Part shown: positions 1 through 64,000 of the stretch, piece after piece
Numbering within the stretch: the stretch's first letter is position 1
How the letters are laid out: every line of letters starts with the position of its first letter
NCBI GenBank assembly: GCA_006503475.1
Contig: RSEH01000133.1
Span: 62,001 to 126,000 of the forward strand
Reading direction: 5' to 3'
Length of the DNA: 64,000 nt
Origin: Stentor roeselii
Taxonomy: Eukaryota; Ciliophora; Heterotrichea; Heterotrichida; Stentoridae
Notes under the pieces: model-generated
What the model was told of the DNA's origin: nothing
The model's database searches: none
Seen by the model: the letters and a program-made list of their open reading frames with translations, nothing else
Position numbers and translations under genes: made by a program

Positions 1-1
1 G

Positions 2-121
2 ACTCTACCTGATGGGTTTTACTCGTTTTTTGATAAGAAGTTTCCTCTGCTTTTTATTAGTCTCTTCGATTATATTGAAAAAAGTGGAAATCGGGTGTAT
101 TTCAAGTATATCAAAGTTTAG
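2..121 (+). CDS. 3' end of an upstream gene (partial)
   Basis: An open frame enters from the left edge of the window and runs 39 codons to a TAG at 119-121. The tail reads LPDGFYSFFDKK at its start and ends in VYFKYIKV. Codon choice is like the intact genes and the stop lies just before strongly AT-rich spacer, which is why I read it as the C-terminus of a truncated gene rather than chance. Too short to recognise. It could also be an accidental open stretch. Confidence 0.4.
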   Translation, partial: TLPDGFYSFFDKKFPLLFISLFDYIEKSGNRVYFKYIKV

Positions 122-1223
122 GTACTACAAGATTGAAATCTGTTTTATAAGTAGTAAATTAATCTTTTAAGGAAATTTCATTATTTTATGAAAAATCGTT
201 AAATAGTGAATCGATTCAAGAATTTTATAAGAATGAAATTCTATTTTTTCAAGTTTTTGAAAAATTTATGATTTTGTTTTAGGATAAAATTTTTAATTAG
301 TTTGAAACTTCTTCGTTTAAAATAGTTAAATTTACCAGAAATCTTTGATTTTTATAAAGATTCTCAGTTTTTGAACACTCTTGAATTTAATAAAAATATA
401 CACTCCATTTTTTATCAGGCAAAAATTTGAATTTTCTTGACTGAATTTTGGATTATTTTTGATTATTACTTGAAATTAAGAGAGATATACAAGAAAAATT
501 TCAGGAACCACTTTTGGGGCTTAGCTCTAGAATTTACCTTCATAAATTTTTTAAGATAAAAAATCTACTATCTTCCCACTCCACTATCAAAAGTTTGAAC
601 TATTCACAAGAACCAAAAAGATTTTTAATCATTTAAAGAAAAAATCTATTTTAAGCCATCAGCAATTCAAATTTTGTTTGACATTTTTTTGGTACCATAA
701 AACATTATGTTGAAAAAATAATGATAGCAAGATTTTCTCTTTAAAATGATCTTAAATCCAGTTTTTTATTTAATTTTTAAGCAGTTCTGAATATCCAAAC
801 CTCAAAAGTCTCAGAACCAGTCCAAAAATGCTAAAATTTTCAGAAAAATCTCGAAATAAATTTTTATCGATAGTAATAAAAGTCCTTGAGTTATCCGATG
901 ATCTACTCAGCAAAACTTTCCAATATTTTTCCTAAAGTATCACAAAACCCTCACAAGTTTACCCATTAAATTAGAAATTCTGAATCTTTGAGTAACATGC
1001 AGTAGGTTCTCCGAGTTCAAATTTCCCGCAAACCATCAAAAAAATTCAAAATTCAAAGTTGAAAGAAAAGCCAGAAACTTAAAATTTCATGAAAAAAAGT
1101 ATTTATTTTGAAATCTGACGATAGTTTTCTCTTATTTCTCCATGAATCCTGATAATCCAAGACTTGATTTTTTGTGAAATTGTGGCTCGAAGCTTCAATA
1201 AATTGGACTTTAATATAAAATAA
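122..1223. other. AT-rich spacer, no gene seen
   Basis: About 1.1 kb of AT-rich sequence with stops in all frames and many poly-A/poly-T runs. The antisense frame at 1053-1343 overlaps the zinc-finger gene and is not credible. I see no RNA gene or clear repeat here. Confidence 0.6.
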
Positions 1224-1586
1224 ATGAAGCAAGGAAGAGAATTTCAAGAATTTAGAGTTTTCAGATACTGTTGCATGCACAATGACTGCGGAAAAGAATA
1301 CTCGACGAAGGTTAACCTCAAGAGACACATACTGATAAGTCATGTGAAATCAAAAAGGTTTACATGTGAGAGGTGTGATCGAAGCTTCGCGAGTAAACAG
1401 AACTTGGTTGAGCATTCTTATATGCATTCAGGAGAAAAACCTTATGAGTGTGTCTTTTGCAAGGAAAGGTTCAGACATATCAGTTCTTTGTCACTTCATT
1501 ACAAGTTTCATAGGGAAGGAATGCCCATTCCTGTGATTAGTCTACAGAAAGCTAATGATAAGAAGACTACAACTGAGGAGGTTTGA
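1224..1586 (+). CDS. Small C2H2 zinc-finger protein
   Basis: The 120-residue protein is almost entirely three classical C2H2 fingers: C17-x4-C22-x12-H35-x4-H40, C48-x2-C51-x12-H64-x3-H68 and C76-x2-C79-x12-H92-x3-H96. A canonical linker (SGEKPYE) joins fingers 2 and 3, typical of sequence-specific DNA-binding proteins that act in the nucleus. No other domain is present. The chosen ATG is preceded by a short A/T-rich leader and leaves 16 residues before finger 1. It ends with TGA. The next gene is convergent, about 500 bp away. Role inferred: DNA-binding regulator. The C2H2 assignment is firm, the target is unknown. Confidence 0.85.
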   Translation: MKQGREFQEFRVFRYCCMHNDCGKEYSTKVNLKRHILISHVKSKRFTCERCDRSFASKQNLVEHSYMHSGEKPYECVFCKERFRHISSLSLHYKFHREGMPIPVISLQKANDKKTTTEEV

Positions 1587-2086
1587 AGAGATTAAGCTTA
1601 ATTTAACCCTGTGGGGCTTATTTTAGTTATAGTTATTTTCAAGGTTTGGGGTAAAAATTGGTTTTGTTTAAAGGTAGTGGGGATTGAAGAAGAGAATAAA
1701 CTTGATATTTTTTTCAGTGAAGAATTAACCAAATAGAAAATTAAATTCTTTATTGATTCAGTAAATTAACGAATTCTTGAATTTTTTTTTCGAAATGTTT
1801 AACATCTAAAAATCATGGGGTTTAATAATTTGTCGAAATCAAGAGTTTATTAATGAATTATAGAAAACAGAAAAATATTAATTTTCAAAAACAGAATTTT
1901 CGATAGATTCAATCAAATAGTTTAATTATAACCTAAACATCAAATTAATAATTACCAGATTCAAAGTAATTATTCAGATTAAATGTCATTTAAACCCACA
2001 TATTAAAGCTTTCTGTTTTTCTATATAAAGAAACCTCAAATAATAATTTCACTTAAAATTTAAAAACATAAAAAATTCTGAATTAT
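1587..2086. other. Convergent intergenic spacer
   Basis: 500 bp between the stops of the zinc-finger gene and the kinesin gene. It starts G-rich and C-poor on the + strand and becomes more mixed. No gene, repeat or structured element recognised. Confidence 0.6.
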
Positions 2087-3949
2087 TTATGACAAACAAG
2101 CTCGAGGTATCCCAAGCGAAGTATTTTTCGCTAAAGAAGCGAAGTTAAGACTTGATATACTTTCATCATAATTCTGAATCTCAGGGCTTATCTGTGCAAT
2201 CATCAAAACCTTGGCATCCCCCTCAAAAGAGCTCTGCAAGACCTGAGTTAAAATAGAATTTCTATAAGGAATATGCAAGTTTTTTTGATTTTTCGCAGAA
2301 ATTACACTTCCAAGAACATGAAGACTTAAGTTGATATGTTTCGCTTCAGTTAGAGTCTCTCCCTTACTCGAAGTTTTTCCAAGTCTTTCAGACCCAGCTA
2401 AATCAACGACTTGCATTTGTGACTTGGAAGTAGTCGTCAAGAACTGCCCTTTCAAATAAAAAGTAATAACTAGATGCGACCTCGAAGAGTTTAAATTAAC
2501 TGAATTAGAACTGGTCGATCGAACTTCACAAGCATTTCTTATGTTTTCAATGAGCTGTTCCAAGTTATTCACTATTTTTTTTTTCACGTCTTTTACTTTT
2601 CCCTGAACTATTCTTGGGTTGCCTTTTGCATGATTAAGCAAGTCACGAATGTCATCATTATAAACTTCAATAATAGAAAATCGAATTTTATATTCCCAAA
2701 GAGGTTTTTTTCTCTTATATTCGAACATCTCAGTGCAAATGTTGTGGATAAGTCCAGGGTTATCATCAGGTCCTTCTAAAGTAAAAGTTTTACCTGAACC
2801 TGTTTGTCCATAAGTAAAGACACAAACGTTGTACCCGTCAAAAGAAGAAGATACCAAATCTTTTACATCTTCAAAAATATCTGATTGAGAACTGCATTCA
2901 TTAAACACTTTATCAAATTCCCATACTTTTGAAGTTTTCATATAAGGATGTTGAGTGATCACTTTTTTATCTGATGTTTGAATGCAACTTTGATCTTCTG
3001 GTCTTAGTAAAGGACGAACTCGACAAAAGACTCTGATGTTGCCTCTAAGTTCATTGATTTTTTTTTGAAGTTGGTGATTTTCTATCAGAAGATCTTGAAA
3101 GTTTGAGCTGAAATTTCGAGATTTTAAAGAATTTTCAGTAAATGTTTTTAGCTGAGTTTTTATCAAATTCAGAAGAACTATTGGAAATTTCTGGCATATC
3201 TTTGTTATGTACTCGTTAAAAACTTGGAATTCTTCTTTTAAGGACTGAAAATTTTGAATTGTTTTTGATAGAGATTCATTTGTTTGGAGATTTGATGAAA
3301 AAGATTTTCCTTTATGTTCATGTTTTAAGATAACTTGATTCTTAACCTGAGAGGGATTTTCTGAGTTTTTCATGAAGTTGATGGCCTTTTGAGCGGTCTC
3401 TGCAAGTTTTTTCGACTTGATTTTTTCTTTTTTAAGAGAAATCATAATTTCTTTGATTTTTTCCTGGTATTTCTTAATTTCTACTTCGTGATTCAGTTTC
3501 ATTATCCTGACCTCTTCTTCATGTTTTATACAAAGTTCATCAAGTTTAAGTTTCATCAAATTTTCCATTTCTTTCGTGGCATTCATATCGAAATCTCCAG
3601 AATCTTTGCAATAGTTTTCGATAAAATGCTCATAAACTAAAATTTTCTTCATTTTCCTTTCATTTGACTTGAAGAGCTTTTCATTTTGAGCCCTGTACTT
3701 GTCAATGGCTTCTTTAAGTATTTTACTTGTTGACTCTTGGATGTGTCTTTCAGTTTCTCCATCGATTTTTCTAGAGTCGATCTGATTTTCAAGGTACCGA
3801 AGCCTGTCTTCTAATACTGAGTACTTTGATAAGGGAACTAAGGCCTCAGATGAAGCTTCTGTAGTAGTTGAAAAGGCGAGCTCTGAGTTCCAGTCATGTT
3901 CCAAAAAGACTTTTTGTAAAACTTTCGAAGATTTTGAATCTACTTCCAT
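2087..3949 (-). CDS. Kinesin-14 family C-terminal-motor kinesin
   Basis: This 620-residue protein has a coiled-coil stalk (about residues 40-300) followed by a C-terminal kinesin motor. The junction is the kinesin-14 neck signature, ELRGNIRVFCRVRPL near residues 300-314. The nucleotide-binding motifs are intact: P-loop GQTGSGKT at 381-388, switch I NSSRSH near 490 and switch II DLAGSE near 520. In known families this layout means a minus-end-directed microtubule motor working in spindles or cortical microtubule arrays. Cargo is unknown. It ends in TAA and is divergent from the coiled-coil/RING gene, with only 96 bp between the two ATGs. Family assignment is firm, the cellular role is inferred. 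Confidence 0.95.
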   Translation of the reverse strand: MEVDSKSSKVLQKVFLEHDWNSELAFSTTTEASSEALVPLSKYSVLEDRLRYLENQIDSRKIDGETERHIQESTSKILKEAIDKYRAQNEKLFKSNERKMKKILVYEHFIENYCKDSGDFDMNATKEMENLMKLKLDELCIKHEEEVRIMKLNHEVEIKKYQEKIKEIMISLKKEKIKSKKLAETAQKAINFMKNSENPSQVKNQVILKHEHKGKSFSSNLQTNESLSKTIQNFQSLKEEFQVFNEYITKICQKFPIVLLNLIKTQLKTFTENSLKSRNFSSNFQDLLIENHQLQKKINELRGNIRVFCRVRPLLRPEDQSCIQTSDKKVITQHPYMKTSKVWEFDKVFNECSSQSDIFEDVKDLVSSSFDGYNVCVFTYGQTGSGKTFTLEGPDDNPGLIHNICTEMFEYKRKKPLWEYKIRFSIIEVYNDDIRDLLNHAKGNPRIVQGKVKDVKKKIVNNLEQLIENIRNACEVRSTSSNSVNLNSSRSHLVITFYLKGQFLTTTSKSQMQVVDLAGSERLGKTSSKGETLTEAKHINLSLHVLGSVISAKNQKNLHIPYRNSILTQVLQSSFEGDAKVLMIAQISPEIQNYDESISSLNFASLAKNTSLGIPRACLS

Positions 3950-4045
3950 GAAAACCTTTGTATTTCATTTTAGTCTGAAATTAAAGGAACTTAATCAAAA
4001 ATAGTTTCAATAAAACCTCAAAATCTACTTGCCAGTCTTAAATAA
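3950..4045. promoter_or_regulatory. Divergent promoter, kinesin-14 / RING gene
   Basis: 96 bp separates the two divergent start codons, so both 5' UTRs and both promoters must fit here. The sequence is A/T-rich with no obvious long motif; the right-hand gene has AAATAAATG at its start. Inferred from gene geometry only. Confidence 0.45.
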
Positions 4046-6184
4046 ATGCATAAACCGACAGGTCGAGTTCTAACCCAAAATTCATTCCCCAACATTCGCA
4101 GGAACCTAACAGCATCTCAATCCTCAAAAACCTTTTCAATTGCAGAGCCACGTCAAGCATCAAACGACTTGATCTTCATGCGAGAGATTGAAAAGAAGAT
4201 AGAAGAACAACGCAAAGACCTAGAAGAGCGAAGCCTCGCAATAAAGACCCTTCTCGGTCATTTCGAGAACATCGCATCAATGTGTCGAGACGAAAAAAAC
4301 AAAAACATCGAACTTCGCCACCAGAACATCGACCTGATAAAAGAAATAAAACATTTAAAAAAAATAGTCGAAGAAAAATCCCTTCTTCCTGAAAAGCGTC
4401 AAAAGCATCCAAGTTCAATAAGCATCATAAACGTCGACGAATATGAAGGCATCTGGAAAGAAAACGAGAAACTTAAAGAAACCATCAAAAAACTCGAAAA
4501 AGATCATCAAGAAAGATTCAAAGAAATCAACGGACTTCATGAACAACTCACTAGTCTTAAACACATTATTGCAAGTCTTGATAAAAACATCTCTGAACTT
4601 AACCTTGACCTTAATGTTGCCAAGTCAAATAAAAGAAAACTGGAAGAAGAAATCGCAACTTTAAGACTTCAAAGTGAAAAACTTAAAGAAAATATTAATG
4701 AAAGGGTCTTGGAAAATGAGCAACTCCATGAAAAAATTTCAAGAATTAATCAAGATCTTGAATCTTTACATCTTATTCTTGATGAAAAGGAAAAAGAAGT
4801 GCAAAAAGTGAAAAATTGGAATAATAAACTCAGCTCTCAAAATCAAGAGTTCTTGCAAAATAAAACTAAAGAAGGAAATCTTTTATGTCAGATCCAAATC
4901 GACCCTCATGATTCTTTAGAGTCAATCATCGACAAATTCACTAAAACTATCTCAGTTCGAGATGAAAAAATCTCTGAAGCTGAAAAAGAAAACTTGCGAC
5001 TGAAGGACAAGATCAACAAAGGAAACATTGCAAGAAAAGAACTTCTAGTCAGCATTGAAGAATTCCGCAACAGTAACCAAACAGACTTAATCAAATACGA
5101 AAAACTTCTGCAACAACTGGAAAACACCAAAAAACTAAAAGACTCTGAAATCAAAGACTTGAAAGAAACAATAACAAGAATCGAATCACAGAAAAAAACC
5201 TACATCGAAGACTTACAAACTCTAGAAATCCAACTTTTTAATGAACGTCAAACAATTTCTCAACTTTCAGGGAAAAAAGAAGACCTCGATCAAGAAGTTC
5301 AGAGACTTCATCAGAAACTTGAAATGAAAAATGAAGAAATTCTTGAAAGAAACAAGAAAATCGAGGCTCTTCAAGAAGTAAAGCTGAAATTTAAACTAAG
5401 TCAAAAAGAAATAAAAGCTGTAAGAGATGAGAACTTGAAACTGGAAAGAATCAATGAATCGATGAATGAAAAGTACTCACATGATAAGTCTTATTGGATT
5501 TCTGAAGAAAATAAACTGCAAAAAATGATTTTTGACTTGCAGGAAGAATTGAATAATGAAAAGATTTTTAACTCGATTCACTTGAAAGAACTCACGAAAC
5601 TTAAAACGGCTCTTTCTGCTCAGGATACAAGGGTTAATAAAGATTTGATATTGGAAGAGGAAAGAAGGCTTAAGGCAAGAATCGCAACATTGGAAATGGA
5701 TTTAGCTGAACAGAAAGAAGCTTGCTCTAAAGCACAGAAAAATTATGAATATAACTTTTTACAAGTTAATGAAAAATCTAGAAATATTTTAGAACTTGAG
5801 GAAAAACTTGGAAAGGTTTTAGAGGAAATGAAAAATCCGAATTTTTTGCAGACTGTGGAAAAAGCGAAAATTTTAAAGGAGAGGGAAAATGCGGTTATGG
5901 CTGAGATCTCGAAGATTAGCTATGCGATTGAAGCTTTTGAAAATGGAATGACTTGCATTGTTTGTCTTGCTTGTCTAGACAGTCCAGTCCTAATCGTGCC
6001 CTGTGGTCATGCGGTTTGTAACAAGTGCCTAGACCTTCGCAGTCTAACCTGTCCTCAATGTTCCGAGCACGTTCAAGGTCAGTTCAGAATTGACTGGTTG
6101 GACCAACTGGTAGTCAAGATCGTCTTCCAAAGACAAGTCCTGGAGTCGATGAAGCAGTTGATGTGCAAGAACTTGTTTATTTAA
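4046..6184 (+). CDS. Long coiled-coil protein with C-terminal RING finger
   Basis: The 712-residue protein is mostly heptad-rich coiled coil (about residues 50-625), ending in a C3HC4-type RING: C637-x2-C640, a CGH triplet in PCGHAVCNKC, and CPQC near 669-672. About 40 residues follow the RING. Known proteins with a long coil and a terminal RING are E3 ubiquitin ligases, often multimeric (for example the Bre1/TRIM-like layout in reverse order); no finer family could be recognised. It lies 34 bp upstream of another coiled-coil gene on the same strand, and shares a short promoter with a kinesin, so a cytoskeletal role is a guess from context. The zinc-ligand spacing supports the RING call well. 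Confidence 0.85.
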   Translation: MHKPTGRVLTQNSFPNIRRNLTASQSSKTFSIAEPRQASNDLIFMREIEKKIEEQRKDLEERSLAIKTLLGHFENIASMCRDEKNKNIELRHQNIDLIKEIKHLKKIVEEKSLLPEKRQKHPSSISIINVDEYEGIWKENEKLKETIKKLEKDHQERFKEINGLHEQLTSLKHIIASLDKNISELNLDLNVAKSNKRKLEEEIATLRLQSEKLKENINERVLENEQLHEKISRINQDLESLHLILDEKEKEVQKVKNWNNKLSSQNQEFLQNKTKEGNLLCQIQIDPHDSLESIIDKFTKTISVRDEKISEAEKENLRLKDKINKGNIARKELLVSIEEFRNSNQTDLIKYEKLLQQLENTKKLKDSEIKDLKETITRIESQKKTYIEDLQTLEIQLFNERQTISQLSGKKEDLDQEVQRLHQKLEMKNEEILERNKKIEALQEVKLKFKLSQKEIKAVRDENLKLERINESMNEKYSHDKSYWISEENKLQKMIFDLQEELNNEKIFNSIHLKELTKLKTALSAQDTRVNKDLILEEERRLKARIATLEMDLAEQKEACSKAQKNYEYNFLQVNEKSRNILELEEKLGKVLEEMKNPNFLQTVEKAKILKERENAVMAEISKISYAIEAFENGMTCIVCLACLDSPVLIVPCGHAVCNKCLDLRSLTCPQCSEHVQGQFRIDWLDQLVVKIVFQRQVLESMKQLMCKNLFI

Positions 6185-6218
6185 CTCTTGTTATTCAGCA
6201 GCTAATAATCCTTATCTA

Positions 6219-8165
6219 ATGAAACAAGACGCTCCCAAGTTCCGGGTCTTTTCACCTTCACCTTTCAATAACACCGACTCGTCAACTTCTTCACTCAGTC
6301 GTCTTCAGGAACTCGAAATGGAGACCCCTGGGCAGGTGCTTTATACTGAACAACTTCCTAGTTACTCCAAGTTTTCATTGGAACATAAGTCCACTGAAAA
6401 AATTTACTTGAACAATGTCAAACGACAAACTCAGCAGGATCGAAGGACTTTAAGTGGAAGCTTCTGTGGAAATTGTGTCAAGTATCAGAAGACTGTTGAA
6501 GAACTTAAGTTGAAACAAAACTCGTTGTCTGAGAAGTTTGTTGTTACGGAAAAGCATTTGAAACAATATGACCACCTACTTCAAATCAAAGACAATCGTC
6601 TGAAACAACAAGAAAACTCCTTAAAAAGCGAACTCGAAACATTTGAAAAGGAAAAAGACAAACTAAACTGGGAAAAACAAAGAATAGAAGAAGAAAAAAT
6701 CGAAATCCAAAGAGAAAAACAGCTACTTCTTCATGAAACCCGTAGAATTGAGTACGAAATGGAAGAACTTCACAACAAAAGCAAAGAAATCTCCTCACTT
6801 TTCGAGTCACTCGAAATTAAAAAAGCTGAGCTTCAGTCACTTGAAAAATCTTTCAGCAGTCCTGAAAAAGACTTGAAACAATCTCTGATAATCAGCAGAG
6901 AAAACGACATTCTTCGACTAATGGACGAGATCCAGTCATACAAATCCGACTCAAGCCCAGTCCTTTCAGACCATTCTTTAGACATGCAAAAATGTCTTCG
7001 TCAAAAAGAAAAAAACAAGCAAAAAAAAATCCAGCTTAAAAACTTTGCAAATGATTTGATGCAGATGAAGGAAAAATTTGAAAATGAACAGAAACAAAAC
7101 TTTGAAGAATTCGAAAGTCGAATGAGTTTTCTTAGTGAAACTCAACAAAAAATCATTGAGGAAAAAAATCAATTGGATAAAATTAAGGATGATTTGAGTT
7201 GTCAACTTGAAGTTGTTAATAAGGCGAAGAGCTTACTTGCTAGTCAGCAGGAAGCTTTTGAAAAGGAAAGAGAATTATGGCAGGGAAAACTTGTCGATGG
7301 CATGCTTGAGACTCCTAAACGGTCACGAACTAGGTTTAACATCAACAAACCTGATTGCTCAAACTGCAAAATCCAATCGACTATAATTGATGAGCTCAAA
7401 GAAAACATTTCAGATCACGAAGAAACCCTAAAAAAACTGCAAAAAGAAAATGAGAACTTAAAAGAAAGAGCAGATGTTCTAGAAGGAAAGCTGAAAATAA
7501 TAGAATGCAGTCGAGAAGAATATGAAAACGAAAATGAAGACTTAAAGCAAAGCCTTTCTTCCTTAAAACACAAAAAACGTGAACTTAAAGGCAAATTAGA
7601 AGAACTTCAAAACATTCTAAGCATCGATGATGGAAGCGCAAAACAACAAATTGAAAAACTGACAAACGAACTGCAAAAATATAGAGAAGATCGAAATGAA
7701 ATCAATAAAGAAAATTTGAATTTATCATCAAAAGTACAGATTTTAACTTTAAAATGTGAAGAACTTGAACAAGAACTTGAAAAATCGAATGGGTCTGCTA
7801 CTCTTGAACATAATCAAAGTGTTTCAGGGTTATTAGTCGAGTTGCAGGTAAAACTTGAAAAATTAAAAGATAAAGAAAATGAGTTGATGCTCTTGCAAAA
7901 TCAACTAAATGAAGAAAGAATTTCTGTCCAGTCAGCTGCTGAGTTCATCAAAAGTATCAACCAAGACCTTGCTGTTCAAAGACAAGCGATCGAAGAAGAT
8001 AAGTCAAACAATGAAATCCAAAAACTAAAAATAGTCGAGCTCGAAAAAATGCAGAAAGACAAGGGAAAGATGCTTCTAGACAAAGAAAAAGAACTAAACT
8101 TATATCGTGAAAAACTAGTAGAAAGAGAAAATTTGTTAATATTGAAAGAAAAGAAACCTGCTTAA
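6219..8165 (+). CDS. Long coiled-coil protein with two CxxC motifs
   Basis: 648 residues, nearly all charged coiled coil after a Ser/Thr-rich head of about 75 residues. Two similar short elements interrupt the coil: CGNCVKYQKTVEELK near residue 83 and CSNCKIQSTIIDELKE near 376. Each is a CxxC followed directly by a heptad start, so each may form a zinc-linked coil nucleus; this reading is inference. No catalytic domain. It starts 34 bp after the RING/coiled-coil gene on the same strand, and the two proteins resemble each other in overall build, so they may act in one structure. I cannot assign a named family. Ends in TAA followed at once by TGA. Confidence 0.75.
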   Translation: MKQDAPKFRVFSPSPFNNTDSSTSSLSRLQELEMETPGQVLYTEQLPSYSKFSLEHKSTEKIYLNNVKRQTQQDRRTLSGSFCGNCVKYQKTVEELKLKQNSLSEKFVVTEKHLKQYDHLLQIKDNRLKQQENSLKSELETFEKEKDKLNWEKQRIEEEKIEIQREKQLLLHETRRIEYEMEELHNKSKEISSLFESLEIKKAELQSLEKSFSSPEKDLKQSLIISRENDILRLMDEIQSYKSDSSPVLSDHSLDMQKCLRQKEKNKQKKIQLKNFANDLMQMKEKFENEQKQNFEEFESRMSFLSETQQKIIEEKNQLDKIKDDLSCQLEVVNKAKSLLASQQEAFEKERELWQGKLVDGMLETPKRSRTRFNINKPDCSNCKIQSTIIDELKENISDHEETLKKLQKENENLKERADVLEGKLKIIECSREEYENENEDLKQSLSSLKHKKRELKGKLEELQNILSIDDGSAKQQIEKLTNELQKYREDRNEINKENLNLSSKVQILTLKCEELEQELEKSNGSATLEHNQSVSGLLVELQVKLEKLKDKENELMLLQNQLNEERISVQSAAEFIKSINQDLAVQRQAIEEDKSNNEIQKLKIVELEKMQKDKGKMLLDKEKELNLYREKLVERENLLILKEKKPA

Positions 8166-8215
8166 TGATGTATCAAATAATTCAATATCTTTAGGTAAGA
8201 CCACTCATTAAATCC

Positions 8216-8405
8216 CTAGATTAGAACTTTTCATAATAAACTACTTCTATAAACAAGGATCTTATAACCACCTTAATTTCCTAGATTAGAACTTTTCATA
8301 ATAAACTACTTCTATAAACAAGGATCTTATAACCACCTTAAATTCTTAGATTATAGCTTTGCATAATAAACTACTTCTATAAACAGGGATCTTATAACCA
8401 CCTGG
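8216..8405. repeat. 65-bp direct repeat, three copies
   Basis: Units start at 8216, 8281 and 8346. The first two are almost identical over 65 bp; the third is diverged at a few positions and at its end. The core contains ATAATAAACTACTTCTATAA. It fills most of the spacer between the coiled-coil gene and the convergent EF-hand gene. Confidence 0.9.
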
Positions 8406-8459
8406 TCATTTCCTTAACTCTAAATGATCTAATCCTTACTCTAACCTAGACAATCTTAT

Positions 8460-8908
8460 CTAAGCCTTGACGACCTGTTTGAACTCTTTGATATCAACAG
8501 CTCCGTCCCTATCAAAGTCCATTGCTTCGATGATCTTCGCTGCTTCTTCAACAGACAGGCTTATCTTCAAGGTCTTGGCAGCTTCAACAATGTCCTCAGC
8601 ATAAAGATACCCTTCTTGCTTTGTATCAAAGCTGTTGAATAAATGGTTTAGTGCATCGTCGTTGCTTAGAGGGTCAAATGTCGATCCACTGATTTCTTGG
8701 AAGTCTTTGAAAGAAATCACTCCTTTGTTTGTCTTATCGAAGGCTGAGAGAGCCTGCGCGACAGTCTCGGCAAAGGCTTCATATCCGCTTTGATTGATGT
8801 AGTAAACAATATCTAATTAGATATACCTTCAATTGAGGCTGAATCAGTGCTTTTGAGTTTCAAATTGCTCCAAATGTACTCAGCAGCAGTTCTTGGTTTT
8901 TTAGACAT
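8460..8908 (-). CDS. Centrin/calmodulin-like EF-hand protein (one tiny intron)
   Basis: Two exons, 8827-8908 and 8460-8812, give a 144-residue protein starting MSKKPRTAAEYIW. Three EF-hand-like loops are visible: DKTNKGVISFKD and DTKQEGYLYAED, both degenerate, and DFDRDGAVDIKE, which has a full set of calcium ligands. Length and layout fit the centrin/calmodulin group, small calcium sensors of basal bodies and contractile fibres in ciliates. The open frame alone would begin at an internal GTG; the upstream exon restores an ATG and a fourth, N-terminal helical segment. The ATG is preceded by TATAA. It ends in TAG. EF-hand assignment is firm; centrin versus calmodulin-like is open. Confidence 0.85.
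8813..8826 (-). other. Putative 14-nt spliceosomal intron
   Basis: On the minus strand the sequence GTATATCTAATTAG carries an in-frame TAG that would end the EF-hand gene early. Removing exactly these 14 bases joins ...SIE to DIVYYINQSGYEAF in frame. The ends are GT and AG, and TCTAAT resembles a compressed branch region. Heterotrich introns are known to be mostly 15-16 nt, so 14 is one base short; a base lost in the assembly is possible. Confidence 0.65.
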
Positions 8909-8944
8909 TTATACAAAATTTAAATTTCCTTAATAAAATATTAC

Positions 8945-9748
8945 TTAACAACTAGTTTCAAGAAGTCTATCAAACACCTCTTCTCCAGTATTTTTCGTCA
9001 CCAATTCCTCCACAATTCTTCTATTTTCCAAGTCTTGTTTCACACATTTCGAGACTTTGGCTTCATGTTCCCTGATTTTATTAAAAGATTCAAGTACAAA
9101 TCCAGCAGTATTCCAAAGTCCTTGAACTTCAACCCTGACAGGAGGTATAAAAGAAAACCTAAATGACATTTTCGGTAACGTAAAACCGGAGATCTCAGCA
9201 TAAAACTTGTACTGATCAAGAGTTTTATGCACAGAAGAGTTGTCAACAACAAGAGCGACCCTGCAAACAAACTCAGCATCATGATGAGTCTTAGTGAAAT
9301 GACTAGGAATGAACGTTGTAAGGCTCGGAAGACTGAACAACAAAGAGCTTAAATTTTTCAGTTCATTCAATAATCCACTTTCAACCAGTTCTGAACTATG
9401 CAGAAGAGTCTTTTGCCCGAGGAGTAAGTCGTTTAGGAAGGAAACAGTGCAGAAGGACTCGCTAGGAAGAAGGAAACCTCCGGTTTCCTTGAAAAATTTA
9501 AATTTCTGCATCATGCTTGAAGTCTTCTGAAGGTACTCTGAGACTGTGGAAGTCTCTTTCGGGTACAGGGTGTTAGTCAGGCTTGACTGTAAAAAGCAGC
9601 TGAAGGAAGTAACACCCGGCTCAGACAGTGACCAACAGTTGGCCTCTGGACGGTCTAGTCCTCGATAGAGCTCAAATCGAATCATTCCTTGAAGCTCTTC
9701 TTTGAGTTTTTCCATCAGCTTCGTTAGAAGGCCTTCTTCAATGTTCAT
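8945..9748 (-). CDS. Unrecognised 267-residue protein
   Basis: I do not recognise a family. The protein starts MNIEEGLLTKLMEKLKEELQG, has a Ser/Leu-rich middle with four cysteines and a helical C-terminus rich in Lys/Glu (near residues 220-265). There is no signal peptide or membrane segment, so it is probably cytosolic. The start codon is preceded by TAA and followed by a clean open frame with codon use like its neighbours. Its 5' end lies only 37 bp from the EF-hand gene's start region on the same strand (the EF-hand gene lies downstream). A tandem repeat fills the spacer upstream, towards the giant channel gene. Confidence 0.7.
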   Translation of the reverse strand: MNIEEGLLTKLMEKLKEELQGMIRFELYRGLDRPEANCWSLSEPGVTSFSCFLQSSLTNTLYPKETSTVSEYLQKTSSMMQKFKFFKETGGFLLPSESFCTVSFLNDLLLGQKTLLHSSELVESGLLNELKNLSSLLFSLPSLTTFIPSHFTKTHHDAEFVCRVALVVDNSSVHKTLDQYKFYAEISGFTLPKMSFRFSFIPPVRVEVQGLWNTAGFVLESFNKIREHEAKVSKCVKQDLENRRIVEELVTKNTGEEVFDRLLETSC

Positions 9749-9796
9749 TTATGGGGGGTTAATTTAAATGAAAAAATAAAAAGAGGAGGGAAAAGT

Positions 9797-9996
9797 GATT
9801 TAAAATTAAGTAATTGTTGATGAAAGTTTAGATAAAGTTAGAAGATGATTAAAAATTTAGTGATTGTTGGTGAAAATTTAGATAAAGTTAGAAGATGATT
9901 TAAAATTAAGTGATTTTTGATGAAAGTTTAGATATAGTTAGAAGATGATTAAAAATTTAGTGATTGTTGATGAAAGTTTAGATAAAGTTAGAAGAA
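9797..9996. repeat. 50-bp tandem repeat, four copies
   Basis: Units begin at 9797, 9847, 9897 and 9947, exactly 50 bp apart, each containing a version of GAAAGTTTAGATAAAGTTAG. Units 1 and 3 share one variant near their start (TTAAAATTAAG) and units 2 and 4 share another (TAAAAATTTAG), so the array is a duplicated dimer. It lies in the divergent promoter region between the unknown gene and the channel gene. Confidence 0.9.
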
Positions 9997-10069
9997 AGTT
10001 TAAATACTTTAGAGTGAGATTGACTTGTGAAAGAACATTAAATTATAACACCTTTTATTATTTTATACT

Positions 10070-13000
10070 ATGGAGCCGGAAGACGAACCTGAAATGAAAA
10101 AAGACAGTTTTAGACCCGATGAGATCCGCTTAAGCACTGAAGAAAAGCCCCTGATAAAAAACCAATCCTTCATCAACGTCGAAGTAAGCATCCCTCACTT
10201 TGAACACCCAGGGGGAGTCAACCCGTCTTATCCAAAAGAAGAAGAAAAACTACTTAAAAGCCCGAGTCCTCCTTTTCCCAAAACCAAAGAACAGAACTTC
10301 CCAGAGCTTCCTCCCTGGATGGAAGAATCAATGTCGCCCATTCCTAAAACCAACGAGCATGTCAACAAAAAACCGTCATGGGTCCCATCTGAGAGTCAAA
10401 AAAGCAACTCGTCTTCTCCAAATCATGAAAAAAACCCTTTAAAAGAAGCGCCGCCTTGGGTAGTTTCTCAGTCACAATCACGAAAATCGCCAGCAAAACG
10501 AACTTCTTATTCAATAGTCCAAAAAGACCCACCTTCTAAACCCCTCGACGTAAGCAGCAGCCCTTCTCAAAAGAAGAACTCTTTAAACATGTCCAGTAGC
10601 CCTTTAAACGAAAATAAATCAATTGAAAAAATTCCAAATCTACCCTCATGGGTTCCAAAGCCAGAAAGTGAATCTTTATCAAAAAAAAATAACTCCACAG
10701 AGAAAAAATCAGAAAATCAAGAAATTCCTTCGAAAAACTTTCAAAGTCCTCGAAATTCTTCACCTATTTTAACATTTCCTGGAAAAAACCCTTCAAAACC
10801 CACCCCGTCACCGACTCGCTTCAATCCACAGGACGACCGGCCTCCTTGGTTCCTAGAAAATCAACCTGAAGCGGTGGTGTCCATCAAAAAAGACCAGGAA
10901 AAGTTCACTTCTGATAAAAAAGACTACACAAATGAAGACCTTCCACCTTGGGTCTCTTCAAACGTCTCTCAACCTGAAGCTTCTCGTAAAAAAAACATAA
11001 GAACTAAAAAAATCACGAAAGAAATCGATAGACCTCCTTGGGTCTCAAATAAGGAAAAGCCAAATGGTGAAGTTTCAGCTTTGCAGAAAAATCCAGGATT
11101 TCAATTGGAAAATGAAAATTTTCCTAAAATACCGAAATTTACTACTGCTGATTCAAATAATGAAAATTTTTATCAGGTTGTTGAGAAAAATTTGGAAATT
11201 TTACCGAAATCTGAAGTTTTAGGGAAAATTGAAAAAATCAATGAACTGCCTCCTTGGTTTAGTCAACAAGATGAAGAAATACCTCCGCGTCGTGAAGAAG
11301 AGAAAAAAGAAATGGGTGATAAAAATAGCAAATTTTCCATTAAAGTTGAAAAACCTGTTGAAAAAGAAAAACATGTCAAGTTTGATGATAAGTCAAAAAT
11401 TGAACAGGGACCTAATGAGCTTCCTCCTTGGTTTAGTCAGCCTGAGGATGTTCTTACTGAGACTGAAAAAGCCCAGCCTAGTGATCCAGACCCTTTAAAA
11501 CCATCATCAGGTCCTAAAGGAATAATAAAAAAATCTGAAGATCTTCCACCTTGGTTTGATAATGAAGAGTCTTCTATAAAGGAAGTTGAAAAGCCTTTAA
11601 AACCAATCTCAGCATTTTCTTTACCCTCATCTTCCAAAGTAGAAGAAAAATCTTCAGAAAAACCTGCAGAAGTAAAACCTCCAGAAACAAAACCTCCAGA
11701 AAAAAAACCTTCAGAAACAAAACCTCCAGAAACAAAACCTCCACAAACAAAACCTCCAGAAAAAAAACCTCCAAAACTTTTCATAAAACGAGAAGAGCCT
11801 GAAAACCTTCCACCTTGGATGCAGCCTGGAGAAGAAACCAAAGAAAAACTAATCCCTTCGCCAAAGCTTCAAAACGCCCCTTCTCACCCAAGTCTTCCAC
11901 CCTGGATGGCCGATGACGACCCTCCCCAGAAGTCTCAATCAACCAAAGATCTTCTGCAATCCCCCGTAAAAAACGATCAAACTCTCGAAAAAAACTTAAA
12001 AAAAGATCCTATAAAACCTTCAGATTCTTTAAAATTAAAAAAAAATCCAGAATCTAACTCAAATGACTCTCTTCCTCCATGGCTGGAAACGAAAAGTAAC
12101 TCAAAACTTCCAAATTTAAAAGACCAGAAACCTCCTCCATTAATTCCAAAAACAAATGAAAACATTCCTGTTTGGTTCACGAAAGATGATTCAAATGACC
12201 CTCCTTTTCTAGAAGCCGAGCAAGGGTTAAGTAAAGACATCGGATCAGTTTTACCTCCATGGATAACTTCTCCAAACAACCAAAACACTTCAAATCTTTT
12301 TTTTCCATCAAGACCAGCAACCCGCCCTGCATCAGCGAAGCCAGAAGGAACCAACCAGAACCACCCTGCACAACCTGTAAAATTAGAAACAACTGAAAAA
12401 ATCTTTATCATGGGTAAGAAAAAATCAAGAGGGCACTTCGAAAAGCGTCCATCTCTTTTAATTCAAAAGGAAAGTTCAAAGTCAGGCTTCATCCAATACG
12501 GGGACATCCTCTGCCTGTCCTCAAAAGAAACAATAAGTTTCGATGACAAGACAATAATCTACAGAGGAGTCATAACTGGAGATGGAATTTCTTATAATGA
12601 CCTTGGATGCATTTCAAAGACTATAGTCAAAGAACAATCATTCAACATCCAGTTCCGTCAAAGTCTCTTCCGAGTAGAACCAGCTCGTCAATACGGTTTT
12701 TTAAACGTTTACAACAAGTACATAAAAAAACCGAATTATGAAGAAAAATACGCGAAAATCTTGAAAGAACAGGCGGATGAAGAAGAACAGGGCAATGAAG
12801 CTGAAATTGAATTGACAACAGGGCAGATTTTAACTTATGGAGAAAGGATTCAATTACGTCATATTCATAGCAACTGCTTTATAACGATTTCTAGAGATAT
12901 CGCTATTGAACATGGAGCACTTAAAGTTAAACTTGATTACAAAGGTAGTGAAAACTCCTGGCTTGAAATCTTACCTTCGAATAAAATAAGACAAGAAGGA

Positions 13001-16000
13001 GAACCTGTCAGGTACATCGATGGTTTTTTAATTACTTCGAAAGTTGAAAAAAGTTCTTATTTCATTCATTTAGGGAAATCTACTGTCAAGGCTGAGGAAA
13101 AGGTCGGCGAGGTCAACGCGAGTGAAGAAGTTTCTGTTTGGAGGGCAAAAAAATATATCACTGTTCATGAACAACGGCTTAACCCTGGAAGTATTTCTAC
13201 GGGTGACTCTTTTAGGATCTTACATAAGGACAGTGAAAGATATTTAAGTGCTGCTGCTATCAATATTCAAACCTTGCTTCCACCTATTGAAAAGGAAAAA
13301 GAAGCTGAAGATGATGAACTCACTTCTTGTGTTGTTGCTGGACCCTCTGCTGGAAAAGGAAAGGAAGTCGATGCAAAGTATACTGAACTTGTACTTGATA
13401 AAAATAATACAAGCAGAGGTCTTTGGGAACTGGAAAGAATCAACCCTTTTCAAGGAGGACCTTCACATTTGGAGGAAGAATATCGACTTAAAAATATCGC
13501 CACTGGAATGTATCTGCATATTGAAAGAACTACAAAATTAAGTAAAAATTCTACTGAGATACAACTTGTCAATTCTTTTAAATTTGAACAGGAAGAATCT
13601 AGGTCACTCTTGTTGTTTAATACAAACTTGCAGATTAGGTATCCGGCTAAGTCTATATTTTTAGGAATTGTGGAAAAGGAGGATTCTATTGAAAAGTATT
13701 TTAAAGGAACTAAGATTGAAAAACATTCGGAATTTTATATGCAGACTTTTGAATCTGATAAAAAAGCGGAAATTCAAACTACTTTTATTTTTGAGGATGA
13801 GTCTGAAAAAAACAGCTCACATGTTTACCAAATCTCTACAATTTTAATGTCACTAGTCGAGATTTACAAACAAATCAACGTCTGGGGTTTTCTAAGACAA
13901 GGTTCTAACTACTACTCAAGCTACAAGATGGCTGTGGACACTGAAATCGAGCTAATGGAAATAGTAAACAGAGGAACTGAACTTCTTGACAACCTGAAAA
14001 ACAAGATTCTAAATCCTTCAAATTTCTACCTGATCCAAAACCAAATGACAATTAAAGATTCAGGTCTTCTCGAGCTTTTACTGAAGCTTCTTCAGCTAAT
14101 TGATATCCGTCTCACTATTTCTGCTTCGAAACAATCTCAGTCATCAACAATTGAGAAGGAAAAGTTTAACATGAGTAAATTGTTCCAAAGCAAAACAAGA
14201 GAAATTATTCAATGTCCGCAGGCAGTTTCTCGAAAACATCTCAGAAGACTAGCATCTTCAATCTACAGGATTTTAGTCTTATGCATAAAGGACAACGTCT
14301 CTTGCTGTGAATTTGTAAAATCACATAATGAGTTCTTAGGTCTACAGCTGATGCAATACAAAACTGAAGTCGGGACATTATTACGAGAAATTTTCAAACA
14401 TTCAACTTCGACAATCAGTGAAAGTTCATTAAATGAGTTTCAAATGTGGGTTAGTCAACTGCGATCTTTGAATGAATCAATGGAAAATGTTTCTGATCAA
14501 ATTTTAATTCTCAAGATTATTTCGAGTCTTTGCACTTTCAAAGAACAAGGAATGAAAAAGTATCAAGTTTATGTCAATAAGTTCATTTTTAAGAGATTGT
14601 CAATGTTTGTTCATTTAAGGGAAACTAGCGACGATCTTGAATTCAAATTCTTGCCGATTAATGAAAGTGAAGAAGAGTTTATTAGGAATAATCCTTCGAT
14701 TGCTGAATTTTCTGATGGAGGGGTTACATCGCCTTATATTTCGATCGCGAATCTGAGTGATGGACTTGTTCGGTATCTTTGTGCTGTGATAAACTTGCTG
14801 GCAACAGCCAGTTTATCCGAAAACAATTCAGTAATCGAAAGGTTACGAGACTACAACAAAATCTCCCCACAAGGCCTGCTGATATCAATAAAAAACCATT
14901 CCAACAAAGTGAAAATAAAAACAAGATTCCTCTACCTTCTCCGAGTCCTATATCTATATGAAACCCACAAAATCAGTCCAAAAGAGTTCAAAATAATAGA
15001 ATGGGACAACGAAACCAACAAAATAATCAAGTCTCGAGTTTTTTCCCCTGAATGGGTAACAGATTTGATTGAATGGGTCCGAATGGTCTGGACTTCGCAA
15101 GAACCTCAATTTGGAGTCTTAAGTTCAACAAAAGAAGGAGTTTCATTTGTGATTGAACTTGTCAACATTACAAAAGTTCTCATTCATAATAACTTCACAA
15201 CTTATGAGTTCATTGAAGATATTTGCCCTTTTCTTGCTTTGGTACTTTCGGATAACTCTAATACGGATATTGTTAGACTTTGTAGGTCTGGACATTGGTG
15301 CTGCTGTATGAGGGAAAAAGCCTCCACTCATCCGGAATTACTGCAAACTCTTGTTTTTAAAGTTATGAGACTTTTTGAAGATATTTCTGAGGTTAAACTT
15401 CAGAGACAAATTGAATTTTTGATTGAGAATCATACGGTTGAATTGAAAAAAGAAGTTATAGAACGTTTCAGTATCAATTTTAAAGTTCAAAATAATCAAT
15501 ATTTCAACATGTACCTGCTCAACGTAATGCTATCAAAATTCGAAAAGTACATCAGAGACTACGCATCAGAGCAACTAGTGCAGATCTTCAACCAGCGCAA
15601 TTTCATAAAGACAGAAACCGACGAGCTGATCCTTTTATACGAGCCAGGAATGGTAGAAGTAAAACAAAAATGTTACAGTTGCGTGAGCAACTTAAAAAAA
15701 CACATCGAAAGTCTAAACCTGCAAGTGAGTTACTTGAAAGACAACAAAAGTCTAGAAGACAACAAAAAGCTTCAAAGTGTTTTAAAAGAAATATTAAAGA
15801 CATTAAATGAACTTCAGATGATGATGAACATAAAAGGAGACTCAGACCTGTTAAAGCTCGGTCAAAACATTTTCAGATGTCTTCAGCTCGACGAGATTTT
15901 GATAAAATTCTTGGAACAGCCCTACCCGTGGCTAGTGCAGGTCTCTCCCTACAGAAAAAAAGTGAGAAAAAGCCAACTTACACTTTACAGAGCAATAGCG

Positions 16001-19000
16001 AGTACCTTATCCGCTTACACCTTTCACAATTCCAAGAACCAAGAAGTGGTTTATTCAAGCATCGCCTTGATCATCTCTTACTTTGGAAATAAAATGGGAG
16101 TAAGTCGCCTTATCTCTCATATTGCAAGTTCTCAAAGAACTGCTTCTAAGGTGGACCATGTCATTATTTACATCTTTCATCTCATCACTCAAGAAAAAGA
16201 TAACCCGCATCATCCTTATTTAAAAATTTTGAAAAATTTGGTAATTGATGAAAATTATCAGATGTTTCTTTGGACTCAAACAAATATCGTGAAGTTTATT
16301 TTGAAAAATGAAAGTATTGTTAGTTATTATTGCAGTAATGGCACTTGGAATATCATCGAGTATAAAGATTTTCCAGGGATTGAGTTTCATAAGACTTTTA
16401 TTTCACTTTTGTCACTTTGTGCTGTTCAAAATGAATTTGTGACACTTCAATGTAGGAATTTGGTTGCTTTTCCTGTACTTGAACGTGAAATCTGCAATAA
16501 TCAGACACCTTATAGTTTAAAAATCACTTATCTTATGTTTGCATTGAATGTTTATTTTTCACATGTTTCTGAGGAATTGGGTGCTGAGTTTCCGTTTGAT
16601 TATCTTTCAGAAATACTGAAAAATGTGGTACTTAAAGACTTACAACTTTACACTTATTATCTCGCTGATTTTCTAAGTATTGTCCAGAAGTTCAAATTCC
16701 CTGGAATTATAAAAAGAAAAGACATACTCGCATTACGTCCTTCAATCTCAGAAGATCACGACATAAATGACCAGGAATTGACTCCTGATGAAATTGAAGC
16801 CTTGAATTATTGGAAGTATTTACTTGACACTAAACTTTGGAAAAACGAGCAAAGTTCAGGATTGCTTATTTTTATTAAAGATTTAAGTATTGAGTTGAAA
16901 CTTTGCAGGTTTGAACCTAATGATGAGTATAAAGTCACTATTTTTAAGATTTCCGAAATTATTCAAAGGATTCATGCGAAAATTGAAGGGATTAGTGCCC
17001 AGAATCCGAGAATGAACTTTGATAGTTATATTGAAGGAGTTAGTCTTTGTTGGTGTGAAATACCGAAGTATTCTTTTGAGAATGAAGAGGAAAATATTGA
17101 AGAGTTAGTTAAAGCACAGTGCTATTCTAATCTTATTGATACTATCAAAGATTATCTTATTGACCAGAAAATGACCATTCAAGACTTCTTCATATACAAA
17201 CTCAAGGTAAACAGCGAAATAATCCCAAGCAAGTCTCTAGCCTACAAGCTAAAAAACGAGCTAAAATCACTAGAATTCGCAACAATAACAACAGGCCTTT
17301 CAAAAATGACAGCAAAAAGCAACCAAGTAATGATAAACATAAAAGACCTAAAATCTGCAATAATCGCAAATTCAGGTCTTGACGATCAAAAATTCGACCG
17401 AAATCCAACAATGGCCGAAAACATTCACCAAATCCTATCCCAAAAAATGGACTCTTACAACAAGCGAGAAGTCGAGCTGAACCTCTTCATCCAAAGCATC
17501 CAACAAGCAATAGTAGAAAAGCTTCTTCTAAGTTTCGAGTACCCAAAAGTTCTCGACTTTTGCAAGACCCTCTTTTCAGCCTTATACCGAAAAAAATACC
17601 GAAAGTACCTTTTCGAGATTTTTACTCAATTCCTGAAAGTCGAAACTGAAGCAAATAGACCTAAAGACCAAAAAATTCGAAGAGTCGAGTTGATGAATAA
17701 AGCATTGCGACAAGCTGGAATCGGCGAAATCGCTTTAAATATGATTTGTGAAGGAAGAGACCTGGAGTCAGTCATCGCGGCGATTGAGTTCCTCCAGGTT
17801 ATATTTTTTTATAAGAACTCGAAGTTCAGCCTTCACATTTTAAGTTTTTTCAGTGACCCTTTGATTTGTTTCAATTTTTTTTCATTCTTTAAAAAATGTA
17901 TCAAGGATTTTCAAGACGAGGCTTTGAACAGGTCTCAAGGAATGATTGTAAAGCGCTTTAAGAGTTTTATTGATAATCGTAAGGCACATGAGGTAGAAAT
18001 GAGAGTGAATCTTTGTCTGCAAGCTTTAAAGCTGATTGAAAAGATGTGTGAACAGAACCCTGAAGAATTTCAAGACTTGTTTAGAAATCAGACGATTATT
18101 AATGAATTTGTGGTGAATGTCAATATTGTCTCTGAACTTACCAGTTTGTTGATTTCTTTTTCGACCTTTGAAAATAACTCATGTTTGAAGCAAGTGACTG
18201 ATCCTCAGTTTCAGCAGATTCGGTCTGTTTGCATCCAATGTTTGAAAACTCTTACTTCTCTTTGTGAAGGGCCTTGTAAGCAGAACCAGGTTGAAGTCGG
18301 TTTGAACTTCAAGGTTTATTCTTTTGTTAATTGGATGATGGTCGGGTTTAAGGATGTGATCAGTGAGCAGGGAAAGGACTATATTGAAATTTTAAAAGGG
18401 TCTATTGAGTTTCTTAGTTCTTTGATTGAAGCGGAACTTGAGCCTTTTATAATTAAAGAGATTTTGGTGCAGGTGGATGTTGAAAACTTGTTGAAAATTT
18501 GTTACTTTATTCATGAAAAATACGTCAGTGGAAAGGAAACTATTGTTTATCGAGGTGACAGGGACTATACAATCACGATTTTAGAACCTTTTAGAAGTAG
18601 TGTCCCTAAACTAGACCCTTATGTGAATAGGATCATTGGTGTCGGGTTTTCTATCTTCAACCTCTGCCTTTCATTGAAAGAGTCGTTTCCACTTTCAGAA
18701 AAGCTCAGTCAAATCAAATACACTCCAAAGTCCAATTCAAAAATTTCCAAATCTTCAGTCGCTGTACTTGATGAAAACTTAAAAACTGAATCAGCTACCA
18801 ACTTCTACCTTGAAAACATTTCAAAAATCGAAGTTAACTACAAAGGGTCTATTCTTCAAATTTATTTCCAGAGACCTTTTTTAACCCGTTTTTTAAGTGG
18901 AAAGTCCAGGTCGACTCTATTAAAAAACATTGGAAATTTTACATACCAGGCAAGAATCGAGGAGTTTTTTAAAAGGTGCATCAAGTATAAGTTCGAAATG

Positions 19001-20203
19001 ATTTATCAGCAAAGACTAGAAAGATACCCGTTGGTAGCGAGTTTTTGTTCATATTGGTATTACTACAAAACTATTTGTTTTTACATGACTTGCCTCATCA
19101 ACCTTATCCTTCTTGGAACTCTTGTAAGGTCAAATGACTCGATTTCTATTTCAGCGTCAGAAGGAGTCTCAAGAGTTCTTTCAATTTTGATGGCTCTTCA
19201 GATATTTTTCGCTATTCTCAGCCTTGCAGCTTATTTGTTTGAGTATTCGCCGATCCTCTACAGAGTCACCACATCGAAATCAATAAAAAAGACGGAAAGT
19301 CGAATTAATGGAACTGTTCTTGTCACTGAGTTGAAAAAGGTGAATATTGATAAAAATGAGAAAAATTTATGGCAAAGACTTTTTCAGGTCATTTCTGACT
19401 TTGATGTGATTTACTCGTTTATTTACATGTGGCTGTCATTTCTAGCGATTCAGAATTATCTGTGGTATGGTGTGTTGATTTTAGATTGTATTAAAAGAAG
19501 TCAGGTGCTTAAGAATGTTCTAAGGTCGATTACTTTGAATTATAAGCAACTGTTGTTGACTTTGATTCTTGGAATTATTATTACTTTCATATTTAGCATC
19601 TTTGGGTTTCTGTTCTATCGAAGTGACTACGGCAGCGGACAAGGAATGTACAGCTCTAGTCTTAGTGACTGTTTTTTCTCTACTCTCAATCATGGAGTCA
19701 GGGCTCAAGGAGGGATTGGTGATGTCCTGATTCAGTCAGACCCGTGGTATGATAGGATGCTTTTTGATATGGCTTTTTTTATTATTATCATCGTCGTACT
19801 GCTGAAAGTTATCTTTGGTATCATCATCGATACCTTCGCTGAACTGAGAGATATGAGAGAACAACAAATCAAAAACTTAGAACAAACTTGCTTTGTTTGT
19901 GGAAAAAGCAAATTCGACTTCGAACTCAGAAGACTCAGTTGGGCAAAACACATAAACGAAGAACACAACGCCCACGCATACGCAGCATTCTTCATTTACA
20001 TCATGCTAAAAAAAGAAGACCTGAGCGGCATTGAAAAATACCTAAAAAACCAGGTGGATACCAAAGAAATCACCTTTTTCCCTAAAACAAGCATCAGACT
20101 TGCTAAGTTCGAAACCGCAAAAGCTGAGATTAAAGAAAACTATTCTGAAAAGTTCAAAGACATCAGAAATCGTCTGGTCAAGTTAGCAGATTACAATGTT
20201 TAA
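10070..20203 (+). CDS. Giant IP3-receptor-type calcium-release channel with PPW-repeat N-terminus
   Basis: 3377 residues in one intronless frame. Residues about 80-730 are disordered and Pro/Ser/Lys-rich with 15 repeats of a [LRAI]PPW-type motif. From about 805 the IP3-receptor fold begins: beta-trefoil/MIR region (QYGDILCLSS, then LTYGERIQLRHIHSNCF near 920), a long helical armadillo/RIH region, and the channel from about 2990: six membrane segments, a selectivity filter with GGIGDV at 3214, and an inner helix IIIVVLLKVIFGIIIDTFAELRD. After it comes the family's zinc element, CFVC at 3274 and HINEEH. Known members release calcium from internal stores on IP3 binding and form tetramers. Channel and zinc motifs match well; IP3 binding itself is not shown here. 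The usual family length is about 2700 residues; the excess is the N-terminal array. Confidence 0.95.
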   Translation: MEPEDEPEMKKDSFRPDEIRLSTEEKPLIKNQSFINVEVSIPHFEHPGGVNPSYPKEEEKLLKSPSPPFPKTKEQNFPELPPWMEESMSPIPKTNEHVNKKPSWVPSESQKSNSSSPNHEKNPLKEAPPWVVSQSQSRKSPAKRTSYSIVQKDPPSKPLDVSSSPSQKKNSLNMSSSPLNENKSIEKIPNLPSWVPKPESESLSKKNNSTEKKSENQEIPSKNFQSPRNSSPILTFPGKNPSKPTPSPTRFNPQDDRPPWFLENQPEAVVSIKKDQEKFTSDKKDYTNEDLPPWVSSNVSQPEASRKKNIRTKKITKEIDRPPWVSNKEKPNGEVSALQKNPGFQLENENFPKIPKFTTADSNNENFYQVVEKNLEILPKSEVLGKIEKINELPPWFSQQDEEIPPRREEEKKEMGDKNSKFSIKVEKPVEKEKHVKFDDKSKIEQGPNELPPWFSQPEDVLTETEKAQPSDPDPLKPSSGPKGIIKKSEDLPPWFDNEESSIKEVEKPLKPISAFSLPSSSKVEEKSSEKPAEVKPPETKPPEKKPSETKPPETKPPQTKPPEKKPPKLFIKREEPENLPPWMQPGEETKEKLIPSPKLQNAPSHPSLPPWMADDDPPQKSQSTKDLLQSPVKNDQTLEKNLKKDPIKPSDSLKLKKNPESNSNDSLPPWLETKSNSKLPNLKDQKPPPLIPKTNENIPVWFTKDDSNDPPFLEAEQGLSKDIGSVLPPWITSPNNQNTSNLFFPSRPATRPASAKPEGTNQNHPAQPVKLETTEKIFIMGKKKSRGHFEKRPSLLIQKESSKSGFIQYGDILCLSSKETISFDDKTIIYRGVITGDGISYNDLGCISKTIVKEQSFNIQFRQSLFRVEPARQYGFLNVYNKYIKKPNYEEKYAKILKEQADEEEQGNEAEIELTTGQILTYGERIQLRHIHSNCFITISRDIAIEHGALKVKLDYKGSENSWLEILPSNKIRQEGEPVRYIDGFLITSKVEKSSYFIHLGKSTVKAEEKVGEVNASEEVSVWRAKKYITVHEQRLNPGSISTGDSFRILHKDSERYLSAAAINIQTLLPPIEKEKEAEDDELTSCVVAGPSAGKGKEVDAKYTELVLDKNNTSRGLWELERINPFQGGPSHLEEEYRLKNIATGMYLHIERTTKLSKNSTEIQLVNSFKFEQEESRSLLLFNTNLQIRYPAKSIFLGIVEKEDSIEKYFKGTKIEKHSEFYMQTFESDKKAEIQTTFIFEDESEKNSSHVYQISTILMSLVEIYKQINVWGFLRQGSNYYSSYKMAVDTEIELMEIVNRGTELLDNLKNKILNPSNFYLIQNQMTIKDSGLLELLLKLLQLIDIRLTISASKQSQSSTIEKEKFNMSKLFQSKTREIIQCPQAVSRKHLRRLASSIYRILVLCIKDNVSCCEFVKSHNEFLGLQLMQYKTEVGTLLREIFKHSTSTISESSLNEFQMWVSQLRSLNESMENVSDQILILKIISSLCTFKEQGMKKYQVYVNKFIFKRLSMFVHLRETSDDLEFKFLPINESEEEFIRNNPSIAEFSDGGVTSPYISIANLSDGLVRYLCAVINLLATASLSENNSVIERLRDYNKISPQGLLISIKNHSNKVKIKTRFLYLLRVLYLYETHKISPKEFKIIEWDNETNKIIKSRVFSPEWVTDLIEWVRMVWTSQEPQFGVLSSTKEGVSFVIELVNITKVLIHNNFTTYEFIEDICPFLALVLSDNSNTDIVRLCRSGHWCCCMREKASTHPELLQTLVFKVMRLFEDISEVKLQRQIEFLIENHTVELKKEVIERFSINFKVQNNQYFNMYLLNVMLSKFEKYIRDYASEQLVQIFNQRNFIKTETDELILLYEPGMVEVKQKCYSCVSNLKKHIESLNLQVSYLKDNKSLEDNKKLQSVLKEILKTLNELQMMMNIKGDSDLLKLGQNIFRCLQLDEILIKFLEQPYPWLVQVSPYRKKVRKSQLTLYRAIASTLSAYTFHNSKNQEVVYSSIALIISYFGNKMGVSRLISHIASSQRTASKVDHVIIYIFHLITQEKDNPHHPYLKILKNLVIDENYQMFLWTQTNIVKFILKNESIVSYYCSNGTWNIIEYKDFPGIEFHKTFISLLSLCAVQNEFVTLQCRNLVAFPVLEREICNNQTPYSLKITYLMFALNVYFSHVSEELGAEFPFDYLSEILKNVVLKDLQLYTYYLADFLSIVQKFKFPGIIKRKDILALRPSISEDHDINDQELTPDEIEALNYWKYLLDTKLWKNEQSSGLLIFIKDLSIELKLCRFEPNDEYKVTIFKISEIIQRIHAKIEGISAQNPRMNFDSYIEGVSLCWCEIPKYSFENEEENIEELVKAQCYSNLIDTIKDYLIDQKMTIQDFFIYKLKVNSEIIPSKSLAYKLKNELKSLEFATITTGLSKMTAKSNQVMINIKDLKSAIIANSGLDDQKFDRNPTMAENIHQILSQKMDSYNKREVELNLFIQSIQQAIVEKLLLSFEYPKVLDFCKTLFSALYRKKYRKYLFEIFTQFLKVETEANRPKDQKIRRVELMNKALRQAGIGEIALNMICEGRDLESVIAAIEFLQVIFFYKNSKFSLHILSFFSDPLICFNFFSFFKKCIKDFQDEALNRSQGMIVKRFKSFIDNRKAHEVEMRVNLCLQALKLIEKMCEQNPEEFQDLFRNQTIINEFVVNVNIVSELTSLLISFSTFENNSCLKQVTDPQFQQIRSVCIQCLKTLTSLCEGPCKQNQVEVGLNFKVYSFVNWMMVGFKDVISEQGKDYIEILKGSIEFLSSLIEAELEPFIIKEILVQVDVENLLKICYFIHEKYVSGKETIVYRGDRDYTITILEPFRSSVPKLDPYVNRIIGVGFSIFNLCLSLKESFPLSEKLSQIKYTPKSNSKISKSSVAVLDENLKTESATNFYLENISKIEVNYKGSILQIYFQRPFLTRFLSGKSRSTLLKNIGNFTYQARIEEFFKRCIKYKFEMIYQQRLERYPLVASFCSYWYYYKTICFYMTCLINLILLGTLVRSNDSISISASEGVSRVLSILMALQIFFAILSLAAYLFEYSPILYRVTTSKSIKKTESRINGTVLVTELKKVNIDKNEKNLWQRLFQVISDFDVIYSFIYMWLSFLAIQNYLWYGVLILDCIKRSQVLKNVLRSITLNYKQLLLTLILGIIITFIFSIFGFLFYRSDYGSGQGMYSSSLSDCFFSTLNHGVRAQGGIGDVLIQSDPWYDRMLFDMAFFIIIIVVLLKVIFGIIIDTFAELRDMREQQIKNLEQTCFVCGKSKFDFELRRLSWAKHINEEHNAHAYAAFFIYIMLKKEDLSGIEKYLKNQVDTKEITFFPKTSIRLAKFETAKAEIKENYSEKFKDIRNRLVKLADYNV

Positions 20204-20214
20204 ATAATAGTTAA

Positions 20215-21087
20215 ATGGAAAATATTTCGAATAAGGCATCAGAGTACTTAAAACGGGTGAAGGTGATGAAAGCATCAGTAATCGAAATGTTTTTAAATAA
20301 GAAAAAATTGGAAATTTTACCAAAAAATGATTATTTTAAGGATGTTTTGGTTTCAACAACTCTTCGAAGCATTACTGTGACTTTTTACTCTTCAGAAAAA
20401 AAGCTCAACTTTTACTTGAAGAGTGACTTGCCGGGGTTCGCCCATAGCATTGTTTGTTATTTCGACTCTATCTTTCTTTTAGCTGGGTGTAACCATTTAG
20501 GTGTACCTCTTGGCACAGTTTTTATTGCAAAGTTCTACAAAAGTAGTGAAAATAAACTGGAACTTGAATATTGTCGCAGATCTGAAGAGTTTTCATTGAA
20601 AGTTAAAAGAAGCTTTTGCACCTCGCTTTTATACAAAGAGCAAATTTTTGTCTTTGGAGGAAGAAACATTGAAGCTAGAGATAGTTTTGAAGTAATTGAC
20701 TTGAAAAGACCTGGAAGTGAAAATCAAATTAGAATGATGATGAGAAGAGATGGGTTTGTCAATAGTTGTTTGTTTGAAAATCTTGGGTTCCTTGTGTCTA
20801 GTGATTCAAATATCATTGAAATTTTTGATTTGGAAAATTGGAAGAGGGAGAATATTGTAACCATTAGCAACTTCTCTGGATTTGTTTTTGTGCATGTGGT
20901 TAAAAAGTTCAAATATTTGATTAGCTGTGAAGAACAAATAGTTATTTTTGATCAGAAGTGGAATTTTATTCACTCTTGTAGTTACGATTTTCAGATTTCC
21001 TGGATCCAAACTTATTCCTCTAATGAAGAGGGTGTTATTTATAATGATTTTTCCACAAATCAAATTAGAGTTATAAGCTTCGTTTGA
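20215..21087 (+). CDS. Kelch-like beta-propeller protein
   Basis: 290 residues. After a helical start of about 35 residues, the sequence runs as short beta-strand units of propeller type, including a kelch-like QIFVFGGRN near residue 142 and SDSNIIEIFDLENWK near 200. The glycine pairs are weakly kept, so the kelch assignment is tentative. No signal peptide or membrane segment. It starts 11 bp after the stop of the giant channel gene on the same strand, which leaves almost no room for a separate promoter; a shared transcript or an extremely short leader are both possible. It ends in TGA, and TAG follows in the same frame 12 codons later. Confidence 0.65.
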   Translation: MENISNKASEYLKRVKVMKASVIEMFLNKKKLEILPKNDYFKDVLVSTTLRSITVTFYSSEKKLNFYLKSDLPGFAHSIVCYFDSIFLLAGCNHLGVPLGTVFIAKFYKSSENKLELEYCRRSEEFSLKVKRSFCTSLLYKEQIFVFGGRNIEARDSFEVIDLKRPGSENQIRMMMRRDGFVNSCLFENLGFLVSSDSNIIEIFDLENWKRENIVTISNFSGFVFVHVVKKFKYLISCEEQIVIFDQKWNFIHSCSYDFQISWIQTYSSNEEGVIYNDFSTNQIRVISFV

Positions 21088-21431
21088 ACTGATTCAAAGA
21101 TAGATGTTGTAGTCTCTAAATAGGAGAGTTAATTAAACTACATTTTTTTTAAAATTTAAGTAAACAATTTAGTTCACTAAAAGTCTTTAAACGACAGCCT
21201 TTTCTCTGTCAGCCTGAATTCAACTATCTTTCTTTCCCCCAGTCGATAAAAAAACAAAAATTCTAAAAAAAAAATTTTTTTCTTCAATTCTTTAAAATTT
21301 CAAATTCCTGCAAATCAAAACAATTCTCATTCAAAAACCACCTTTTTCCACTTCCATTTCCCAACACATCCAATATTTCTCCTAATCCAAAACGCCTAAT
21401 ATCATCTTTTCTGATATGAAATAAACATAAA
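21088..21431. promoter_or_regulatory. C-rich, G-poor leader region
   Basis: About 340 bp without a gene. The right half (from about 21290) is rich in A and C and nearly lacks G on the coding strand of the next gene, as seen before other starts in this window. It contains a long poly-A run near 21260. No repeat or structured element. Confidence 0.5.
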
Positions 21432-22349
21432 ATGCAAGATACCCGCAAAAAAGTTCAAAACTTCAAACACCCTACAAAGATCCAGACTCAATTCCACTCA
21501 AAATCAACATCAGCTAGTTCCCAGTCCATCTTAAACCCAGAAGCAGGTCTTTCAGATCAGGTCAGAAAAGGTCAAAAGCAGCCTCTTCCAATTCCAAAAG
21601 GCGAAACACCCTACGCCTTAGCAAAAATAGCAGAATACAAAGACCGAGATCTAGACAAAGCCGAACTTTACTACAAGCAAGCGATAAGATCAGGGGAAAG
21701 AGTCATAAGTGCCATAAAAGACCTGGCATCGCTAATGCATCAAAGAGGAAAAACAAAAGAAGCCCTAACCTTCTTAAACAAAAAGCGTCATCTCTTCAAA
21801 TACGACAAAGAAAAATTCGATAATCTCTGCAACACCTTAGAAAAACAACTGAACGCATCATCAAATAGTCTCAACAAAAACATTAAAATTTCAGGAATTT
21901 CTTCAGAATTTTCAGATGAAGATATAAAGTCACTCTTTGAGAACCCGGTCAGAATTAAATCAATTCAATTCGGCTCTGAACTTGATCATAAAGTCTTAAA
22001 TTTCTTTTGTATTGTCAAGTTTAATAGTCATTCAAGTGCCAGAAAAACTCTTGAAGGATTCAGGTCTTGGGAAAAGCTTCGTGTTCAGTGGATCGGCCCT
22101 GATGGACAACCTGCTGGAGATGCTCATTATTATAGACAAAAAATGCAAGACTACCGAAAAGAACATCCTACTTTTGATTATCAAGTTTTTGATAGAGACC
22201 CTCATGGATATGTTTATTGTTTGCCTCTTGATAGCAGCCCTATTGGCTTGGATAAACAGAATTCGGAACAGGAAGGAAGAGTTGCACAACTGTTGGGAAA
22301 TCAACTTTTCAAAACGATTTTTAATGAAAATTGTATAGAGTGCTATTAA
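21432..22349 (+). CDS. TPR-like protein with RRM-like domain
   Basis: 305 residues. After a basic, Ser-rich head there is a tetratricopeptide-like pair of helices near residues 62-120 (YALAKIAEYKDRDLDKAELY, then AIKDLASLMHQRGKTKEALT). Residues about 147-215 look like an RNA-recognition fold: IKISGISSEFSDEDIKSLF, then FFCIVKFNSHSSARKTLEGF, matching the beta-alpha-beta pattern with RNP1-like aromatic strand. A conserved-looking C-terminal tail follows (RVQWIGPDGQPAGDAHYYRQ). The combination suggests an RNA-binding adaptor, but neither domain is canonical, so this is inference. Stop codons of this gene and the convergent EF-hand-like gene are 16 bp apart. Confidence 0.65.
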   Translation: MQDTRKKVQNFKHPTKIQTQFHSKSTSASSQSILNPEAGLSDQVRKGQKQPLPIPKGETPYALAKIAEYKDRDLDKAELYYKQAIRSGERVISAIKDLASLMHQRGKTKEALTFLNKKRHLFKYDKEKFDNLCNTLEKQLNASSNSLNKNIKISGISSEFSDEDIKSLFENPVRIKSIQFGSELDHKVLNFFCIVKFNSHSSARKTLEGFRSWEKLRVQWIGPDGQPAGDAHYYRQKMQDYRKEHPTFDYQVFDRDPHGYVYCLPLDSSPIGLDKQNSEQEGRVAQLLGNQLFKTIFNENCIECY

Positions 22350-22365
22350 TGAGAGATTATTATAA

Positions 22366-22683
22366 TTAAATCTGAATTTTTACCATTAAATTATCATAGT
22401 TTTCTAAGAGTAATGGAATCACTGCCATGAATTGACCGAGAGTTACCTTTGAAGTTATTGAAAGATAACTCACGATATCTGCTGTTTGGACTTCTGTGCA
22501 TATAGACTTAAGTAGATTCACAAAGCCTTCTTTACTAAGCAGCTTTCCATCAGAGTAATGCTTATAAATCCTTTTAATCTCAGAGACCTGATTATGCAAA
22601 ACCTGCAAATGTTTCAAGTTATTAAAATCCAGTCTAGAAGTAGGAAGATTTTTTCCCATTCCAAAATTGGTATATTCATACAT
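22366..22683 (-). CDS. Small unrecognised protein, EF-hand-like helix pairs
   Basis: 105 residues starting MYEYTNFGMGKNLPTS. Helix-loop-helix segments (KRIYKHYSDGKLLSKEGFVNLL) resemble an EF-hand without most calcium ligands, so calcium binding is doubtful. No signal peptide. The start follows TTTAACTATG. It lies 63 bp downstream of the next minus-strand gene and converges with the TPR/RRM-like gene at 16 bp. It could be the remnant of a larger EF-hand protein, but the frame is intact and codon use is normal. Confidence 0.6.
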   Translation of the reverse strand: MYEYTNFGMGKNLPTSRLDFNNLKHLQVLHNQVSEIKRIYKHYSDGKLLSKEGFVNLLKSICTEVQTADIVSYLSITSKVTLGQFMAVIPLLLENYDNLMVKIQI

Positions 22684-22746
22684 AGTTAAAATCCCGAAAA
22701 AATGCTGTTTTTGAATAAAACCATGAGAAAAAGGATCAAATATTTC

Positions 22747-23436
22747 CTAATTGCCTGTTACTTTCAACATCTGAACCTTTTCATTAAGTCCATATCCAGT
22801 AATTTCACTTAAATTCAACCTGGTGGCCTTATAAGAACTAGGCGATTTTGAATAAACCCTTTGTCTATCACGGGTATAAGTCGGTCTTTTCAACAAAATC
22901 GAACTTTTCTTCAGATACTCAACAACCGCTTCGAAATTTAAATGTTCCGCTTTAAACTCAAGAGCTTTCACAAGATTAGCATACTTATCATGAACTTTTC
23001 CAATAAACTCTTTTAACCTGGTATTCAAGTCATTATTTTCATCAGCATTTAAATCTTTTTCAGGCAAGTTCATCAAAATTTTCGCTTTTTTTCCAGAAAC
23101 TTGAAAAGAGTCACGATTTTCAGAATTTAAAGAAACTGCAGCGGTTCTTCTTAAGATTTGAGGAGTTTTTACATGAAGACGGTCTTCATTGATTTTGTTG
23201 AACTTTTTGCTTCTTTCTACTGCTTTCATCAGTTTTTCGTTGTAGTTTCTGTAACTGGTGTCCAACGATGAGGACTTCAGATGTAAAGGAGCAAGTCTTG
23301 GAAGTTCCTTGTAAGGAGATGGACATTCAGGAAGGTCTTCAAGTAAGTCGTCGAGATGGAATTTGACGTGGTTGTTTAAAAGGAACTCGACTGTGCTTGA
23401 AGCTTTTTGCCAAAAGTCTTTATCGGGATGATCCAT
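22747..23436 (-). CDS. Unrecognised 229-residue protein
   Basis: No family recognised. The N-terminal 60 residues are acidic with a Pro/Leu-rich stretch (LLEDLPECPSPYKELPRLAP); the remainder is basic, helical, and Ser/Thr/Lys-rich, with RRTAAVSLNSENRD near 113. No signal peptide or membrane segment. The gene shares a 21-bp start-to-start spacer with the divergent gene on the right, so the two are likely expressed together; both encode basic, Ser-rich proteins of about 200 residues. Ends in TAG. Confidence 0.65.
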   Translation of the reverse strand: MDHPDKDFWQKASSTVEFLLNNHVKFHLDDLLEDLPECPSPYKELPRLAPLHLKSSSLDTSYRNYNEKLMKAVERSKKFNKINEDRLHVKTPQILRRTAAVSLNSENRDSFQVSGKKAKILMNLPEKDLNADENNDLNTRLKEFIGKVHDKYANLVKALEFKAEHLNFEAVVEYLKKSSILLKRPTYTRDRQRVYSKSPSSYKATRLNLSEITGYGLNEKVQMLKVTGN

Positions 23437-23457
23437 GAAGTTTAATATTATTTATTC
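23437..23457. promoter_or_regulatory. 21-bp bidirectional start-to-start spacer
   Basis: Only 21 bp (all A/T apart from two G and one C) lie between two divergent ATGs, and the two ends are mirror-related because CATG occurs at both edges. Core promoter elements must overlap the coding sequences or the two 5' UTRs must overlap. Confidence 0.55.
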
Positions 23458-24036
23458 ATGGATGAGTCACACTTGGAACTCACTTTAGAAGAAATGGTCG
23501 GAACTACTTTAAAAGTTTTTGATACTGACCCTGTTTTGATTCAACAGTTCCCAAAGTTTTTCTATTTTTATAAAAAATCCGCTGATGCTGCTCCTCAGGC
23601 AAGGCCGAGTATTCCGAGAACTGCGAAAAGATTTTTAAGGACTAGGCAAGTTCCTCGTGATCATCAGATTGAGACTAACTTTCATCCGTACTTTAAAGCT
23701 AACTATCAGATTAAAAAAAGGTCAGCAGTTAACACCCCATGCAAGGATTTCGACTTAGCCGACGAGCAGCTAAAAATCTTCAACGACGAAAACTTTTCTC
23801 TAAACCGTTTAGTCCGTTCAAATTCCCCAGTGCGAGCCTCAAGACTTCCTACCTCCTCAACAGTGAATCGTTTAGAAACATCAAAGCCCTGCCTGAAATC
23901 CCGTTCAAATTCCTTATCAAAGCCACAAGAAAAGCCATCCCATCGAATGAATCATCTTTCATCAACTCGAAACCGTTTCCTTTACACTCGTTCTTCCCCT
24001 TTAAACACTTACAAAGCATTTAAGTTAATTTTATGA
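23458..24036 (+). CDS. Basic unrecognised 192-residue protein
   Basis: No family recognised. An acidic N-terminal helix (ELTLEEMVGTTLKVFDTD) precedes a strongly basic, Ser/Arg/Pro-rich tail with RSNSPVRASRLPTSS and KSRSNSLSKPQEKPSH, likely disordered and open to phosphorylation or microtubule or nucleic-acid contact. No membrane segment. It ends in TGA, and the next start on the same strand is 11 bp further on in a different frame, which is good evidence that TGA is a true stop in this genome. Confidence 0.65.
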   Translation: MDESHLELTLEEMVGTTLKVFDTDPVLIQQFPKFFYFYKKSADAAPQARPSIPRTAKRFLRTRQVPRDHQIETNFHPYFKANYQIKKRSAVNTPCKDFDLADEQLKIFNDENFSLNRLVRSNSPVRASRLPTSSTVNRLETSKPCLKSRSNSLSKPQEKPSHRMNHLSSTRNRFLYTRSSPLNTYKAFKLIL

Positions 24037-24047
24037 ATTTATATTGA

Positions 24048-24605
24048 ATGAACCCGCTGTGTGTTATTACAGAAGAAGATGAAGAGATTCCTGAAGAATG
24101 CTCAGAAATTGTGACGAAGTTGAAAGATGAGCTGAGACAAGCAGAAGACATGATTTTAAAGTACCAGAAACAGTTTGAAAGACTTGAACAGAATGAAATG
24201 AGGGTCAAAGAATTGATGGGACTTTGTCAGGCGAAAAACACTGAAATTTTCGCTTTGGAGAGAAAGGTGAAGGACTTAACTGATATAAATGAAGAGAAGG
24301 ATAAACATATCATTTCAATGCTTTCTATGGTTAAGGATTATAAGTTTCTTGTTGAATCTAGTGATAGAGCTGTACAGACTGAAAGAGGTGAAAACGATTT
24401 TAAAGAAAAAATTAAGATTACGGAAGATAAAAATGAGAAGATTAAGGAACTTATTGCTAGTCAGGCTGATGAAATTCAGAAACTTAGAAATGATGGGAGT
24501 AGGGAAGGTTTGATGTTTAATGGGAAAAAGAAAATTGAAGTTAGAACCAAAAATAATGGATATTGTCCTTTGTTTTTAAGGAAACCAAAGGATTCTATGG
24601 TTTAA
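24048..24605 (+). CDS. Short coiled-coil protein
   Basis: 185 residues. After an acidic head (ITEEDEEIPEECSEIV) a single coiled coil runs from about residue 25 to 150, and a basic tail follows (NGKKKIEVRTKNNG). No enzymatic domain. It begins 11 bp after the previous stop; the spacer holds TATATT, as before other starts here. Together with its two left neighbours it forms a compact cluster of small, probably structural proteins. Name and partner unknown. Confidence 0.65.
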   Translation: MNPLCVITEEDEEIPEECSEIVTKLKDELRQAEDMILKYQKQFERLEQNEMRVKELMGLCQAKNTEIFALERKVKDLTDINEEKDKHIISMLSMVKDYKFLVESSDRAVQTERGENDFKEKIKITEDKNEKIKELIASQADEIQKLRNDGSREGLMFNGKKKIEVRTKNNGYCPLFLRKPKDSMV

Positions 24606-24825
24606 GAAAGTTTTAACATAAGGTTCAGTATTGAAATTAATATTTTAATGGAAAATTAAATTGTTAGAGTTAGGGTTTTAGAGGCATTAATATTTTATTA
24701 AATGATATTCTTGATTAAATGTATCATCTTTCGTATCTTGAAGTGACTTATCACTTAAAGCACTCGAGATAAATATCTCATAATCTTCTTTACCATCAAA
24801 TTCAAAAATTATCAAAAATTACTAA

Positions 24826-25314
24826 TCATCTTTTCGACCTGCCCCAAAGCCCTTCAAACGGTGAAAAGTCATGTTTCAGGTCGATCTTCGAATCATCCTC
24901 AAAACGGTTCCAACTTTCAGGTAAAAATTTCAAATCACCAGTTTTACCCTTTCTACTCATCTCAGCCTTTTCTTCTTCCAACCCTTTGATTCTCTCCATC
25001 AACCTTCTATTCTTCATCTCTTCCTGATGCACTTTTATTGTCTCAATATTTTTAGATTCTTCAATCGAACACTTGACAATATTTCGAATATTAGAAGAAG
25101 TTTGACTCCACTTTTCATTAAAGTTCCGATTAAAACTTTCACTGACTTCTAAGAATCTTTTTAAATCCTCTGAAATTTCTTTAAAGTTGCCGTATCCACC
25201 ACATTCACAAGAATTTTCACCTCTCAGTAGGCAGTCATTGCAGCGGGTGCAGTGACAAGCGCGGATTTTCTGTGATTTGTTTTTGAAGCAGCTTGAGCAA
25301 GGAAGAAGGTTCAT
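24826..25314 (-). CDS. RING-like/coiled-coil protein, Zip3/RNF212-like layout
   Basis: 162 residues. The first 40 carry a compact zinc-finger pattern: C6-x2-C9, then a C20-H21-C22 cluster, C25-x2-C28, C36-x-C38. A coiled coil (about 75-125) and a short Pro/Arg-rich tail follow. This size and order (small N-terminal RING, coil, short tail) match the Zip3/RNF212/HEI10 SUMO/ubiquitin ligases of meiotic crossover control, and the CHCTRCNDCLL stretch resembles the CGHxxCxxCL of that RING. The last pair is closer than usual, so the match is suggestive only. If right, it acts at the synaptonemal or crossover sites of micronuclear meiosis. Confidence 0.45.
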   Translation of the reverse strand: MNLLPCSSCFKNKSQKIRACHCTRCNDCLLRGENSCECGGYGNFKEISEDLKRFLEVSESFNRNFNEKWSQTSSNIRNIVKCSIEESKNIETIKVHQEEMKNRRLMERIKGLEEEKAEMSRKGKTGDLKFLPESWNRFEDDSKIDLKHDFSPFEGLWGRSKR

Positions 25315-25591
25315 TATTTATTGAAAAAAGACTTCTGAGTGAGATACGCTGAGATTTTCTAATGAATTGATAAAAAGTTTCATTTTTAAAATTTTCAGGT
25401 TTACTTGAGAACTATTTGCATCGTTGAAAGAAAATGAAGACCTTGAAGATATCTTTAAAACTATTCTTCAGTTAAATAAAGAATTTCAATAAAAACGAAA
25501 AACCAAACCTTTTAAAACAGGAAAAATTTCAGCATGATTTCTAAGAAACCATCTTAAAACCACAAAACTGTCTAGTTTAATAGCAATTATT

Positions 25592-25975
25592 CTAACATTC
25601 AGCTACAGGCAGGTTTTGCCTGGACTTGTTATACTCTCTTAGATAACAGACCTGGCACTTGCCTTTAGCATAGTGTTTTCTTTCGCTATGCTTGCACTCC
25701 CATGCATTTTTATCTCTTCCTAGTCTATGATAACAATTATTACACATATTTTTGGCATAGTGTTTTCGGTAAGGATGAGGACATGCAGTAATGGTTTTAA
25801 GATCTTTTTTGTTTCCCATTGGAAATTTTTTAGGGATTTCAACGGACTGTAAGGGAATTAGTGAAGGGTCTGGAAGGACTAAACCTGAAGGCCAGTTTCC
25901 TTTGCTTGGTCTGAGCAAAGAAAACATATTCAAAAATACTGACTCAGCAGCCAGTTTAGGAGAATCATTTGACAT
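25592..25975 (-). CDS. Protein with two C-x-H...HYAK..CxxCY motifs
   Basis: 127 residues. The C-terminal half has a twice-repeated motif: C-x-H-x4-KHYAK-x2-C-x2-C-Y, first in CPHPYRKHYAKNMCNNCY and again in CKHSERKHYAKGKCQVCY. Four Cys/His per copy suggests a small zinc knuckle; paired motifs of this type occur in proteins of ciliates and other protists, with no established function known to me. The N-terminal half is Pro/Leu-rich and probably flexible. No membrane segment. The ORF is preceded by AATAATT directly before ATG. Probably nucleic-acid binding, by analogy only. Confidence 0.7.
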   Translation of the reverse strand: MSNDSPKLAAESVFLNMFSLLRPSKGNWPSGLVLPDPSLIPLQSVEIPKKFPMGNKKDLKTITACPHPYRKHYAKNMCNNCYHRLGRDKNAWECKHSERKHYAKGKCQVCYLREYNKSRQNLPVAEC

Positions 25976-26896
25976 AATTATTAGACATTACTTTGGCCCA
26001 CATTATATGAAAGTTCAGTTTTTCTTTTATTATGGAAAAATAAAGAAAGATCTTCAAAAAGGACTTGGTTTTTATTGTTTCCTTGGAAAATTTTTATTTG
26101 GATGTCTTGGATGTTCTAGAATGATGGAAATATGAAAGGTTGTATTTAAATATGAAGTTTGATTTCAGAGAATTTGATTGGAATAGCTGGGTGGTATAAT
26201 TGGATATTGAGGAAGGGAAGATTTGGTGAGTTGAATGAGATTGTGAAAGGGTTTAGAAGTTTTTTGAGTATTTGGGTTTCGCCTGCAGGAAGATGATAAG
26301 ATACACTGGGTGGGATAAAACAATCAAACTTACAATTTTATATTCTAGTTACTCATATCTGCATCATTTTGTGAAAGCAAGTCTGATGCAAAGATTGTTT
26401 TAACTATAAATTCCATTAATTATTTACTATTAAAATTACTTAAGTTATTAAGAACCAAAAATCATCAGATTAATCAAATCTTGAAAACAAGAAATCATCT
26501 CACTCAAATACCTAACTCTTAATATTTATTAGGATAAAAATGAATCCCTATCCAGACAAATGGCAAGTGTTTTAGACAAAGCCTATATAATTTTAATGGA
26601 TATTTAAAGAAATAAAAACCTACCCAAAATTTAATAGTTCAAGTATAAATATTATAAAACTTTTAACAAATCCCAAATCAACCAAAAAACCCTAAACCAC
26701 CTAAAAAATCCTCAAATTCACTTTTCCAACCAAAAACCCAATCTTCAAACCAAACCCTTTAAAACCCGATCCAATCCTATCACAAATTCAAAATAATCCA
26801 ATCCTTCAAACCTCTTCTAACCTCTACAAACCCTTAAAATCCCTTCAAATCAAATCCTTAAAATCCCAAACCAAATGAATCTCTTATACTTTCAAA
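25976..26896. promoter_or_regulatory. Spacer upstream of IFT81, strongly G-depleted
   Basis: About 920 bp without a gene. In 26641-26880 I count 72 C and only 3 G on the IFT81 coding strand. TATACT lies 10 bases before the IFT81 start. The left part is G-rich, consistent with the leader of the minus-strand gene at 25975 (C-rich on its own strand). No repeat or RNA seen. Confidence 0.6.
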
Positions 26897-29005
26897 ATGG
26901 ACAGATTCGGCTACGAACGAGCGGGTGGTTTGCGTCACTTACCCAACATCCAAGTGCGAGCAGAAGAAATAAAAGAAATAGTCCAAGGCCTGAACACATC
27001 TCCATACTCCATGGGAATGACGCTCGTAGCATTCGACGAGAAGTCACCAGAAGAGCTTCTTTCCTTATTACGAGAAGTGATAACACGTTTAGACACTCAA
27101 CCAATCGACCTAAAAGAAGAATCCGAAGGAAGTGTGTACAAATTAACCGAGTTCCTCAAAGTCCTGAATTATCCCGGCAACTTTGACGCTGATTTCCAAC
27201 GAGGACTCGCTTCAGGTGACAAGAAATACGCATATCCAGTCCTTCACCACATTTTAACCCGTTTGCCTCAAATGCAACAAAGGGCTTACCTTGGTCGGTT
27301 TCTTGCAAACATCTACATCCCGGATGAGTTTCTCGTTGAAGACGATATGAAAATGGCCTTTCAAGAGTACAAAGAACTTCAAGCACAATTTCAAGTCGTT
27401 CATCAAGAACTCGAAGGCCAAAGGTCTCAAGCCCTTCCCCCTCATGAGCTGAAGAAAAACATTGACCAGTTAGAGCAAGAGAAAGAACAACTTGTGACGA
27501 AGATCTCGAAACTTAAGGTAAAATTTGTAGGAAAAGAAGACTTTCAACAGCTTTTAGAAGCCACAAGTAAACTTAGGAAGGAACAGGAGGAAGAAGCGAT
27601 GCTTAATGAAAAACTTAGGGAACAACAACAACAACTTGAATGGAGTGAAGGAAATCTTTTAGCTGCTCAACAAAGACTTTTAGACTCTAGAAAAGTTTCA
27701 GCTTCGAGTATCTCTGCTCATGAAATGTTGAAGATGTTAAAAGCAGAAGTTAAGAAAAATAGAGAGTTTTGCAATGAAAGAATTGGAAGGGAACTCACTG
27801 AAAAGGTGAAAAGATTAGAAGCTGTTGAACAGTTGTTGAATGAACCTGTTGTCACTCAAGGTGACCTTGATGCTTTAGCTGGCGATGTTCGACAATTGCA
27901 AAGAGAAGTACAACTTTTGGAAGATAAGGCGAATAACTCGAAAAATCCTGAAGACGACAAGTTATCAGTTTACAAGCAACAAGCAGCAGCGATAAGTAAA
28001 AAGAAAGAAAAAGCTTTGGAGTCTTTAAAATCTTTAGAACAAGAAGAGTCAAAATTAGAGAAAAAAATGGCTACGAAAGAAAAAGAATATGAAAGTAAAA
28101 AAGGAGGAAATAAGTTTGTTAGTCGTGATGAGCTGGCGAAATATGCGCAGGTCCTTCGACAGAAAAAGACTCAGTTCGAGCAGTTAAAAGGACAACTGAA
28201 GGATATTCGAAATGAACTCACTATTGTCACACGAACTGAACAACTACTCAAGGCCAAAGCGGAAGATGAGACTAAAATTATGATGGCTATTGAACGTGAA
28301 CATGGAATTGAAGGCTTCGGCGAATTTAAAGAAGCTCTTGAACATGTTTCTTCAATGAAACAAGAAATCGATATTAAAAAAGGAGCGACTTTAGAAGAGA
28401 TCTCGAAAGTAGTTGCTGAAATTAATTATAGAATCACTGAAAGTCGTGCAAAGATCTCTCCATTAATAGAAGAAACTAAACGTGCCAGGAATAAATTGAA
28501 AGATCTCAACGTTGAATATGACTCAAAAAAAACAGCTTATGATAAAGAGCTCTCTTCTCTTGAAACTGAAAAAACACGACTTGATGAAGATATTTCTGTT
28601 TTAATGGAAGAAACTACTGCTCAAGAGACTAAATATCAACTTTTATTCACGAAAATTCAACTTTCAGATGCTCTTCTTAATAGAGTCAAAACTGAACAAG
28701 CTTGTAGAAATGGCGAAAAGAAATTTTCTAGTGAATTTAACAGTTTGAAGGAAAATTATGATAATAAATCTCAACAGCAGGCGAAATTACTTGCGGATCT
28801 CAGGGGAGTTCAGAAAGGTTTAAAGGAAAATCATGAGTTTAGCTCGAAACAGGTCAAGATGTTTGCTGATTTGAAGAAACTCTTGGGCGTCAGGGCTGGA
28901 GTCGTTGAAGATGAAGTTTCGGATAAGTCTAAAGCACTTAGGGGAAGAGATCTTGGAGGGGATGTCGGAGTTGGAGGAGTTAATAGACTAGTTCTAGGAG
29001 ATTAG
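26897..29005 (+). CDS. IFT81: Intraflagellar transport protein IFT81
   Basis: 702 residues with the IFT81 layout: an N-terminal calponin-homology-like domain (about residues 20-145, with YPVLHHILTRLPQMQQRAYLGRFL and IYIPDEFL matching conserved IFT81 blocks) and a long coiled coil to the end. Known role: with IFT74, the CH-like domain binds tubulin dimers, and the coil assembles in the IFT-B core that carries cargo into cilia. Length matches the usual 670-700. The ATG after TTTCAAA is chosen; it is the first in frame and leaves a short extra head (MDRFGYERAGGLRHLPN) before the domain. Ends in TAG. The 3' side is G-rich and C-poor. Confidence 0.95.
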   Translation: MDRFGYERAGGLRHLPNIQVRAEEIKEIVQGLNTSPYSMGMTLVAFDEKSPEELLSLLREVITRLDTQPIDLKEESEGSVYKLTEFLKVLNYPGNFDADFQRGLASGDKKYAYPVLHHILTRLPQMQQRAYLGRFLANIYIPDEFLVEDDMKMAFQEYKELQAQFQVVHQELEGQRSQALPPHELKKNIDQLEQEKEQLVTKISKLKVKFVGKEDFQQLLEATSKLRKEQEEEAMLNEKLREQQQQLEWSEGNLLAAQQRLLDSRKVSASSISAHEMLKMLKAEVKKNREFCNERIGRELTEKVKRLEAVEQLLNEPVVTQGDLDALAGDVRQLQREVQLLEDKANNSKNPEDDKLSVYKQQAAAISKKKEKALESLKSLEQEESKLEKKMATKEKEYESKKGGNKFVSRDELAKYAQVLRQKKTQFEQLKGQLKDIRNELTIVTRTEQLLKAKAEDETKIMMAIEREHGIEGFGEFKEALEHVSSMKQEIDIKKGATLEEISKVVAEINYRITESRAKISPLIEETKRARNKLKDLNVEYDSKKTAYDKELSSLETEKTRLDEDISVLMEETTAQETKYQLLFTKIQLSDALLNRVKTEQACRNGEKKFSSEFNSLKENYDNKSQQQAKLLADLRGVQKGLKENHEFSSKQVKMFADLKKLLGVRAGVVEDEVSDKSKALRGRDLGGDVGVGGVNRLVLGD

Positions 29006-29399
29006 GTAATTATTGGGATTAATGGGCTTGATATCGGAATTAAAAGGGGAGAATTTTATCGAAAAACGAGAAGATTTATGGATTTGTGAAAAAATTTAGA
29101 AGGATTTATTTGGAAAATTTGATAAAATATTAAATTGGAGAAAGAAATTGAAAATTTAGAAAGGGTTGAATATTGGAGAGGATTAAAAATTGAGAATAGG
29201 TATTGAAAATTGAGAAAAAGAATTGGAAATTGAGAAAAAGAATTGGAAATTGAGAAAAAGAATTGGAAATTGAGAAAAAGAATCGAATAATGGAGAAAAA
29301 GGATTGAAAATTGAGGATAAGAATTGAGAATAAGAATTGAAAAAGGATTGAAAAATTTCGAAAAAAGGATTGAACAATTTAGAAAAGTCTATTCGATTA
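29006..29399. other. C-depleted spacer after IFT81
   Basis: In 29041-29280 I count 57 G and 2 C on the + strand, the mirror image of the region before the gene. No gene. It contains the 20-bp repeat listed separately. Confidence 0.65.
29201..29280. repeat. 20-bp tandem repeat
   Basis: Three perfect copies of AATTGGAAATTGAGAAAAAG at 29221, 29241 and 29261, a diverged copy before them at 29201, and decayed GAATTGAGAA-type pieces to about 29345. Confidence 0.9.
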
Positions 29400-30530
29400 T
29401 TAACTCCCAGCTCTTTGCACAGAATGTTCTATACATGGTACACATATATCGTAAGTGCAAGGCAAACACTGGAAACTTCCTGCGCCTGTGTATGACCTAC
29501 TACAAATATTGCAGCTATATTTCGCTATTCCATAGTTGTTTTTATATATTCTGCAGGTATCTGGCGTCCATGTCAGGGCATGACCTTTTTCACATTTGAC
29601 TCTTCCTGCAGCAGGAGCATAAGTATCTATTAAATTTTGACAAGTGCTGCATATATCAAAAAAGCATCTTCTGCAATGGAAATTATTTCCAGATTGAAGA
29701 GTACTGCAACTCCTGCAATAGTACTTGTCAGCTCCAAACTTTTTCAAATAAAACTCTTTAATTTTCTCGGAAAAGTACAGAGAATGTTTGTCCCAGCACT
29801 TCAAATGTGCACTTAAAGACCTTTTTGAATCAACTACCCAGTCCCTGCAGTCTTTACATAGGTCAAATTTGCATTCTCTGCAATGCCAGCTGGACCTTCT
29901 AAGCTGGGCTCTGCAAAAGAAGCAATAAATATTTGCATGTCCAACAGTTTGCTTATAAAACCTTCCAACATCCCCATGCCAAATAAGTGGATGATTTTTA
30001 TCACAAACCAATCCTTCAACAGGATCTCTAGAAAAGTCACTTTCATCAACTTCAGCATCAGCATCATTATTATCAGCCGAAGGTGACATTCCAGGGTTCT
30101 CAGCTTTCTTAAGCCAATAGTCAACAACATCACTACTCTTCGAATAAACATCGCTTCGTCCATCAAGTGAGACGACATCGCCATTCGAGTTAAAAACTAT
30201 CAGAGCAGGGATGCCAGTTACGCCATATCGATCTCCAAGTTCTTCTCTCAAAGACGTCTCTGAATAAGGAACCGCTGCCCAGGGCATCTCTTCGAAGTAG
30301 TTGTTCATCGTTTCTGAGTCTCTGTCGAAACTCACAAAGATTATCTCGATCACCTTGTATTGAGAATTCGCGGCTTTGTATAAAGAAATCAACTTTGGAG
30401 TAAAGGTTCGGCATGGAGGACACCAGTGGGCAGTGAAGTACAGGCCGATTATTTTATTACGAGAGAGGTCTGAGGTCTTCAGCTCTCCTGTGTTTGTTAT
30501 CAAGCTTTGGATGTTTAGGACTTCTTGCAT
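29400..30530 (-). CDS. Nucleoredoxin/tryparedoxin-like protein with three DC1-like zinc modules
   Basis: 376 residues. Residues 1-150 are a thioredoxin fold with the nucleoredoxin/tryparedoxin active site W36-C-P-P-C40 and a cis-Pro region VTGIPALIVFN. The rest holds three similar Cys/His modules (about 178-235, 250-305 and 318-370), each built as H-x-L-x-W..., CxxC, WHCxxCxFDLCxxC, resembling plant DC1/C1-like and ZZ fingers. Plant nucleoredoxins usually carry one such C-terminal module; three is unusual. Likely a cytosolic disulfide reductase whose zinc part gives substrate or lipid binding (inference). Start ATG sits in an A-rich leader. Convergent with IFT81. Confidence 0.85.
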   Translation of the reverse strand: MQEVLNIQSLITNTGELKTSDLSRNKIIGLYFTAHWCPPCRTFTPKLISLYKAANSQYKVIEIIFVSFDRDSETMNNYFEEMPWAAVPYSETSLREELGDRYGVTGIPALIVFNSNGDVVSLDGRSDVYSKSSDVVDYWLKKAENPGMSPSADNNDADAEVDESDFSRDPVEGLVCDKNHPLIWHGDVGRFYKQTVGHANIYCFFCRAQLRRSSWHCRECKFDLCKDCRDWVVDSKRSLSAHLKCWDKHSLYFSEKIKEFYLKKFGADKYYCRSCSTLQSGNNFHCRRCFFDICSTCQNLIDTYAPAAGRVKCEKGHALTWTPDTCRIYKNNYGIAKYSCNICSRSYTGAGSFQCLPCTYDICVPCIEHSVQRAGS

Positions 30531-30599
30531 TTTTTATTTGGAATTATTGTTGAAGGAGGTTTTTTATCATTGGGGTGATTTTAGAGTGTTTTTGTTTTT

Positions 30600-30745
30600 G
30601 AATGAAGAAATACTCATGAATGAAGAAATGAATGATTAAATACTCATGAATGAAGAAATGAATGAAGAAATAAATGAAGAAATGAATGAAGAAATACTTA
30701 TGAATGAATAAATACTCATGAATGAATAAATACTAATGAATGAAG
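30600..30745. repeat. Simple repeat of GAATGAA/GAAATA units
   Basis: Irregular array built from AATGAAGAAAT and AATACTCATG pieces, about 145 bp, in the spacer between the nucleoredoxin start and the PIWI stop. Unit boundaries vary, so I give no copy number. Confidence 0.75.
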
Positions 30746-30808
30746 AAAATAATCGATTTTTAAAGGAAATCAATTTACTAAAGAATTAATTCTAAAATGA
30801 TACTCTAA

Positions 30809-33136
30809 CTACAAGAAATAAAGAGATCTTGATCCATTCCAATAAGTATGAGGCTGTGGAGGTCCATTCCTATCACTTCTTTCTCCGTAGTTATAAGCGA
30901 GTTTATGCGCATACTGGCAAGGTGCAGGTACTCGAATAGATCCACTCCAATTATAATAAGAGTAACACATGCGATAAGCCAAGTTCTGAACCTCATCACA
31001 AGGAAGTCCACTATCATCATAAATAACAAAAAAATGAGTAGGAGTCATACTTCCCTGATTAGCCTTAGCAGGCAGTAAATAAAACTCATAAGCATTACTT
31101 TGCACTACCTTCGTATCCACAAGGGTGCCAAGAGGAGGATTCGCAACATTTCCCGCACTATCCTGGTAAAACCTCGCATTAGTCCTTTTATTCACCAACA
31201 TATAAATCAACTTCGGTTCCTTAAACACAGGATTCAAATTTCTCATCGCTGAAAATGCCTGTTTAACAGTAGCAGTTTCTTCAACAAGGACTGAAACTCT
31301 TTGAGAGTCTGAAACTCCATCTCTAAAAACAACAATAACTGAAGGATAAACCTTATTATCAGCCTTAAACTGTTCCAAGGCCTGTTCAGTGCATTCTTTG
31401 ATTCTTGTCAATTCATCTCCAGGTCTATTAATGATTTTAGGAAAAGAGCCGTATTTTCCGAAGGTCGAGTCCATTGTAGCGCAATAACCGAGAACTGAAA
31501 AATCGCCTTGTTTTTTAAACATGTCTATTCCGACGACCATGCAAATTTCGCTTTTAAATGGAAGTTGGTCAAGTGCCCAAGGAATGCCTCCGACCTTTGC
31601 GTTTATTTGGATTATGACTTTGTTGATCACTGATCGAAGACCTTTTTCTTTCTTGAGAGTCGCGCTTAGGATTACTTGGTTTGGAACTGGGAAGGTTGTG
31701 AATGTTAATCGCTTTAAGTCGTCGTATAGACGGGACTTGCCTCGACTACCTGGAAGTACGCAGATTATAAATTTTACGGTCGGGTTTAATGTGCTACGTA
31801 ATACTCGGTCCCAGTCCGACCATCTCTCGCTTGATACTCCGAACATTGCAGGCTTCTCGCAGGCGAATTGGAAGGTTTTTACTACTTGGACTAGGTTCGT
31901 TAGTAGACTTCTTTCTACTAGTTGCTTGTCGCTTTCGGTGTAAAATATTCCCCATTTGTCGATTTTCGGCTGGTTGAACATCTTTTGTTGGATGTCGCGG
32001 TCGAAGTTTCCTGTTGCTTCGTTAATTTTGAAAGAATTTTGATCTCCCATTGAAATTTTACCTGCTGGCAAAACTCGGCCTGTCAGAGAAATCGCTTGAG
32101 TTGATATGTCGATCTGCCATTTTTCAGTTTCTTCTCGGCTTTTCGGGAAAGTTAAGATTGTTTTGATGAGTTCAGAAGATTCTACTAGTCTTTGTTTTGG
32201 GTCCTTTTTGGTTGCTTGAGCCAAGTCTCTCATAATATTAAAATCAGAGCGTAGCTCATCAGTAAGCCCAGTCAAAACACACAACTCAGGAATCAGATAA
32301 CAAACAAAATTTTTTACACTCGCCTTAAGCAGCGGCTGTTCATTATGACTAACAACAGTTCCCCAGCGAGTGCAATAATAATCTTTAAACTCCACATTAG
32401 TCCCTTCTTTCTCAAACAAGCTAAGTGGTGACTTATCCCAATCAACATCTTCAATCTTATAACTTTTTTTATTATAAAGTGTTAAAACCGTTCCATTAAC
32501 AAGTAATCTTGCAACATTCTGTTTAAACTCATGAGGATTTTTTTTCTTAATCTCTAAAATCTGCTCATAAACAGTGATAGTCCTCAAACATCGATGCGAA
32601 ATGTCAATATTAAGTAAACATCCTTCTTCATAATACCCAACAGAAGTCGCATATCCAGGCCAAATCTTTATTGAATGTTGAGGAAGCTCGAAGGAGGCTT
32701 CTGGATTGTAAAACTTTCTTCCAATCATCACAAGTTTCAACATTCCTTGAACACTGTTGAAGAATTTGTTGTAAAAATGTTTTGTTTCTTGAGCTGATGT
32801 TATTTCTCCACTTGGGGTTATTGTCAGGGTGTAAGAAACTCCATCTTTTTCTGCTGAGACTGAAAATTCTTGAGAGGTTTGGGTACTGAAGAGTACTGTA
32901 TTGGCAAATACGTACTTTCCGATGTGCTCAATTATTTGGGGACGGGCTCGGATTGCTACTTTTTCACGCTCTTTTAAGAGACTGAAGGAAATTTCTGGCG
33001 AAAAGGATATTGAGTAACGCTGAAGAGACATGTTTTGCTTTTTCCATATAAATCTGTAATAGTTGGCTAGGATGTTTATTGGAGTTCCTGTTTTGCAGTA
33101 ACCGGGTCTTGAAGCCATTTGATACCTTCCTTCCAT
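30809..33136 (-). CDS. PIWI-clade Argonaute
   Basis: 775 residues with the full Argonaute order: N domain with RPGYCKTGTPINILANYYRF near 10, PAZ region (about 190-320), MID, and a C-terminal PIWI RNase-H fold. Catalytic residues are present: D537 in VVGIDMF, D606 in FRDGVSD, and H744 in PCQYAHKLAY; the glutamate finger lies between and was not pinned down. This set predicts slicer activity. In ciliates PIWI proteins carry small RNAs between nuclei to direct DNA elimination and silence transposons; whether this one acts in development or vegetatively cannot be told. ATG is the first in frame, preceded by TAATATTA. Confidence 0.95.
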   Translation of the reverse strand: MEGRYQMASRPGYCKTGTPINILANYYRFIWKKQNMSLQRYSISFSPEISFSLLKEREKVAIRARPQIIEHIGKYVFANTVLFSTQTSQEFSVSAEKDGVSYTLTITPSGEITSAQETKHFYNKFFNSVQGMLKLVMIGRKFYNPEASFELPQHSIKIWPGYATSVGYYEEGCLLNIDISHRCLRTITVYEQILEIKKKNPHEFKQNVARLLVNGTVLTLYNKKSYKIEDVDWDKSPLSLFEKEGTNVEFKDYYCTRWGTVVSHNEQPLLKASVKNFVCYLIPELCVLTGLTDELRSDFNIMRDLAQATKKDPKQRLVESSELIKTILTFPKSREETEKWQIDISTQAISLTGRVLPAGKISMGDQNSFKINEATGNFDRDIQQKMFNQPKIDKWGIFYTESDKQLVERSLLTNLVQVVKTFQFACEKPAMFGVSSERWSDWDRVLRSTLNPTVKFIICVLPGSRGKSRLYDDLKRLTFTTFPVPNQVILSATLKKEKGLRSVINKVIIQINAKVGGIPWALDQLPFKSEICMVVGIDMFKKQGDFSVLGYCATMDSTFGKYGSFPKIINRPGDELTRIKECTEQALEQFKADNKVYPSVIVVFRDGVSDSQRVSVLVEETATVKQAFSAMRNLNPVFKEPKLIYMLVNKRTNARFYQDSAGNVANPPLGTLVDTKVVQSNAYEFYLLPAKANQGSMTPTHFFVIYDDSGLPCDEVQNLAYRMCYSYYNWSGSIRVPAPCQYAHKLAYNYGERSDRNGPPQPHTYWNGSRSLYFL

Positions 33137-35159
33137 TAATATTATCTGATAGGTTGCGATAATTAAATTGATTCGTTGTTCGCGCTACTTGCCGGGTTCG
33201 GATATTTTTCAAAATCCGAACTTTTTATATGAAGTGTTATTTAAAACTCTTAGAGATCCATGTCCTCCTGAGCCTCTTCACAACCTACATTCAAAGTTGT
33301 AACCTAAATTCAAGATCGTCAACAGGAGAATAAAATAATGATTATCATTTTTTTTGAAAATTATATGTGTTTAAATTGTGTACTCGTTTCAGAGTCTTCA
33401 TGAATCTATAGATTTCAACATTTAGAAAATTTTTTAAATCCAGCTTTAATATTCACTATCAGAAAAGGATTTTAATAACTTTTTCAAAGACCTGAAATCC
33501 TTACTCATTTTTAAGATTGCTGTAGATGTTCTAAGATTATAAAAGCATCGAGACCTTAAAAAGTACCAAGAATTATATTGAGAAAATGAATGCACTGATA
33601 TTTTTCAACTCATCTGAACTATAATAATACCGATCACTCAATAAGCAATGGCTTTTTCAAGGTAAGAAACAATTTCATTATGGGTGATCCCAGAAAAATC
33701 AAAACATCTAAAGTAAAAATTTCACCTAAAAAATAATCAATTTTTCCAAAGGATGAACATGAGACTGAAAACATTTCCAAAGAAAGGGAAAGATAACTGC
33801 ATGTAGAGAAAACAATTGAGAAAGACCTGTGACGAGGCAAAAAGTATTAAGAATATAAAAATTGATTAGAACTGCTGTATCATGAGTTATTTTTAACTCT
33901 TTGTGTTAGAACTGAAGCACTTCAAGAGAATGATTCGTTTAGTTTAACTCTTTGCTTGTTCAAGCAGCTGAGGAATGTGTAAGAAAAGTATTCACCATAG
34001 ATATCGAGTGATTGGGAAATACCAGAGTGATCGATGAAAGCTAAAAAAAAATACTTCAATTTGAGGTTCTATTTGGATTCTGGTGAGAATGAAGAGGTTC
34101 AAATAGGATGGATCCAGAGACTGACGAAAGTATATATCTGAGGTACTCAGCCATTTACTACAACAAATTTTTATGCTTCTCAGATGATTTAGAAAATGAT
34201 TTATATTTCACCTGATTAAAGAAAGGTTTTTTATGATTTTCTCTCAGAAACCTACAACATCATGATTCCCACCAGTCCTTTAAAAAAATTCTTTAAGATG
34301 ATTTTTCTTATCATTAGTCACTCATTTATCGCGTTTTAACTGGCGGAGTGTTCTAGTTTCAGAGGACTAGAGAACTCTTGTATTTATCCGAAAAGGTGAA
34401 ACTCAGAATATACAAAGAATGAATTTCGCTACTCTTCATTTCGCTTAAAAATCTCATCATGAATAACAAGTGCCTCATCTGGCATAAGCTCTGAGGTTAC
34501 GAAGACTGAGAAAAATTAAAGACCTGCATAGTCTTTGTGAGTCGACATTAACTGATACCTTTTTTAAAAGTCTCGTTCAAAGCGACTGGTTACTATTCGC
34601 CAATAAGCATTGATTTGAGACCTCAATCATCATATAAATAACCATAAAGTGTTTAATAATTAAATTCTCTTGATACACTAGAAAAGAAGCTGCTTCTTTA
34701 TATGAATCCCTATACAAAAAATATCATATAAAATAATAAAAAATTATAAAACTTCGAAGGTTAAAGCATGAATGAACCTAGTTTACATAAAAGCCTAAGA
34801 TAAGCTAAGGCTCTACTTGAATAATTTCAATTTCAAGTTTATTAATCAAATACTTTTATCTTGATAAACCCATTCAAAAAGTGTTCCAATATGCATTTGA
34901 TAAAAGAATTCTCTAAATTTTCCAGATCATTACAGATATTTAATGAAATGCAAGAATTAAAACATCTTCTAACTAAAGTACAATACTATCATTTTTCAAA
35001 CTACCTAAAATACCCTCATCATCTCTAATCCAATACCCTTCTACTACTTTCATCTACTCAAAACATCCTATTCTAATAACCCTTCTCAACCCACCAATCC
35101 AAAACCCCCTTCCATCTACTCTCCTCTAAACCCATATCTCTACTTCAAACCTATCTAAA
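33137..35159. other. Gene-poor spacer, possible decayed coding sequence
   Basis: About 2 kb with no intact gene. The stretch 34330-34640 has higher GC. On the minus strand it gives coding-like pieces broken by stops (for example FVTSELMPDEALVIHDEIF). I could not match it to a family. The last 120 bp before 35160 are C-rich and G-poor on the + strand, as expected 3' of a minus-strand gene here. No tRNA found. Confidence 0.5.
34346..34377. other. Imperfect hairpin
   Basis: Arms 34346-34357 and 34366-34377 pair over 12 positions with one mismatch and one G-U, around the 8-base loop TTCAGAGG. It lies in the gene-poor stretch and could belong to a non-coding RNA or a mobile-element remnant; chance is not excluded. 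Confidence 0.35.
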
Positions 35160-37454
35160 TTATATAAGAAGAGTCATCAAAACAGCAGAAACAGCCACAA
35201 AGAACTGAGCTCCACTAGTTGTAAAGACAACATCTTGTTCAATAGACTTAGTTCCAATCTCAAAGGTATCAATTCCGTCATCAGCGAAGATCTGCTTAGC
35301 ACTGGTGAATTCAGCAGGGAACCCAGAAAGTTCCTCACAAATAAACGAGCTGCATTCAGCGTCAGCTGCACATCCAGTCTTGCTATAATCAATCATTTCA
35401 AAAACGTCATCTAATCCAAACATGGCTTCAGTAATATCTCTTCTCTTTTTAATGTCTTTCTGAATAATGCTTCTCATTTGTGAAACAGCTTCTTCAACAA
35501 CGACAGCTAATCTACTTTGCATGTCGGCGTAATCTGTGCAGCTTTCAAGTAGTCTGTCACAGGTACTGGTTGAAATGTAAACTGAAAGACCTGACTCTTC
35601 TTGACGCACGTAGTCCTCCCAGTAAGGGTCGCAACCCATGCATAATTTTCCGGCCAGGTGTGAAACTTGGCTCTTTATGCATTGTTCTCCTGATTTTTCG
35701 TATTGGTATAAGAAATTTTCCATGTTTTGGGAAATTTGACTTAAGGCGAGTTGTGCTTCTTTTGAAAGTTTATTCAGGATTGATTTTGATGATAGTTTAT
35801 AGTTCTTCTTGTGTGATTTTCTCAATAGTCTTGTGCCCAACTTTCCTGATCCTTTAGAACCGTTTTTGCCGGAGTTCTTTCCAGAGTTCTTACTTGAGTT
35901 GGATCCTGAGTTCTTTCCTGAGTTGGATCCTGAGTTCTTTCCTGAGTTGGATCCTGAGTTCTTTCCTGAGTTTTTTCCTGAGTTCTTTCCTGAGTTTTTA
36001 CCTCCGTTTGATCCGGAGTTTTTACCTTCATTCTTTCCTGAGTTTTTACCTCCGTTTGATCCAGAGTTCTTTCCAGAGTTCTTACCTTCATTCTTTCCTG
36101 AGTTTTTGCCTTCATTCTTTCCTGAGTTTTTACCTCCGTTTGATCCTGAGTTCTTTCCAGAGTTTTTACCTTCATTCTTTCCTGAGTTTTTACCGGAGTT
36201 CTTACTTGAGTTTTTGCCAGAACCTGTAGCTTCAGCTCCTTGCTTTCCTGAACTTTTACCAGAGTTTTTACCAGAATTTTTTCCTGAGTTTTTACCTCCG
36301 TTAGATCCTGTGTTCTTTCCAGAGTTTTTACCTTCATTCTTTCCTGAGTTTTTACCTCCGTTAGATCCTGAGTTCTTTCCTGAGTTTTTACCTTCATTCT
36401 TTCCTGAGTTTTTACCTCCGTTAGATCCTGAGTTCTTTCCTGAGTTTTTACCTTCATTCTTTCCTGAGTTTTTACCTCCGTTAGATCCTGAGTTCTTTCC
36501 TGAGTTTTTACCTTCATTCTTTCCTGAGTTTTTACCTCCGTTTGATCCAGAGTTCTTTCCAGAGTTTTTACCTTCATTCTTTCCTGAGTTCTTACCTCCG
36601 TTAGATCCAGAGTTCTTTCCAGAGTTTTTGCCTTCATTCTTTCCTGAGTTTTTGCCGGAGTTCTTACTTGAGTTTTTGCCAGAACCTGTAGCTTCAGCTC
36701 CTTGCTTTCCTGAACCTTTGCCGGAGTTTTTGCCAGAGTTCTTACCTCCATTGGATCCTGAGTTCTTTCCAGAGTTTTTACTTGAGTTTGATCCTGAGTT
36801 TTTACCTCCATTTGACCCTGAGTTCTTTCCTGAGTTTTTCCCTCCGTTTGATCCAGAGTTCTTTCCAGAGTTTTTACCTTCATTCTTTCCTGAGTTTTTA
36901 CCTCCGTTAGATCCAGAGTTCTTTCCTGAGTTCTTACCTTCATTCTTTCCTGAGTTCTTACTTGAATTTGATCCAGAGTTCTTTCCAGAATTTTTGCTGC
37001 TGTTATTTCCTGAGTTCTTTCCAGTATTTTTTGCAGTATTTTTACTAGAGTTCTTAGATGATCCTCCTGATCCACTTCCTCCAGTAGTTGCAAAGTCACC
37101 CTTATCATCATCTTCATTCTCTTCATCATCATTTTTCTCCGAGTTATCAAACTTTCTGAAAAACTCTCTAAGTTTATAAGAGTAAACAAGGTGAGCTTGT
37201 TCAAGTTCACTTTCCAGGAAGTTGACATAGTCTCTGATATCATTGAGTGATTCAGTGTTACAGCATGAGTCAACTCCAGAAAAAATTCCTTCACACCAGC
37301 CGTTTGAGGCTTCTTGGATCGGGTAGACCAGGTACTGAGGCAGATCTCCCGCAGGGACTTGAAGTGCCGACTCTGAGAAGAGAGGATTCTGACAGGAAGA
37401 TTCTGAGTAGACTTCAGATATCAGACCGAGGGCCAGCAAGCTAACAGAAATCAT
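35160..37454 (-). CDS. Secreted, probably membrane-anchored Gly-Lys-Asn-Ser repeat protein
   Basis: 764 residues. A signal peptide (about 1-18, SVSLLALGLISEVYS) leads a Cys-containing N-domain (20-105), an acidic linker, about 400 residues of GKNSG/GSNGG/GKNEG repeats (about 130-545), a second Cys-rich domain (575-740) and a C-terminal hydrophobic stretch (FFVAVSAVLMTLLI) without a following basic tail, as in a GPI-anchor signal or a tail membrane helix. The repeat block is hydrophilic and very basic. Most likely a cell-surface or secretory-granule coat protein (inference). A decayed copy lies at 39480-40040 on the other strand. No named family recognised. Confidence 0.85.
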   Translation of the reverse strand: MISVSLLALGLISEVYSESSCQNPLFSESALQVPAGDLPQYLVYPIQEASNGWCEGIFSGVDSCCNTESLNDIRDYVNFLESELEQAHLVYSYKLREFFRKFDNSEKNDDEENEDDDKGDFATTGGSGSGGSSKNSSKNTAKNTGKNSGNNSSKNSGKNSGSNSSKNSGKNEGKNSGKNSGSNGGKNSGKNEGKNSGKNSGSNGGKNSGKNSGSNGGKNSGSNSSKNSGKNSGSNGGKNSGKNSGKGSGKQGAEATGSGKNSSKNSGKNSGKNEGKNSGKNSGSNGGKNSGKNEGKNSGKNSGSNGGKNSGKNEGKNSGKNSGSNGGKNSGKNEGKNSGKNSGSNGGKNSGKNEGKNSGKNSGSNGGKNSGKNEGKNSGKNTGSNGGKNSGKNSGKNSGKSSGKQGAEATGSGKNSSKNSGKNSGKNEGKNSGKNSGSNGGKNSGKNEGKNSGKNEGKNSGKNSGSNGGKNSGKNEGKNSGSNGGKNSGKNSGKNSGKNSGSNSGKNSGSNSGKNSGSNSSKNSGKNSGKNGSKGSGKLGTRLLRKSHKKNYKLSSKSILNKLSKEAQLALSQISQNMENFLYQYEKSGEQCIKSQVSHLAGKLCMGCDPYWEDYVRQEESGLSVYISTSTCDRLLESCTDYADMQSRLAVVVEEAVSQMRSIIQKDIKKRRDITEAMFGLDDVFEMIDYSKTGCAADAECSSFICEELSGFPAEFTSAKQIFADDGIDTFEIGTKSIEQDVVFTTSGAQFFVAVSAVLMTLLI
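35870..37045. repeat. Coding minisatellite, 60-bp units with a larger duplication
   Basis: Within the Gly-Lys-Asn-Ser protein. Lines of exactly 60 bp repeat without change around 36361-36540. A longer block containing AGAACCTGTAGCTTCAGCTC occurs at about 36219 and again about 459 bp later, so the array has a higher-order duplication. Repeats keep the reading frame (multiples of 15 and 60 bp). Confidence 0.95.
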
Positions 37455-39479
37455 TTATATCCATTGTTTTTTGACTAAATATGAGAGAATTTGAAAAGCT
37501 TTGGAAATTTGAGTGGAAAGATTGGGATTAGAAGAGGATTAGGTCTTTGGGTGTTATTTTTTTGGACTTTAGGATGCTTTAAGGTCAAATTTTGGATTGT
37601 GTGGGTTTTAGTCTTCTAGAAGAAAAGAGAGGATTCGCATGATTTGATTGTAGAAGGTTTCGCTTGGTTTAGAGAGAAAGATTCATGGAAGACTTGAAAT
37701 TTTCACTTCTTTAGACTTTAAGATTATTTGACGGAGAGTTTAATGGATGCTCTTTACATGGAGAAGCGAAATATCTTTCAAGTTATTTCAAGGGACTAGC
37801 CATTCAATTGCTTTGTATAAAGGGATTGAAACTTGTTTGTCGATAGTCTGCAACTTAGATTTCTTTGGAATGACTTTAAAACTGTTATTAGGAGGTTTCT
37901 GAGCTGAGTTCTGCTATTCGACTCGAATTGGATTTAAAACTGATTCATTAAGGCTAAATTGATATTCATTCAAGTTTGGCTTCTTGAAGATGCTTTTGTT
38001 GAAATATTTCTAGAATGTCTGGCGTCTTGAACTTTTTGTGAAATTTTCAGTCTCAGCTAGCAACGAAAATTTTAATTAGGATTTGGTTTGACTAGTTAAG
38101 TTGAGTTAAGTGAGTAATTATTTGTATTTAATTCTCTTGAAAAGGGAATAAAGAAGATAACTTTGAAGAAGCAGGTTTTTGTAACTATATAATTACCTAT
38201 CTTACATATTTTCCGTATATATTTAACTCAACAATGTAATTATATCTGTAAATGTCATTTAGTCATTTGAATGGAGATTTGGATTTATATAGAAAACTGT
38301 CATCAGGCTACCTGAATAGGTTTATCAGAAGTTTAGATATTTATATTCATGTTTAACCCCTAATCAATCTTTTATTGATTTTCTAAATAGTTTTAAAGTC
38401 TGATTTACTATTCAATATCTTGAATGTTATTAATGAATCTTGACAGAAAGAACTAAAATTTGATACTTATTGAATGGTGCTTTTATGGGCTTTAGCAGAA
38501 GAAACACTTGATTAATGTAACTCAGAACAATTAATCTGATGACTAGACTTTAATATCATTAAGTCTCTTTTTTATAAATTCTAATCGATGATATCTTGAA
38601 GACTTTAGACTAGAAACATAATATCTATCTGTCAAAATATAGCTGTAAGTATCTAGGAAATCATTCAAAAAAATGATTCTGATGGAAATATTTTGTCTTT
38701 GTGTCAAACTGATCAAATTTAGAGAGGCTTTACTCTGATTCTCAAATCTATCTCGAAAAGATGCACTTCCTTAGACTTATAATAAAATAATGCACTTTCT
38801 TAGAATTATTATAACTTTTTATGAAATTTAAGCGAAATATTAAATACTTATACCAGCTTTCACTAAAAATATATTTTTCACAATGAATCAAGGAGAATGA
38901 TAAAAAATCTTTTATTTTACTTCCTTGTTTGATATGGTATCCAATAACATGAAATTCATAAATTTTATTGAGAATTGAAAATACTTATAAGAGTTTATAT
39001 TGATTGAATATTAGTGTTTTTTGTGTTTCAGATGTAATATGATCCGTTCATATTGTATAAAGCTCGCTAATTAATAATTTCAAAAGTATAATCAATAAAA
39101 TATTTAGATGAAATTCATTGAAAATAGCCTGGCCAACATTTTAAACGATTAAGAAGTTTTAGTTATAAAAATTCAGTGATATTCATCAAGTTTTATTGCA
39201 ATCAAATTCCCTTTCATAATTTTTAGTTAACTATACAATTCGAAGTGAATTTAGAAAAATTAAGGCTTGACTGTTTACAGTCCGGGCGATTCTTTTCACT
39301 ATTTAGCCGAAATTAAGGCAAACCCATTATTTTTTAAACAGTATTATAATGGAATTATGACAAGAGTTGCATTGCAGGAAAGCTCGACATGAGAAACTAA
39401 AATCTAATTCTGTAAAAATGTAGGAAAATTATTCGAAAGTATCAAAAAAGCTGGAATCTTGAGTAATACTAAATTAAAT
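37455..39479. other. AT-rich spacer, weak MORN-like relic
   Basis: About 2 kb with no intact gene. The part next to the secreted protein's start (37455-37620) is G-rich on +, fitting a minus-strand leader. At 37727-37774 the + frame reads FDGEFNGCSLHGEAKY, which fits one MORN repeat, but the frame is closed upstream by TAG and ends at TAG near 37842. Elsewhere only AT-rich sequence with broken frames. Confidence 0.5.
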
Positions 39480-40040
39480 ATCGAAGTAATTAATTATAAA
39501 TCCTAAGGAAATATCGAAAAAGTTCACTCTTAGTCAAATTTCAAAAAGGAAAAATTCCTTTACCAATACGAAACATCAGGTGAACATTGCATAAAGGGTC
39601 AATTTTCACATATGGCTGTGAATTTTGCATGGAATCTGCTATTACTGAATCACTACATGTGTCAAGATGATTCAGGTCTTTCAATTTAAAATCATCCTGT
39701 CTGTGAAAGACTACTTGAAAGCTGCATAGATTACAGTGATATGCAACGTAGATTTCCTATCATTTTAAACAAACTGCATGGTAGTCAAGAAGCTTTATAA
39801 AGAAATACTCATCTAATAAATTTGGATTGGAAAATGTTTAAATGATTGACAAGAGCAAGCCGGATGTGAAGATGATTCTCAGTATTTTTGTTTATTTTTT
39901 AAAAAACTCTCGGGGATACTGCTTAATCCACAATGCTAAGAAAGTCTTCATTTATGGATTAATTGATACCTTCAAGATTGAACAAGATGTTGTCCTTAAA
40001 CTAATCGAGCTGGGTTTGTGTATTTTCCTGCTGTTTTGAT
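39480..40040 (+). pseudogene. Decayed copy of the Gly-Lys-Asn-Ser protein C-domain
   Basis: The + strand aligns with the second Cys domain of the gene at 35160-37454. Pieces in order: YQYETSGEHCIKGQFSHM (parent YQYEKSGEQCIKSQVSHL), QDDSGLSI, CERLLESCIDYSDMQRRF (parent CDRLLESCTDYADMQSRL), FGLENV then MIDKSKPD (parent FGLDDVFEMIDYSKTG), GLIDTFKI then EQDVV. Stops interrupt it (TAA after SGLSI, another after HGSQEAL, and one after FGLENV), and at least one frameshift separates SQIS from KFLYQYE. No Gly-Lys-Asn-Ser repeat is visible upstream. It is inverted relative to its intact parent and 2 kb from that gene's start. A clear case of a dead tandem copy. Confidence 0.85.
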
Positions 40041-41043
40041 ACGTCTTCTTACATGATTTAGTTAGATTTAAGTAGAGATTTATTGAATGTTGCAAAGTAA
40101 GCAGATCCTTGCTTTTTGGATTAAGGATGAAGGGTTTGGACAGACTGTGGAAATTTGGAGGGCATTAAAATATTAACTAATCTCAAGAAGATAGTTTAAC
40201 TTTCAAGATAGTTTAGAATGAATATTGAAAATATTTCCTTTTTAGCTAGAAAATTATTAGAATCTCACATTTTCATTATCCATTATCAAGTATCTTGAAT
40301 AAAACAGGTATTACATTTATATCAGAAGCAAATAGGAATAATTTTAACATAGGTTATCAAGATAAAATCTCTTATTATATAAATTTGATAATTAATTTAT
40401 ATCAGAAGCAAATAGGAATAATTTTTAGCATAGGTTATCTCTGATTATATAAACTTGAAATTAAATTTACCCAATCAATCCTTAATATCATATTTCTAGC
40501 CTCTTATATCAAAAATCAATAATAAAGACTCTAAGATTTTATATTCATGAAGGCTTATCCATTTATTAATCTTTAAGTTGAAGAATATTTTTTGATTTTA
40601 TAACATGCCTTGCATATGCATTCATCAGAAGATGCACCTTCTTTTCAAGTAAATCAAGAGAATCTTGAATACTTTAAAAGTTATTAGTATGATGATTTAA
40701 GTCTCAATTTTCCGATCAATCATCATTTAATCAACAATCAATCCAATGAATTCTTCTGAAAGGTCAAAAACAACCAAATTTTCTCCGAATCAATTCCAAA
40801 CCCTTCCCAAGAGCCTCTTCTTCAAGTAACTTCTTCTCCCAGTCAAAATACTTAACCAGGCCAAAAACCCCTTCAGATTCCTCTAATCCCAATGAATCAA
40901 ATAAATTCTCCTATAAAATCCAAAAAATCTTCTTAAAACCATCAAAAATCGAGTAAAACCCACTTAACCTCTCCAAAATCTAAAAAATCCCCAAAAATCC
41001 ATCCTTTCAAATAAAACTTCATTTATCCCACTTTCTTATAAAT
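40041..41043. other. Spacer with two copies of an 80-bp repeat
   Basis: No gene. Near-identical blocks of about 43 bp (containing ATCAGAAGCAAATAGGAATA) lie at 40316-40358 and 40396-40439, 80 bp apart. From about 40740 to 41040 the + strand becomes C-rich and G-poor ahead of the next + gene, and TATAAATATG forms the start of that gene. Confidence 0.7.
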
Positions 41044-41283
41044 ATGAGTGGAAGACAAGGCCCTGGAGGAAATTCAACCTTTTCTCTTGGATGGGGAGCA
41101 GAAGAGAAGAAAGAAACCGAAGAAGAAAGGCTGAAGAGAGAAGAGGCGGCCAGAAAGAAGAAAGAAGACGAAGAAGCTGCCAAAAAGGCACAAGAAGAGC
41201 AGTGGAAAAAAGCACTGGAAGAATCTAGGAATACTAAGTCTAGAGCTCCTCCAGGAGGCGCCAGCAGCATAAGCTTTGGTTAG
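41044..41283 (+). CDS. Small SPIRAL1/Jupiter-like protein
   Basis: 79 residues: a Gly-rich head RQGPGGNSTFSLGW (4-17), a charged single helix (about 20-62), and a Gly-rich tail APPGGASSISFG at the very end. Paired Gly-Gly-x-Ser-Ser-x-x-Phe-Gly-type ends on a short charged protein are the hallmark of the plant SPIRAL1 family and the animal Jupiter/HN1 proteins, which bind microtubules. The match rests on motif shape only. ATG is preceded by TTATAAAT. Flanks show strong strand skew: C-rich before, G-rich after. Ends in TAG. Confidence 0.6.
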   Translation: MSGRQGPGGNSTFSLGWGAEEKKETEEERLKREEAARKKKEDEEAAKKAQEEQWKKALEESRNTKSRAPPGGASSISFG

Positions 41284-41622
41284 TTTATGAGATAGAATAG
41301 AAGAAATTTGCTTAGTTTTAGGATTTGGAATTAAAGATTCTGAATTGAAGGGTTGATATAGCTTGATGTTTCAAGGATTTTTGAAGGGATATGGGAAGAG
41401 GGTTATTTCATTCTTTTGTTTTGAAAATGATTTCTAGGATTGAGAAAGGGTTGGGTAAGAGGATATCATTTAGTGATTGACTTTCAATGAAATGATGTGA
41501 AATTTCCAAGTGATTTATTACTCCATCTTACCTAGAATTACTTGAACCAGTCACTCTTTTCGATAATAAGTCTCAAAGTCCAGACACTTCCAATTCCATT
41601 ATTTTTCAAGCCTAGCTATTAT
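41284..41622. other. Convergent spacer with a skew switch
   Basis: The left two thirds (3' of the small + gene) are G-rich and C-poor. From about 41510 the + strand turns C-rich, as expected 3' of the minus-strand gene. No gene or repeat. Confidence 0.6.
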
Positions 41623-44505
41623 TCAAGCTATAATACAACAACACCCTCTAAACCGAGAAGCAGGAGCAGGAGGATCATTTGCATTATTCTTCATAATCGC
41701 AGATCGTCTTCTTGAAACTTCCTTGAAATAAACATCTTCAAAAGTCTCCTTCGGTCCATCATCAATATAACTCGTTGACTGCCTTCTCAGATTTTCCCTT
41801 ACATCCTCATCGATTTCATCTTGAACAGTCTTTAAAGCATAAACAGTTTTCGACTGTTCCATCTCTTTCGAGGCAATTTTATTAATCTTATAAAGTTCTT
41901 CAGAGACTAAAAACTTGTGAATATCTTGAAAGTTAATCCTTTCATTTCCTCTATAAATAAACCTTTCCAGTTTTTTCACAGTTGTCGATTTGGTATTAGC
42001 ATTTTTTATGAAATTCATCAAAATCTCAGGGGTGATGTCTTCAGTATTTGGAAAAGCGCTGCTTTCCTTCATTTTTCTCAAGACTTTCAATTTTTCCAGT
42101 TCTTTTAAATTAACTTTTCCATCAATCACATTTGCTTCAGCTTGCAATCTTTTAATCTGAGAGATTTTTTGAGCTTTTTTCTTTCTCTTGTCAAGAGTGT
42201 TGAGATGTTTTAATATAGGAATGGCGGATCCGAACCTTTTATTAGTTTTTCTTTGTTTTGAGATGACTTCTTTATGTGCGAGTTTTTCGAAAAAGTTCCT
42301 GATTTTCATTTCTTTTCTTGTAAGTTCTTCTTTTGCCAACTCTTCTGGGTCGTCAGTGCGAATGACTGTCAAAGACGAGTCACAAAAGGTTCCAAAGTGC
42401 CCAGGGACCAAGTCTTCAAAAAGCATCGGATTTTGAATGATTTCGTTGTATTCATGAACAGTTCTATTTATCTGAGTTTCTCGTCGATAAGTTGAATAAT
42501 GATGTTTATACAAAAGTCGCACATATACAAGTTTTATCTGAAATTTCATTGAAAAATAATAAAGTCTTTGAAAAAGATTGTCTTCTTTGATGATGTAGTC
42601 AATGTTGAACTTCACAATTGTCTTACCTGTCAAGTCTTCTGAAAGTATCACAGCTTCTGGAGTCTTCATCAAACTGTTAGCAATATAAATAGCTGCAGGG
42701 GAGACTATTGTTGGAATGACTCGATGAAGAATATAGTCCAGGCCTTTTACGAACTGGTCAAATGTAGGAGTTGGTAAGAAACTAAAAGCTTCTTTTAACA
42801 TGTGATCAAGTTTTTTTTTTTTCAGGTTCGTGCAAAGAGTGCCGCCGAGCCAGTTGACCATCGAGTCATAACTTTCAATGGACCTCTGACCTTTCAATGT
42901 ATGCCAAGAGATCTCAGTGGCAATCCTCGCAGCGACATAAGGCACGATTTCTTTCATCGTGTAAAGTTTTCTTTCTTTTAAAGAAATCGGGTCGACTCCC
43001 ATGAATTCCTTCACGTCTTTCACTATCCTCTCCAAAGAATCTGAAGGAAGACTTTCACTGAAACCTGAAGCCCTGTATGTTAAAAGTGCTTTGGAAACAT
43101 GGGCAAAACTTACAACAGGTTTTTTTATATCTTTTTCTCCTCTTAATAATGATACAAAAACACGAAAAATTCCTGAAGGTTCTTGAGAGTCATCATAACA
43201 AAACTTACCTTTTTTATTGCTTTTGTAAGGAAATCCGAGGTGGTATTGAACCGCGTCTCTTTTTTTCAAGAAGAGTTTCACAAGGTACTCTAAAAAAAAG
43301 ATAGAAAAAACTGGAGCAAGTTTATGAAAATCGACAAATTCTAGACTTTTATGGAGTTTTTTTCGGTAGTCTTTAAATTTGAACTTTTCGAAGAGTTTGT
43401 TTAAACTTTCGCTGTTTAACACTTTTTTACTTTGGTCACCTTCCTGAAAGAACGAAAGACTATTATCAGAGAAAACATCAAGTTCTTTTAAAGTTTCAAT
43501 CATCTTATCCCTACCAACAAATTCATCTTTTGAAAGGAACTCCATGCAATGTTCAAGTTCATTAATCTGCAACTTTGTATCACCATTAACGTCGAATTCA
43601 AGAAAAAAAGACTCGAAATTCCTGACGATTCCAGTTTCTTCATAAGAATTAAGAAAAAAGACTAAAGCACATTCAGAGAACTTGTGGTTTAGCAGGTAAA
43701 ACTCGTTGAAAACTCTTTGAACTTCAGTGTCATAAACCTTTCTTTTGATAAAAAGTTTGTATTCTTTGTTATCAATTTCACGATATCGAGTTAACACCCT
43801 GAAAGTCAAGTCTTTATGATTTTTTATCAAAGTCTTCATGTGGATGTAGTTCACTTCATGTGGAGAAGTGCTCAGTCCTAAAGTCGCTTCTTTTAAACGA
43901 TTCGCTCTTGCTGCTTTTATTGAGTTGTCTTTTTTTGAATGTCTTCGATGCACTAATGTCAGAAAGTCGTTGTCGCTTGGACCGATACTTGATTCTGAAG
44001 CCTCGCTTGAAGACTCGTAGTCTGATGAGTCTGACTCGAAATCTTCTGATTTTGAAGAATGACTTTTTTTTGAGTCTTCTGATTCTTCTCCTGATCCTGG
44101 ATTGGAAGGAACTATTGAAGGAGCCTTTGATGATTGATTTGAAGGGTTTTTTGAAGGGTTTTTTGAAGCGTTTTTTGAGGGGTTTTTTGAAGCGTTTTTT
44201 GATGGGTTTTTTGATGAGTTCTTTGATGGGATGTTTAATTTTTTCACTGGGAAATCGCTTTTTGAAGTTATTGAATCCGCTTTGTTCATAAGATTGCCTT
44301 TTAAGTAAAAGCCTGGCTTTGGACCTCTTAGTGGACCTATCTCTGAAACGTCTGACACTGACTTGAACTCTTCTTCTGGGTCTTCATTGGCCAGAAGGTC
44401 TGATTTTAAATTGGGTTTTACTTTGGGATCTAAGTTTTGCTCGTCTTCGAAAGAGAATAGTCTTGGGGACTCTAAGAAAATGAGTTGATCGTCTTCGTTA
44501 TCCAT
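41623..44505 (-). CDS. Large EF-hand-containing protein with C-terminal CaaX box
   Basis: 960 residues. The N-terminal 200 are acidic/Ser-rich with a short low-complexity array (KNPSKNASKNPSKNAS near 105). A helical part has one EF-hand-like loop, DVNGDTKLQINE near 304. The C-terminus ends CCCIIA: the last four, CIIA, form a CaaX prenylation box (Ala in the last position favours farnesylation), with two cysteines before it that could be palmitoylated. This predicts tight membrane anchoring of an otherwise soluble protein. I do not recognise a named family; regulatory membrane scaffold is a guess. Ends in TAG; ATG preceded by TATAATTATC. Confidence 0.75.
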   Translation of the reverse strand: MDNEDDQLIFLESPRLFSFEDEQNLDPKVKPNLKSDLLANEDPEEEFKSVSDVSEIGPLRGPKPGFYLKGNLMNKADSITSKSDFPVKKLNIPSKNSSKNPSKNASKNPSKNASKNPSKNPSNQSSKAPSIVPSNPGSGEESEDSKKSHSSKSEDFESDSSDYESSSEASESSIGPSDNDFLTLVHRRHSKKDNSIKAARANRLKEATLGLSTSPHEVNYIHMKTLIKNHKDLTFRVLTRYREIDNKEYKLFIKRKVYDTEVQRVFNEFYLLNHKFSECALVFFLNSYEETGIVRNFESFFLEFDVNGDTKLQINELEHCMEFLSKDEFVGRDKMIETLKELDVFSDNSLSFFQEGDQSKKVLNSESLNKLFEKFKFKDYRKKLHKSLEFVDFHKLAPVFSIFFLEYLVKLFLKKRDAVQYHLGFPYKSNKKGKFCYDDSQEPSGIFRVFVSLLRGEKDIKKPVVSFAHVSKALLTYRASGFSESLPSDSLERIVKDVKEFMGVDPISLKERKLYTMKEIVPYVAARIATEISWHTLKGQRSIESYDSMVNWLGGTLCTNLKKKKLDHMLKEAFSFLPTPTFDQFVKGLDYILHRVIPTIVSPAAIYIANSLMKTPEAVILSEDLTGKTIVKFNIDYIIKEDNLFQRLYYFSMKFQIKLVYVRLLYKHHYSTYRRETQINRTVHEYNEIIQNPMLFEDLVPGHFGTFCDSSLTVIRTDDPEELAKEELTRKEMKIRNFFEKLAHKEVISKQRKTNKRFGSAIPILKHLNTLDKRKKKAQKISQIKRLQAEANVIDGKVNLKELEKLKVLRKMKESSAFPNTEDITPEILMNFIKNANTKSTTVKKLERFIYRGNERINFQDIHKFLVSEELYKINKIASKEMEQSKTVYALKTVQDEIDEDVRENLRRQSTSYIDDGPKETFEDVYFKEVSRRRSAIMKNNANDPPAPASRFRGCCCIIA

Positions 44506-44723
44506 GATAATTATATGAAAGATTTTATTGTATTTGAATAATCCAGGTTTCTATTCAATCACAAGGGAAACAATCTTCGTATCGCATTTTTTTTAATGAA
44601 TTAAGTGTAAACTCACAGTAAAAATTAAAAAACAAAAAATCAGACATTTCAACAATCCCCGAATAAACCTCAAGGAAAATCTAATTAATTTAAATGGCCT
44701 TGAACATTTACATGAATATTTCA

Positions 44724-45314
44724 GATTCTCACCATCTCTAATTATAAATCTTATTTTTATCTAAAATTCTCACCATCTCTACTTATAAATCTTATTTTAT
44801 CTAAAATTCTCACCATCTCTACTTATAAATCTAATTTTTATCTAGAATTCTCACCATCTCTACTTATAAGTCTTATTTTTATCTAAAATTCTCACCATCT
44901 CTACTTATAAGTCTTATTTTTATCTAGAATTCTCACCATCTCTACTTATAAATCTTATTTTTATCTAAAATTCTCACCATCTCTACTTATAAGTCTTATT
45001 TTATCTAAAATTCTCACCATCTCTACTTATAAATCTAATTTTTATCTAGAATTCTCACCATCTCTACTTATAAGTCTTATTTTTATCTAAAATTCTCACC
45101 ATCTCTACTTATAAGTCTTATTTTTTTCTAAAATTCTCACCATCTCTACTTATAAATCTTATTTTTATCTAACATCTCTACTTATAAATTTATAAATCTT
45201 ATTTTTATCTAACATCTCTACTTATAAATTTATCTAAAATTTTCACTATCTCTACTCATAAGTTTTATTCTTAATCTAAAATTCTCACCTCTACTTATAA
45301 GTCTTATTCTTAAT
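44724..45314. repeat. About 41-bp tandem repeat, about 15 units
   Basis: Units contain ATTCTCACCATCTCTACTTA and AATCTTATTTTTATCTAAA variants; length is 40-41 bp, shortened near the right end. Units 2-4 recur as units 7-9 with the same variants, so a block of five units (about 205 bp) was duplicated. The array stops at the TAG of the next minus-strand gene; its last CTAGA supplies that stop codon. Confidence 0.95.
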
Positions 45315-46553
45315 CTAGAATATTCTATTGTTCCTGTTTAAGCCAAAGCTCTGTCCAGAGCCTTTCCTGACATTCTCAACAGATTTCTCCTGACGATTAG
45401 GAGGAGGTGTTTTCGACTGAGCATCACTTCCAAAGAACTTCTGCATATTTTCCTCATAACTACTAGAAATATTTCCATTATTTTTCAATATCTGTGCACC
45501 TCCTCTCTGCAAAAGTGCTTTTTCATCAATCATATTTCGATTGAGTTTTTTTTCATGTTCAGTGAGTTTAAACTGGTTCATTTGCACTTCATTCCAAATA
45601 TTTTTCTGAGTTCCTAAATCTTCATTATACTGCATTTTTTGCATTCTTTTCTGCATTTCACGTTCTTGCTCAAGTCTCAAGCTTTCCTCGACCCTTCTCT
45701 TATGTTCTTCAGCATGTCTTCGCTGTTCTTCAATTGCCATGAGCCTTGTTCTTTCCTTTTCTTCCATTTGTAGTCGAAGGGTTTCGTTATTATTGCGTAT
45801 GTTCATTTGTTTCAGGTACTTTTCGTATTCTTCCTTTTGTGCCAGAAGCGAATTTTGTTCTGCGACGTTTTTGTCGATCCAAGTCGCTCTTTCCATTTCT
45901 TTCGTGTCGCGAGTCATGAACTGGTGGAATCTTTCCATGTTGTTGTTTTGGTATTGGTTTAACTTTTGGTAGTAGTCACGGTATTTCTGTTCACGTTCTT
46001 CTTCTCGTTGCTTTCTTTGACGCATTAATTCGATGTCGTGAAGCTTTTCTTGCTGCTCTGCAAGCTTTTTTTGAGTTTCTTGCTCGCGTTTGAAGTTGAG
46101 CATCATCTGCTGTTCCATATTCCACTTCTCCCTGGCATCCTTCTTCCTCTGCTCCTCAATCTCAAGTTCCTGCCTAACCCTAGCCAAATGAGCCTGTTCT
46201 TCCTGATACTTTCTCTGTCTTTCCTCGATTTCCTTCTGCTTGATCATATTCTGATGTGTCATGTAATCTTCGCCCATTTGTTTCTTAAGGATGGACTCTT
46301 GATTCCTTCGCATGTCTTCTTGTTGCTTGAAGTAATTAGCTCTTAAAGCGACTTCTTGAGCATCAATCTGCTTTTGTGAAAGCACTTCTTTCTTCTGAAC
46401 ATCGCGTAACTGCTGCTGGAACAACAAGTCTTTTCGGTAGTCAGTCTTCTCTTCGAAACGTTGCTGACGTTCTTCTGTCTCACGTTTCTTGTTGAGCTCT
46501 GACTGCTTCTGAATTATGACTCCCCACTCGTCGACTGGTTTCCGGTAGGCCAT
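45315..46553 (-). CDS. Charged long-helix protein (TPH-like)
   Basis: 412 residues of almost unbroken Glu/Lys/Arg/Gln-rich helix (about residues 10-335), starting MAYRKPVDEWGVIIQKQSEL and ending in a Gly/Asn/Ser tail. No coiled-coil heptad dominates, as in single-alpha-helix and trichohyalin/plectin-homology (TPH) proteins that run along axonemal microtubules (CFAP45/CFAP53/MNS1 type). No diagnostic motif lets me name it. The absence of signal or membrane segments fits a cytoskeletal role. The ATG is clear; the leader is C-rich on the coding strand. Confidence 0.75.
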   Translation of the reverse strand: MAYRKPVDEWGVIIQKQSELNKKRETEERQQRFEEKTDYRKDLLFQQQLRDVQKKEVLSQKQIDAQEVALRANYFKQQEDMRRNQESILKKQMGEDYMTHQNMIKQKEIEERQRKYQEEQAHLARVRQELEIEEQRKKDAREKWNMEQQMMLNFKREQETQKKLAEQQEKLHDIELMRQRKQREEEREQKYRDYYQKLNQYQNNNMERFHQFMTRDTKEMERATWIDKNVAEQNSLLAQKEEYEKYLKQMNIRNNNETLRLQMEEKERTRLMAIEEQRRHAEEHKRRVEESLRLEQEREMQKRMQKMQYNEDLGTQKNIWNEVQMNQFKLTEHEKKLNRNMIDEKALLQRGGAQILKNNGNISSSYEENMQKFFGSDAQSKTPPPNRQEKSVENVRKGSGQSFGLNRNNRIF

Positions 46554-46738
46554 TTTGGGATTATTACAGGGGCTGGAGAAGAAAGATGAAGGTTGGAAGA
46601 AGTGTCACTATATTTAACGATAGTAACCGAAAATCCAACTATTAAAATCTCTAAAACCAAACCATTCCTATTCCAGAATCTCAAATCCCGTCTAAAAACT
46701 CCTAAATCTCATAACATAAAACTATCTTAAAACATCTC

Positions 46739-49477
46739 CTACCTCCTAGTAACATTCGAAGGAATAGCAGGTCCCCGATGAACCTGCAAAGTCTGTAAAA
46801 AGTCCCCATTAAAAACTTTGACATCTCCATAAAACTGCGAGCAAACTTCTCTAACCCTAGGCAAGTTTTCAACATCAAGATACGAATTAACTTCTTTAAC
46901 ACTTGCGACGCCATCGATTCCATTTAAACAAAACCCAGCCCAGACATTAGTTTGATCAATCTGCACATCCTCTTGCATCCTTCTTCCAAATGTCCAAAAA
47001 GCTGCAGGAGTTAAAACTCCAGGAACATAAATTTTTACATCAGCTTGAAAATTAGCACCTTTCTCGAAATTTGCATAGAAAAAGTACTGATAAGCTCCAA
47101 TAGGTTTCAACTTGACGACAACAAACCCGCTGTTGTAATCGTCTTGAAAAAAACTGAGTTTTGCACCTCCACAGATCTTGTTAACAAGACTGACTTCACA
47201 GTAAACTTCTTCATTTAAAATAAAGCTTACTTTGAAGTCAAGCCGTGCAGGGCCTTCCCAAGAGACGACTAAAACTGTCTCGTCGTTTTGAAGCTTGTCA
47301 GGCAGGAAGACCATTGTCAGGTTCAAGTCTCTGTCGACCAGCACTTCACGCTGGTCACTTTTGAACCCGTTGGAAGAAGCGATGATTGAATAGACTCCTT
47401 TTTCCAGTTCAACGACTTCAGAAAAAGAACTTATCTGTCTTGAAGGTCCTTGAAACATCTGGAAACCTTTACGAATCTCTAACAACACGGCGCAGGGCGC
47501 CGTGTAAAGGAAAAAAGAACTGAAAATCACTTGGAACACCCCAGATCCTTCGAAAAAAGTTGTAAGAGGGATATTGACTTGCGCTAAACCTCCTACTCGC
47601 AGCTGACGCTGCATTGAATGAGAAGAAGAACTGTAAGAGACGTTTAACAAATAAGGAATGTTGTAAGCTGCTGCTGGAAAATCAAAAAAATACTCTCCAA
47701 ACTTACTCGACACTTCCAATGCCACCCCGAAACCTGTCGCTGTGATTAGTACATCAAAAGGCTTGTTTTCTTTTAAGACTTTTCCAAACATTTTTAAGGA
47801 TTGACCTGATTTCGGAGTTTGAAGGACTGAGACTGATCTAAGTAAAAAGTACTGAGATGAGCTTTGGGTTTCACCGGATTTGGAGAAATCGCTTCTGTTC
47901 ACTTGAAGACGCCAACTTTGGTTGTGGAGATCGGGGCAAAGTTTTAGCTTTGAAAGCCAGTCTTTTGCTTTTTCTGAGTCTGTTGTTTTGAAGTCTGGGG
48001 AATTGTCCTCGATGTTTTCGAAATAAATTCCTTTGCCTTGAAGGTTTAGAGAATAGTCGGATTTTGAGCAGTCTTCGCATTTTTCTAGAAGAGGGTCGAA
48101 ATTGTCGATTGTTAGACAGTAACCTGGGTATAGCAGTCGAGGGTCGATTAAAGAGGAACCGGCAACTCGAACCCCAGGGTTTTTATAAGGAACAGTTGCA
48201 GGAACAGGTGGTATTTTAAAGCAAATCAAATAAACCCAAAGTCCCGAAACCACCAAAAGTGCGACAAGAATTTTCCCATGTTGTTGAGCAGTATGAAAAA
48301 TCCTTCCCTTGGGCTTATAATACATATAAAAGCAAGTAATCAGTGCAACAACCAACAAAGCAACAGAAGCAGCAGAACAAATTGCCAAGTAATCAAACTT
48401 GGCTTTCGAGTCAGTAATCAAAATCTCACAACAAAGCGGATTCAAACATCCATACTTTCCATTCCCTTCCCACACATACCTCTGCTGAGCCTTCAAACAA
48501 ACGCCATCATCAGTAAAATTCAAATACTTGCTTCCACATCCCAAAGTAGCGACATAATCCTCATGCACAACTGCCATGAAATCAAAACAATTTCCAGCAA
48601 GTTGTTCAGCCAAGTCTCTAGAGACCTGAATCGACTTCTGAGTAGAAAAAAGTGCCAAAGTAGCTGAAACCAGACAAAAAAAGATAAAAAATTTCATGAT
48701 TTTCATTTTGTCAGTCACAGCGAAAACATACCCAACAACTGAAGTAAATAAAAGGAAAAGTGCAAGAAGGACATTTGAGGCAATCATGAAGTTCGAGATA
48801 TGAAAGTCCATGAGTTGTTTAAATCGAACAGCGTAGACCAGGATATAAACGACTGCTCCTGAAAGTATGAGTACAGCGAGAGAGACAAGAGACAAGACAC
48901 TGTTGATGATCTCGTATTTAAGTGCGATGCCCATGAGCATCTGGATGATGACGACGATAAAAAGAACGACGATGTAAGAAGTGTACCCTACGAGGTTCGT
49001 CATGATTAACACCCAGAACTCGACTTCTTCAATTGACTTCGAACCGTATCGGACCTGCCATTCGACTGGGTCTGACTTGAACTTCGCGTTCAGGTAAGCC
49101 ACTGACCGGTCAGAGTAAAACAACGCGCGTGACCCGAAGATCAGGAAAAAAACCATCACCAGGATCAAGAAGTAAAGAGAAAGAATCAGGATTTGATATC
49201 CGAAGGAATGAGATGAGGAAGTCTTTAAGTCTTGAATCGCTTTGAAACTACCTAATAGACCGATTAGGCAGCCTATCATTGTTAAAAGACTGCTGAATAC
49301 AAGAGCTAGAAGGGTCTTACTGTCTGTTTGCTTCCAGGTGTGCCAGGAGTATAGGCTTAGAGCTAGGCAGAGGATTAGCAGCACGTAAAATGTTATTTTT
49401 AAAAGGTTTAAACGACGCTTTTCTTGCTTGGAGGGAAGGATTTTTGATTCTTCGTGGTTGTCAGGGTCGTTTTCCAT
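46739..49477 (-). CDS. Multi-pass membrane protein: two tetraspanin-like modules plus ectodomain
   Basis: 912 residues. About nine membrane segments fall in the first 440. The first group is at about 27-47, 54-75, 93-115 and 155-190. A second group begins near 193 and encloses a Cys-rich loop (CFDFMAVVHEDYVATLGCG... YGCLNPLCCEIL, about 295-350), like the large loop of a tetraspanin, though the CCG motif is not exact. After the last segment (ILVALLVVSGLWVYLICF, near 415) comes a 480-residue ectodomain with beta-sandwich character and several Cys. No family name recognised. A tandem pair of four-helix modules fused to a big ectodomain is unusual. Likely plasma or vacuole membrane (inference). 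Confidence 0.75.
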   Translation of the reverse strand: MENDPDNHEESKILPSKQEKRRLNLLKITFYVLLILCLALSLYSWHTWKQTDSKTLLALVFSSLLTMIGCLIGLLGSFKAIQDLKTSSSHSFGYQILILSLYFLILVMVFFLIFGSRALFYSDRSVAYLNAKFKSDPVEWQVRYGSKSIEEVEFWVLIMTNLVGYTSYIVVLFIVVIIQMLMGIALKYEIINSVLSLVSLAVLILSGAVVYILVYAVRFKQLMDFHISNFMIASNVLLALFLLFTSVVGYVFAVTDKMKIMKFFIFFCLVSATLALFSTQKSIQVSRDLAEQLAGNCFDFMAVVHEDYVATLGCGSKYLNFTDDGVCLKAQQRYVWEGNGKYGCLNPLCCEILITDSKAKFDYLAICSAASVALLVVALITCFYMYYKPKGRIFHTAQQHGKILVALLVVSGLWVYLICFKIPPVPATVPYKNPGVRVAGSSLIDPRLLYPGYCLTIDNFDPLLEKCEDCSKSDYSLNLQGKGIYFENIEDNSPDFKTTDSEKAKDWLSKLKLCPDLHNQSWRLQVNRSDFSKSGETQSSSQYFLLRSVSVLQTPKSGQSLKMFGKVLKENKPFDVLITATGFGVALEVSSKFGEYFFDFPAAAYNIPYLLNVSYSSSSHSMQRQLRVGGLAQVNIPLTTFFEGSGVFQVIFSSFFLYTAPCAVLLEIRKGFQMFQGPSRQISSFSEVVELEKGVYSIIASSNGFKSDQREVLVDRDLNLTMVFLPDKLQNDETVLVVSWEGPARLDFKVSFILNEEVYCEVSLVNKICGGAKLSFFQDDYNSGFVVVKLKPIGAYQYFFYANFEKGANFQADVKIYVPGVLTPAAFWTFGRRMQEDVQIDQTNVWAGFCLNGIDGVASVKEVNSYLDVENLPRVREVCSQFYGDVKVFNGDFLQTLQVHRGPAIPSNVTRR

Positions 49478-49570
49478 TTATTACTTGGAGGTTTAGATGT
49501 TTTTTTAGGAATTTTTCTGAGAAATGAAAATTTTAGTATTTACAAGCTCAAAATTTTTGAAATAGTTTCC

Positions 49571-49948
49571 TTAACATTCTTGAGACAATTTTTGAGAAAT
49601 TTATTTAAAATTTCATTGTTTATTCATTGAACCTATTCTTTCATCAACAATTTGTAAAAGTCTTAAATAATTATTATCCTATAAGCATCAAAATAGTCTC
49701 ATCAACAATCTTAGTTAATTTTGAGAAATTTATTTAAACTTTAATCGTTTATTCATTGAACCTATTCCTTCTTCAACAATAGAAAAATCAAAAATAATTA
49801 TAATCCTATAAACATTAAAATATTTTCATCAACATTCTTAATCAATTTCTTCATAAATTTATCCAAACTTTAATCATTTATTCATTGAACCTAATCCTTC
49901 TTCAACACTTCGAAAAAGCTTAAAATAATTAATATACTATAAACATTA
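49571..49948. repeat. About 129-bp direct repeat, three copies
   Basis: The landmark TATTCATTGAACCTA occurs at 49621, 49750 and 49879, 129 bp apart, in matching context (TTGAGAAATTTATTTAAA before, TTCAACAAT-like after). It fills the spacer between two minus-strand genes. Confidence 0.9.
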
Positions 49949-49950
49949 AC

Positions 49951-50934
49951 TTAATTACAACTCCTCATAATCCAAGACACAATCATCTGCGCTTCTTCCC
50001 ATCTGGCTTCCATGCTCCTAGAATTAAGCAGAGTAACAACAACAAACATACATCCCCTAAAAGCGACAGTAAGACAAGGTCCCGCATTATCAGTGACTCC
50101 AGTTTTAATCCCATCGAATCCTTTATAAAGCAGTTTATTAGTATTTTCCCAAAAAACCCTTCTTTTTCCTTCAATTCCCAAAATTTCCGCAGAATAAGCT
50201 TTAGTGGCGACGATTTTACGAAAAGTATGATTTTTCATCGCCAACGAGCTTAATTTGCACACGTCTCTCGCGCAGGAAACGTTTTTCTTGTAAATCAAGC
50301 CGTGGGGATTCGCGAAATAAGTAATTGCCAGACCCATGATCCTCGCGTTTTTGTTCATCTCGCTGATGAAACCTTTCACTGGCTTTGAACTTGAAGGGTA
50401 GAGTAAACGACCGAAGTGCTCTGCTAAAGTCCAGGCTGCGTCGTTTCCTGAAGGCAGCATCAATGCGAAAAGTAAGTCGAAAATGCTTAGCTGGTCACCG
50501 GATTTCAAATCTGCTGATGTCCCTGATATTCCTTCAGATTTTGAGGAAACTTGAACTTTGTTTGATAACTCGGCCAGCCCATCTTCCACAAGTTTGATAC
50601 AAACATAGCATGTCATAATTTTCGTCAAACTGGCGATTTCTTTGATTTCCAGATCCTTATACCCATAAAGAGTTCTGCCAGTATGTCCCTCCACAACACA
50701 CCAACTAGCAGCAGAGACATTAGGACAAGAGCTTCCAAGCATGAGTTTCCTAGACTCCGATGAAGAGCGCTCAGATTTAGGATTAGAAGTCCTCAAACTT
50801 CTAATAGAATTCGAGCGGACATAAGCCGTCGGGTGAGGATAAATCGGTTTTTTATTCGCAATCAAAGATTCAATCAACTTGGTCGAAGGCAGCGGGGGTC
50901 TCGAAGGTTTAAGCAACTGTTTAGGAAAGTCCAT
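49951..50934 (-). CDS. Bacterial-type D,D-carboxypeptidase-like protein (peptidase S11)
   Basis: 327 residues with the three penicillin-binding catalytic motifs in order and at S11 spacing: S102-LT-K105 (ASLTK), S162-G-N164 and K277-T-G279. Bacterial members (DacA/DacF) trim the D-Ala-D-Ala end of peptidoglycan peptides. Here the catalytic domain begins near residue 75, after a disordered head (MDFPKQLLKPSRPPLPS) with no signal peptide, so it is predicted to stay in the cytosol, unlike bacterial homologues. Codon use and leader match neighbours, so this is a domesticated gene and not contamination. Probably acquired by horizontal transfer; bacterial cell-wall digestion or a new substrate are both possible. 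Motifs intact, so active enzyme likely. Confidence 0.9.
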   Translation of the reverse strand: MDFPKQLLKPSRPPLPSTKLIESLIANKKPIYPHPTAYVRSNSIRSLRTSNPKSERSSSESRKLMLGSSCPNVSAASWCVVEGHTGRTLYGYKDLEIKEIASLTKIMTCYVCIKLVEDGLAELSNKVQVSSKSEGISGTSADLKSGDQLSIFDLLFALMLPSGNDAAWTLAEHFGRLLYPSSSKPVKGFISEMNKNARIMGLAITYFANPHGLIYKKNVSCARDVCKLSSLAMKNHTFRKIVATKAYSAEILGIEGKRRVFWENTNKLLYKGFDGIKTGVTDNAGPCLTVAFRGCMFVVVTLLNSRSMEARWEEAQMIVSWIMRSCN

Positions 50935-51060
50935 TTAATTAAATCCTTTAAAGCACTTCGAATTCAAAACATTTCGAATTCGAAGTTTCTCTAATTATGA
51001 TTAAATTCATCTTAGGTTTTAATAGTCTGACATCATCGAAACGCTTTAAAGGCTATAAAA
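50935..51060. promoter_or_regulatory. Divergent promoter with a perfect inverted repeat
   Basis: 126 bp between the S11 gene and the Cys-rich secreted gene. An 11-bp perfect inverted repeat, ACTTCGAATTC (50955-50965) and GAATTCGAAGT (50976-50986), is separated by 10 bp. TATAAAAATG marks the start of the right-hand gene. The repeat could be an operator for both genes. Confidence 0.55.
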
Positions 51061-51993
51061 ATGTTGAGCCTCTTGTTGAGCTTTGTTGTTTTTAGACAAG
51101 CCTCTGCAGCTTGTGATGACTGGTGTCATAGTTGTGTGAATGGGTCTTGTCAACAGTGCAGCTACGGCCATTACCTCAGTGCAGGGTCGTGTCTTCCTTG
51201 CGTTTCTGGATGCAAGACTTGCTCGACTTCTACTGAGTGCAATGTTTGCATTCCTGGGTATTTTAGGAACCTTTTGTTTCAGTGTGTCGCGTGTCCGGAA
51301 GTCTGTAGCACTTGCAATAATAATATCTGTGATAGTTGCATTACTGGGTATCAGATCAGAAATAACATTTGTTGTGCACTTGGGTGTAGAACTTGTGACT
51401 TAACTGGATGTTTCAGCTGTTTTGATGGGTTTTATCAGGATGGGAATACCTGCCTTGCTTGTCCTTCCAAGTGCTTATCCTGCAGCACTTCAGGTTGCAA
51501 TACATGCATTTCAGGGTACACAGCAATAAACGGAGCATGTGTTCAAAGCACTTGCACAGTTTCAAACTGCATAACTTGCAATGGAAATGCATGCATTTCA
51601 TGCAATTCTGGTTTTTATCTAAGTTCAGGAGCCTGCACGTCATGTCCAACGGGGTGCAGTCAATGCACTGGGACCTGGGACTGCAGTGAGTGCATTTCTG
51701 GCTACTCAAAGAAATACGGAGTCTGTTGTCCTAATTCTTGCTCGTCTTGCTCACCTTCTCAAATTTGCTGGACCTGTGAAGAAAACTTTTTCCTTTCAGG
51801 AACGAATTGTGTGAACTGCCCGACTTCCTGCTCTAAATGCTTGAATGGAGTTTGCACAGGGTGTAACTCTGGGTACTTCATTAGTGGAACTTCTTGTTTA
51901 CTGTGTCCAAGCAAATGCTCTGCTTGTGACTCGGGAACTTGGTGTAGTCAATGCAAATCCGGAAATTCTCCTGTTAATGGGCAATGCGCTTAA
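51061..51993 (+). CDS. Secreted Cys-rich (furin-like) repeat protein
   Basis: 310 residues. Signal peptide MLSLLLSFVVFRQASA (1-16). The rest is a chain of Cys-rich units, CxxC..C...C..C..GYYLSSGSC, of the furin-like/growth-factor-receptor type found in large numbers in ciliate surface and secreted proteins. No membrane segment or GPI signal, so it is predicted to be secreted. It shares a 126-bp promoter with the S11 peptidase gene. The chosen ATG is the first after TATAAA and begins the signal peptide. Ends in TAA. Receptor, adhesin or secreted matrix roles are all open. Confidence 0.85.
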   Translation: MLSLLLSFVVFRQASAACDDWCHSCVNGSCQQCSYGHYLSAGSCLPCVSGCKTCSTSTECNVCIPGYFRNLLFQCVACPEVCSTCNNNICDSCITGYQIRNNICCALGCRTCDLTGCFSCFDGFYQDGNTCLACPSKCLSCSTSGCNTCISGYTAINGACVQSTCTVSNCITCNGNACISCNSGFYLSSGACTSCPTGCSQCTGTWDCSECISGYSKKYGVCCPNSCSSCSPSQICWTCEENFFLSGTNCVNCPTSCSKCLNGVCTGCNSGYFISGTSCLLCPSKCSACDSGTWCSQCKSGNSPVNGQCA

Positions 51994-52587
51994 GTTTAAA
52001 TAGGTCAGTTATGGAATGATTTTAGAATTTAGGTTTATGAAATGGGAATTTTAGGCATTGGAAATTTTTTAAGTTTTTTGGAGTTGGAATGGAGAAGTTT
52101 GGATGGAATTTTAGAGGATTTATTTTTTTTGAGATTTTGGATGTTTGGGGTCGTGAAATGTTCAAGGATTTAAAATATTTTGAATTGGATGGATTACCGT
52201 GTTTCTAAAATACTTATTTTTTTAATTCGAGGTTGTAGTAAAGCTACTTGTCACTAATGTAAGTAAATAACTGATGATTTCTTTATGGTAAAAATTATTT
52301 TAAGTTAAAATTATCTGATTATTTTTAAATTGTAGGAAAACTTAATTATTCTTCTTGAAGAAGTAAAATTAAACTACTTAAAATTGATTTCTCTATTATT
52401 CTTAAACCTCTATCAAATAATCAGTAGATAAATCCCTCTTCCAATAATCATCTTTCAACCCAAAATTTTCATCTTTCAAAAAAATTATAAACTAATTTAA
52501 ACCAAATCCCAAATAATTCCTTCTAAAAATCCCAAAACAATAACCCTTACAAAAAAAACCTTAAAACCCCTTAAAATACCTAAAATA
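51994..52587. other. Spacer with skew switch between + genes
   Basis: About 590 bp. The left third, following the secreted gene, is G/T-rich and C-poor; the right third (52480-52587) is A/C-rich and almost without G, before the next start. No gene or repeat seen. Confidence 0.6.
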
Positions 52588-54438
52588 ATGGAAAAAAATT
52601 CCAAAAAACCCAGAACTCGTTCAGAATTAAACCTATCAGCAACGCTTCCATTTCAAAACCAATCCGCGAACCTATCAATTCCAAAAGAAACCTGCGAGAG
52701 TCTTTTCACACTAAAGCAAAAAGCAATCCAAACAAAAGGTCCAGCCCTTCAAAAATACAAGCAACTCTTATCTCAAAACCTGATAAACCTGATCCTCAGT
52801 CCAGACTCGCCACGTCCAGGGAAGTCGTCGAAGCCAATGCAAGCGAAAATCGTTTTAAAGGCTCAAAAAGACGCAGAAGCCGATCTTCGTGCACTTGTGA
52901 CGCCTTCAGATAGTGAACCAGGTCCGATTCCTTGTGAGTTGTCAAGTTTCAAGTTTATTTGTGAGCTGAACTCTTTGAAGCCTCTTCCTCTTCAAATTCC
53001 AGAAACGTTTATTTTCGGTCACGGCTTCGAAAGTCCAGCTTTTCTTTACAACGACGCGAAAGGCATTCAGGTGATTTCAAAGTTAAACACGAAAAGTTCT
53101 TCTTTACTTTCGTTGATTTTTGCTAAAATGATGAAAAACAAGGCGAGAACAGTGCCGCCCATCGTCATTTCTCGCACTTACAACTCGTTTTTCAATAAAA
53201 TCCTTCTTCGGTTGAAAGACTTGAAGCCTGAAGTGAGAAATGGGTTTAAAAGAGAGACTTGCATTCAAAGGTACGTTGTTTCTAAAGGAAACATGACTAG
53301 CAAGGTAAGAGTCGTGTTTAAAGATGACCAAGTCAGAGTTTTTCGTATCACGAATCGGATTAGGTGTGATAAACAGTCTCTTGAAGAAGAGGTTTCAGTC
53401 AAACTTCCGAAAATTTTGTTGGAAAAGAAGGAAAAGCCGAGGATTTCTACAAAAGCTAGCTTTTCGTCGAATAAAGACCCTCATGAGCACTCTTTAGCGG
53501 AGTTCTTGGCAGGCATCTCGGCGGAAAATGTGCCGGAAGATTTGGAGTTTCTTATCAGTTGTTTGAAGAAATTTGATGAGAAAAGCTTTGAAGATGACTC
53601 AGATATTCATGATGAAGTCAACAGTCTCAGCTTTTCAAATCAATTACGAAAAATGTTCTGTACTTATTCAAGTAACTCTCAAGATACGATGATCACTGAG
53701 CTTAAATCTTTAAACAACTTCAAAAAATTAACTCAAACTTTTCTTACATTGAAAGACTCAATTAATTCACTTGTTTTGTTAAAGCAAAATAAAAAAATCT
53801 CTAATTTTATCTGTGATTTCTTTGAAGATTCCTGTAAAAATCTTTACTTTTCACAGATAAAGTACTGTAAATGTGTTGAAAGTCTTCATATTCCTCTTAA
53901 AATAGTGATGAAAAAAAACAAGCACTCTTTCAAGTGCCCTGGAAAGTACTGCAATTCGAGTGTTAACTCAAATCAAGTCGAGGTCTTCGCTGAAAGTATT
54001 TTAATGCCGAGTAAAAAAGTCTTTCCTAAAAAATGCAAAATTCTTGTTGGGACTATTTCAGATGAGAAGTTCGAGTCTGCTGATAATATGCAGAAGTTGA
54101 ATCCGAGACTCTTTGAAAGGACTCAGGTTTGTAAGAATTGTTTTCAGGTCTATTCTGAAAAACTTGCTCAAGGCTCTGATTGTAAAAAAAGTTTAAAACA
54201 AACTCAGGGAAGTGCTGAATTTGATGAGATTTTTCATGATGAACCTCGAGTTAATATCAGGAAAAATTTCAGTTATATGGGAAAACTTGGGGTTAAATTG
54301 TTTACTTTTACTAAACAGCAGATGATGAAGAAGGAAAAGAGTTTTAAGGTTGTTAGGCAGAAGAAGGCTGTTAGCTTTTTTGATGAGATGAGGGAGGATA
54401 TTGATCAGTTTTTGAAGTTTGAAGAGTTTGTGGAATAA
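52588..54438 (+). CDS. Unrecognised 616-residue protein with Cys pairs
   Basis: No family recognised. The protein is basic and largely soluble. The region 130-280 has mixed alpha/beta character, and the C-terminal third has Cys pairs that could bind zinc: CKCVESL near 430, FKCPGKYC near 452 and VCKNCFQVY near 514. The last of these, VCxNCxxVY, is a motif I have seen in ciliate proteins without a known function. No signal peptide or membrane segment. The gene starts C-rich and ends G-rich on its own strand, like other genes here. Ends in TAA. Confidence 0.65.
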   Translation: MEKNSKKPRTRSELNLSATLPFQNQSANLSIPKETCESLFTLKQKAIQTKGPALQKYKQLLSQNLINLILSPDSPRPGKSSKPMQAKIVLKAQKDAEADLRALVTPSDSEPGPIPCELSSFKFICELNSLKPLPLQIPETFIFGHGFESPAFLYNDAKGIQVISKLNTKSSSLLSLIFAKMMKNKARTVPPIVISRTYNSFFNKILLRLKDLKPEVRNGFKRETCIQRYVVSKGNMTSKVRVVFKDDQVRVFRITNRIRCDKQSLEEEVSVKLPKILLEKKEKPRISTKASFSSNKDPHEHSLAEFLAGISAENVPEDLEFLISCLKKFDEKSFEDDSDIHDEVNSLSFSNQLRKMFCTYSSNSQDTMITELKSLNNFKKLTQTFLTLKDSINSLVLLKQNKKISNFICDFFEDSCKNLYFSQIKYCKCVESLHIPLKIVMKKNKHSFKCPGKYCNSSVNSNQVEVFAESILMPSKKVFPKKCKILVGTISDEKFESADNMQKLNPRLFERTQVCKNCFQVYSEKLAQGSDCKKSLKQTQGSAEFDEIFHDEPRVNIRKNFSYMGKLGVKLFTFTKQQMMKKEKSFKVVRQKKAVSFFDEMREDIDQFLKFEEFVE

Positions 54439-54837
54439 TAAAAGATTTTTAAGAATTTTTAAGATTTTAGAGTTAGTTTAAAAGATTAGAGTTTAGTTTA
54501 TGATTTTAAGGGTTTTCTTCATTTTATAATTTCAAATAGTTTTGTTGGATGATTAATCATCATAAAAATGATGAAATGAAACTTTTGTTTTAATCTTCAT
54601 TATTGAATTATTTACTTTGATATTATCATATAAAGATAATTGGATTGATCTGATTAAATAAAATGATTTTAATTAGTGTCAGTCTTTAAGAAAGTTAATC
54701 TCATTATTTTCCTAAGAATTGTCGAATAATTATCCTAAAACACTTCTTATCTCCAACAACTCATAAAAGCCTCTAAAGTTAAAAAAACCTCAAAAAAATC
54801 CACCGACCAAATAATCCCAACCCACTCCAATAAAAAA
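54439..54837. other. Intergenic spacer
   Basis: About 400 bp, G-rich at the left end (3' of the previous gene), A/C-rich near the right end (5' of the next). AT-rich in between. No gene, repeat or structure recognised. Confidence 0.6.
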
Positions 54838-55866
54838 ATGGAAAAAGATGCTCAAAAGATAGTCTCATCAAGCAAAAAACTTCTCTTCAAACTAAACTCA
54901 ACAACCTTATACTCAACCGATCTAGACTCAGTAGAGCCATTATCCCAAGAGACATTTTCAGACCTGATCCAAACCTTTATCTCAAGTAAAAAGCAGAGCA
55001 TCATAGCAGTAGTAAAAAGTCGAGATTCAGAGCAACTAGACCAATACTTCAGTTTTTTTTTCAACGCGTATCAACTAAACAAGCTTCTCTTCAAACTAAA
55101 GAATTCCCGAGACCTAATCAGCCGCCACGACCGGCAGCATCCTTTTTCAGTGATCAACCCTTTGACCAACACCCTGATCATCGGGGAAGTCGAGTACTTC
55201 ATCGTCAACCCTTCCAAGGACATTGAAAAAACTTCTGAAGACGATTTCTTAGAAGCCACCTTGATCGGCACTGACTTGACTTACGTCACCAGTGAAAAGT
55301 TAAGAGAAGTCTTTAAAAGTAATGCTTTGAGACCTGAAGACCTGATTTTTCCTACTTTTCAAGGACTTTTTGAAGGGTTTTTACCTGGACCTCCTAATTT
55401 AGAAGAGATTCAAAGAGATTTTGAAGAAAATCGAGATGTCTTGTTGGCACAGGTCAGAGTACCTTTTAAAAAAGCTGCTTTTTTTGGAGTTGTTTTTGTG
55501 TTTTTTAATGCGATTCTTGGAATTGTTTTGGTTATGGCAGGTAAAAAGTTTGTTGCTGCCAGTTATGGGAAGATTAGCAGGTTTAGTCCTAGTGAAGTTT
55601 GTCAGATTTGTTGTTTGACTTGTGCTTGCTTTTTTTTTGATAGGTATGTGAAAAAGTTGTTTAAGGAAAATGAAGAACGAGCTGTTTTGCATGGAAAAAT
55701 TATCAGCTGGGTCTGTCTTGGAGGGGCTATTGGGTTGACTTATACGACTGATAGTGTTGTTATTATGATGAGTTGCACTGGGATGCTTGCTGGGTTTACT
55801 GTTTTTTATCATACCTTTGCATTTATTATGTTTTTGGTCTTTCATTCGAAGAAGAGATTAGTTTAA
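54838..55866 (+). CDS. Polytopic membrane protein, C-terminal membrane domain
   Basis: 342 residues. The N-terminal 210 are soluble, mixed alpha/beta, with LTNTLIIGEVEYFIV near 110. The C-terminal part has about four membrane segments: 213-235 (FFGVVFVFFNAILGIVLVMA), 250-268 (Cys-rich), 282-305 and 312-336. No signal peptide, so the soluble head faces the cytosol. It ends with a basic KKRLV, a possible ER-retrieval dilysine. No family recognised. Starts in a C-rich leader, and the coding sequence becomes G/T-rich towards its end. Ends in TAA. Confidence 0.65.
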   Translation: MEKDAQKIVSSSKKLLFKLNSTTLYSTDLDSVEPLSQETFSDLIQTFISSKKQSIIAVVKSRDSEQLDQYFSFFFNAYQLNKLLFKLKNSRDLISRHDRQHPFSVINPLTNTLIIGEVEYFIVNPSKDIEKTSEDDFLEATLIGTDLTYVTSEKLREVFKSNALRPEDLIFPTFQGLFEGFLPGPPNLEEIQRDFEENRDVLLAQVRVPFKKAAFFGVVFVFFNAILGIVLVMAGKKFVAASYGKISRFSPSEVCQICCLTCACFFFDRYVKKLFKENEERAVLHGKIISWVCLGGAIGLTYTTDSVVIMMSCTGMLAGFTVFYHTFAFIMFLVFHSKKRLV

Positions 55867-58293
55867 GGTTGTTAGGATAAATATTTGATGTCTAGGATAA
55901 ATTTTTATTTGGATGATATTCGCAGTGTATAAGCAAAGCTGATATTAATTATAGCGCATCATCGGGAAACTTATAATATTATTTAGATATTCATTAGGTA
56001 ATTTAGTAATGTAGCTCTATAATGAATCAATTATTATTACAGGTCGTGCTTATTATTGGCTTATTTTAACTCTAGCTTAGTTTTTTATCTTATTAATAAG
56101 GCTTGCTGCTTCCAAACGGGTCTATTCAGATCATCGAAAACAAGAAAACCTCTGCGAGCTTTCCCAAAGCGATAGCCTTGCACCTTAAAAGCTTGAAAAC
56201 GTTTATCTCATAACTAAATTTCTTTTAGTCTTGCTCATTGAAACACAAAGCCCTTCCTGTCGCTTCGTTTCTAGTTACAAGAGAACCTCGAATTATTTTG
56301 TAAGTAGGAAGAGATTCAGAAAGAACTCGCTTATTCTTCAGGAAGTATTGTGATATGAGATGTAATGGAAAAATAATGGGATATAATCAATATCAAATTA
56401 TAAAGGTTTGCTAAATGCTAGTGCGATTAAAAGTGAAATTTAACACCAAATTAAATACACCGAAGTTTCAATTAAAAATTTATTGGTAACTTAGGTTTTC
56501 TTTGTGAACTTTTATTAATTTAAAGTGATAATAAACAAGATCAAATATTTTGATTTGTTTAACAGTATTAGTAAGATAAATCTTGATCGAGAATTTGTAA
56601 TTTATATAAATTAACTTGATTATTTGATATGATTACATAATATTATAAGATATCATGATTGCAAACTTAATGAATTTTAAAATATTCTAGGTAACCGATA
56701 GTCTTTGAGGTTTTTTTGTATAAGATTAAAACTTGATTTAAAAATGTGAATTTATTTTTTCTGGAAAAACTAGACATATAAACACTGCAAATACTTCTCA
56801 TGCATTAATCAAATTAATCCTGCTCTTCATAAACAATTTTGAAAGATTATAATAAATCTTCAGAATTATCTTATAAAAAACTTTTTATTAAAGTATAACT
56901 AAGTTATAAGTGTTAATCCAAATCATTACTTTAAAATCTTTTCAACTATTGGATCTCAAACTTAATAACTTATTATGTGATTGAAATAGATGGTGAAAAA
57001 TTTATCATGTTTCTAGAATGAGTTCATGAAATAGGCTACTTTATAATAAAATTGAAACTTTTCCTCATTCTTTCAACTTCTTAGAGTTGTATAATAAAGT
57101 TTCCCTTCTTGATTCATAAATCTTTGAATGCATCTAAATTAAACTACTCCAAACTTAAAATTTTCTTGAATTTTTCAAATTACCATCAGTCCCAAATATC
57201 AATCGATTTAAATTTACACAAGGATTAATGATACAAAACATTTATATCATAATGACATCTTGGTAATTAAGTGAAAGTTAAACACTTTTTTAATTATTTT
57301 GTATGATACTTCAATTACTTCGCTTAAGTTTTTTCAGTGATGAACTGGCTAACTTCTATGTATTGTGTGCTCTGGAACAGCAGAAGAATCTTTGAATAAT
57401 TTAAGCGAGAGGTACTTAGAAGACTGATAAGATTTTAAACTAATAAGAAGTCAACATCTATCAATCCAAGTTGCTTTAGCGTCAGTCAATTTGAGCTATT
57501 CAGCACATTGTCTTTGATTAAACATTTGCCTAGCCCTGTAACTAATCCGGTCTCAACTCTTATTAATAAATCCAAGAATTCAAATCTTTTCTTTCATTCC
57601 AAAAAAACTAAAATTTTAACTAACAAGAAAATCACTGATTAAGACTATCTCTTCTTTGATACAGGCACACTTCATTTCAATTCGCAAGCCATCAGAATTT
57701 ATTTAACCTAAGAAAAATCTCATCAAATAGTTCAGACATATTAGTAAAGTAAATCATATATTGAATATTTATATTTTTATCATAATTACTTACCATATCC
57801 TCAAAAATGCAGGTTTAACCTCGAAATATTGTATAATTTGAAAAGATTTTCAGGAATAAAAGTTTTTTAATCTTACTTTTAATATTAGTCTGGTCAAAAC
57901 AGTGCTGCCCTTTCAAAATTTTATTCTGATCGGAAATTCATCAATACAATCATGAGAATGATCCTACTAGTGCTTTTGAGTCCATCTGAAATAGCATAAG
58001 TTAATAAAAATAAAACAAAAATATATATTTAGCTTTTGAAGTTTTGGCAACTTTACCTGTGAAAGGTTAAAAACCTTTGTACTGACCTCAAAGTTTGCAT
58101 CCATCATCTTAATAAAAATATATAAAATAAACTATTCTAGAAATAGAATCCTGAAGACTTAGCTTGTTGGCTTTAGGGTAAATGATGACTTTTCCCCTAA
58201 ATCATAATTCTAATAATTATTCCGAATATTAATCACGTAAATGTCTACAATTTTAACTATAAATAGTTCAGATTTAATATAGGATTTATAATT
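55867..58293. other. Gene-poor region with decayed coding sequence
   Basis: 2.4 kb without an intact gene. Minus-strand 56092-56340 reads as protein-like in one frame with a TAA and a TGA in it (pieces SLPTYKIIRGSLVTRNEATG and KAIALGKLAEVFLFSM). The + frame near 57435-57640 is open for nearly 70 codons without ATG (KSTSINPSCFSVSQF...). No family could be recognised. No tRNA seen. The rest is AT-rich. Confidence 0.5.
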
Positions 58294-60351
58294 ATGAATT
58301 GTGAGTTATGCTCTGAGAATGCTACGTTTTTTTGCTCTTGCACTACAGTTTACTTATGTCAGGCACACATCGGCGGGCACTTAATGATTGAAGCTGAACA
58401 CCAAATGAGCAGGCTTAGTCTTATTCTTAACCCCACTGAAGACTCAATCCTTATCGAAGAAATTAAGACCAGATCGAAATTCTTAAAAGAACTGAAAAAA
58501 AAAATCCTATTGGAATCTGAAAGACTTTTACTTTATATACGTAAAAAGACCAATGAGTCCTTAAGAAAAATTGATGAAGAAATTATATATTACCAAGGTC
58601 TCATTAAAACAAAAGTATTTGAAAAATCAATGGTCGAATCAATTAAAAACATTATGAAAACGAAAATTGTGAATCAGGATGTGTCATCTGAAAACATTTT
58701 CAAAGAAGTAGATAAATATTTTCTAAAAAAGGGTTACTTCATTAATACTGACTACTCTAAAGATAAGAGGTTCTTGTTCAAGAAGTTTATCCAAACTCAT
58801 TGCGGAAGCTGCAGAGCTCTCTCCGTTTCTGAAAACGGAGAAATAGCCCTAACAGGCTCTGACGATTCCACAGTAAGAGTTTGGAATATAAAAAAAAATC
58901 AACTTGTTTTTAGTTTTTATGACCACTTTTCATGTGTGCAAACTGTCAGTATTTCAAAAGATGGTAGTTTAGGATTGAGCGGAGGATTAGATCGTCAAAT
59001 CATTCTTTTCGATCTAAGGTTAAACACCTTGGTTAAAAAATTTCAAGAAGTTGATGCAGCTATTTCGTCTCTAACATTCAGTAAGGACGAAAGTTTTTGT
59101 TTTATTTCTACAATAAGACCCAATGTGCTGATATTAAAACGAGATACATTTAATTTGATGTATAAAATAAACTCAGCTGAAATAATCTATGCAATAAGTA
59201 ATATATCAAAGATCGAACTACTATTTACATCTAGGCACATCGTTGAGAAATTTAATATAAAGACACTCAAAATAACTTGCAAGAAAACTGTATCATCAAA
59301 ATCAATCCTCTCTATGGCAATTTCATCTGCAACGAATTTTGTATCTTTCGGTAGTGAGGACGGAATCGTTAAGATTTATTATATTTCATTAGTGTTATAT
59401 TCAACTTATGACTACCACAGTTTGCCAGTAACAGCCCTTGCATTCACCTCTGATAGTAAGTTCGCACTATCAGGAGGCACTGACGGAACGATTTGCATTT
59501 ATGATATTACCAATCAAATATGCATTCAAACCATGTCCTATCATCAAGATGCTATATTCGGACTCCATTCAAATGACAACATAGTTTTATCGGTCTCTCG
59601 TGAAGGTCTACTCGGGATAAGTGACCTTAATTCGGGAAAACTGAAAAATTTCTTGTCTCTAAAGCCATTTAACGTCGGTTTTACACAAATGAAGGGAAAG
59701 TATATTGCCTTTGGAAGTCTGAACAATGTGATAGTTTTTGAGTCTTCAGGTAAAGAAATTGAATTTCTAGGTCATGTCGACCATGTTTTCCTCGTGGCTC
59801 TGTCGACTTCGAATTCTTTTTTAGTGAGTGGTTCAAGAGGAAACATCAAGAATCTCCTTATATGGGACTTTAAGTCTCAGAAAATAACGAAAGACCTTAC
59901 ACTACATAATGGTTCTGTTTTCGCACTTGACATCTCATTTGATGAAATAAATTTAATCTCCGGGGATTATTACGGAGAACTTATTTATTGGAGTTTAACT
60001 GATTATTCAGTGATACATAAATTTCAAGCTCATCAATCTAAAATCTTTTCAGTAAAATTGTTGAAAAATAAAAGTCGAGCCGTGACTGGAGGCAATGATT
60101 GTGAAATCATGATTTGGAACATGATTGATGCACAGCTTGAGTCAAAAGTTTCATGTCACAAAAATCCTATCATGAAAATTTGTCTAACAGCTGATGAAAG
60201 ATTTGTTGTTTCGGGAGGTGGAGCGAGTGGTGTTCGTGTGGTTGACATGGAGACCTTAGAAGAAGACTCTGGCTTAAAAACAAGAGAAGAGCTTCTTAAT
60301 TTTTTGGACAAAGAAAATATTTTTCTAGAGATGATCCAATATATTCATTAG
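58294..60351 (+). CDS. B-box-like zinc finger / coiled coil / WD40 protein
   Basis: 685 residues. The N-terminal 30 form a B-box-like finger, C3-x2-C6-x7-C14-x-C16 then CxxH and HL (MNCELCSENATFFCSCTTVYLCQAH). A helical coil follows (about 50-155). The rest is about ten WD40 repeats (first: ALTGSDDSTVRVWNIKKNQL near 186; last near 625). It is a scaffold with no enzyme motif. The adjacent minus-strand gene has the same finger and coil but kelch repeats, so both belong to one expanded family. ATG follows TATAATT. Ends in TAG. Confidence 0.85.
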   Translation: MNCELCSENATFFCSCTTVYLCQAHIGGHLMIEAEHQMSRLSLILNPTEDSILIEEIKTRSKFLKELKKKILLESERLLLYIRKKTNESLRKIDEEIIYYQGLIKTKVFEKSMVESIKNIMKTKIVNQDVSSENIFKEVDKYFLKKGYFINTDYSKDKRFLFKKFIQTHCGSCRALSVSENGEIALTGSDDSTVRVWNIKKNQLVFSFYDHFSCVQTVSISKDGSLGLSGGLDRQIILFDLRLNTLVKKFQEVDAAISSLTFSKDESFCFISTIRPNVLILKRDTFNLMYKINSAEIIYAISNISKIELLFTSRHIVEKFNIKTLKITCKKTVSSKSILSMAISSATNFVSFGSEDGIVKIYYISLVLYSTYDYHSLPVTALAFTSDSKFALSGGTDGTICIYDITNQICIQTMSYHQDAIFGLHSNDNIVLSVSREGLLGISDLNSGKLKNFLSLKPFNVGFTQMKGKYIAFGSLNNVIVFESSGKEIEFLGHVDHVFLVALSTSNSFLVSGSRGNIKNLLIWDFKSQKITKDLTLHNGSVFALDISFDEINLISGDYYGELIYWSLTDYSVIHKFQAHQSKIFSVKLLKNKSRAVTGGNDCEIMIWNMIDAQLESKVSCHKNPIMKICLTADERFVVSGGGASGVRVVDMETLEEDSGLKTREELLNFLDKENIFLEMIQYIH

Positions 60352-60902
60352 TTGGATTATAAATAAATTAATTTGAGTTATTATGGATTTTAGAGAATAT
60401 TCTTTTACCTTTTGAGGAAGTTTTATTTTATTAGAAGTTTAAATTTTAGTAAATATCAATTTATTGAGGTGTTTATTTTGAGAAAATTATGAAATATTTA
60501 TCAATTGATGGGTTGTTGAATTATAGAGAAGAAAGAAAAATTTGAAGTAATCAGTAAGAAATTATTTGGAGTTCAGAGATGTACAAAATCTTATATTTGA
60601 AAACTTATATAGATATAAAGTAAATCTAACATCTGATTAAATGGAAATAAAGGCCTGAATCATAACTTAATATAAATTAATCGTGTTTTTGCCTAGATTT
60701 TTGATGAAATATAAAAATCTAAATAGTATTCTAATATATATATATGCTGCAAATTATTGATTAGTGATTGAATCTATATATTAATTATCCTCAAATTGAT
60801 TTATATTCATTCCTTTATGTTTTATCAGCTGTTTTCTAGATAGTCGAAATTACTCTTAAAGCCTAATCCATTCTCTTATTAAACTAAAATCCTTAATCTA
60901 TG
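60352..60902. other. Convergent spacer, no gene
   Basis: 550 bp AT-rich sequence between convergent B-box genes, with a run of TA repeats near 60735. Nothing else recognised. Confidence 0.6.
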
Positions 60903-62173
60903 CTAAATTTTTCCTTGACCAATAATATTCAAACTAAAATCTTGAAAATCAAACATGAATATCTTATAACCACAATCAATAAAATAAGCCTTATTATTTC
61001 TTTTTACTGGTACACAACTATTCTTATCAAAAAAAATATTTTTAATTGAATGAGACATCCACCCTTTAATTTTATTTTTGTTACAATGATAAACTTTTTG
61101 GCACAAGATAAAAATTTTCTTTTTATGTTTCAATAAAATGTTAAAAAAGTTGATTTCAAAGTCAGGGGCAAGATCCTGATATGTATTTAATATTGGATTA
61201 AATGATTGAAAGAATCCATAACATCCAGTGATTAATATTTTAGAATTTACATTTATCGTACTAGTATCTGACTGAAAACTTGGCAAAGGGGCTATTTCAG
61301 TCCATTTTCGATCATTCAAATCAAAATAATCAGAAGAATTAAACATTTATCAGTCCATCCACCGAAAAAGTAAATTCGATCGAAAAGCAAAACAGGTCTC
61401 GCACTGTGCCTTGGCTTTCCATTGGCTAAACGTGTGATAGAAAAATTAAACGAGTTGATAAAATACGCAGATGACATTGTTTCTTGATGGTTCCCACCGT
61501 AACAGAATAAATTTCCATTTTTTAAATGACAAACACAGGACCGAGTACCAAATGGTAAAATATCTGATATCTCCTTCTTTGAAAACTCGTAGTTTTTTGT
61601 GTTGAACTTTATTAAATATTTTGTATTATCGATAAAGTAAAATAATAATGTGTTTTTTTTTGGTTTTGTAAACTGGTCTTTTATAAGTTTTAGTGAATTC
61701 TGAAGATTTTCTGATTTTTTTATTATTTTGTTGAAGTTGGTAGTTTTAAAACTTTCTTTAAGGCATAATTGAAGCATTTCTAAATTCAAGTAATTTTCTT
61801 TAGGACTTTTGTTTGAGACTGGAATGTTTATTTGATTTAAAAAAAGAGATTCTTTCAGCATTCTTCTGTTATCCTTTATTATTTCATCTAATTTCTTCAC
61901 GCATTGAATGATTAAACCATTGAATTGATTGAAGATGTTTAAAATACTTCCTCTCAGTTCTTTGAATTCATTTATCGATTCGATTAGTTTTCCAATGATG
62001 GAGTCTCTCATATTTGAATGTACTTTCTTTACGCTAGAGAAGAACTTGTGATGCTTTTCTACTGGTTTACTCAAGTGATCAGGTATGTGAAGATTGCAGC
62101 AAAACTCTATTTCTTCAGAGCATGCACAGTACAGTGTAGCAATTGTTTTGCATCCATATTGAAAGCACTTCAT
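60903..62173 (-). pseudogene. B-box-like zinc finger / coiled coil / kelch gene with one frameshift
   Basis: Two overlapping frames, 61316-62173 (285 residues) and 60903-61346 (147 residues), together read as one protein: finger (C3-x4-C8-x7-C16-x-C18 ... HIPDH), coil (about 45-130), then kelch repeats with NLFCYGGNHQ and RIYFFGGWTDK. The frame breaks in the AAA at 61346-61348 (minus strand), just after WTDK, and resumes as MFNSSDYFDLNDRKW, the expected next kelch strand. One extra A would heal it; no splice acceptor lies near, so an intron is unlikely. It is either a sequencing error in a short A-run, a recent inactivation, or recoding. The rest is well kept, so I lean towards error or recent loss. 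Confidence 0.7.
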
Positions 62174-62590
62174 TTTTATATTGGGGGTGATTAAAAATAT
62201 AATGTTTAGTGATTTAAACTATCACTCTTGATATATATCTTATGCAAGATATTACAAATTTTAATCATTACTCTTAGTATTAATTGAAGTAGTATAGAAT
62301 ATGGGAAAAATTAAGTTTTACTGGTGAAAATAGTTTCATGATTAGAATTTCTTATATCATTTAATTGTCAGGTGGTTAGAGAGGGAGTCTAAACATTCTC
62401 AATTTTCTTTTCCTCTAGATTAAAAAAGCGAAAAGTTTCCAGTAGACTGTCCAGGGACCAAAATTTTGCTATCGAGGTAAAATCCAAATATTCTGGGAAA
62501 AATCAGCTAAATTTATTAACATATGAATTTCTTTATATCAAATTGCATATTTAAATACTTTTACTCTTACAAAATTCTTCTAACTACTCC
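62174..62590. other. AT-rich spacer
   Basis: About 420 bp between the B-box/kelch gene start and the WD40 relic. TATAAAAATG marks the start of the kelch gene. No other feature. Confidence 0.5.
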
Positions 62591-62990
62591 TCATTCGGTT
62601 AGAACTGTAAAGAAAAAACTGAATTTAATTTTTTCATTTATTATTTGATTGTTCAAAACCTTGATAGCCTGACCATCAGCCGCGTACGCTTAAAGAGTTT
62701 AAGTTGCTGAAAGCGAAAGAGATTTAGCCGATTTGGCACCATATCTGAAGTCCTCTTTTTTCATTAGTTGCCAAACGATCATTCTCGCACCATGAGCAGA
62801 AGTGAACATCCTTGAATCTCCAAAAAATGAAAGACAATTAAAAAAATTTGAATGGGCTTTATGAAAAAATTTCTTTCTTTTATCTGTATTTCAAACAGTA
62901 GCCAAACCATCTTCACCTCAAACAGCCAAAGGATTCAATTGGTGTTGAAATAATAGAAGGCCTATCCTTAAATAGAGTTGGCAGTAACTC
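62591..62990 (-). pseudogene. Decayed WD40-repeat gene fragment
   Basis: On the minus strand one frame reads GEDGLATV-stop-NTDKRK, then AHSNFFNCLSFFGDSRMF, TSAHGARMIVWQ and AYAADGQAIKV, which is the WD40 pattern over two repeats and part of a third. TGA stands where the repeat needs Trp (V-W-N), and two TAAs follow SAT. Upstream the sense moves to another frame (KDRPSIISTPIESFGCL), so at least one frameshift is also present. Several disabling changes make this a clear pseudogene, related in type to the B-box/WD40 gene at 58294. Probably a dead copy of that family. Confidence 0.8.
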
Positions 62991-64000
62991 TCTAATTTTC
63001 ATCATCTTAAACTAGAAATCTCGACCTAAAATGGATTACTTAAATTGTGAAAAATATAAGGATTAACATGAGGAATACTAAGCCTTGTCAATATGCTTTA
63101 CGAATATTTCTTGTTCGAATATTTAGTAAATTTTTCAGTAGATCTATCAAAGTATTGTTTTATTATCAATTCTTGTTGATTTACTTAAAAAATTATACTT
63201 CAAGCATTTAATCCTAAAACTTATAGGATATCAGCTGTTGTGAAAGAAAATTAAGATATCAAACAAGAGGCTGATTTAATTGAATACAGTTTAAGAATTA
63301 TTTTTAAGTTCCAGGTGGTTAAAGTACTTGAAAAATGATGCTAAATTTTTTCATCTGATGAAATTAAAAACATTAAAAAAATCTAATTGGCTTAAAAGAA
63401 AAACTCTCTTTTCTGTAATATTAGAATTTTTTCATTATTGAAGAAAATCTAAAAATTGAGGCAAAAAATCGACCTTTGATGAAAAACATAAAAATATGGA
63501 TTTGCTTTTCTTAAATTCGATGCATTTACTATGGACTTTCAAATCCAGAAGTTCAATAGTTTCACTATCTAATTCTGCATTAAGAGCTATTTTGGGGCCA
63601 AACATAAAACCACCAGGAAATGGTTGGCTTTCGCTGCGAGTTCTTCATTTGTACTTCGGTCAAATAAGATGTCCAAGAATCGGTTTCACAAACCGCGATG
63701 CACTTTCCATTTGAACCGAAAGTTAGACATCTTATACTGCCTTATCATCTTTGAAAAAAAATTTCTACTGATTGTTTTCTCAAAAATAATAGACTGTAAT
63801 GAATTTTATCAATCTATAAACAAATGATGAAAAGATTCCTAAAAAAATACCATATCTAAACATACTTAATAATATAATATCAAAATTGTTTTTTTTACAA
63901 GTAGAGTTTAATAGTTGCAAGATCCTTTACTATATCAAAACTTAATAACTTACTTTTTATTCACTAAAATTAACTATTTAATTCAATAGAATAGTCAAGA
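62991..64000. other. Right end, AT-rich with further relic sequence
   Basis: No intact gene. On the minus strand about 63480-63720 gives coding-like pieces in different frames (SNGKCIAVCETDSW; GGFMFGPKIALNAELDSETI), probably the upstream part of the same dead WD40 gene. The two + frames at 63496-63827 are antisense to this and not credible. The remainder is AT-rich. Confidence 0.45.

Follow-up and report, generated by a model that had tools for sequence, protein, structure and literature searches.

Ciliates possess many calcium-release channel isoforms located at different organelles (PMC3213138, partial text), and a gene of Stentor roeselii that bears a 780-residue head on one such isoform, with a motif short enough to be made as a peptide, gives a handle on how each isoform reaches its place. 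What is the head, and what could it do for the channel behind it? We examined the gene within a stretch of 64,000 nucleotides (positions 62,001-126,000 of contig RSEH01000133.1, hereafter the window) and searched the 44.4-Mb genome, which comprises 522 contigs. The Trp-motif head proves to be gene-specific and unusual within a known channel family.

The channel and its family

Stentor uses the standard genetic code, and under its stop codons the channel ORF is free of stops over 3377 codons (Table 1). Hidden tiny introns were rejected, as the ORF contains no GTA...TAG stretch of 14, 15, 16, or 17 nt. Behind the head, the channel part opens with the trefoil/Ins145 and MIR domains expected at the N-terminus of an IP3R/RyR family member and closes with a C-terminal pore carrying the GG[I/V]GD filter. 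The trefoil, MIR, RIH-associated, and pore domains stand in the same order as in metazoan IP3R types 1-3 and RyR, and the zinc-finger-like stretch beyond the pore resembles one near the C-terminus of IP3R/RyR.

Comparison of the channel part with solved chains gives IP3R3 as the top match (E 2.6e-65). At E <= 0.001 there are 72 distinct solved sequences, and the best 60 of these 72 are all IP3R or RyR. A profile built from the first 698 residues of the channel part together with 14 paralogues matches IP3R1 (E 1.5e-92); unlike the protein described here, metazoan IP3R1 has no such head, as this match begins at chain residue 5. The AlphaFold2 model of the same 698 residues has a mean pLDDT of 77.3, and a fold search with this model in the PDB returns IP3R3 first (E 8.7e-30, identity about 18%). 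Judged by sequence and by model, the protein from residue 804 on is a calcium-release channel of the IP3R/RyR type. The first-pass annotation had placed the normal IP3-receptor start at about residue 805, in agreement with the first Pfam domain at residue 804.

Table 1. Features of the channel gene in window coordinates
Feature	Position	Strand	Basis
Channel gene with N-terminal head: single ORF, 3377 aa, IP3R/RyR-type calcium-release channel	10070..20203	+	ORF list, Pfam, PDB matches
Head, residues 1-780, disorder-like	10070..12409	+	Composition, Pfam, PDB, AlphaFold2
15-motif array, x-P-[P/S/V]-W-hydrophobic	10307..12265	+	Sequence count
Eight-copy tandem repeat of 15 bp within head, coding for KPPE/KPPET-type repeats	11659..11777	+	Repeat search
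In-frame ATG, residue 781, past last motif; a start here drops the whole array	12410..12412	+	Start-context scoring
Ins145_P3_rec domain, residues 804-1033	12479..13168	+	Pfam, E 2.3e-23
MIR domain, residues 1109-1176	13394..13597	+	Pfam, E 4.4e-11
RIH_assoc domain, residues 2645-2754	18002..18331	+	Pfam
Ion_trans pore domain, residues 3045-3262	19202..19855	+	Pfam
GGIGD in pore domain, residues 3214-3218	19709..19723	+	Sequence read
CxxC...H...H stretch, zinc-finger-like, residues 3274-3299	19889..19966	+	Sequence read

Family membership leaves the question of the ligand. R504, K508, R511, Y567, R568, and K569 are IP3-contacting residues of mouse IP3R1. At these positions the Stentor channel has I, M, K, N, V, and S, respectively, so that 0/6 are identical, a reading that rests on low-identity alignments (about 18%) with the numbering confirmed on the IP3R1 profile alignment. 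In that alignment, the TTGR loop of IP3R1 falls within an insertion missing from the profile. The contacts were also read across the whole set of 15 Ins145-domain loci described below: none keeps more than 3/6 contact positions, and R504 and Y567 are retained in 0/15. By its contact residues, then, the protein does not group with IP3-gated receptors (true IP3Rs), and metazoan IP3R1, which keeps these contacts, differs from it in this respect as well. The initial name of "IP3-receptor channel" holds for the family, on the strength of domains, profile, and fold; because the contacting residues are absent, it should be read as a family name that does not imply IP3 gating. The channels of Paramecium present a similar picture of differing use of the IP3-binding region, in that 16 of 34 align across it and a true InsP3 receptor has been demonstrated for one type (PMC3213138, partial text).

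The neighborhood of the gene has features of its own. A kelch-like ORF (20215-21087, +) begins 12 bases past the stop codon of the channel in a different frame, a very compact arrangement. On the other side, a 50-bp tandem repeat of four copies (90% match; window 9796-9995) ends 74 bases before the channel ATG, within the 321-bp gap between the channel gene and a minus-strand ORF (8945-9748). Farther upstream, ORF 6219-8165 (648 aa) matches Cnn_1N, the centrosomin N-terminal motif, at E 0.00031, which is under the curated cut-off.

Coding evidence and the start of translation

Two properties of the upstream frame bear on whether the head is made. Across its 780 codons there are 0 stops in frame vs 21-71 in the other five frames. 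A synonymous codon score, trained on the frames of the 14 paralogues, gives +0.046 per codon for the head and +0.050 for the channel body, compared with -0.093 (sd 0.014) for the shuffled head. One reverse frame of the head also scores +0.040, yet it holds 56 stops. Given a stop-free frame with coding-like codon bias, the head is very likely translated.

Where translation starts is a separate matter. We place the start at 10070 by inference, with a start-context score of -1.5. Other in-frame candidates are the ATG at residue 174 (-0.8), use of which would drop three motifs, and the ATG at residue 781 (-2.9). The starts of the 14 paralogues range from -8.3 to 7.2, and this scoring therefore does not decide among the candidates. 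The working protein might instead begin at residue 781, with the upstream frame serving an alternative isoform or going unexpressed. Such a protein would look like its relatives, since in 14/14 other loci the domain is preceded by a Met at a distance of 2-86 residues, and the residues that follow Met 781 resemble by eye the start of paralogue L009 (basic, [K/R]R.SL). It would also leave unexplained 780 stop-free codons that carry codon bias and a protein-level motif, and the context of this ATG is no better than that at 10070. We consider a start at residue 781 unlikely.

An in-frame TAA stands directly before the likely ATG in 8/14 paralogues (L012, L013, L015, L016, L019, L020, L021, and L022), which looks as if the start context favors TATAA or AATAA.

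The tryptophan motif array

The head is disorder-like in composition. It contains no Cys and 15.8% Pro, and it is rich in Lys, Glu, and Ser. On the charge-hydropathy plot it falls on the disordered side (H 0.36 vs a boundary of 0.41; 0.48 for the channel body), as do six of its six 130-residue blocks. An AlphaFold2 run on residues 1-810 as a single sequence without alignment, which is weak evidence, yields a mean pLDDT of 36.6 with one short helix. Pfam finds no family in the head even at E 10, and the PDB offers one match, a lipoprotein (E 1.2) that aligns with the KPPE stretch. The head is thus predicted to be disordered, as the first-pass annotation had proposed for the region upstream of the channel.

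Within this sequence, all 15 Trp residues (83, 104, 130, 194, 260, 294, 324, 396, 454, 495, 583, 612, 671, 702, and 731) lie in.P[PSV]W, as PPW in 12 cases, PSW in two, and PVW in one. PPW is expected 0.38 times, and its maximum in 20,000 shuffles of the head is 4. Of other tripeptides, PPP is observed once (3.03 expected), PPE four times (2.09), and PPF twice (0.64). Trp is followed (+1) by F, V, M, L, or I in 15/15 copies, with a probability of ~1e-11 under the head composition for a residue set picked after the motifs were seen. Ahead of the first Pro, position -3 holds Leu in ten copies, Arg in two, and Ala, Lys, or Ile in one each, and position -4 is D/E in 8/15 and one of D/E/N/S/T/Q in 13/15. 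Downstream, D/E make up 20% of positions +1 to +10 vs 15.5% overall and occupy position +5 in 8/15 copies. The motifs are spaced 21-88 residues apart, with a mean of 46.

These counts bear out the 15 Pro-Trp motifs noted at first ahead of the channel start. The types then listed (LPPW, RPPW, APPW, and PSW) are all present, although the list was incomplete, as Lys or Ile can also precede the prolines and one copy is PVW. The spacing of 25-70 residues given then is too narrow, and the acidic part of the "acidic or Ser-rich patch" said to follow most motifs amounts to a mild bias.

The DNA beneath the motifs is less uniform than the protein. Their Pro codons vary among CCT, CCA, CCG, and CCC, and most spacers differ too, while W, Pro at -2, and the hydrophobic +1 residue are kept, which indicates that the motif is maintained at the protein level. 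Taking the Trp motifs together, we rejected a recent DNA repeat as the origin because codons and most spacers differ. The KPPE stretch is a plain recent DNA repeat, separate from the Trp motifs. Its 15-bp slippage array lends some color to the idea that the head grew neutrally from Pro/Lys/Glu-rich sequence and that its motif copies are leftovers of duplication, and a few copies do have flanks in common (those at 11240 and 11414, for instance, agree at 83% over 35 nt). Neutral growth of this kind does not readily accommodate three positions fixed in 15/15 copies amid diverged spacers, or the codon differences among copies, and it appears highly improbable.

The abundance of PPW also raises the possibility of a translation brake, in which the 12 PPW among codons 1-731 would impose eIF5A-needing pauses and slow the synthesis of the channel, either for polyamine-sensitive dose control or for the timing of assembly. 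All 12 must be translated before the channel, and the excess over expectation given above is what such a brake would call for. PPW is described as the most prominent pause motif in bacteria without EF-P (PMC8705083, partial text) and, for the upstream reading frame of AZIN1, as the polyamine/eIF5A-sensed motif (PMC10855120, partial text). However, PSW or PVW stands in place of PPW in 3/15 motifs, there is no enrichment of PPP, and pausing leaves both the hydrophobic +1 residue and the polar or acidic -4 position unaccounted for. The fixed +1 residue and the PSW and PVW copies speak for selection on the protein motif rather than on pausing. We judge a brake to be an improbable function of the head; pausing at PPW may be a side cost.

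We then considered how widely the array occurs. An Ins145 domain search of the genome recovers 15 loci including the head-bearing gene, a set that covers the family members with this domain. This expanded family recalls that of Paramecium, with 34 channels of the IP3R/RyR family in groups CRC-I to CRC-VI and a pore core of GG[V/I]G (PMC3213138, partial text). Unlike the gene described here, with its 780-residue head, the Paramecium channels carry no Trp-motif head that is mentioned in the available text, and the word "proline" is absent from its main text (PMC3213138). None of the 14 other Stentor loci has an array between its upstream Met and the domain match, and none was found in six frames of the 2.8-3.7 kb upstream of them. 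The frames of L010, L012, and L014 contain single P[PS]W motifs.

In a tree of the N-terminal part, the head gene groups with L009 (84/82) and then with L012 (91/90), with forks below the starred level and with a long branch, L022, that meets the six-row group containing the head gene. As these nearest paralogues have no head, a single gain on the branch of the head gene is the simplest history.

At the genome level, a DNA pattern for [L/F]PPW-hydrophobic finds 60 sites (14 for the backwards control), nine of them in the head gene. The other 51 form no cluster; two of them, on contig C33, lie 3 kb apart. Fifty of these outside sites were read, 30 with ~1.5 kb on each side and 20 with ~300 bases so that some frames are cut, and for 50/50 the surrounding frame holds a single P[PSV]W, with most frames shorter than 100 residues. 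The remaining site lies inside L014, where its frame is 36 residues long. Being limited to [L/F]PPW-hydrophobic, the pattern would miss arrays made of R/A/K-PPW, PSW, or PVW alone. A search of the genome with the head sequence matches only itself among the best candidates. For this assembly we thus rejected a duplicated array or an array as a separate gene, the latter being an outcome that had been named beforehand as one that would refute the original proposal. The array is specific to one of the 15 Ins145-domain loci.

Four paralogues (L014, L016, L017, and L020) contain, farther along the gene and at a shared relative position, a putative 15-nt intron of the form GTA-N9-TAG. Its TAG is in frame, and the unspliced frame of each of the four would end there. 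These putative introns fit Stentor, in which a length of 15 nt is found for 92.8% of introns (PMC9505925, partial text).

Docking as a possible role of the head

A repeated motif with a conserved core, divergent spacers, and predicted disorder are features of a multivalent docking segment built from short linear motifs (SLiMs). Their combination with a high copy number in one paralogue makes the head look like a multivalent docking strip. We lean toward the reading that the head is an isoform-specific strip of this type that would hold or cluster this channel isoform. A multivalent docking segment had been the original suggestion, and it is the best reading of the sequence pattern, given a gene-specific array in a disorder-like head and 14/14 other loci without one; the cytoskeleton or cortex named as its target is a guess, as is any role in contraction.

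In such a mechanism, the motif (acidic/polar)-x-P-(P)-W-hydrophobic would be bound weakly by one Trp/Pro-reading domain, and 15 copies per chain, or about 60 per tetramer, would provide avidity. The N-terminal trefoil of IP3R architecture lies at the cytosolic end of the tetramer, and a strip fused to it would present these roughly 60 motifs to the cytosol. The head would thereby hold or cluster the isoform at one place, whether a scaffold, the cortex, or a site of membrane contact, and headless sister channels would go elsewhere; the docking head would have been gained by one isoform on its own branch. Binding, avidity, and positioning are what we infer from the sequence pattern. Isoform-specific placing would be a natural function, because in Paramecium the groups of this channel family are located on distinct organelles (PMC3213138, partial text).

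The same fusion of the head straight onto the trefoil domain could serve regulation within the molecule, with the motifs binding cytosolic domains of their own channel as a gate or inhibitor. The IP3R3 structure 6uqk, by its title, reveals a self-binding peptide. Against such a role, one pocket needs fewer than 15 copies over 650 residues, and the sequence marks no internal site. Intramolecular regulation therefore seems rather unlikely.

Among known tethers, docking by the head comes closest in working principle to Homer, the best-known tether of IP3R-type channels. A short proline-plus-aromatic motif is common to both, and through such a motif Homer ties IP3 receptors to a scaffold (PMC2666743, partial text). 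The EVH1 domain of Homer takes PPxxF ligands or, in relaxed form, [PIALV]Pxx[FWY] (PMC11237882, partial text). The relaxed pattern fits 4/15 head motifs (LPPWF three times and IPVWF once) and not the other 11, and the only PPxxF of the head (PPKLF) lies outside the Trp motifs, so that a Homer-type (EVH1) ligand was rejected. In the genome, a WH1 domain search finds one protein (on C40), which by eye looks more WASP-like, an affinity that Pfam did not confirm; its only other Pfam match is a weak one to DCP1 (E 0.065).

Other proline-reading systems were compared with the head. GYF domains give seven matches in the genome, three of which were read, and GYF ligands are of the PPG-hydrophobic type; the Gly of this form is missing from the head motif. 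The FFAT pattern that was tried has no match in the head, and clathrin-box, AP2 DPW, WRPW, KLC W-acidic, LIR, GW/Ago-hook, and ALG-2 motifs seem not to fit. A Dictyostelium protein with [LF]PPPP motifs, which is not known to be a channel, differs further in that its motif has no Trp. Like the head, it carries an array of weak proline motifs, in six copies, and multivalency was proposed to matter there (PMC11237882, partial text).

Searches of Pfam, the PDB, and the literature returned no known reader domain for the Pro-Trp motif, and the literature on LPPW and on PPW motifs or repeats, as far as its available text goes, yielded no such docking motif. One reader domain usually serves several client proteins, and for the searched pattern there is no second multi-motif protein, which fits either a private partner or none. 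A more specific version of the docking strip is offered tentatively, as possible but doubtful: an undescribed SLiM, arrayed 15 times on one isoform (~60 times per tetramer) and read by a Trp/Pro-binding domain, would draw that isoform together in clusters or bring it to one structure for local calcium release. If true, a Trp/Pro motif joins the known tethers of IP3R-type channels, and one of 15 channels releases calcium locally at the sites of need in the cell. Through its PPW codons, synthesis of the channel may in addition be eIF5A- and polyamine-dependent.
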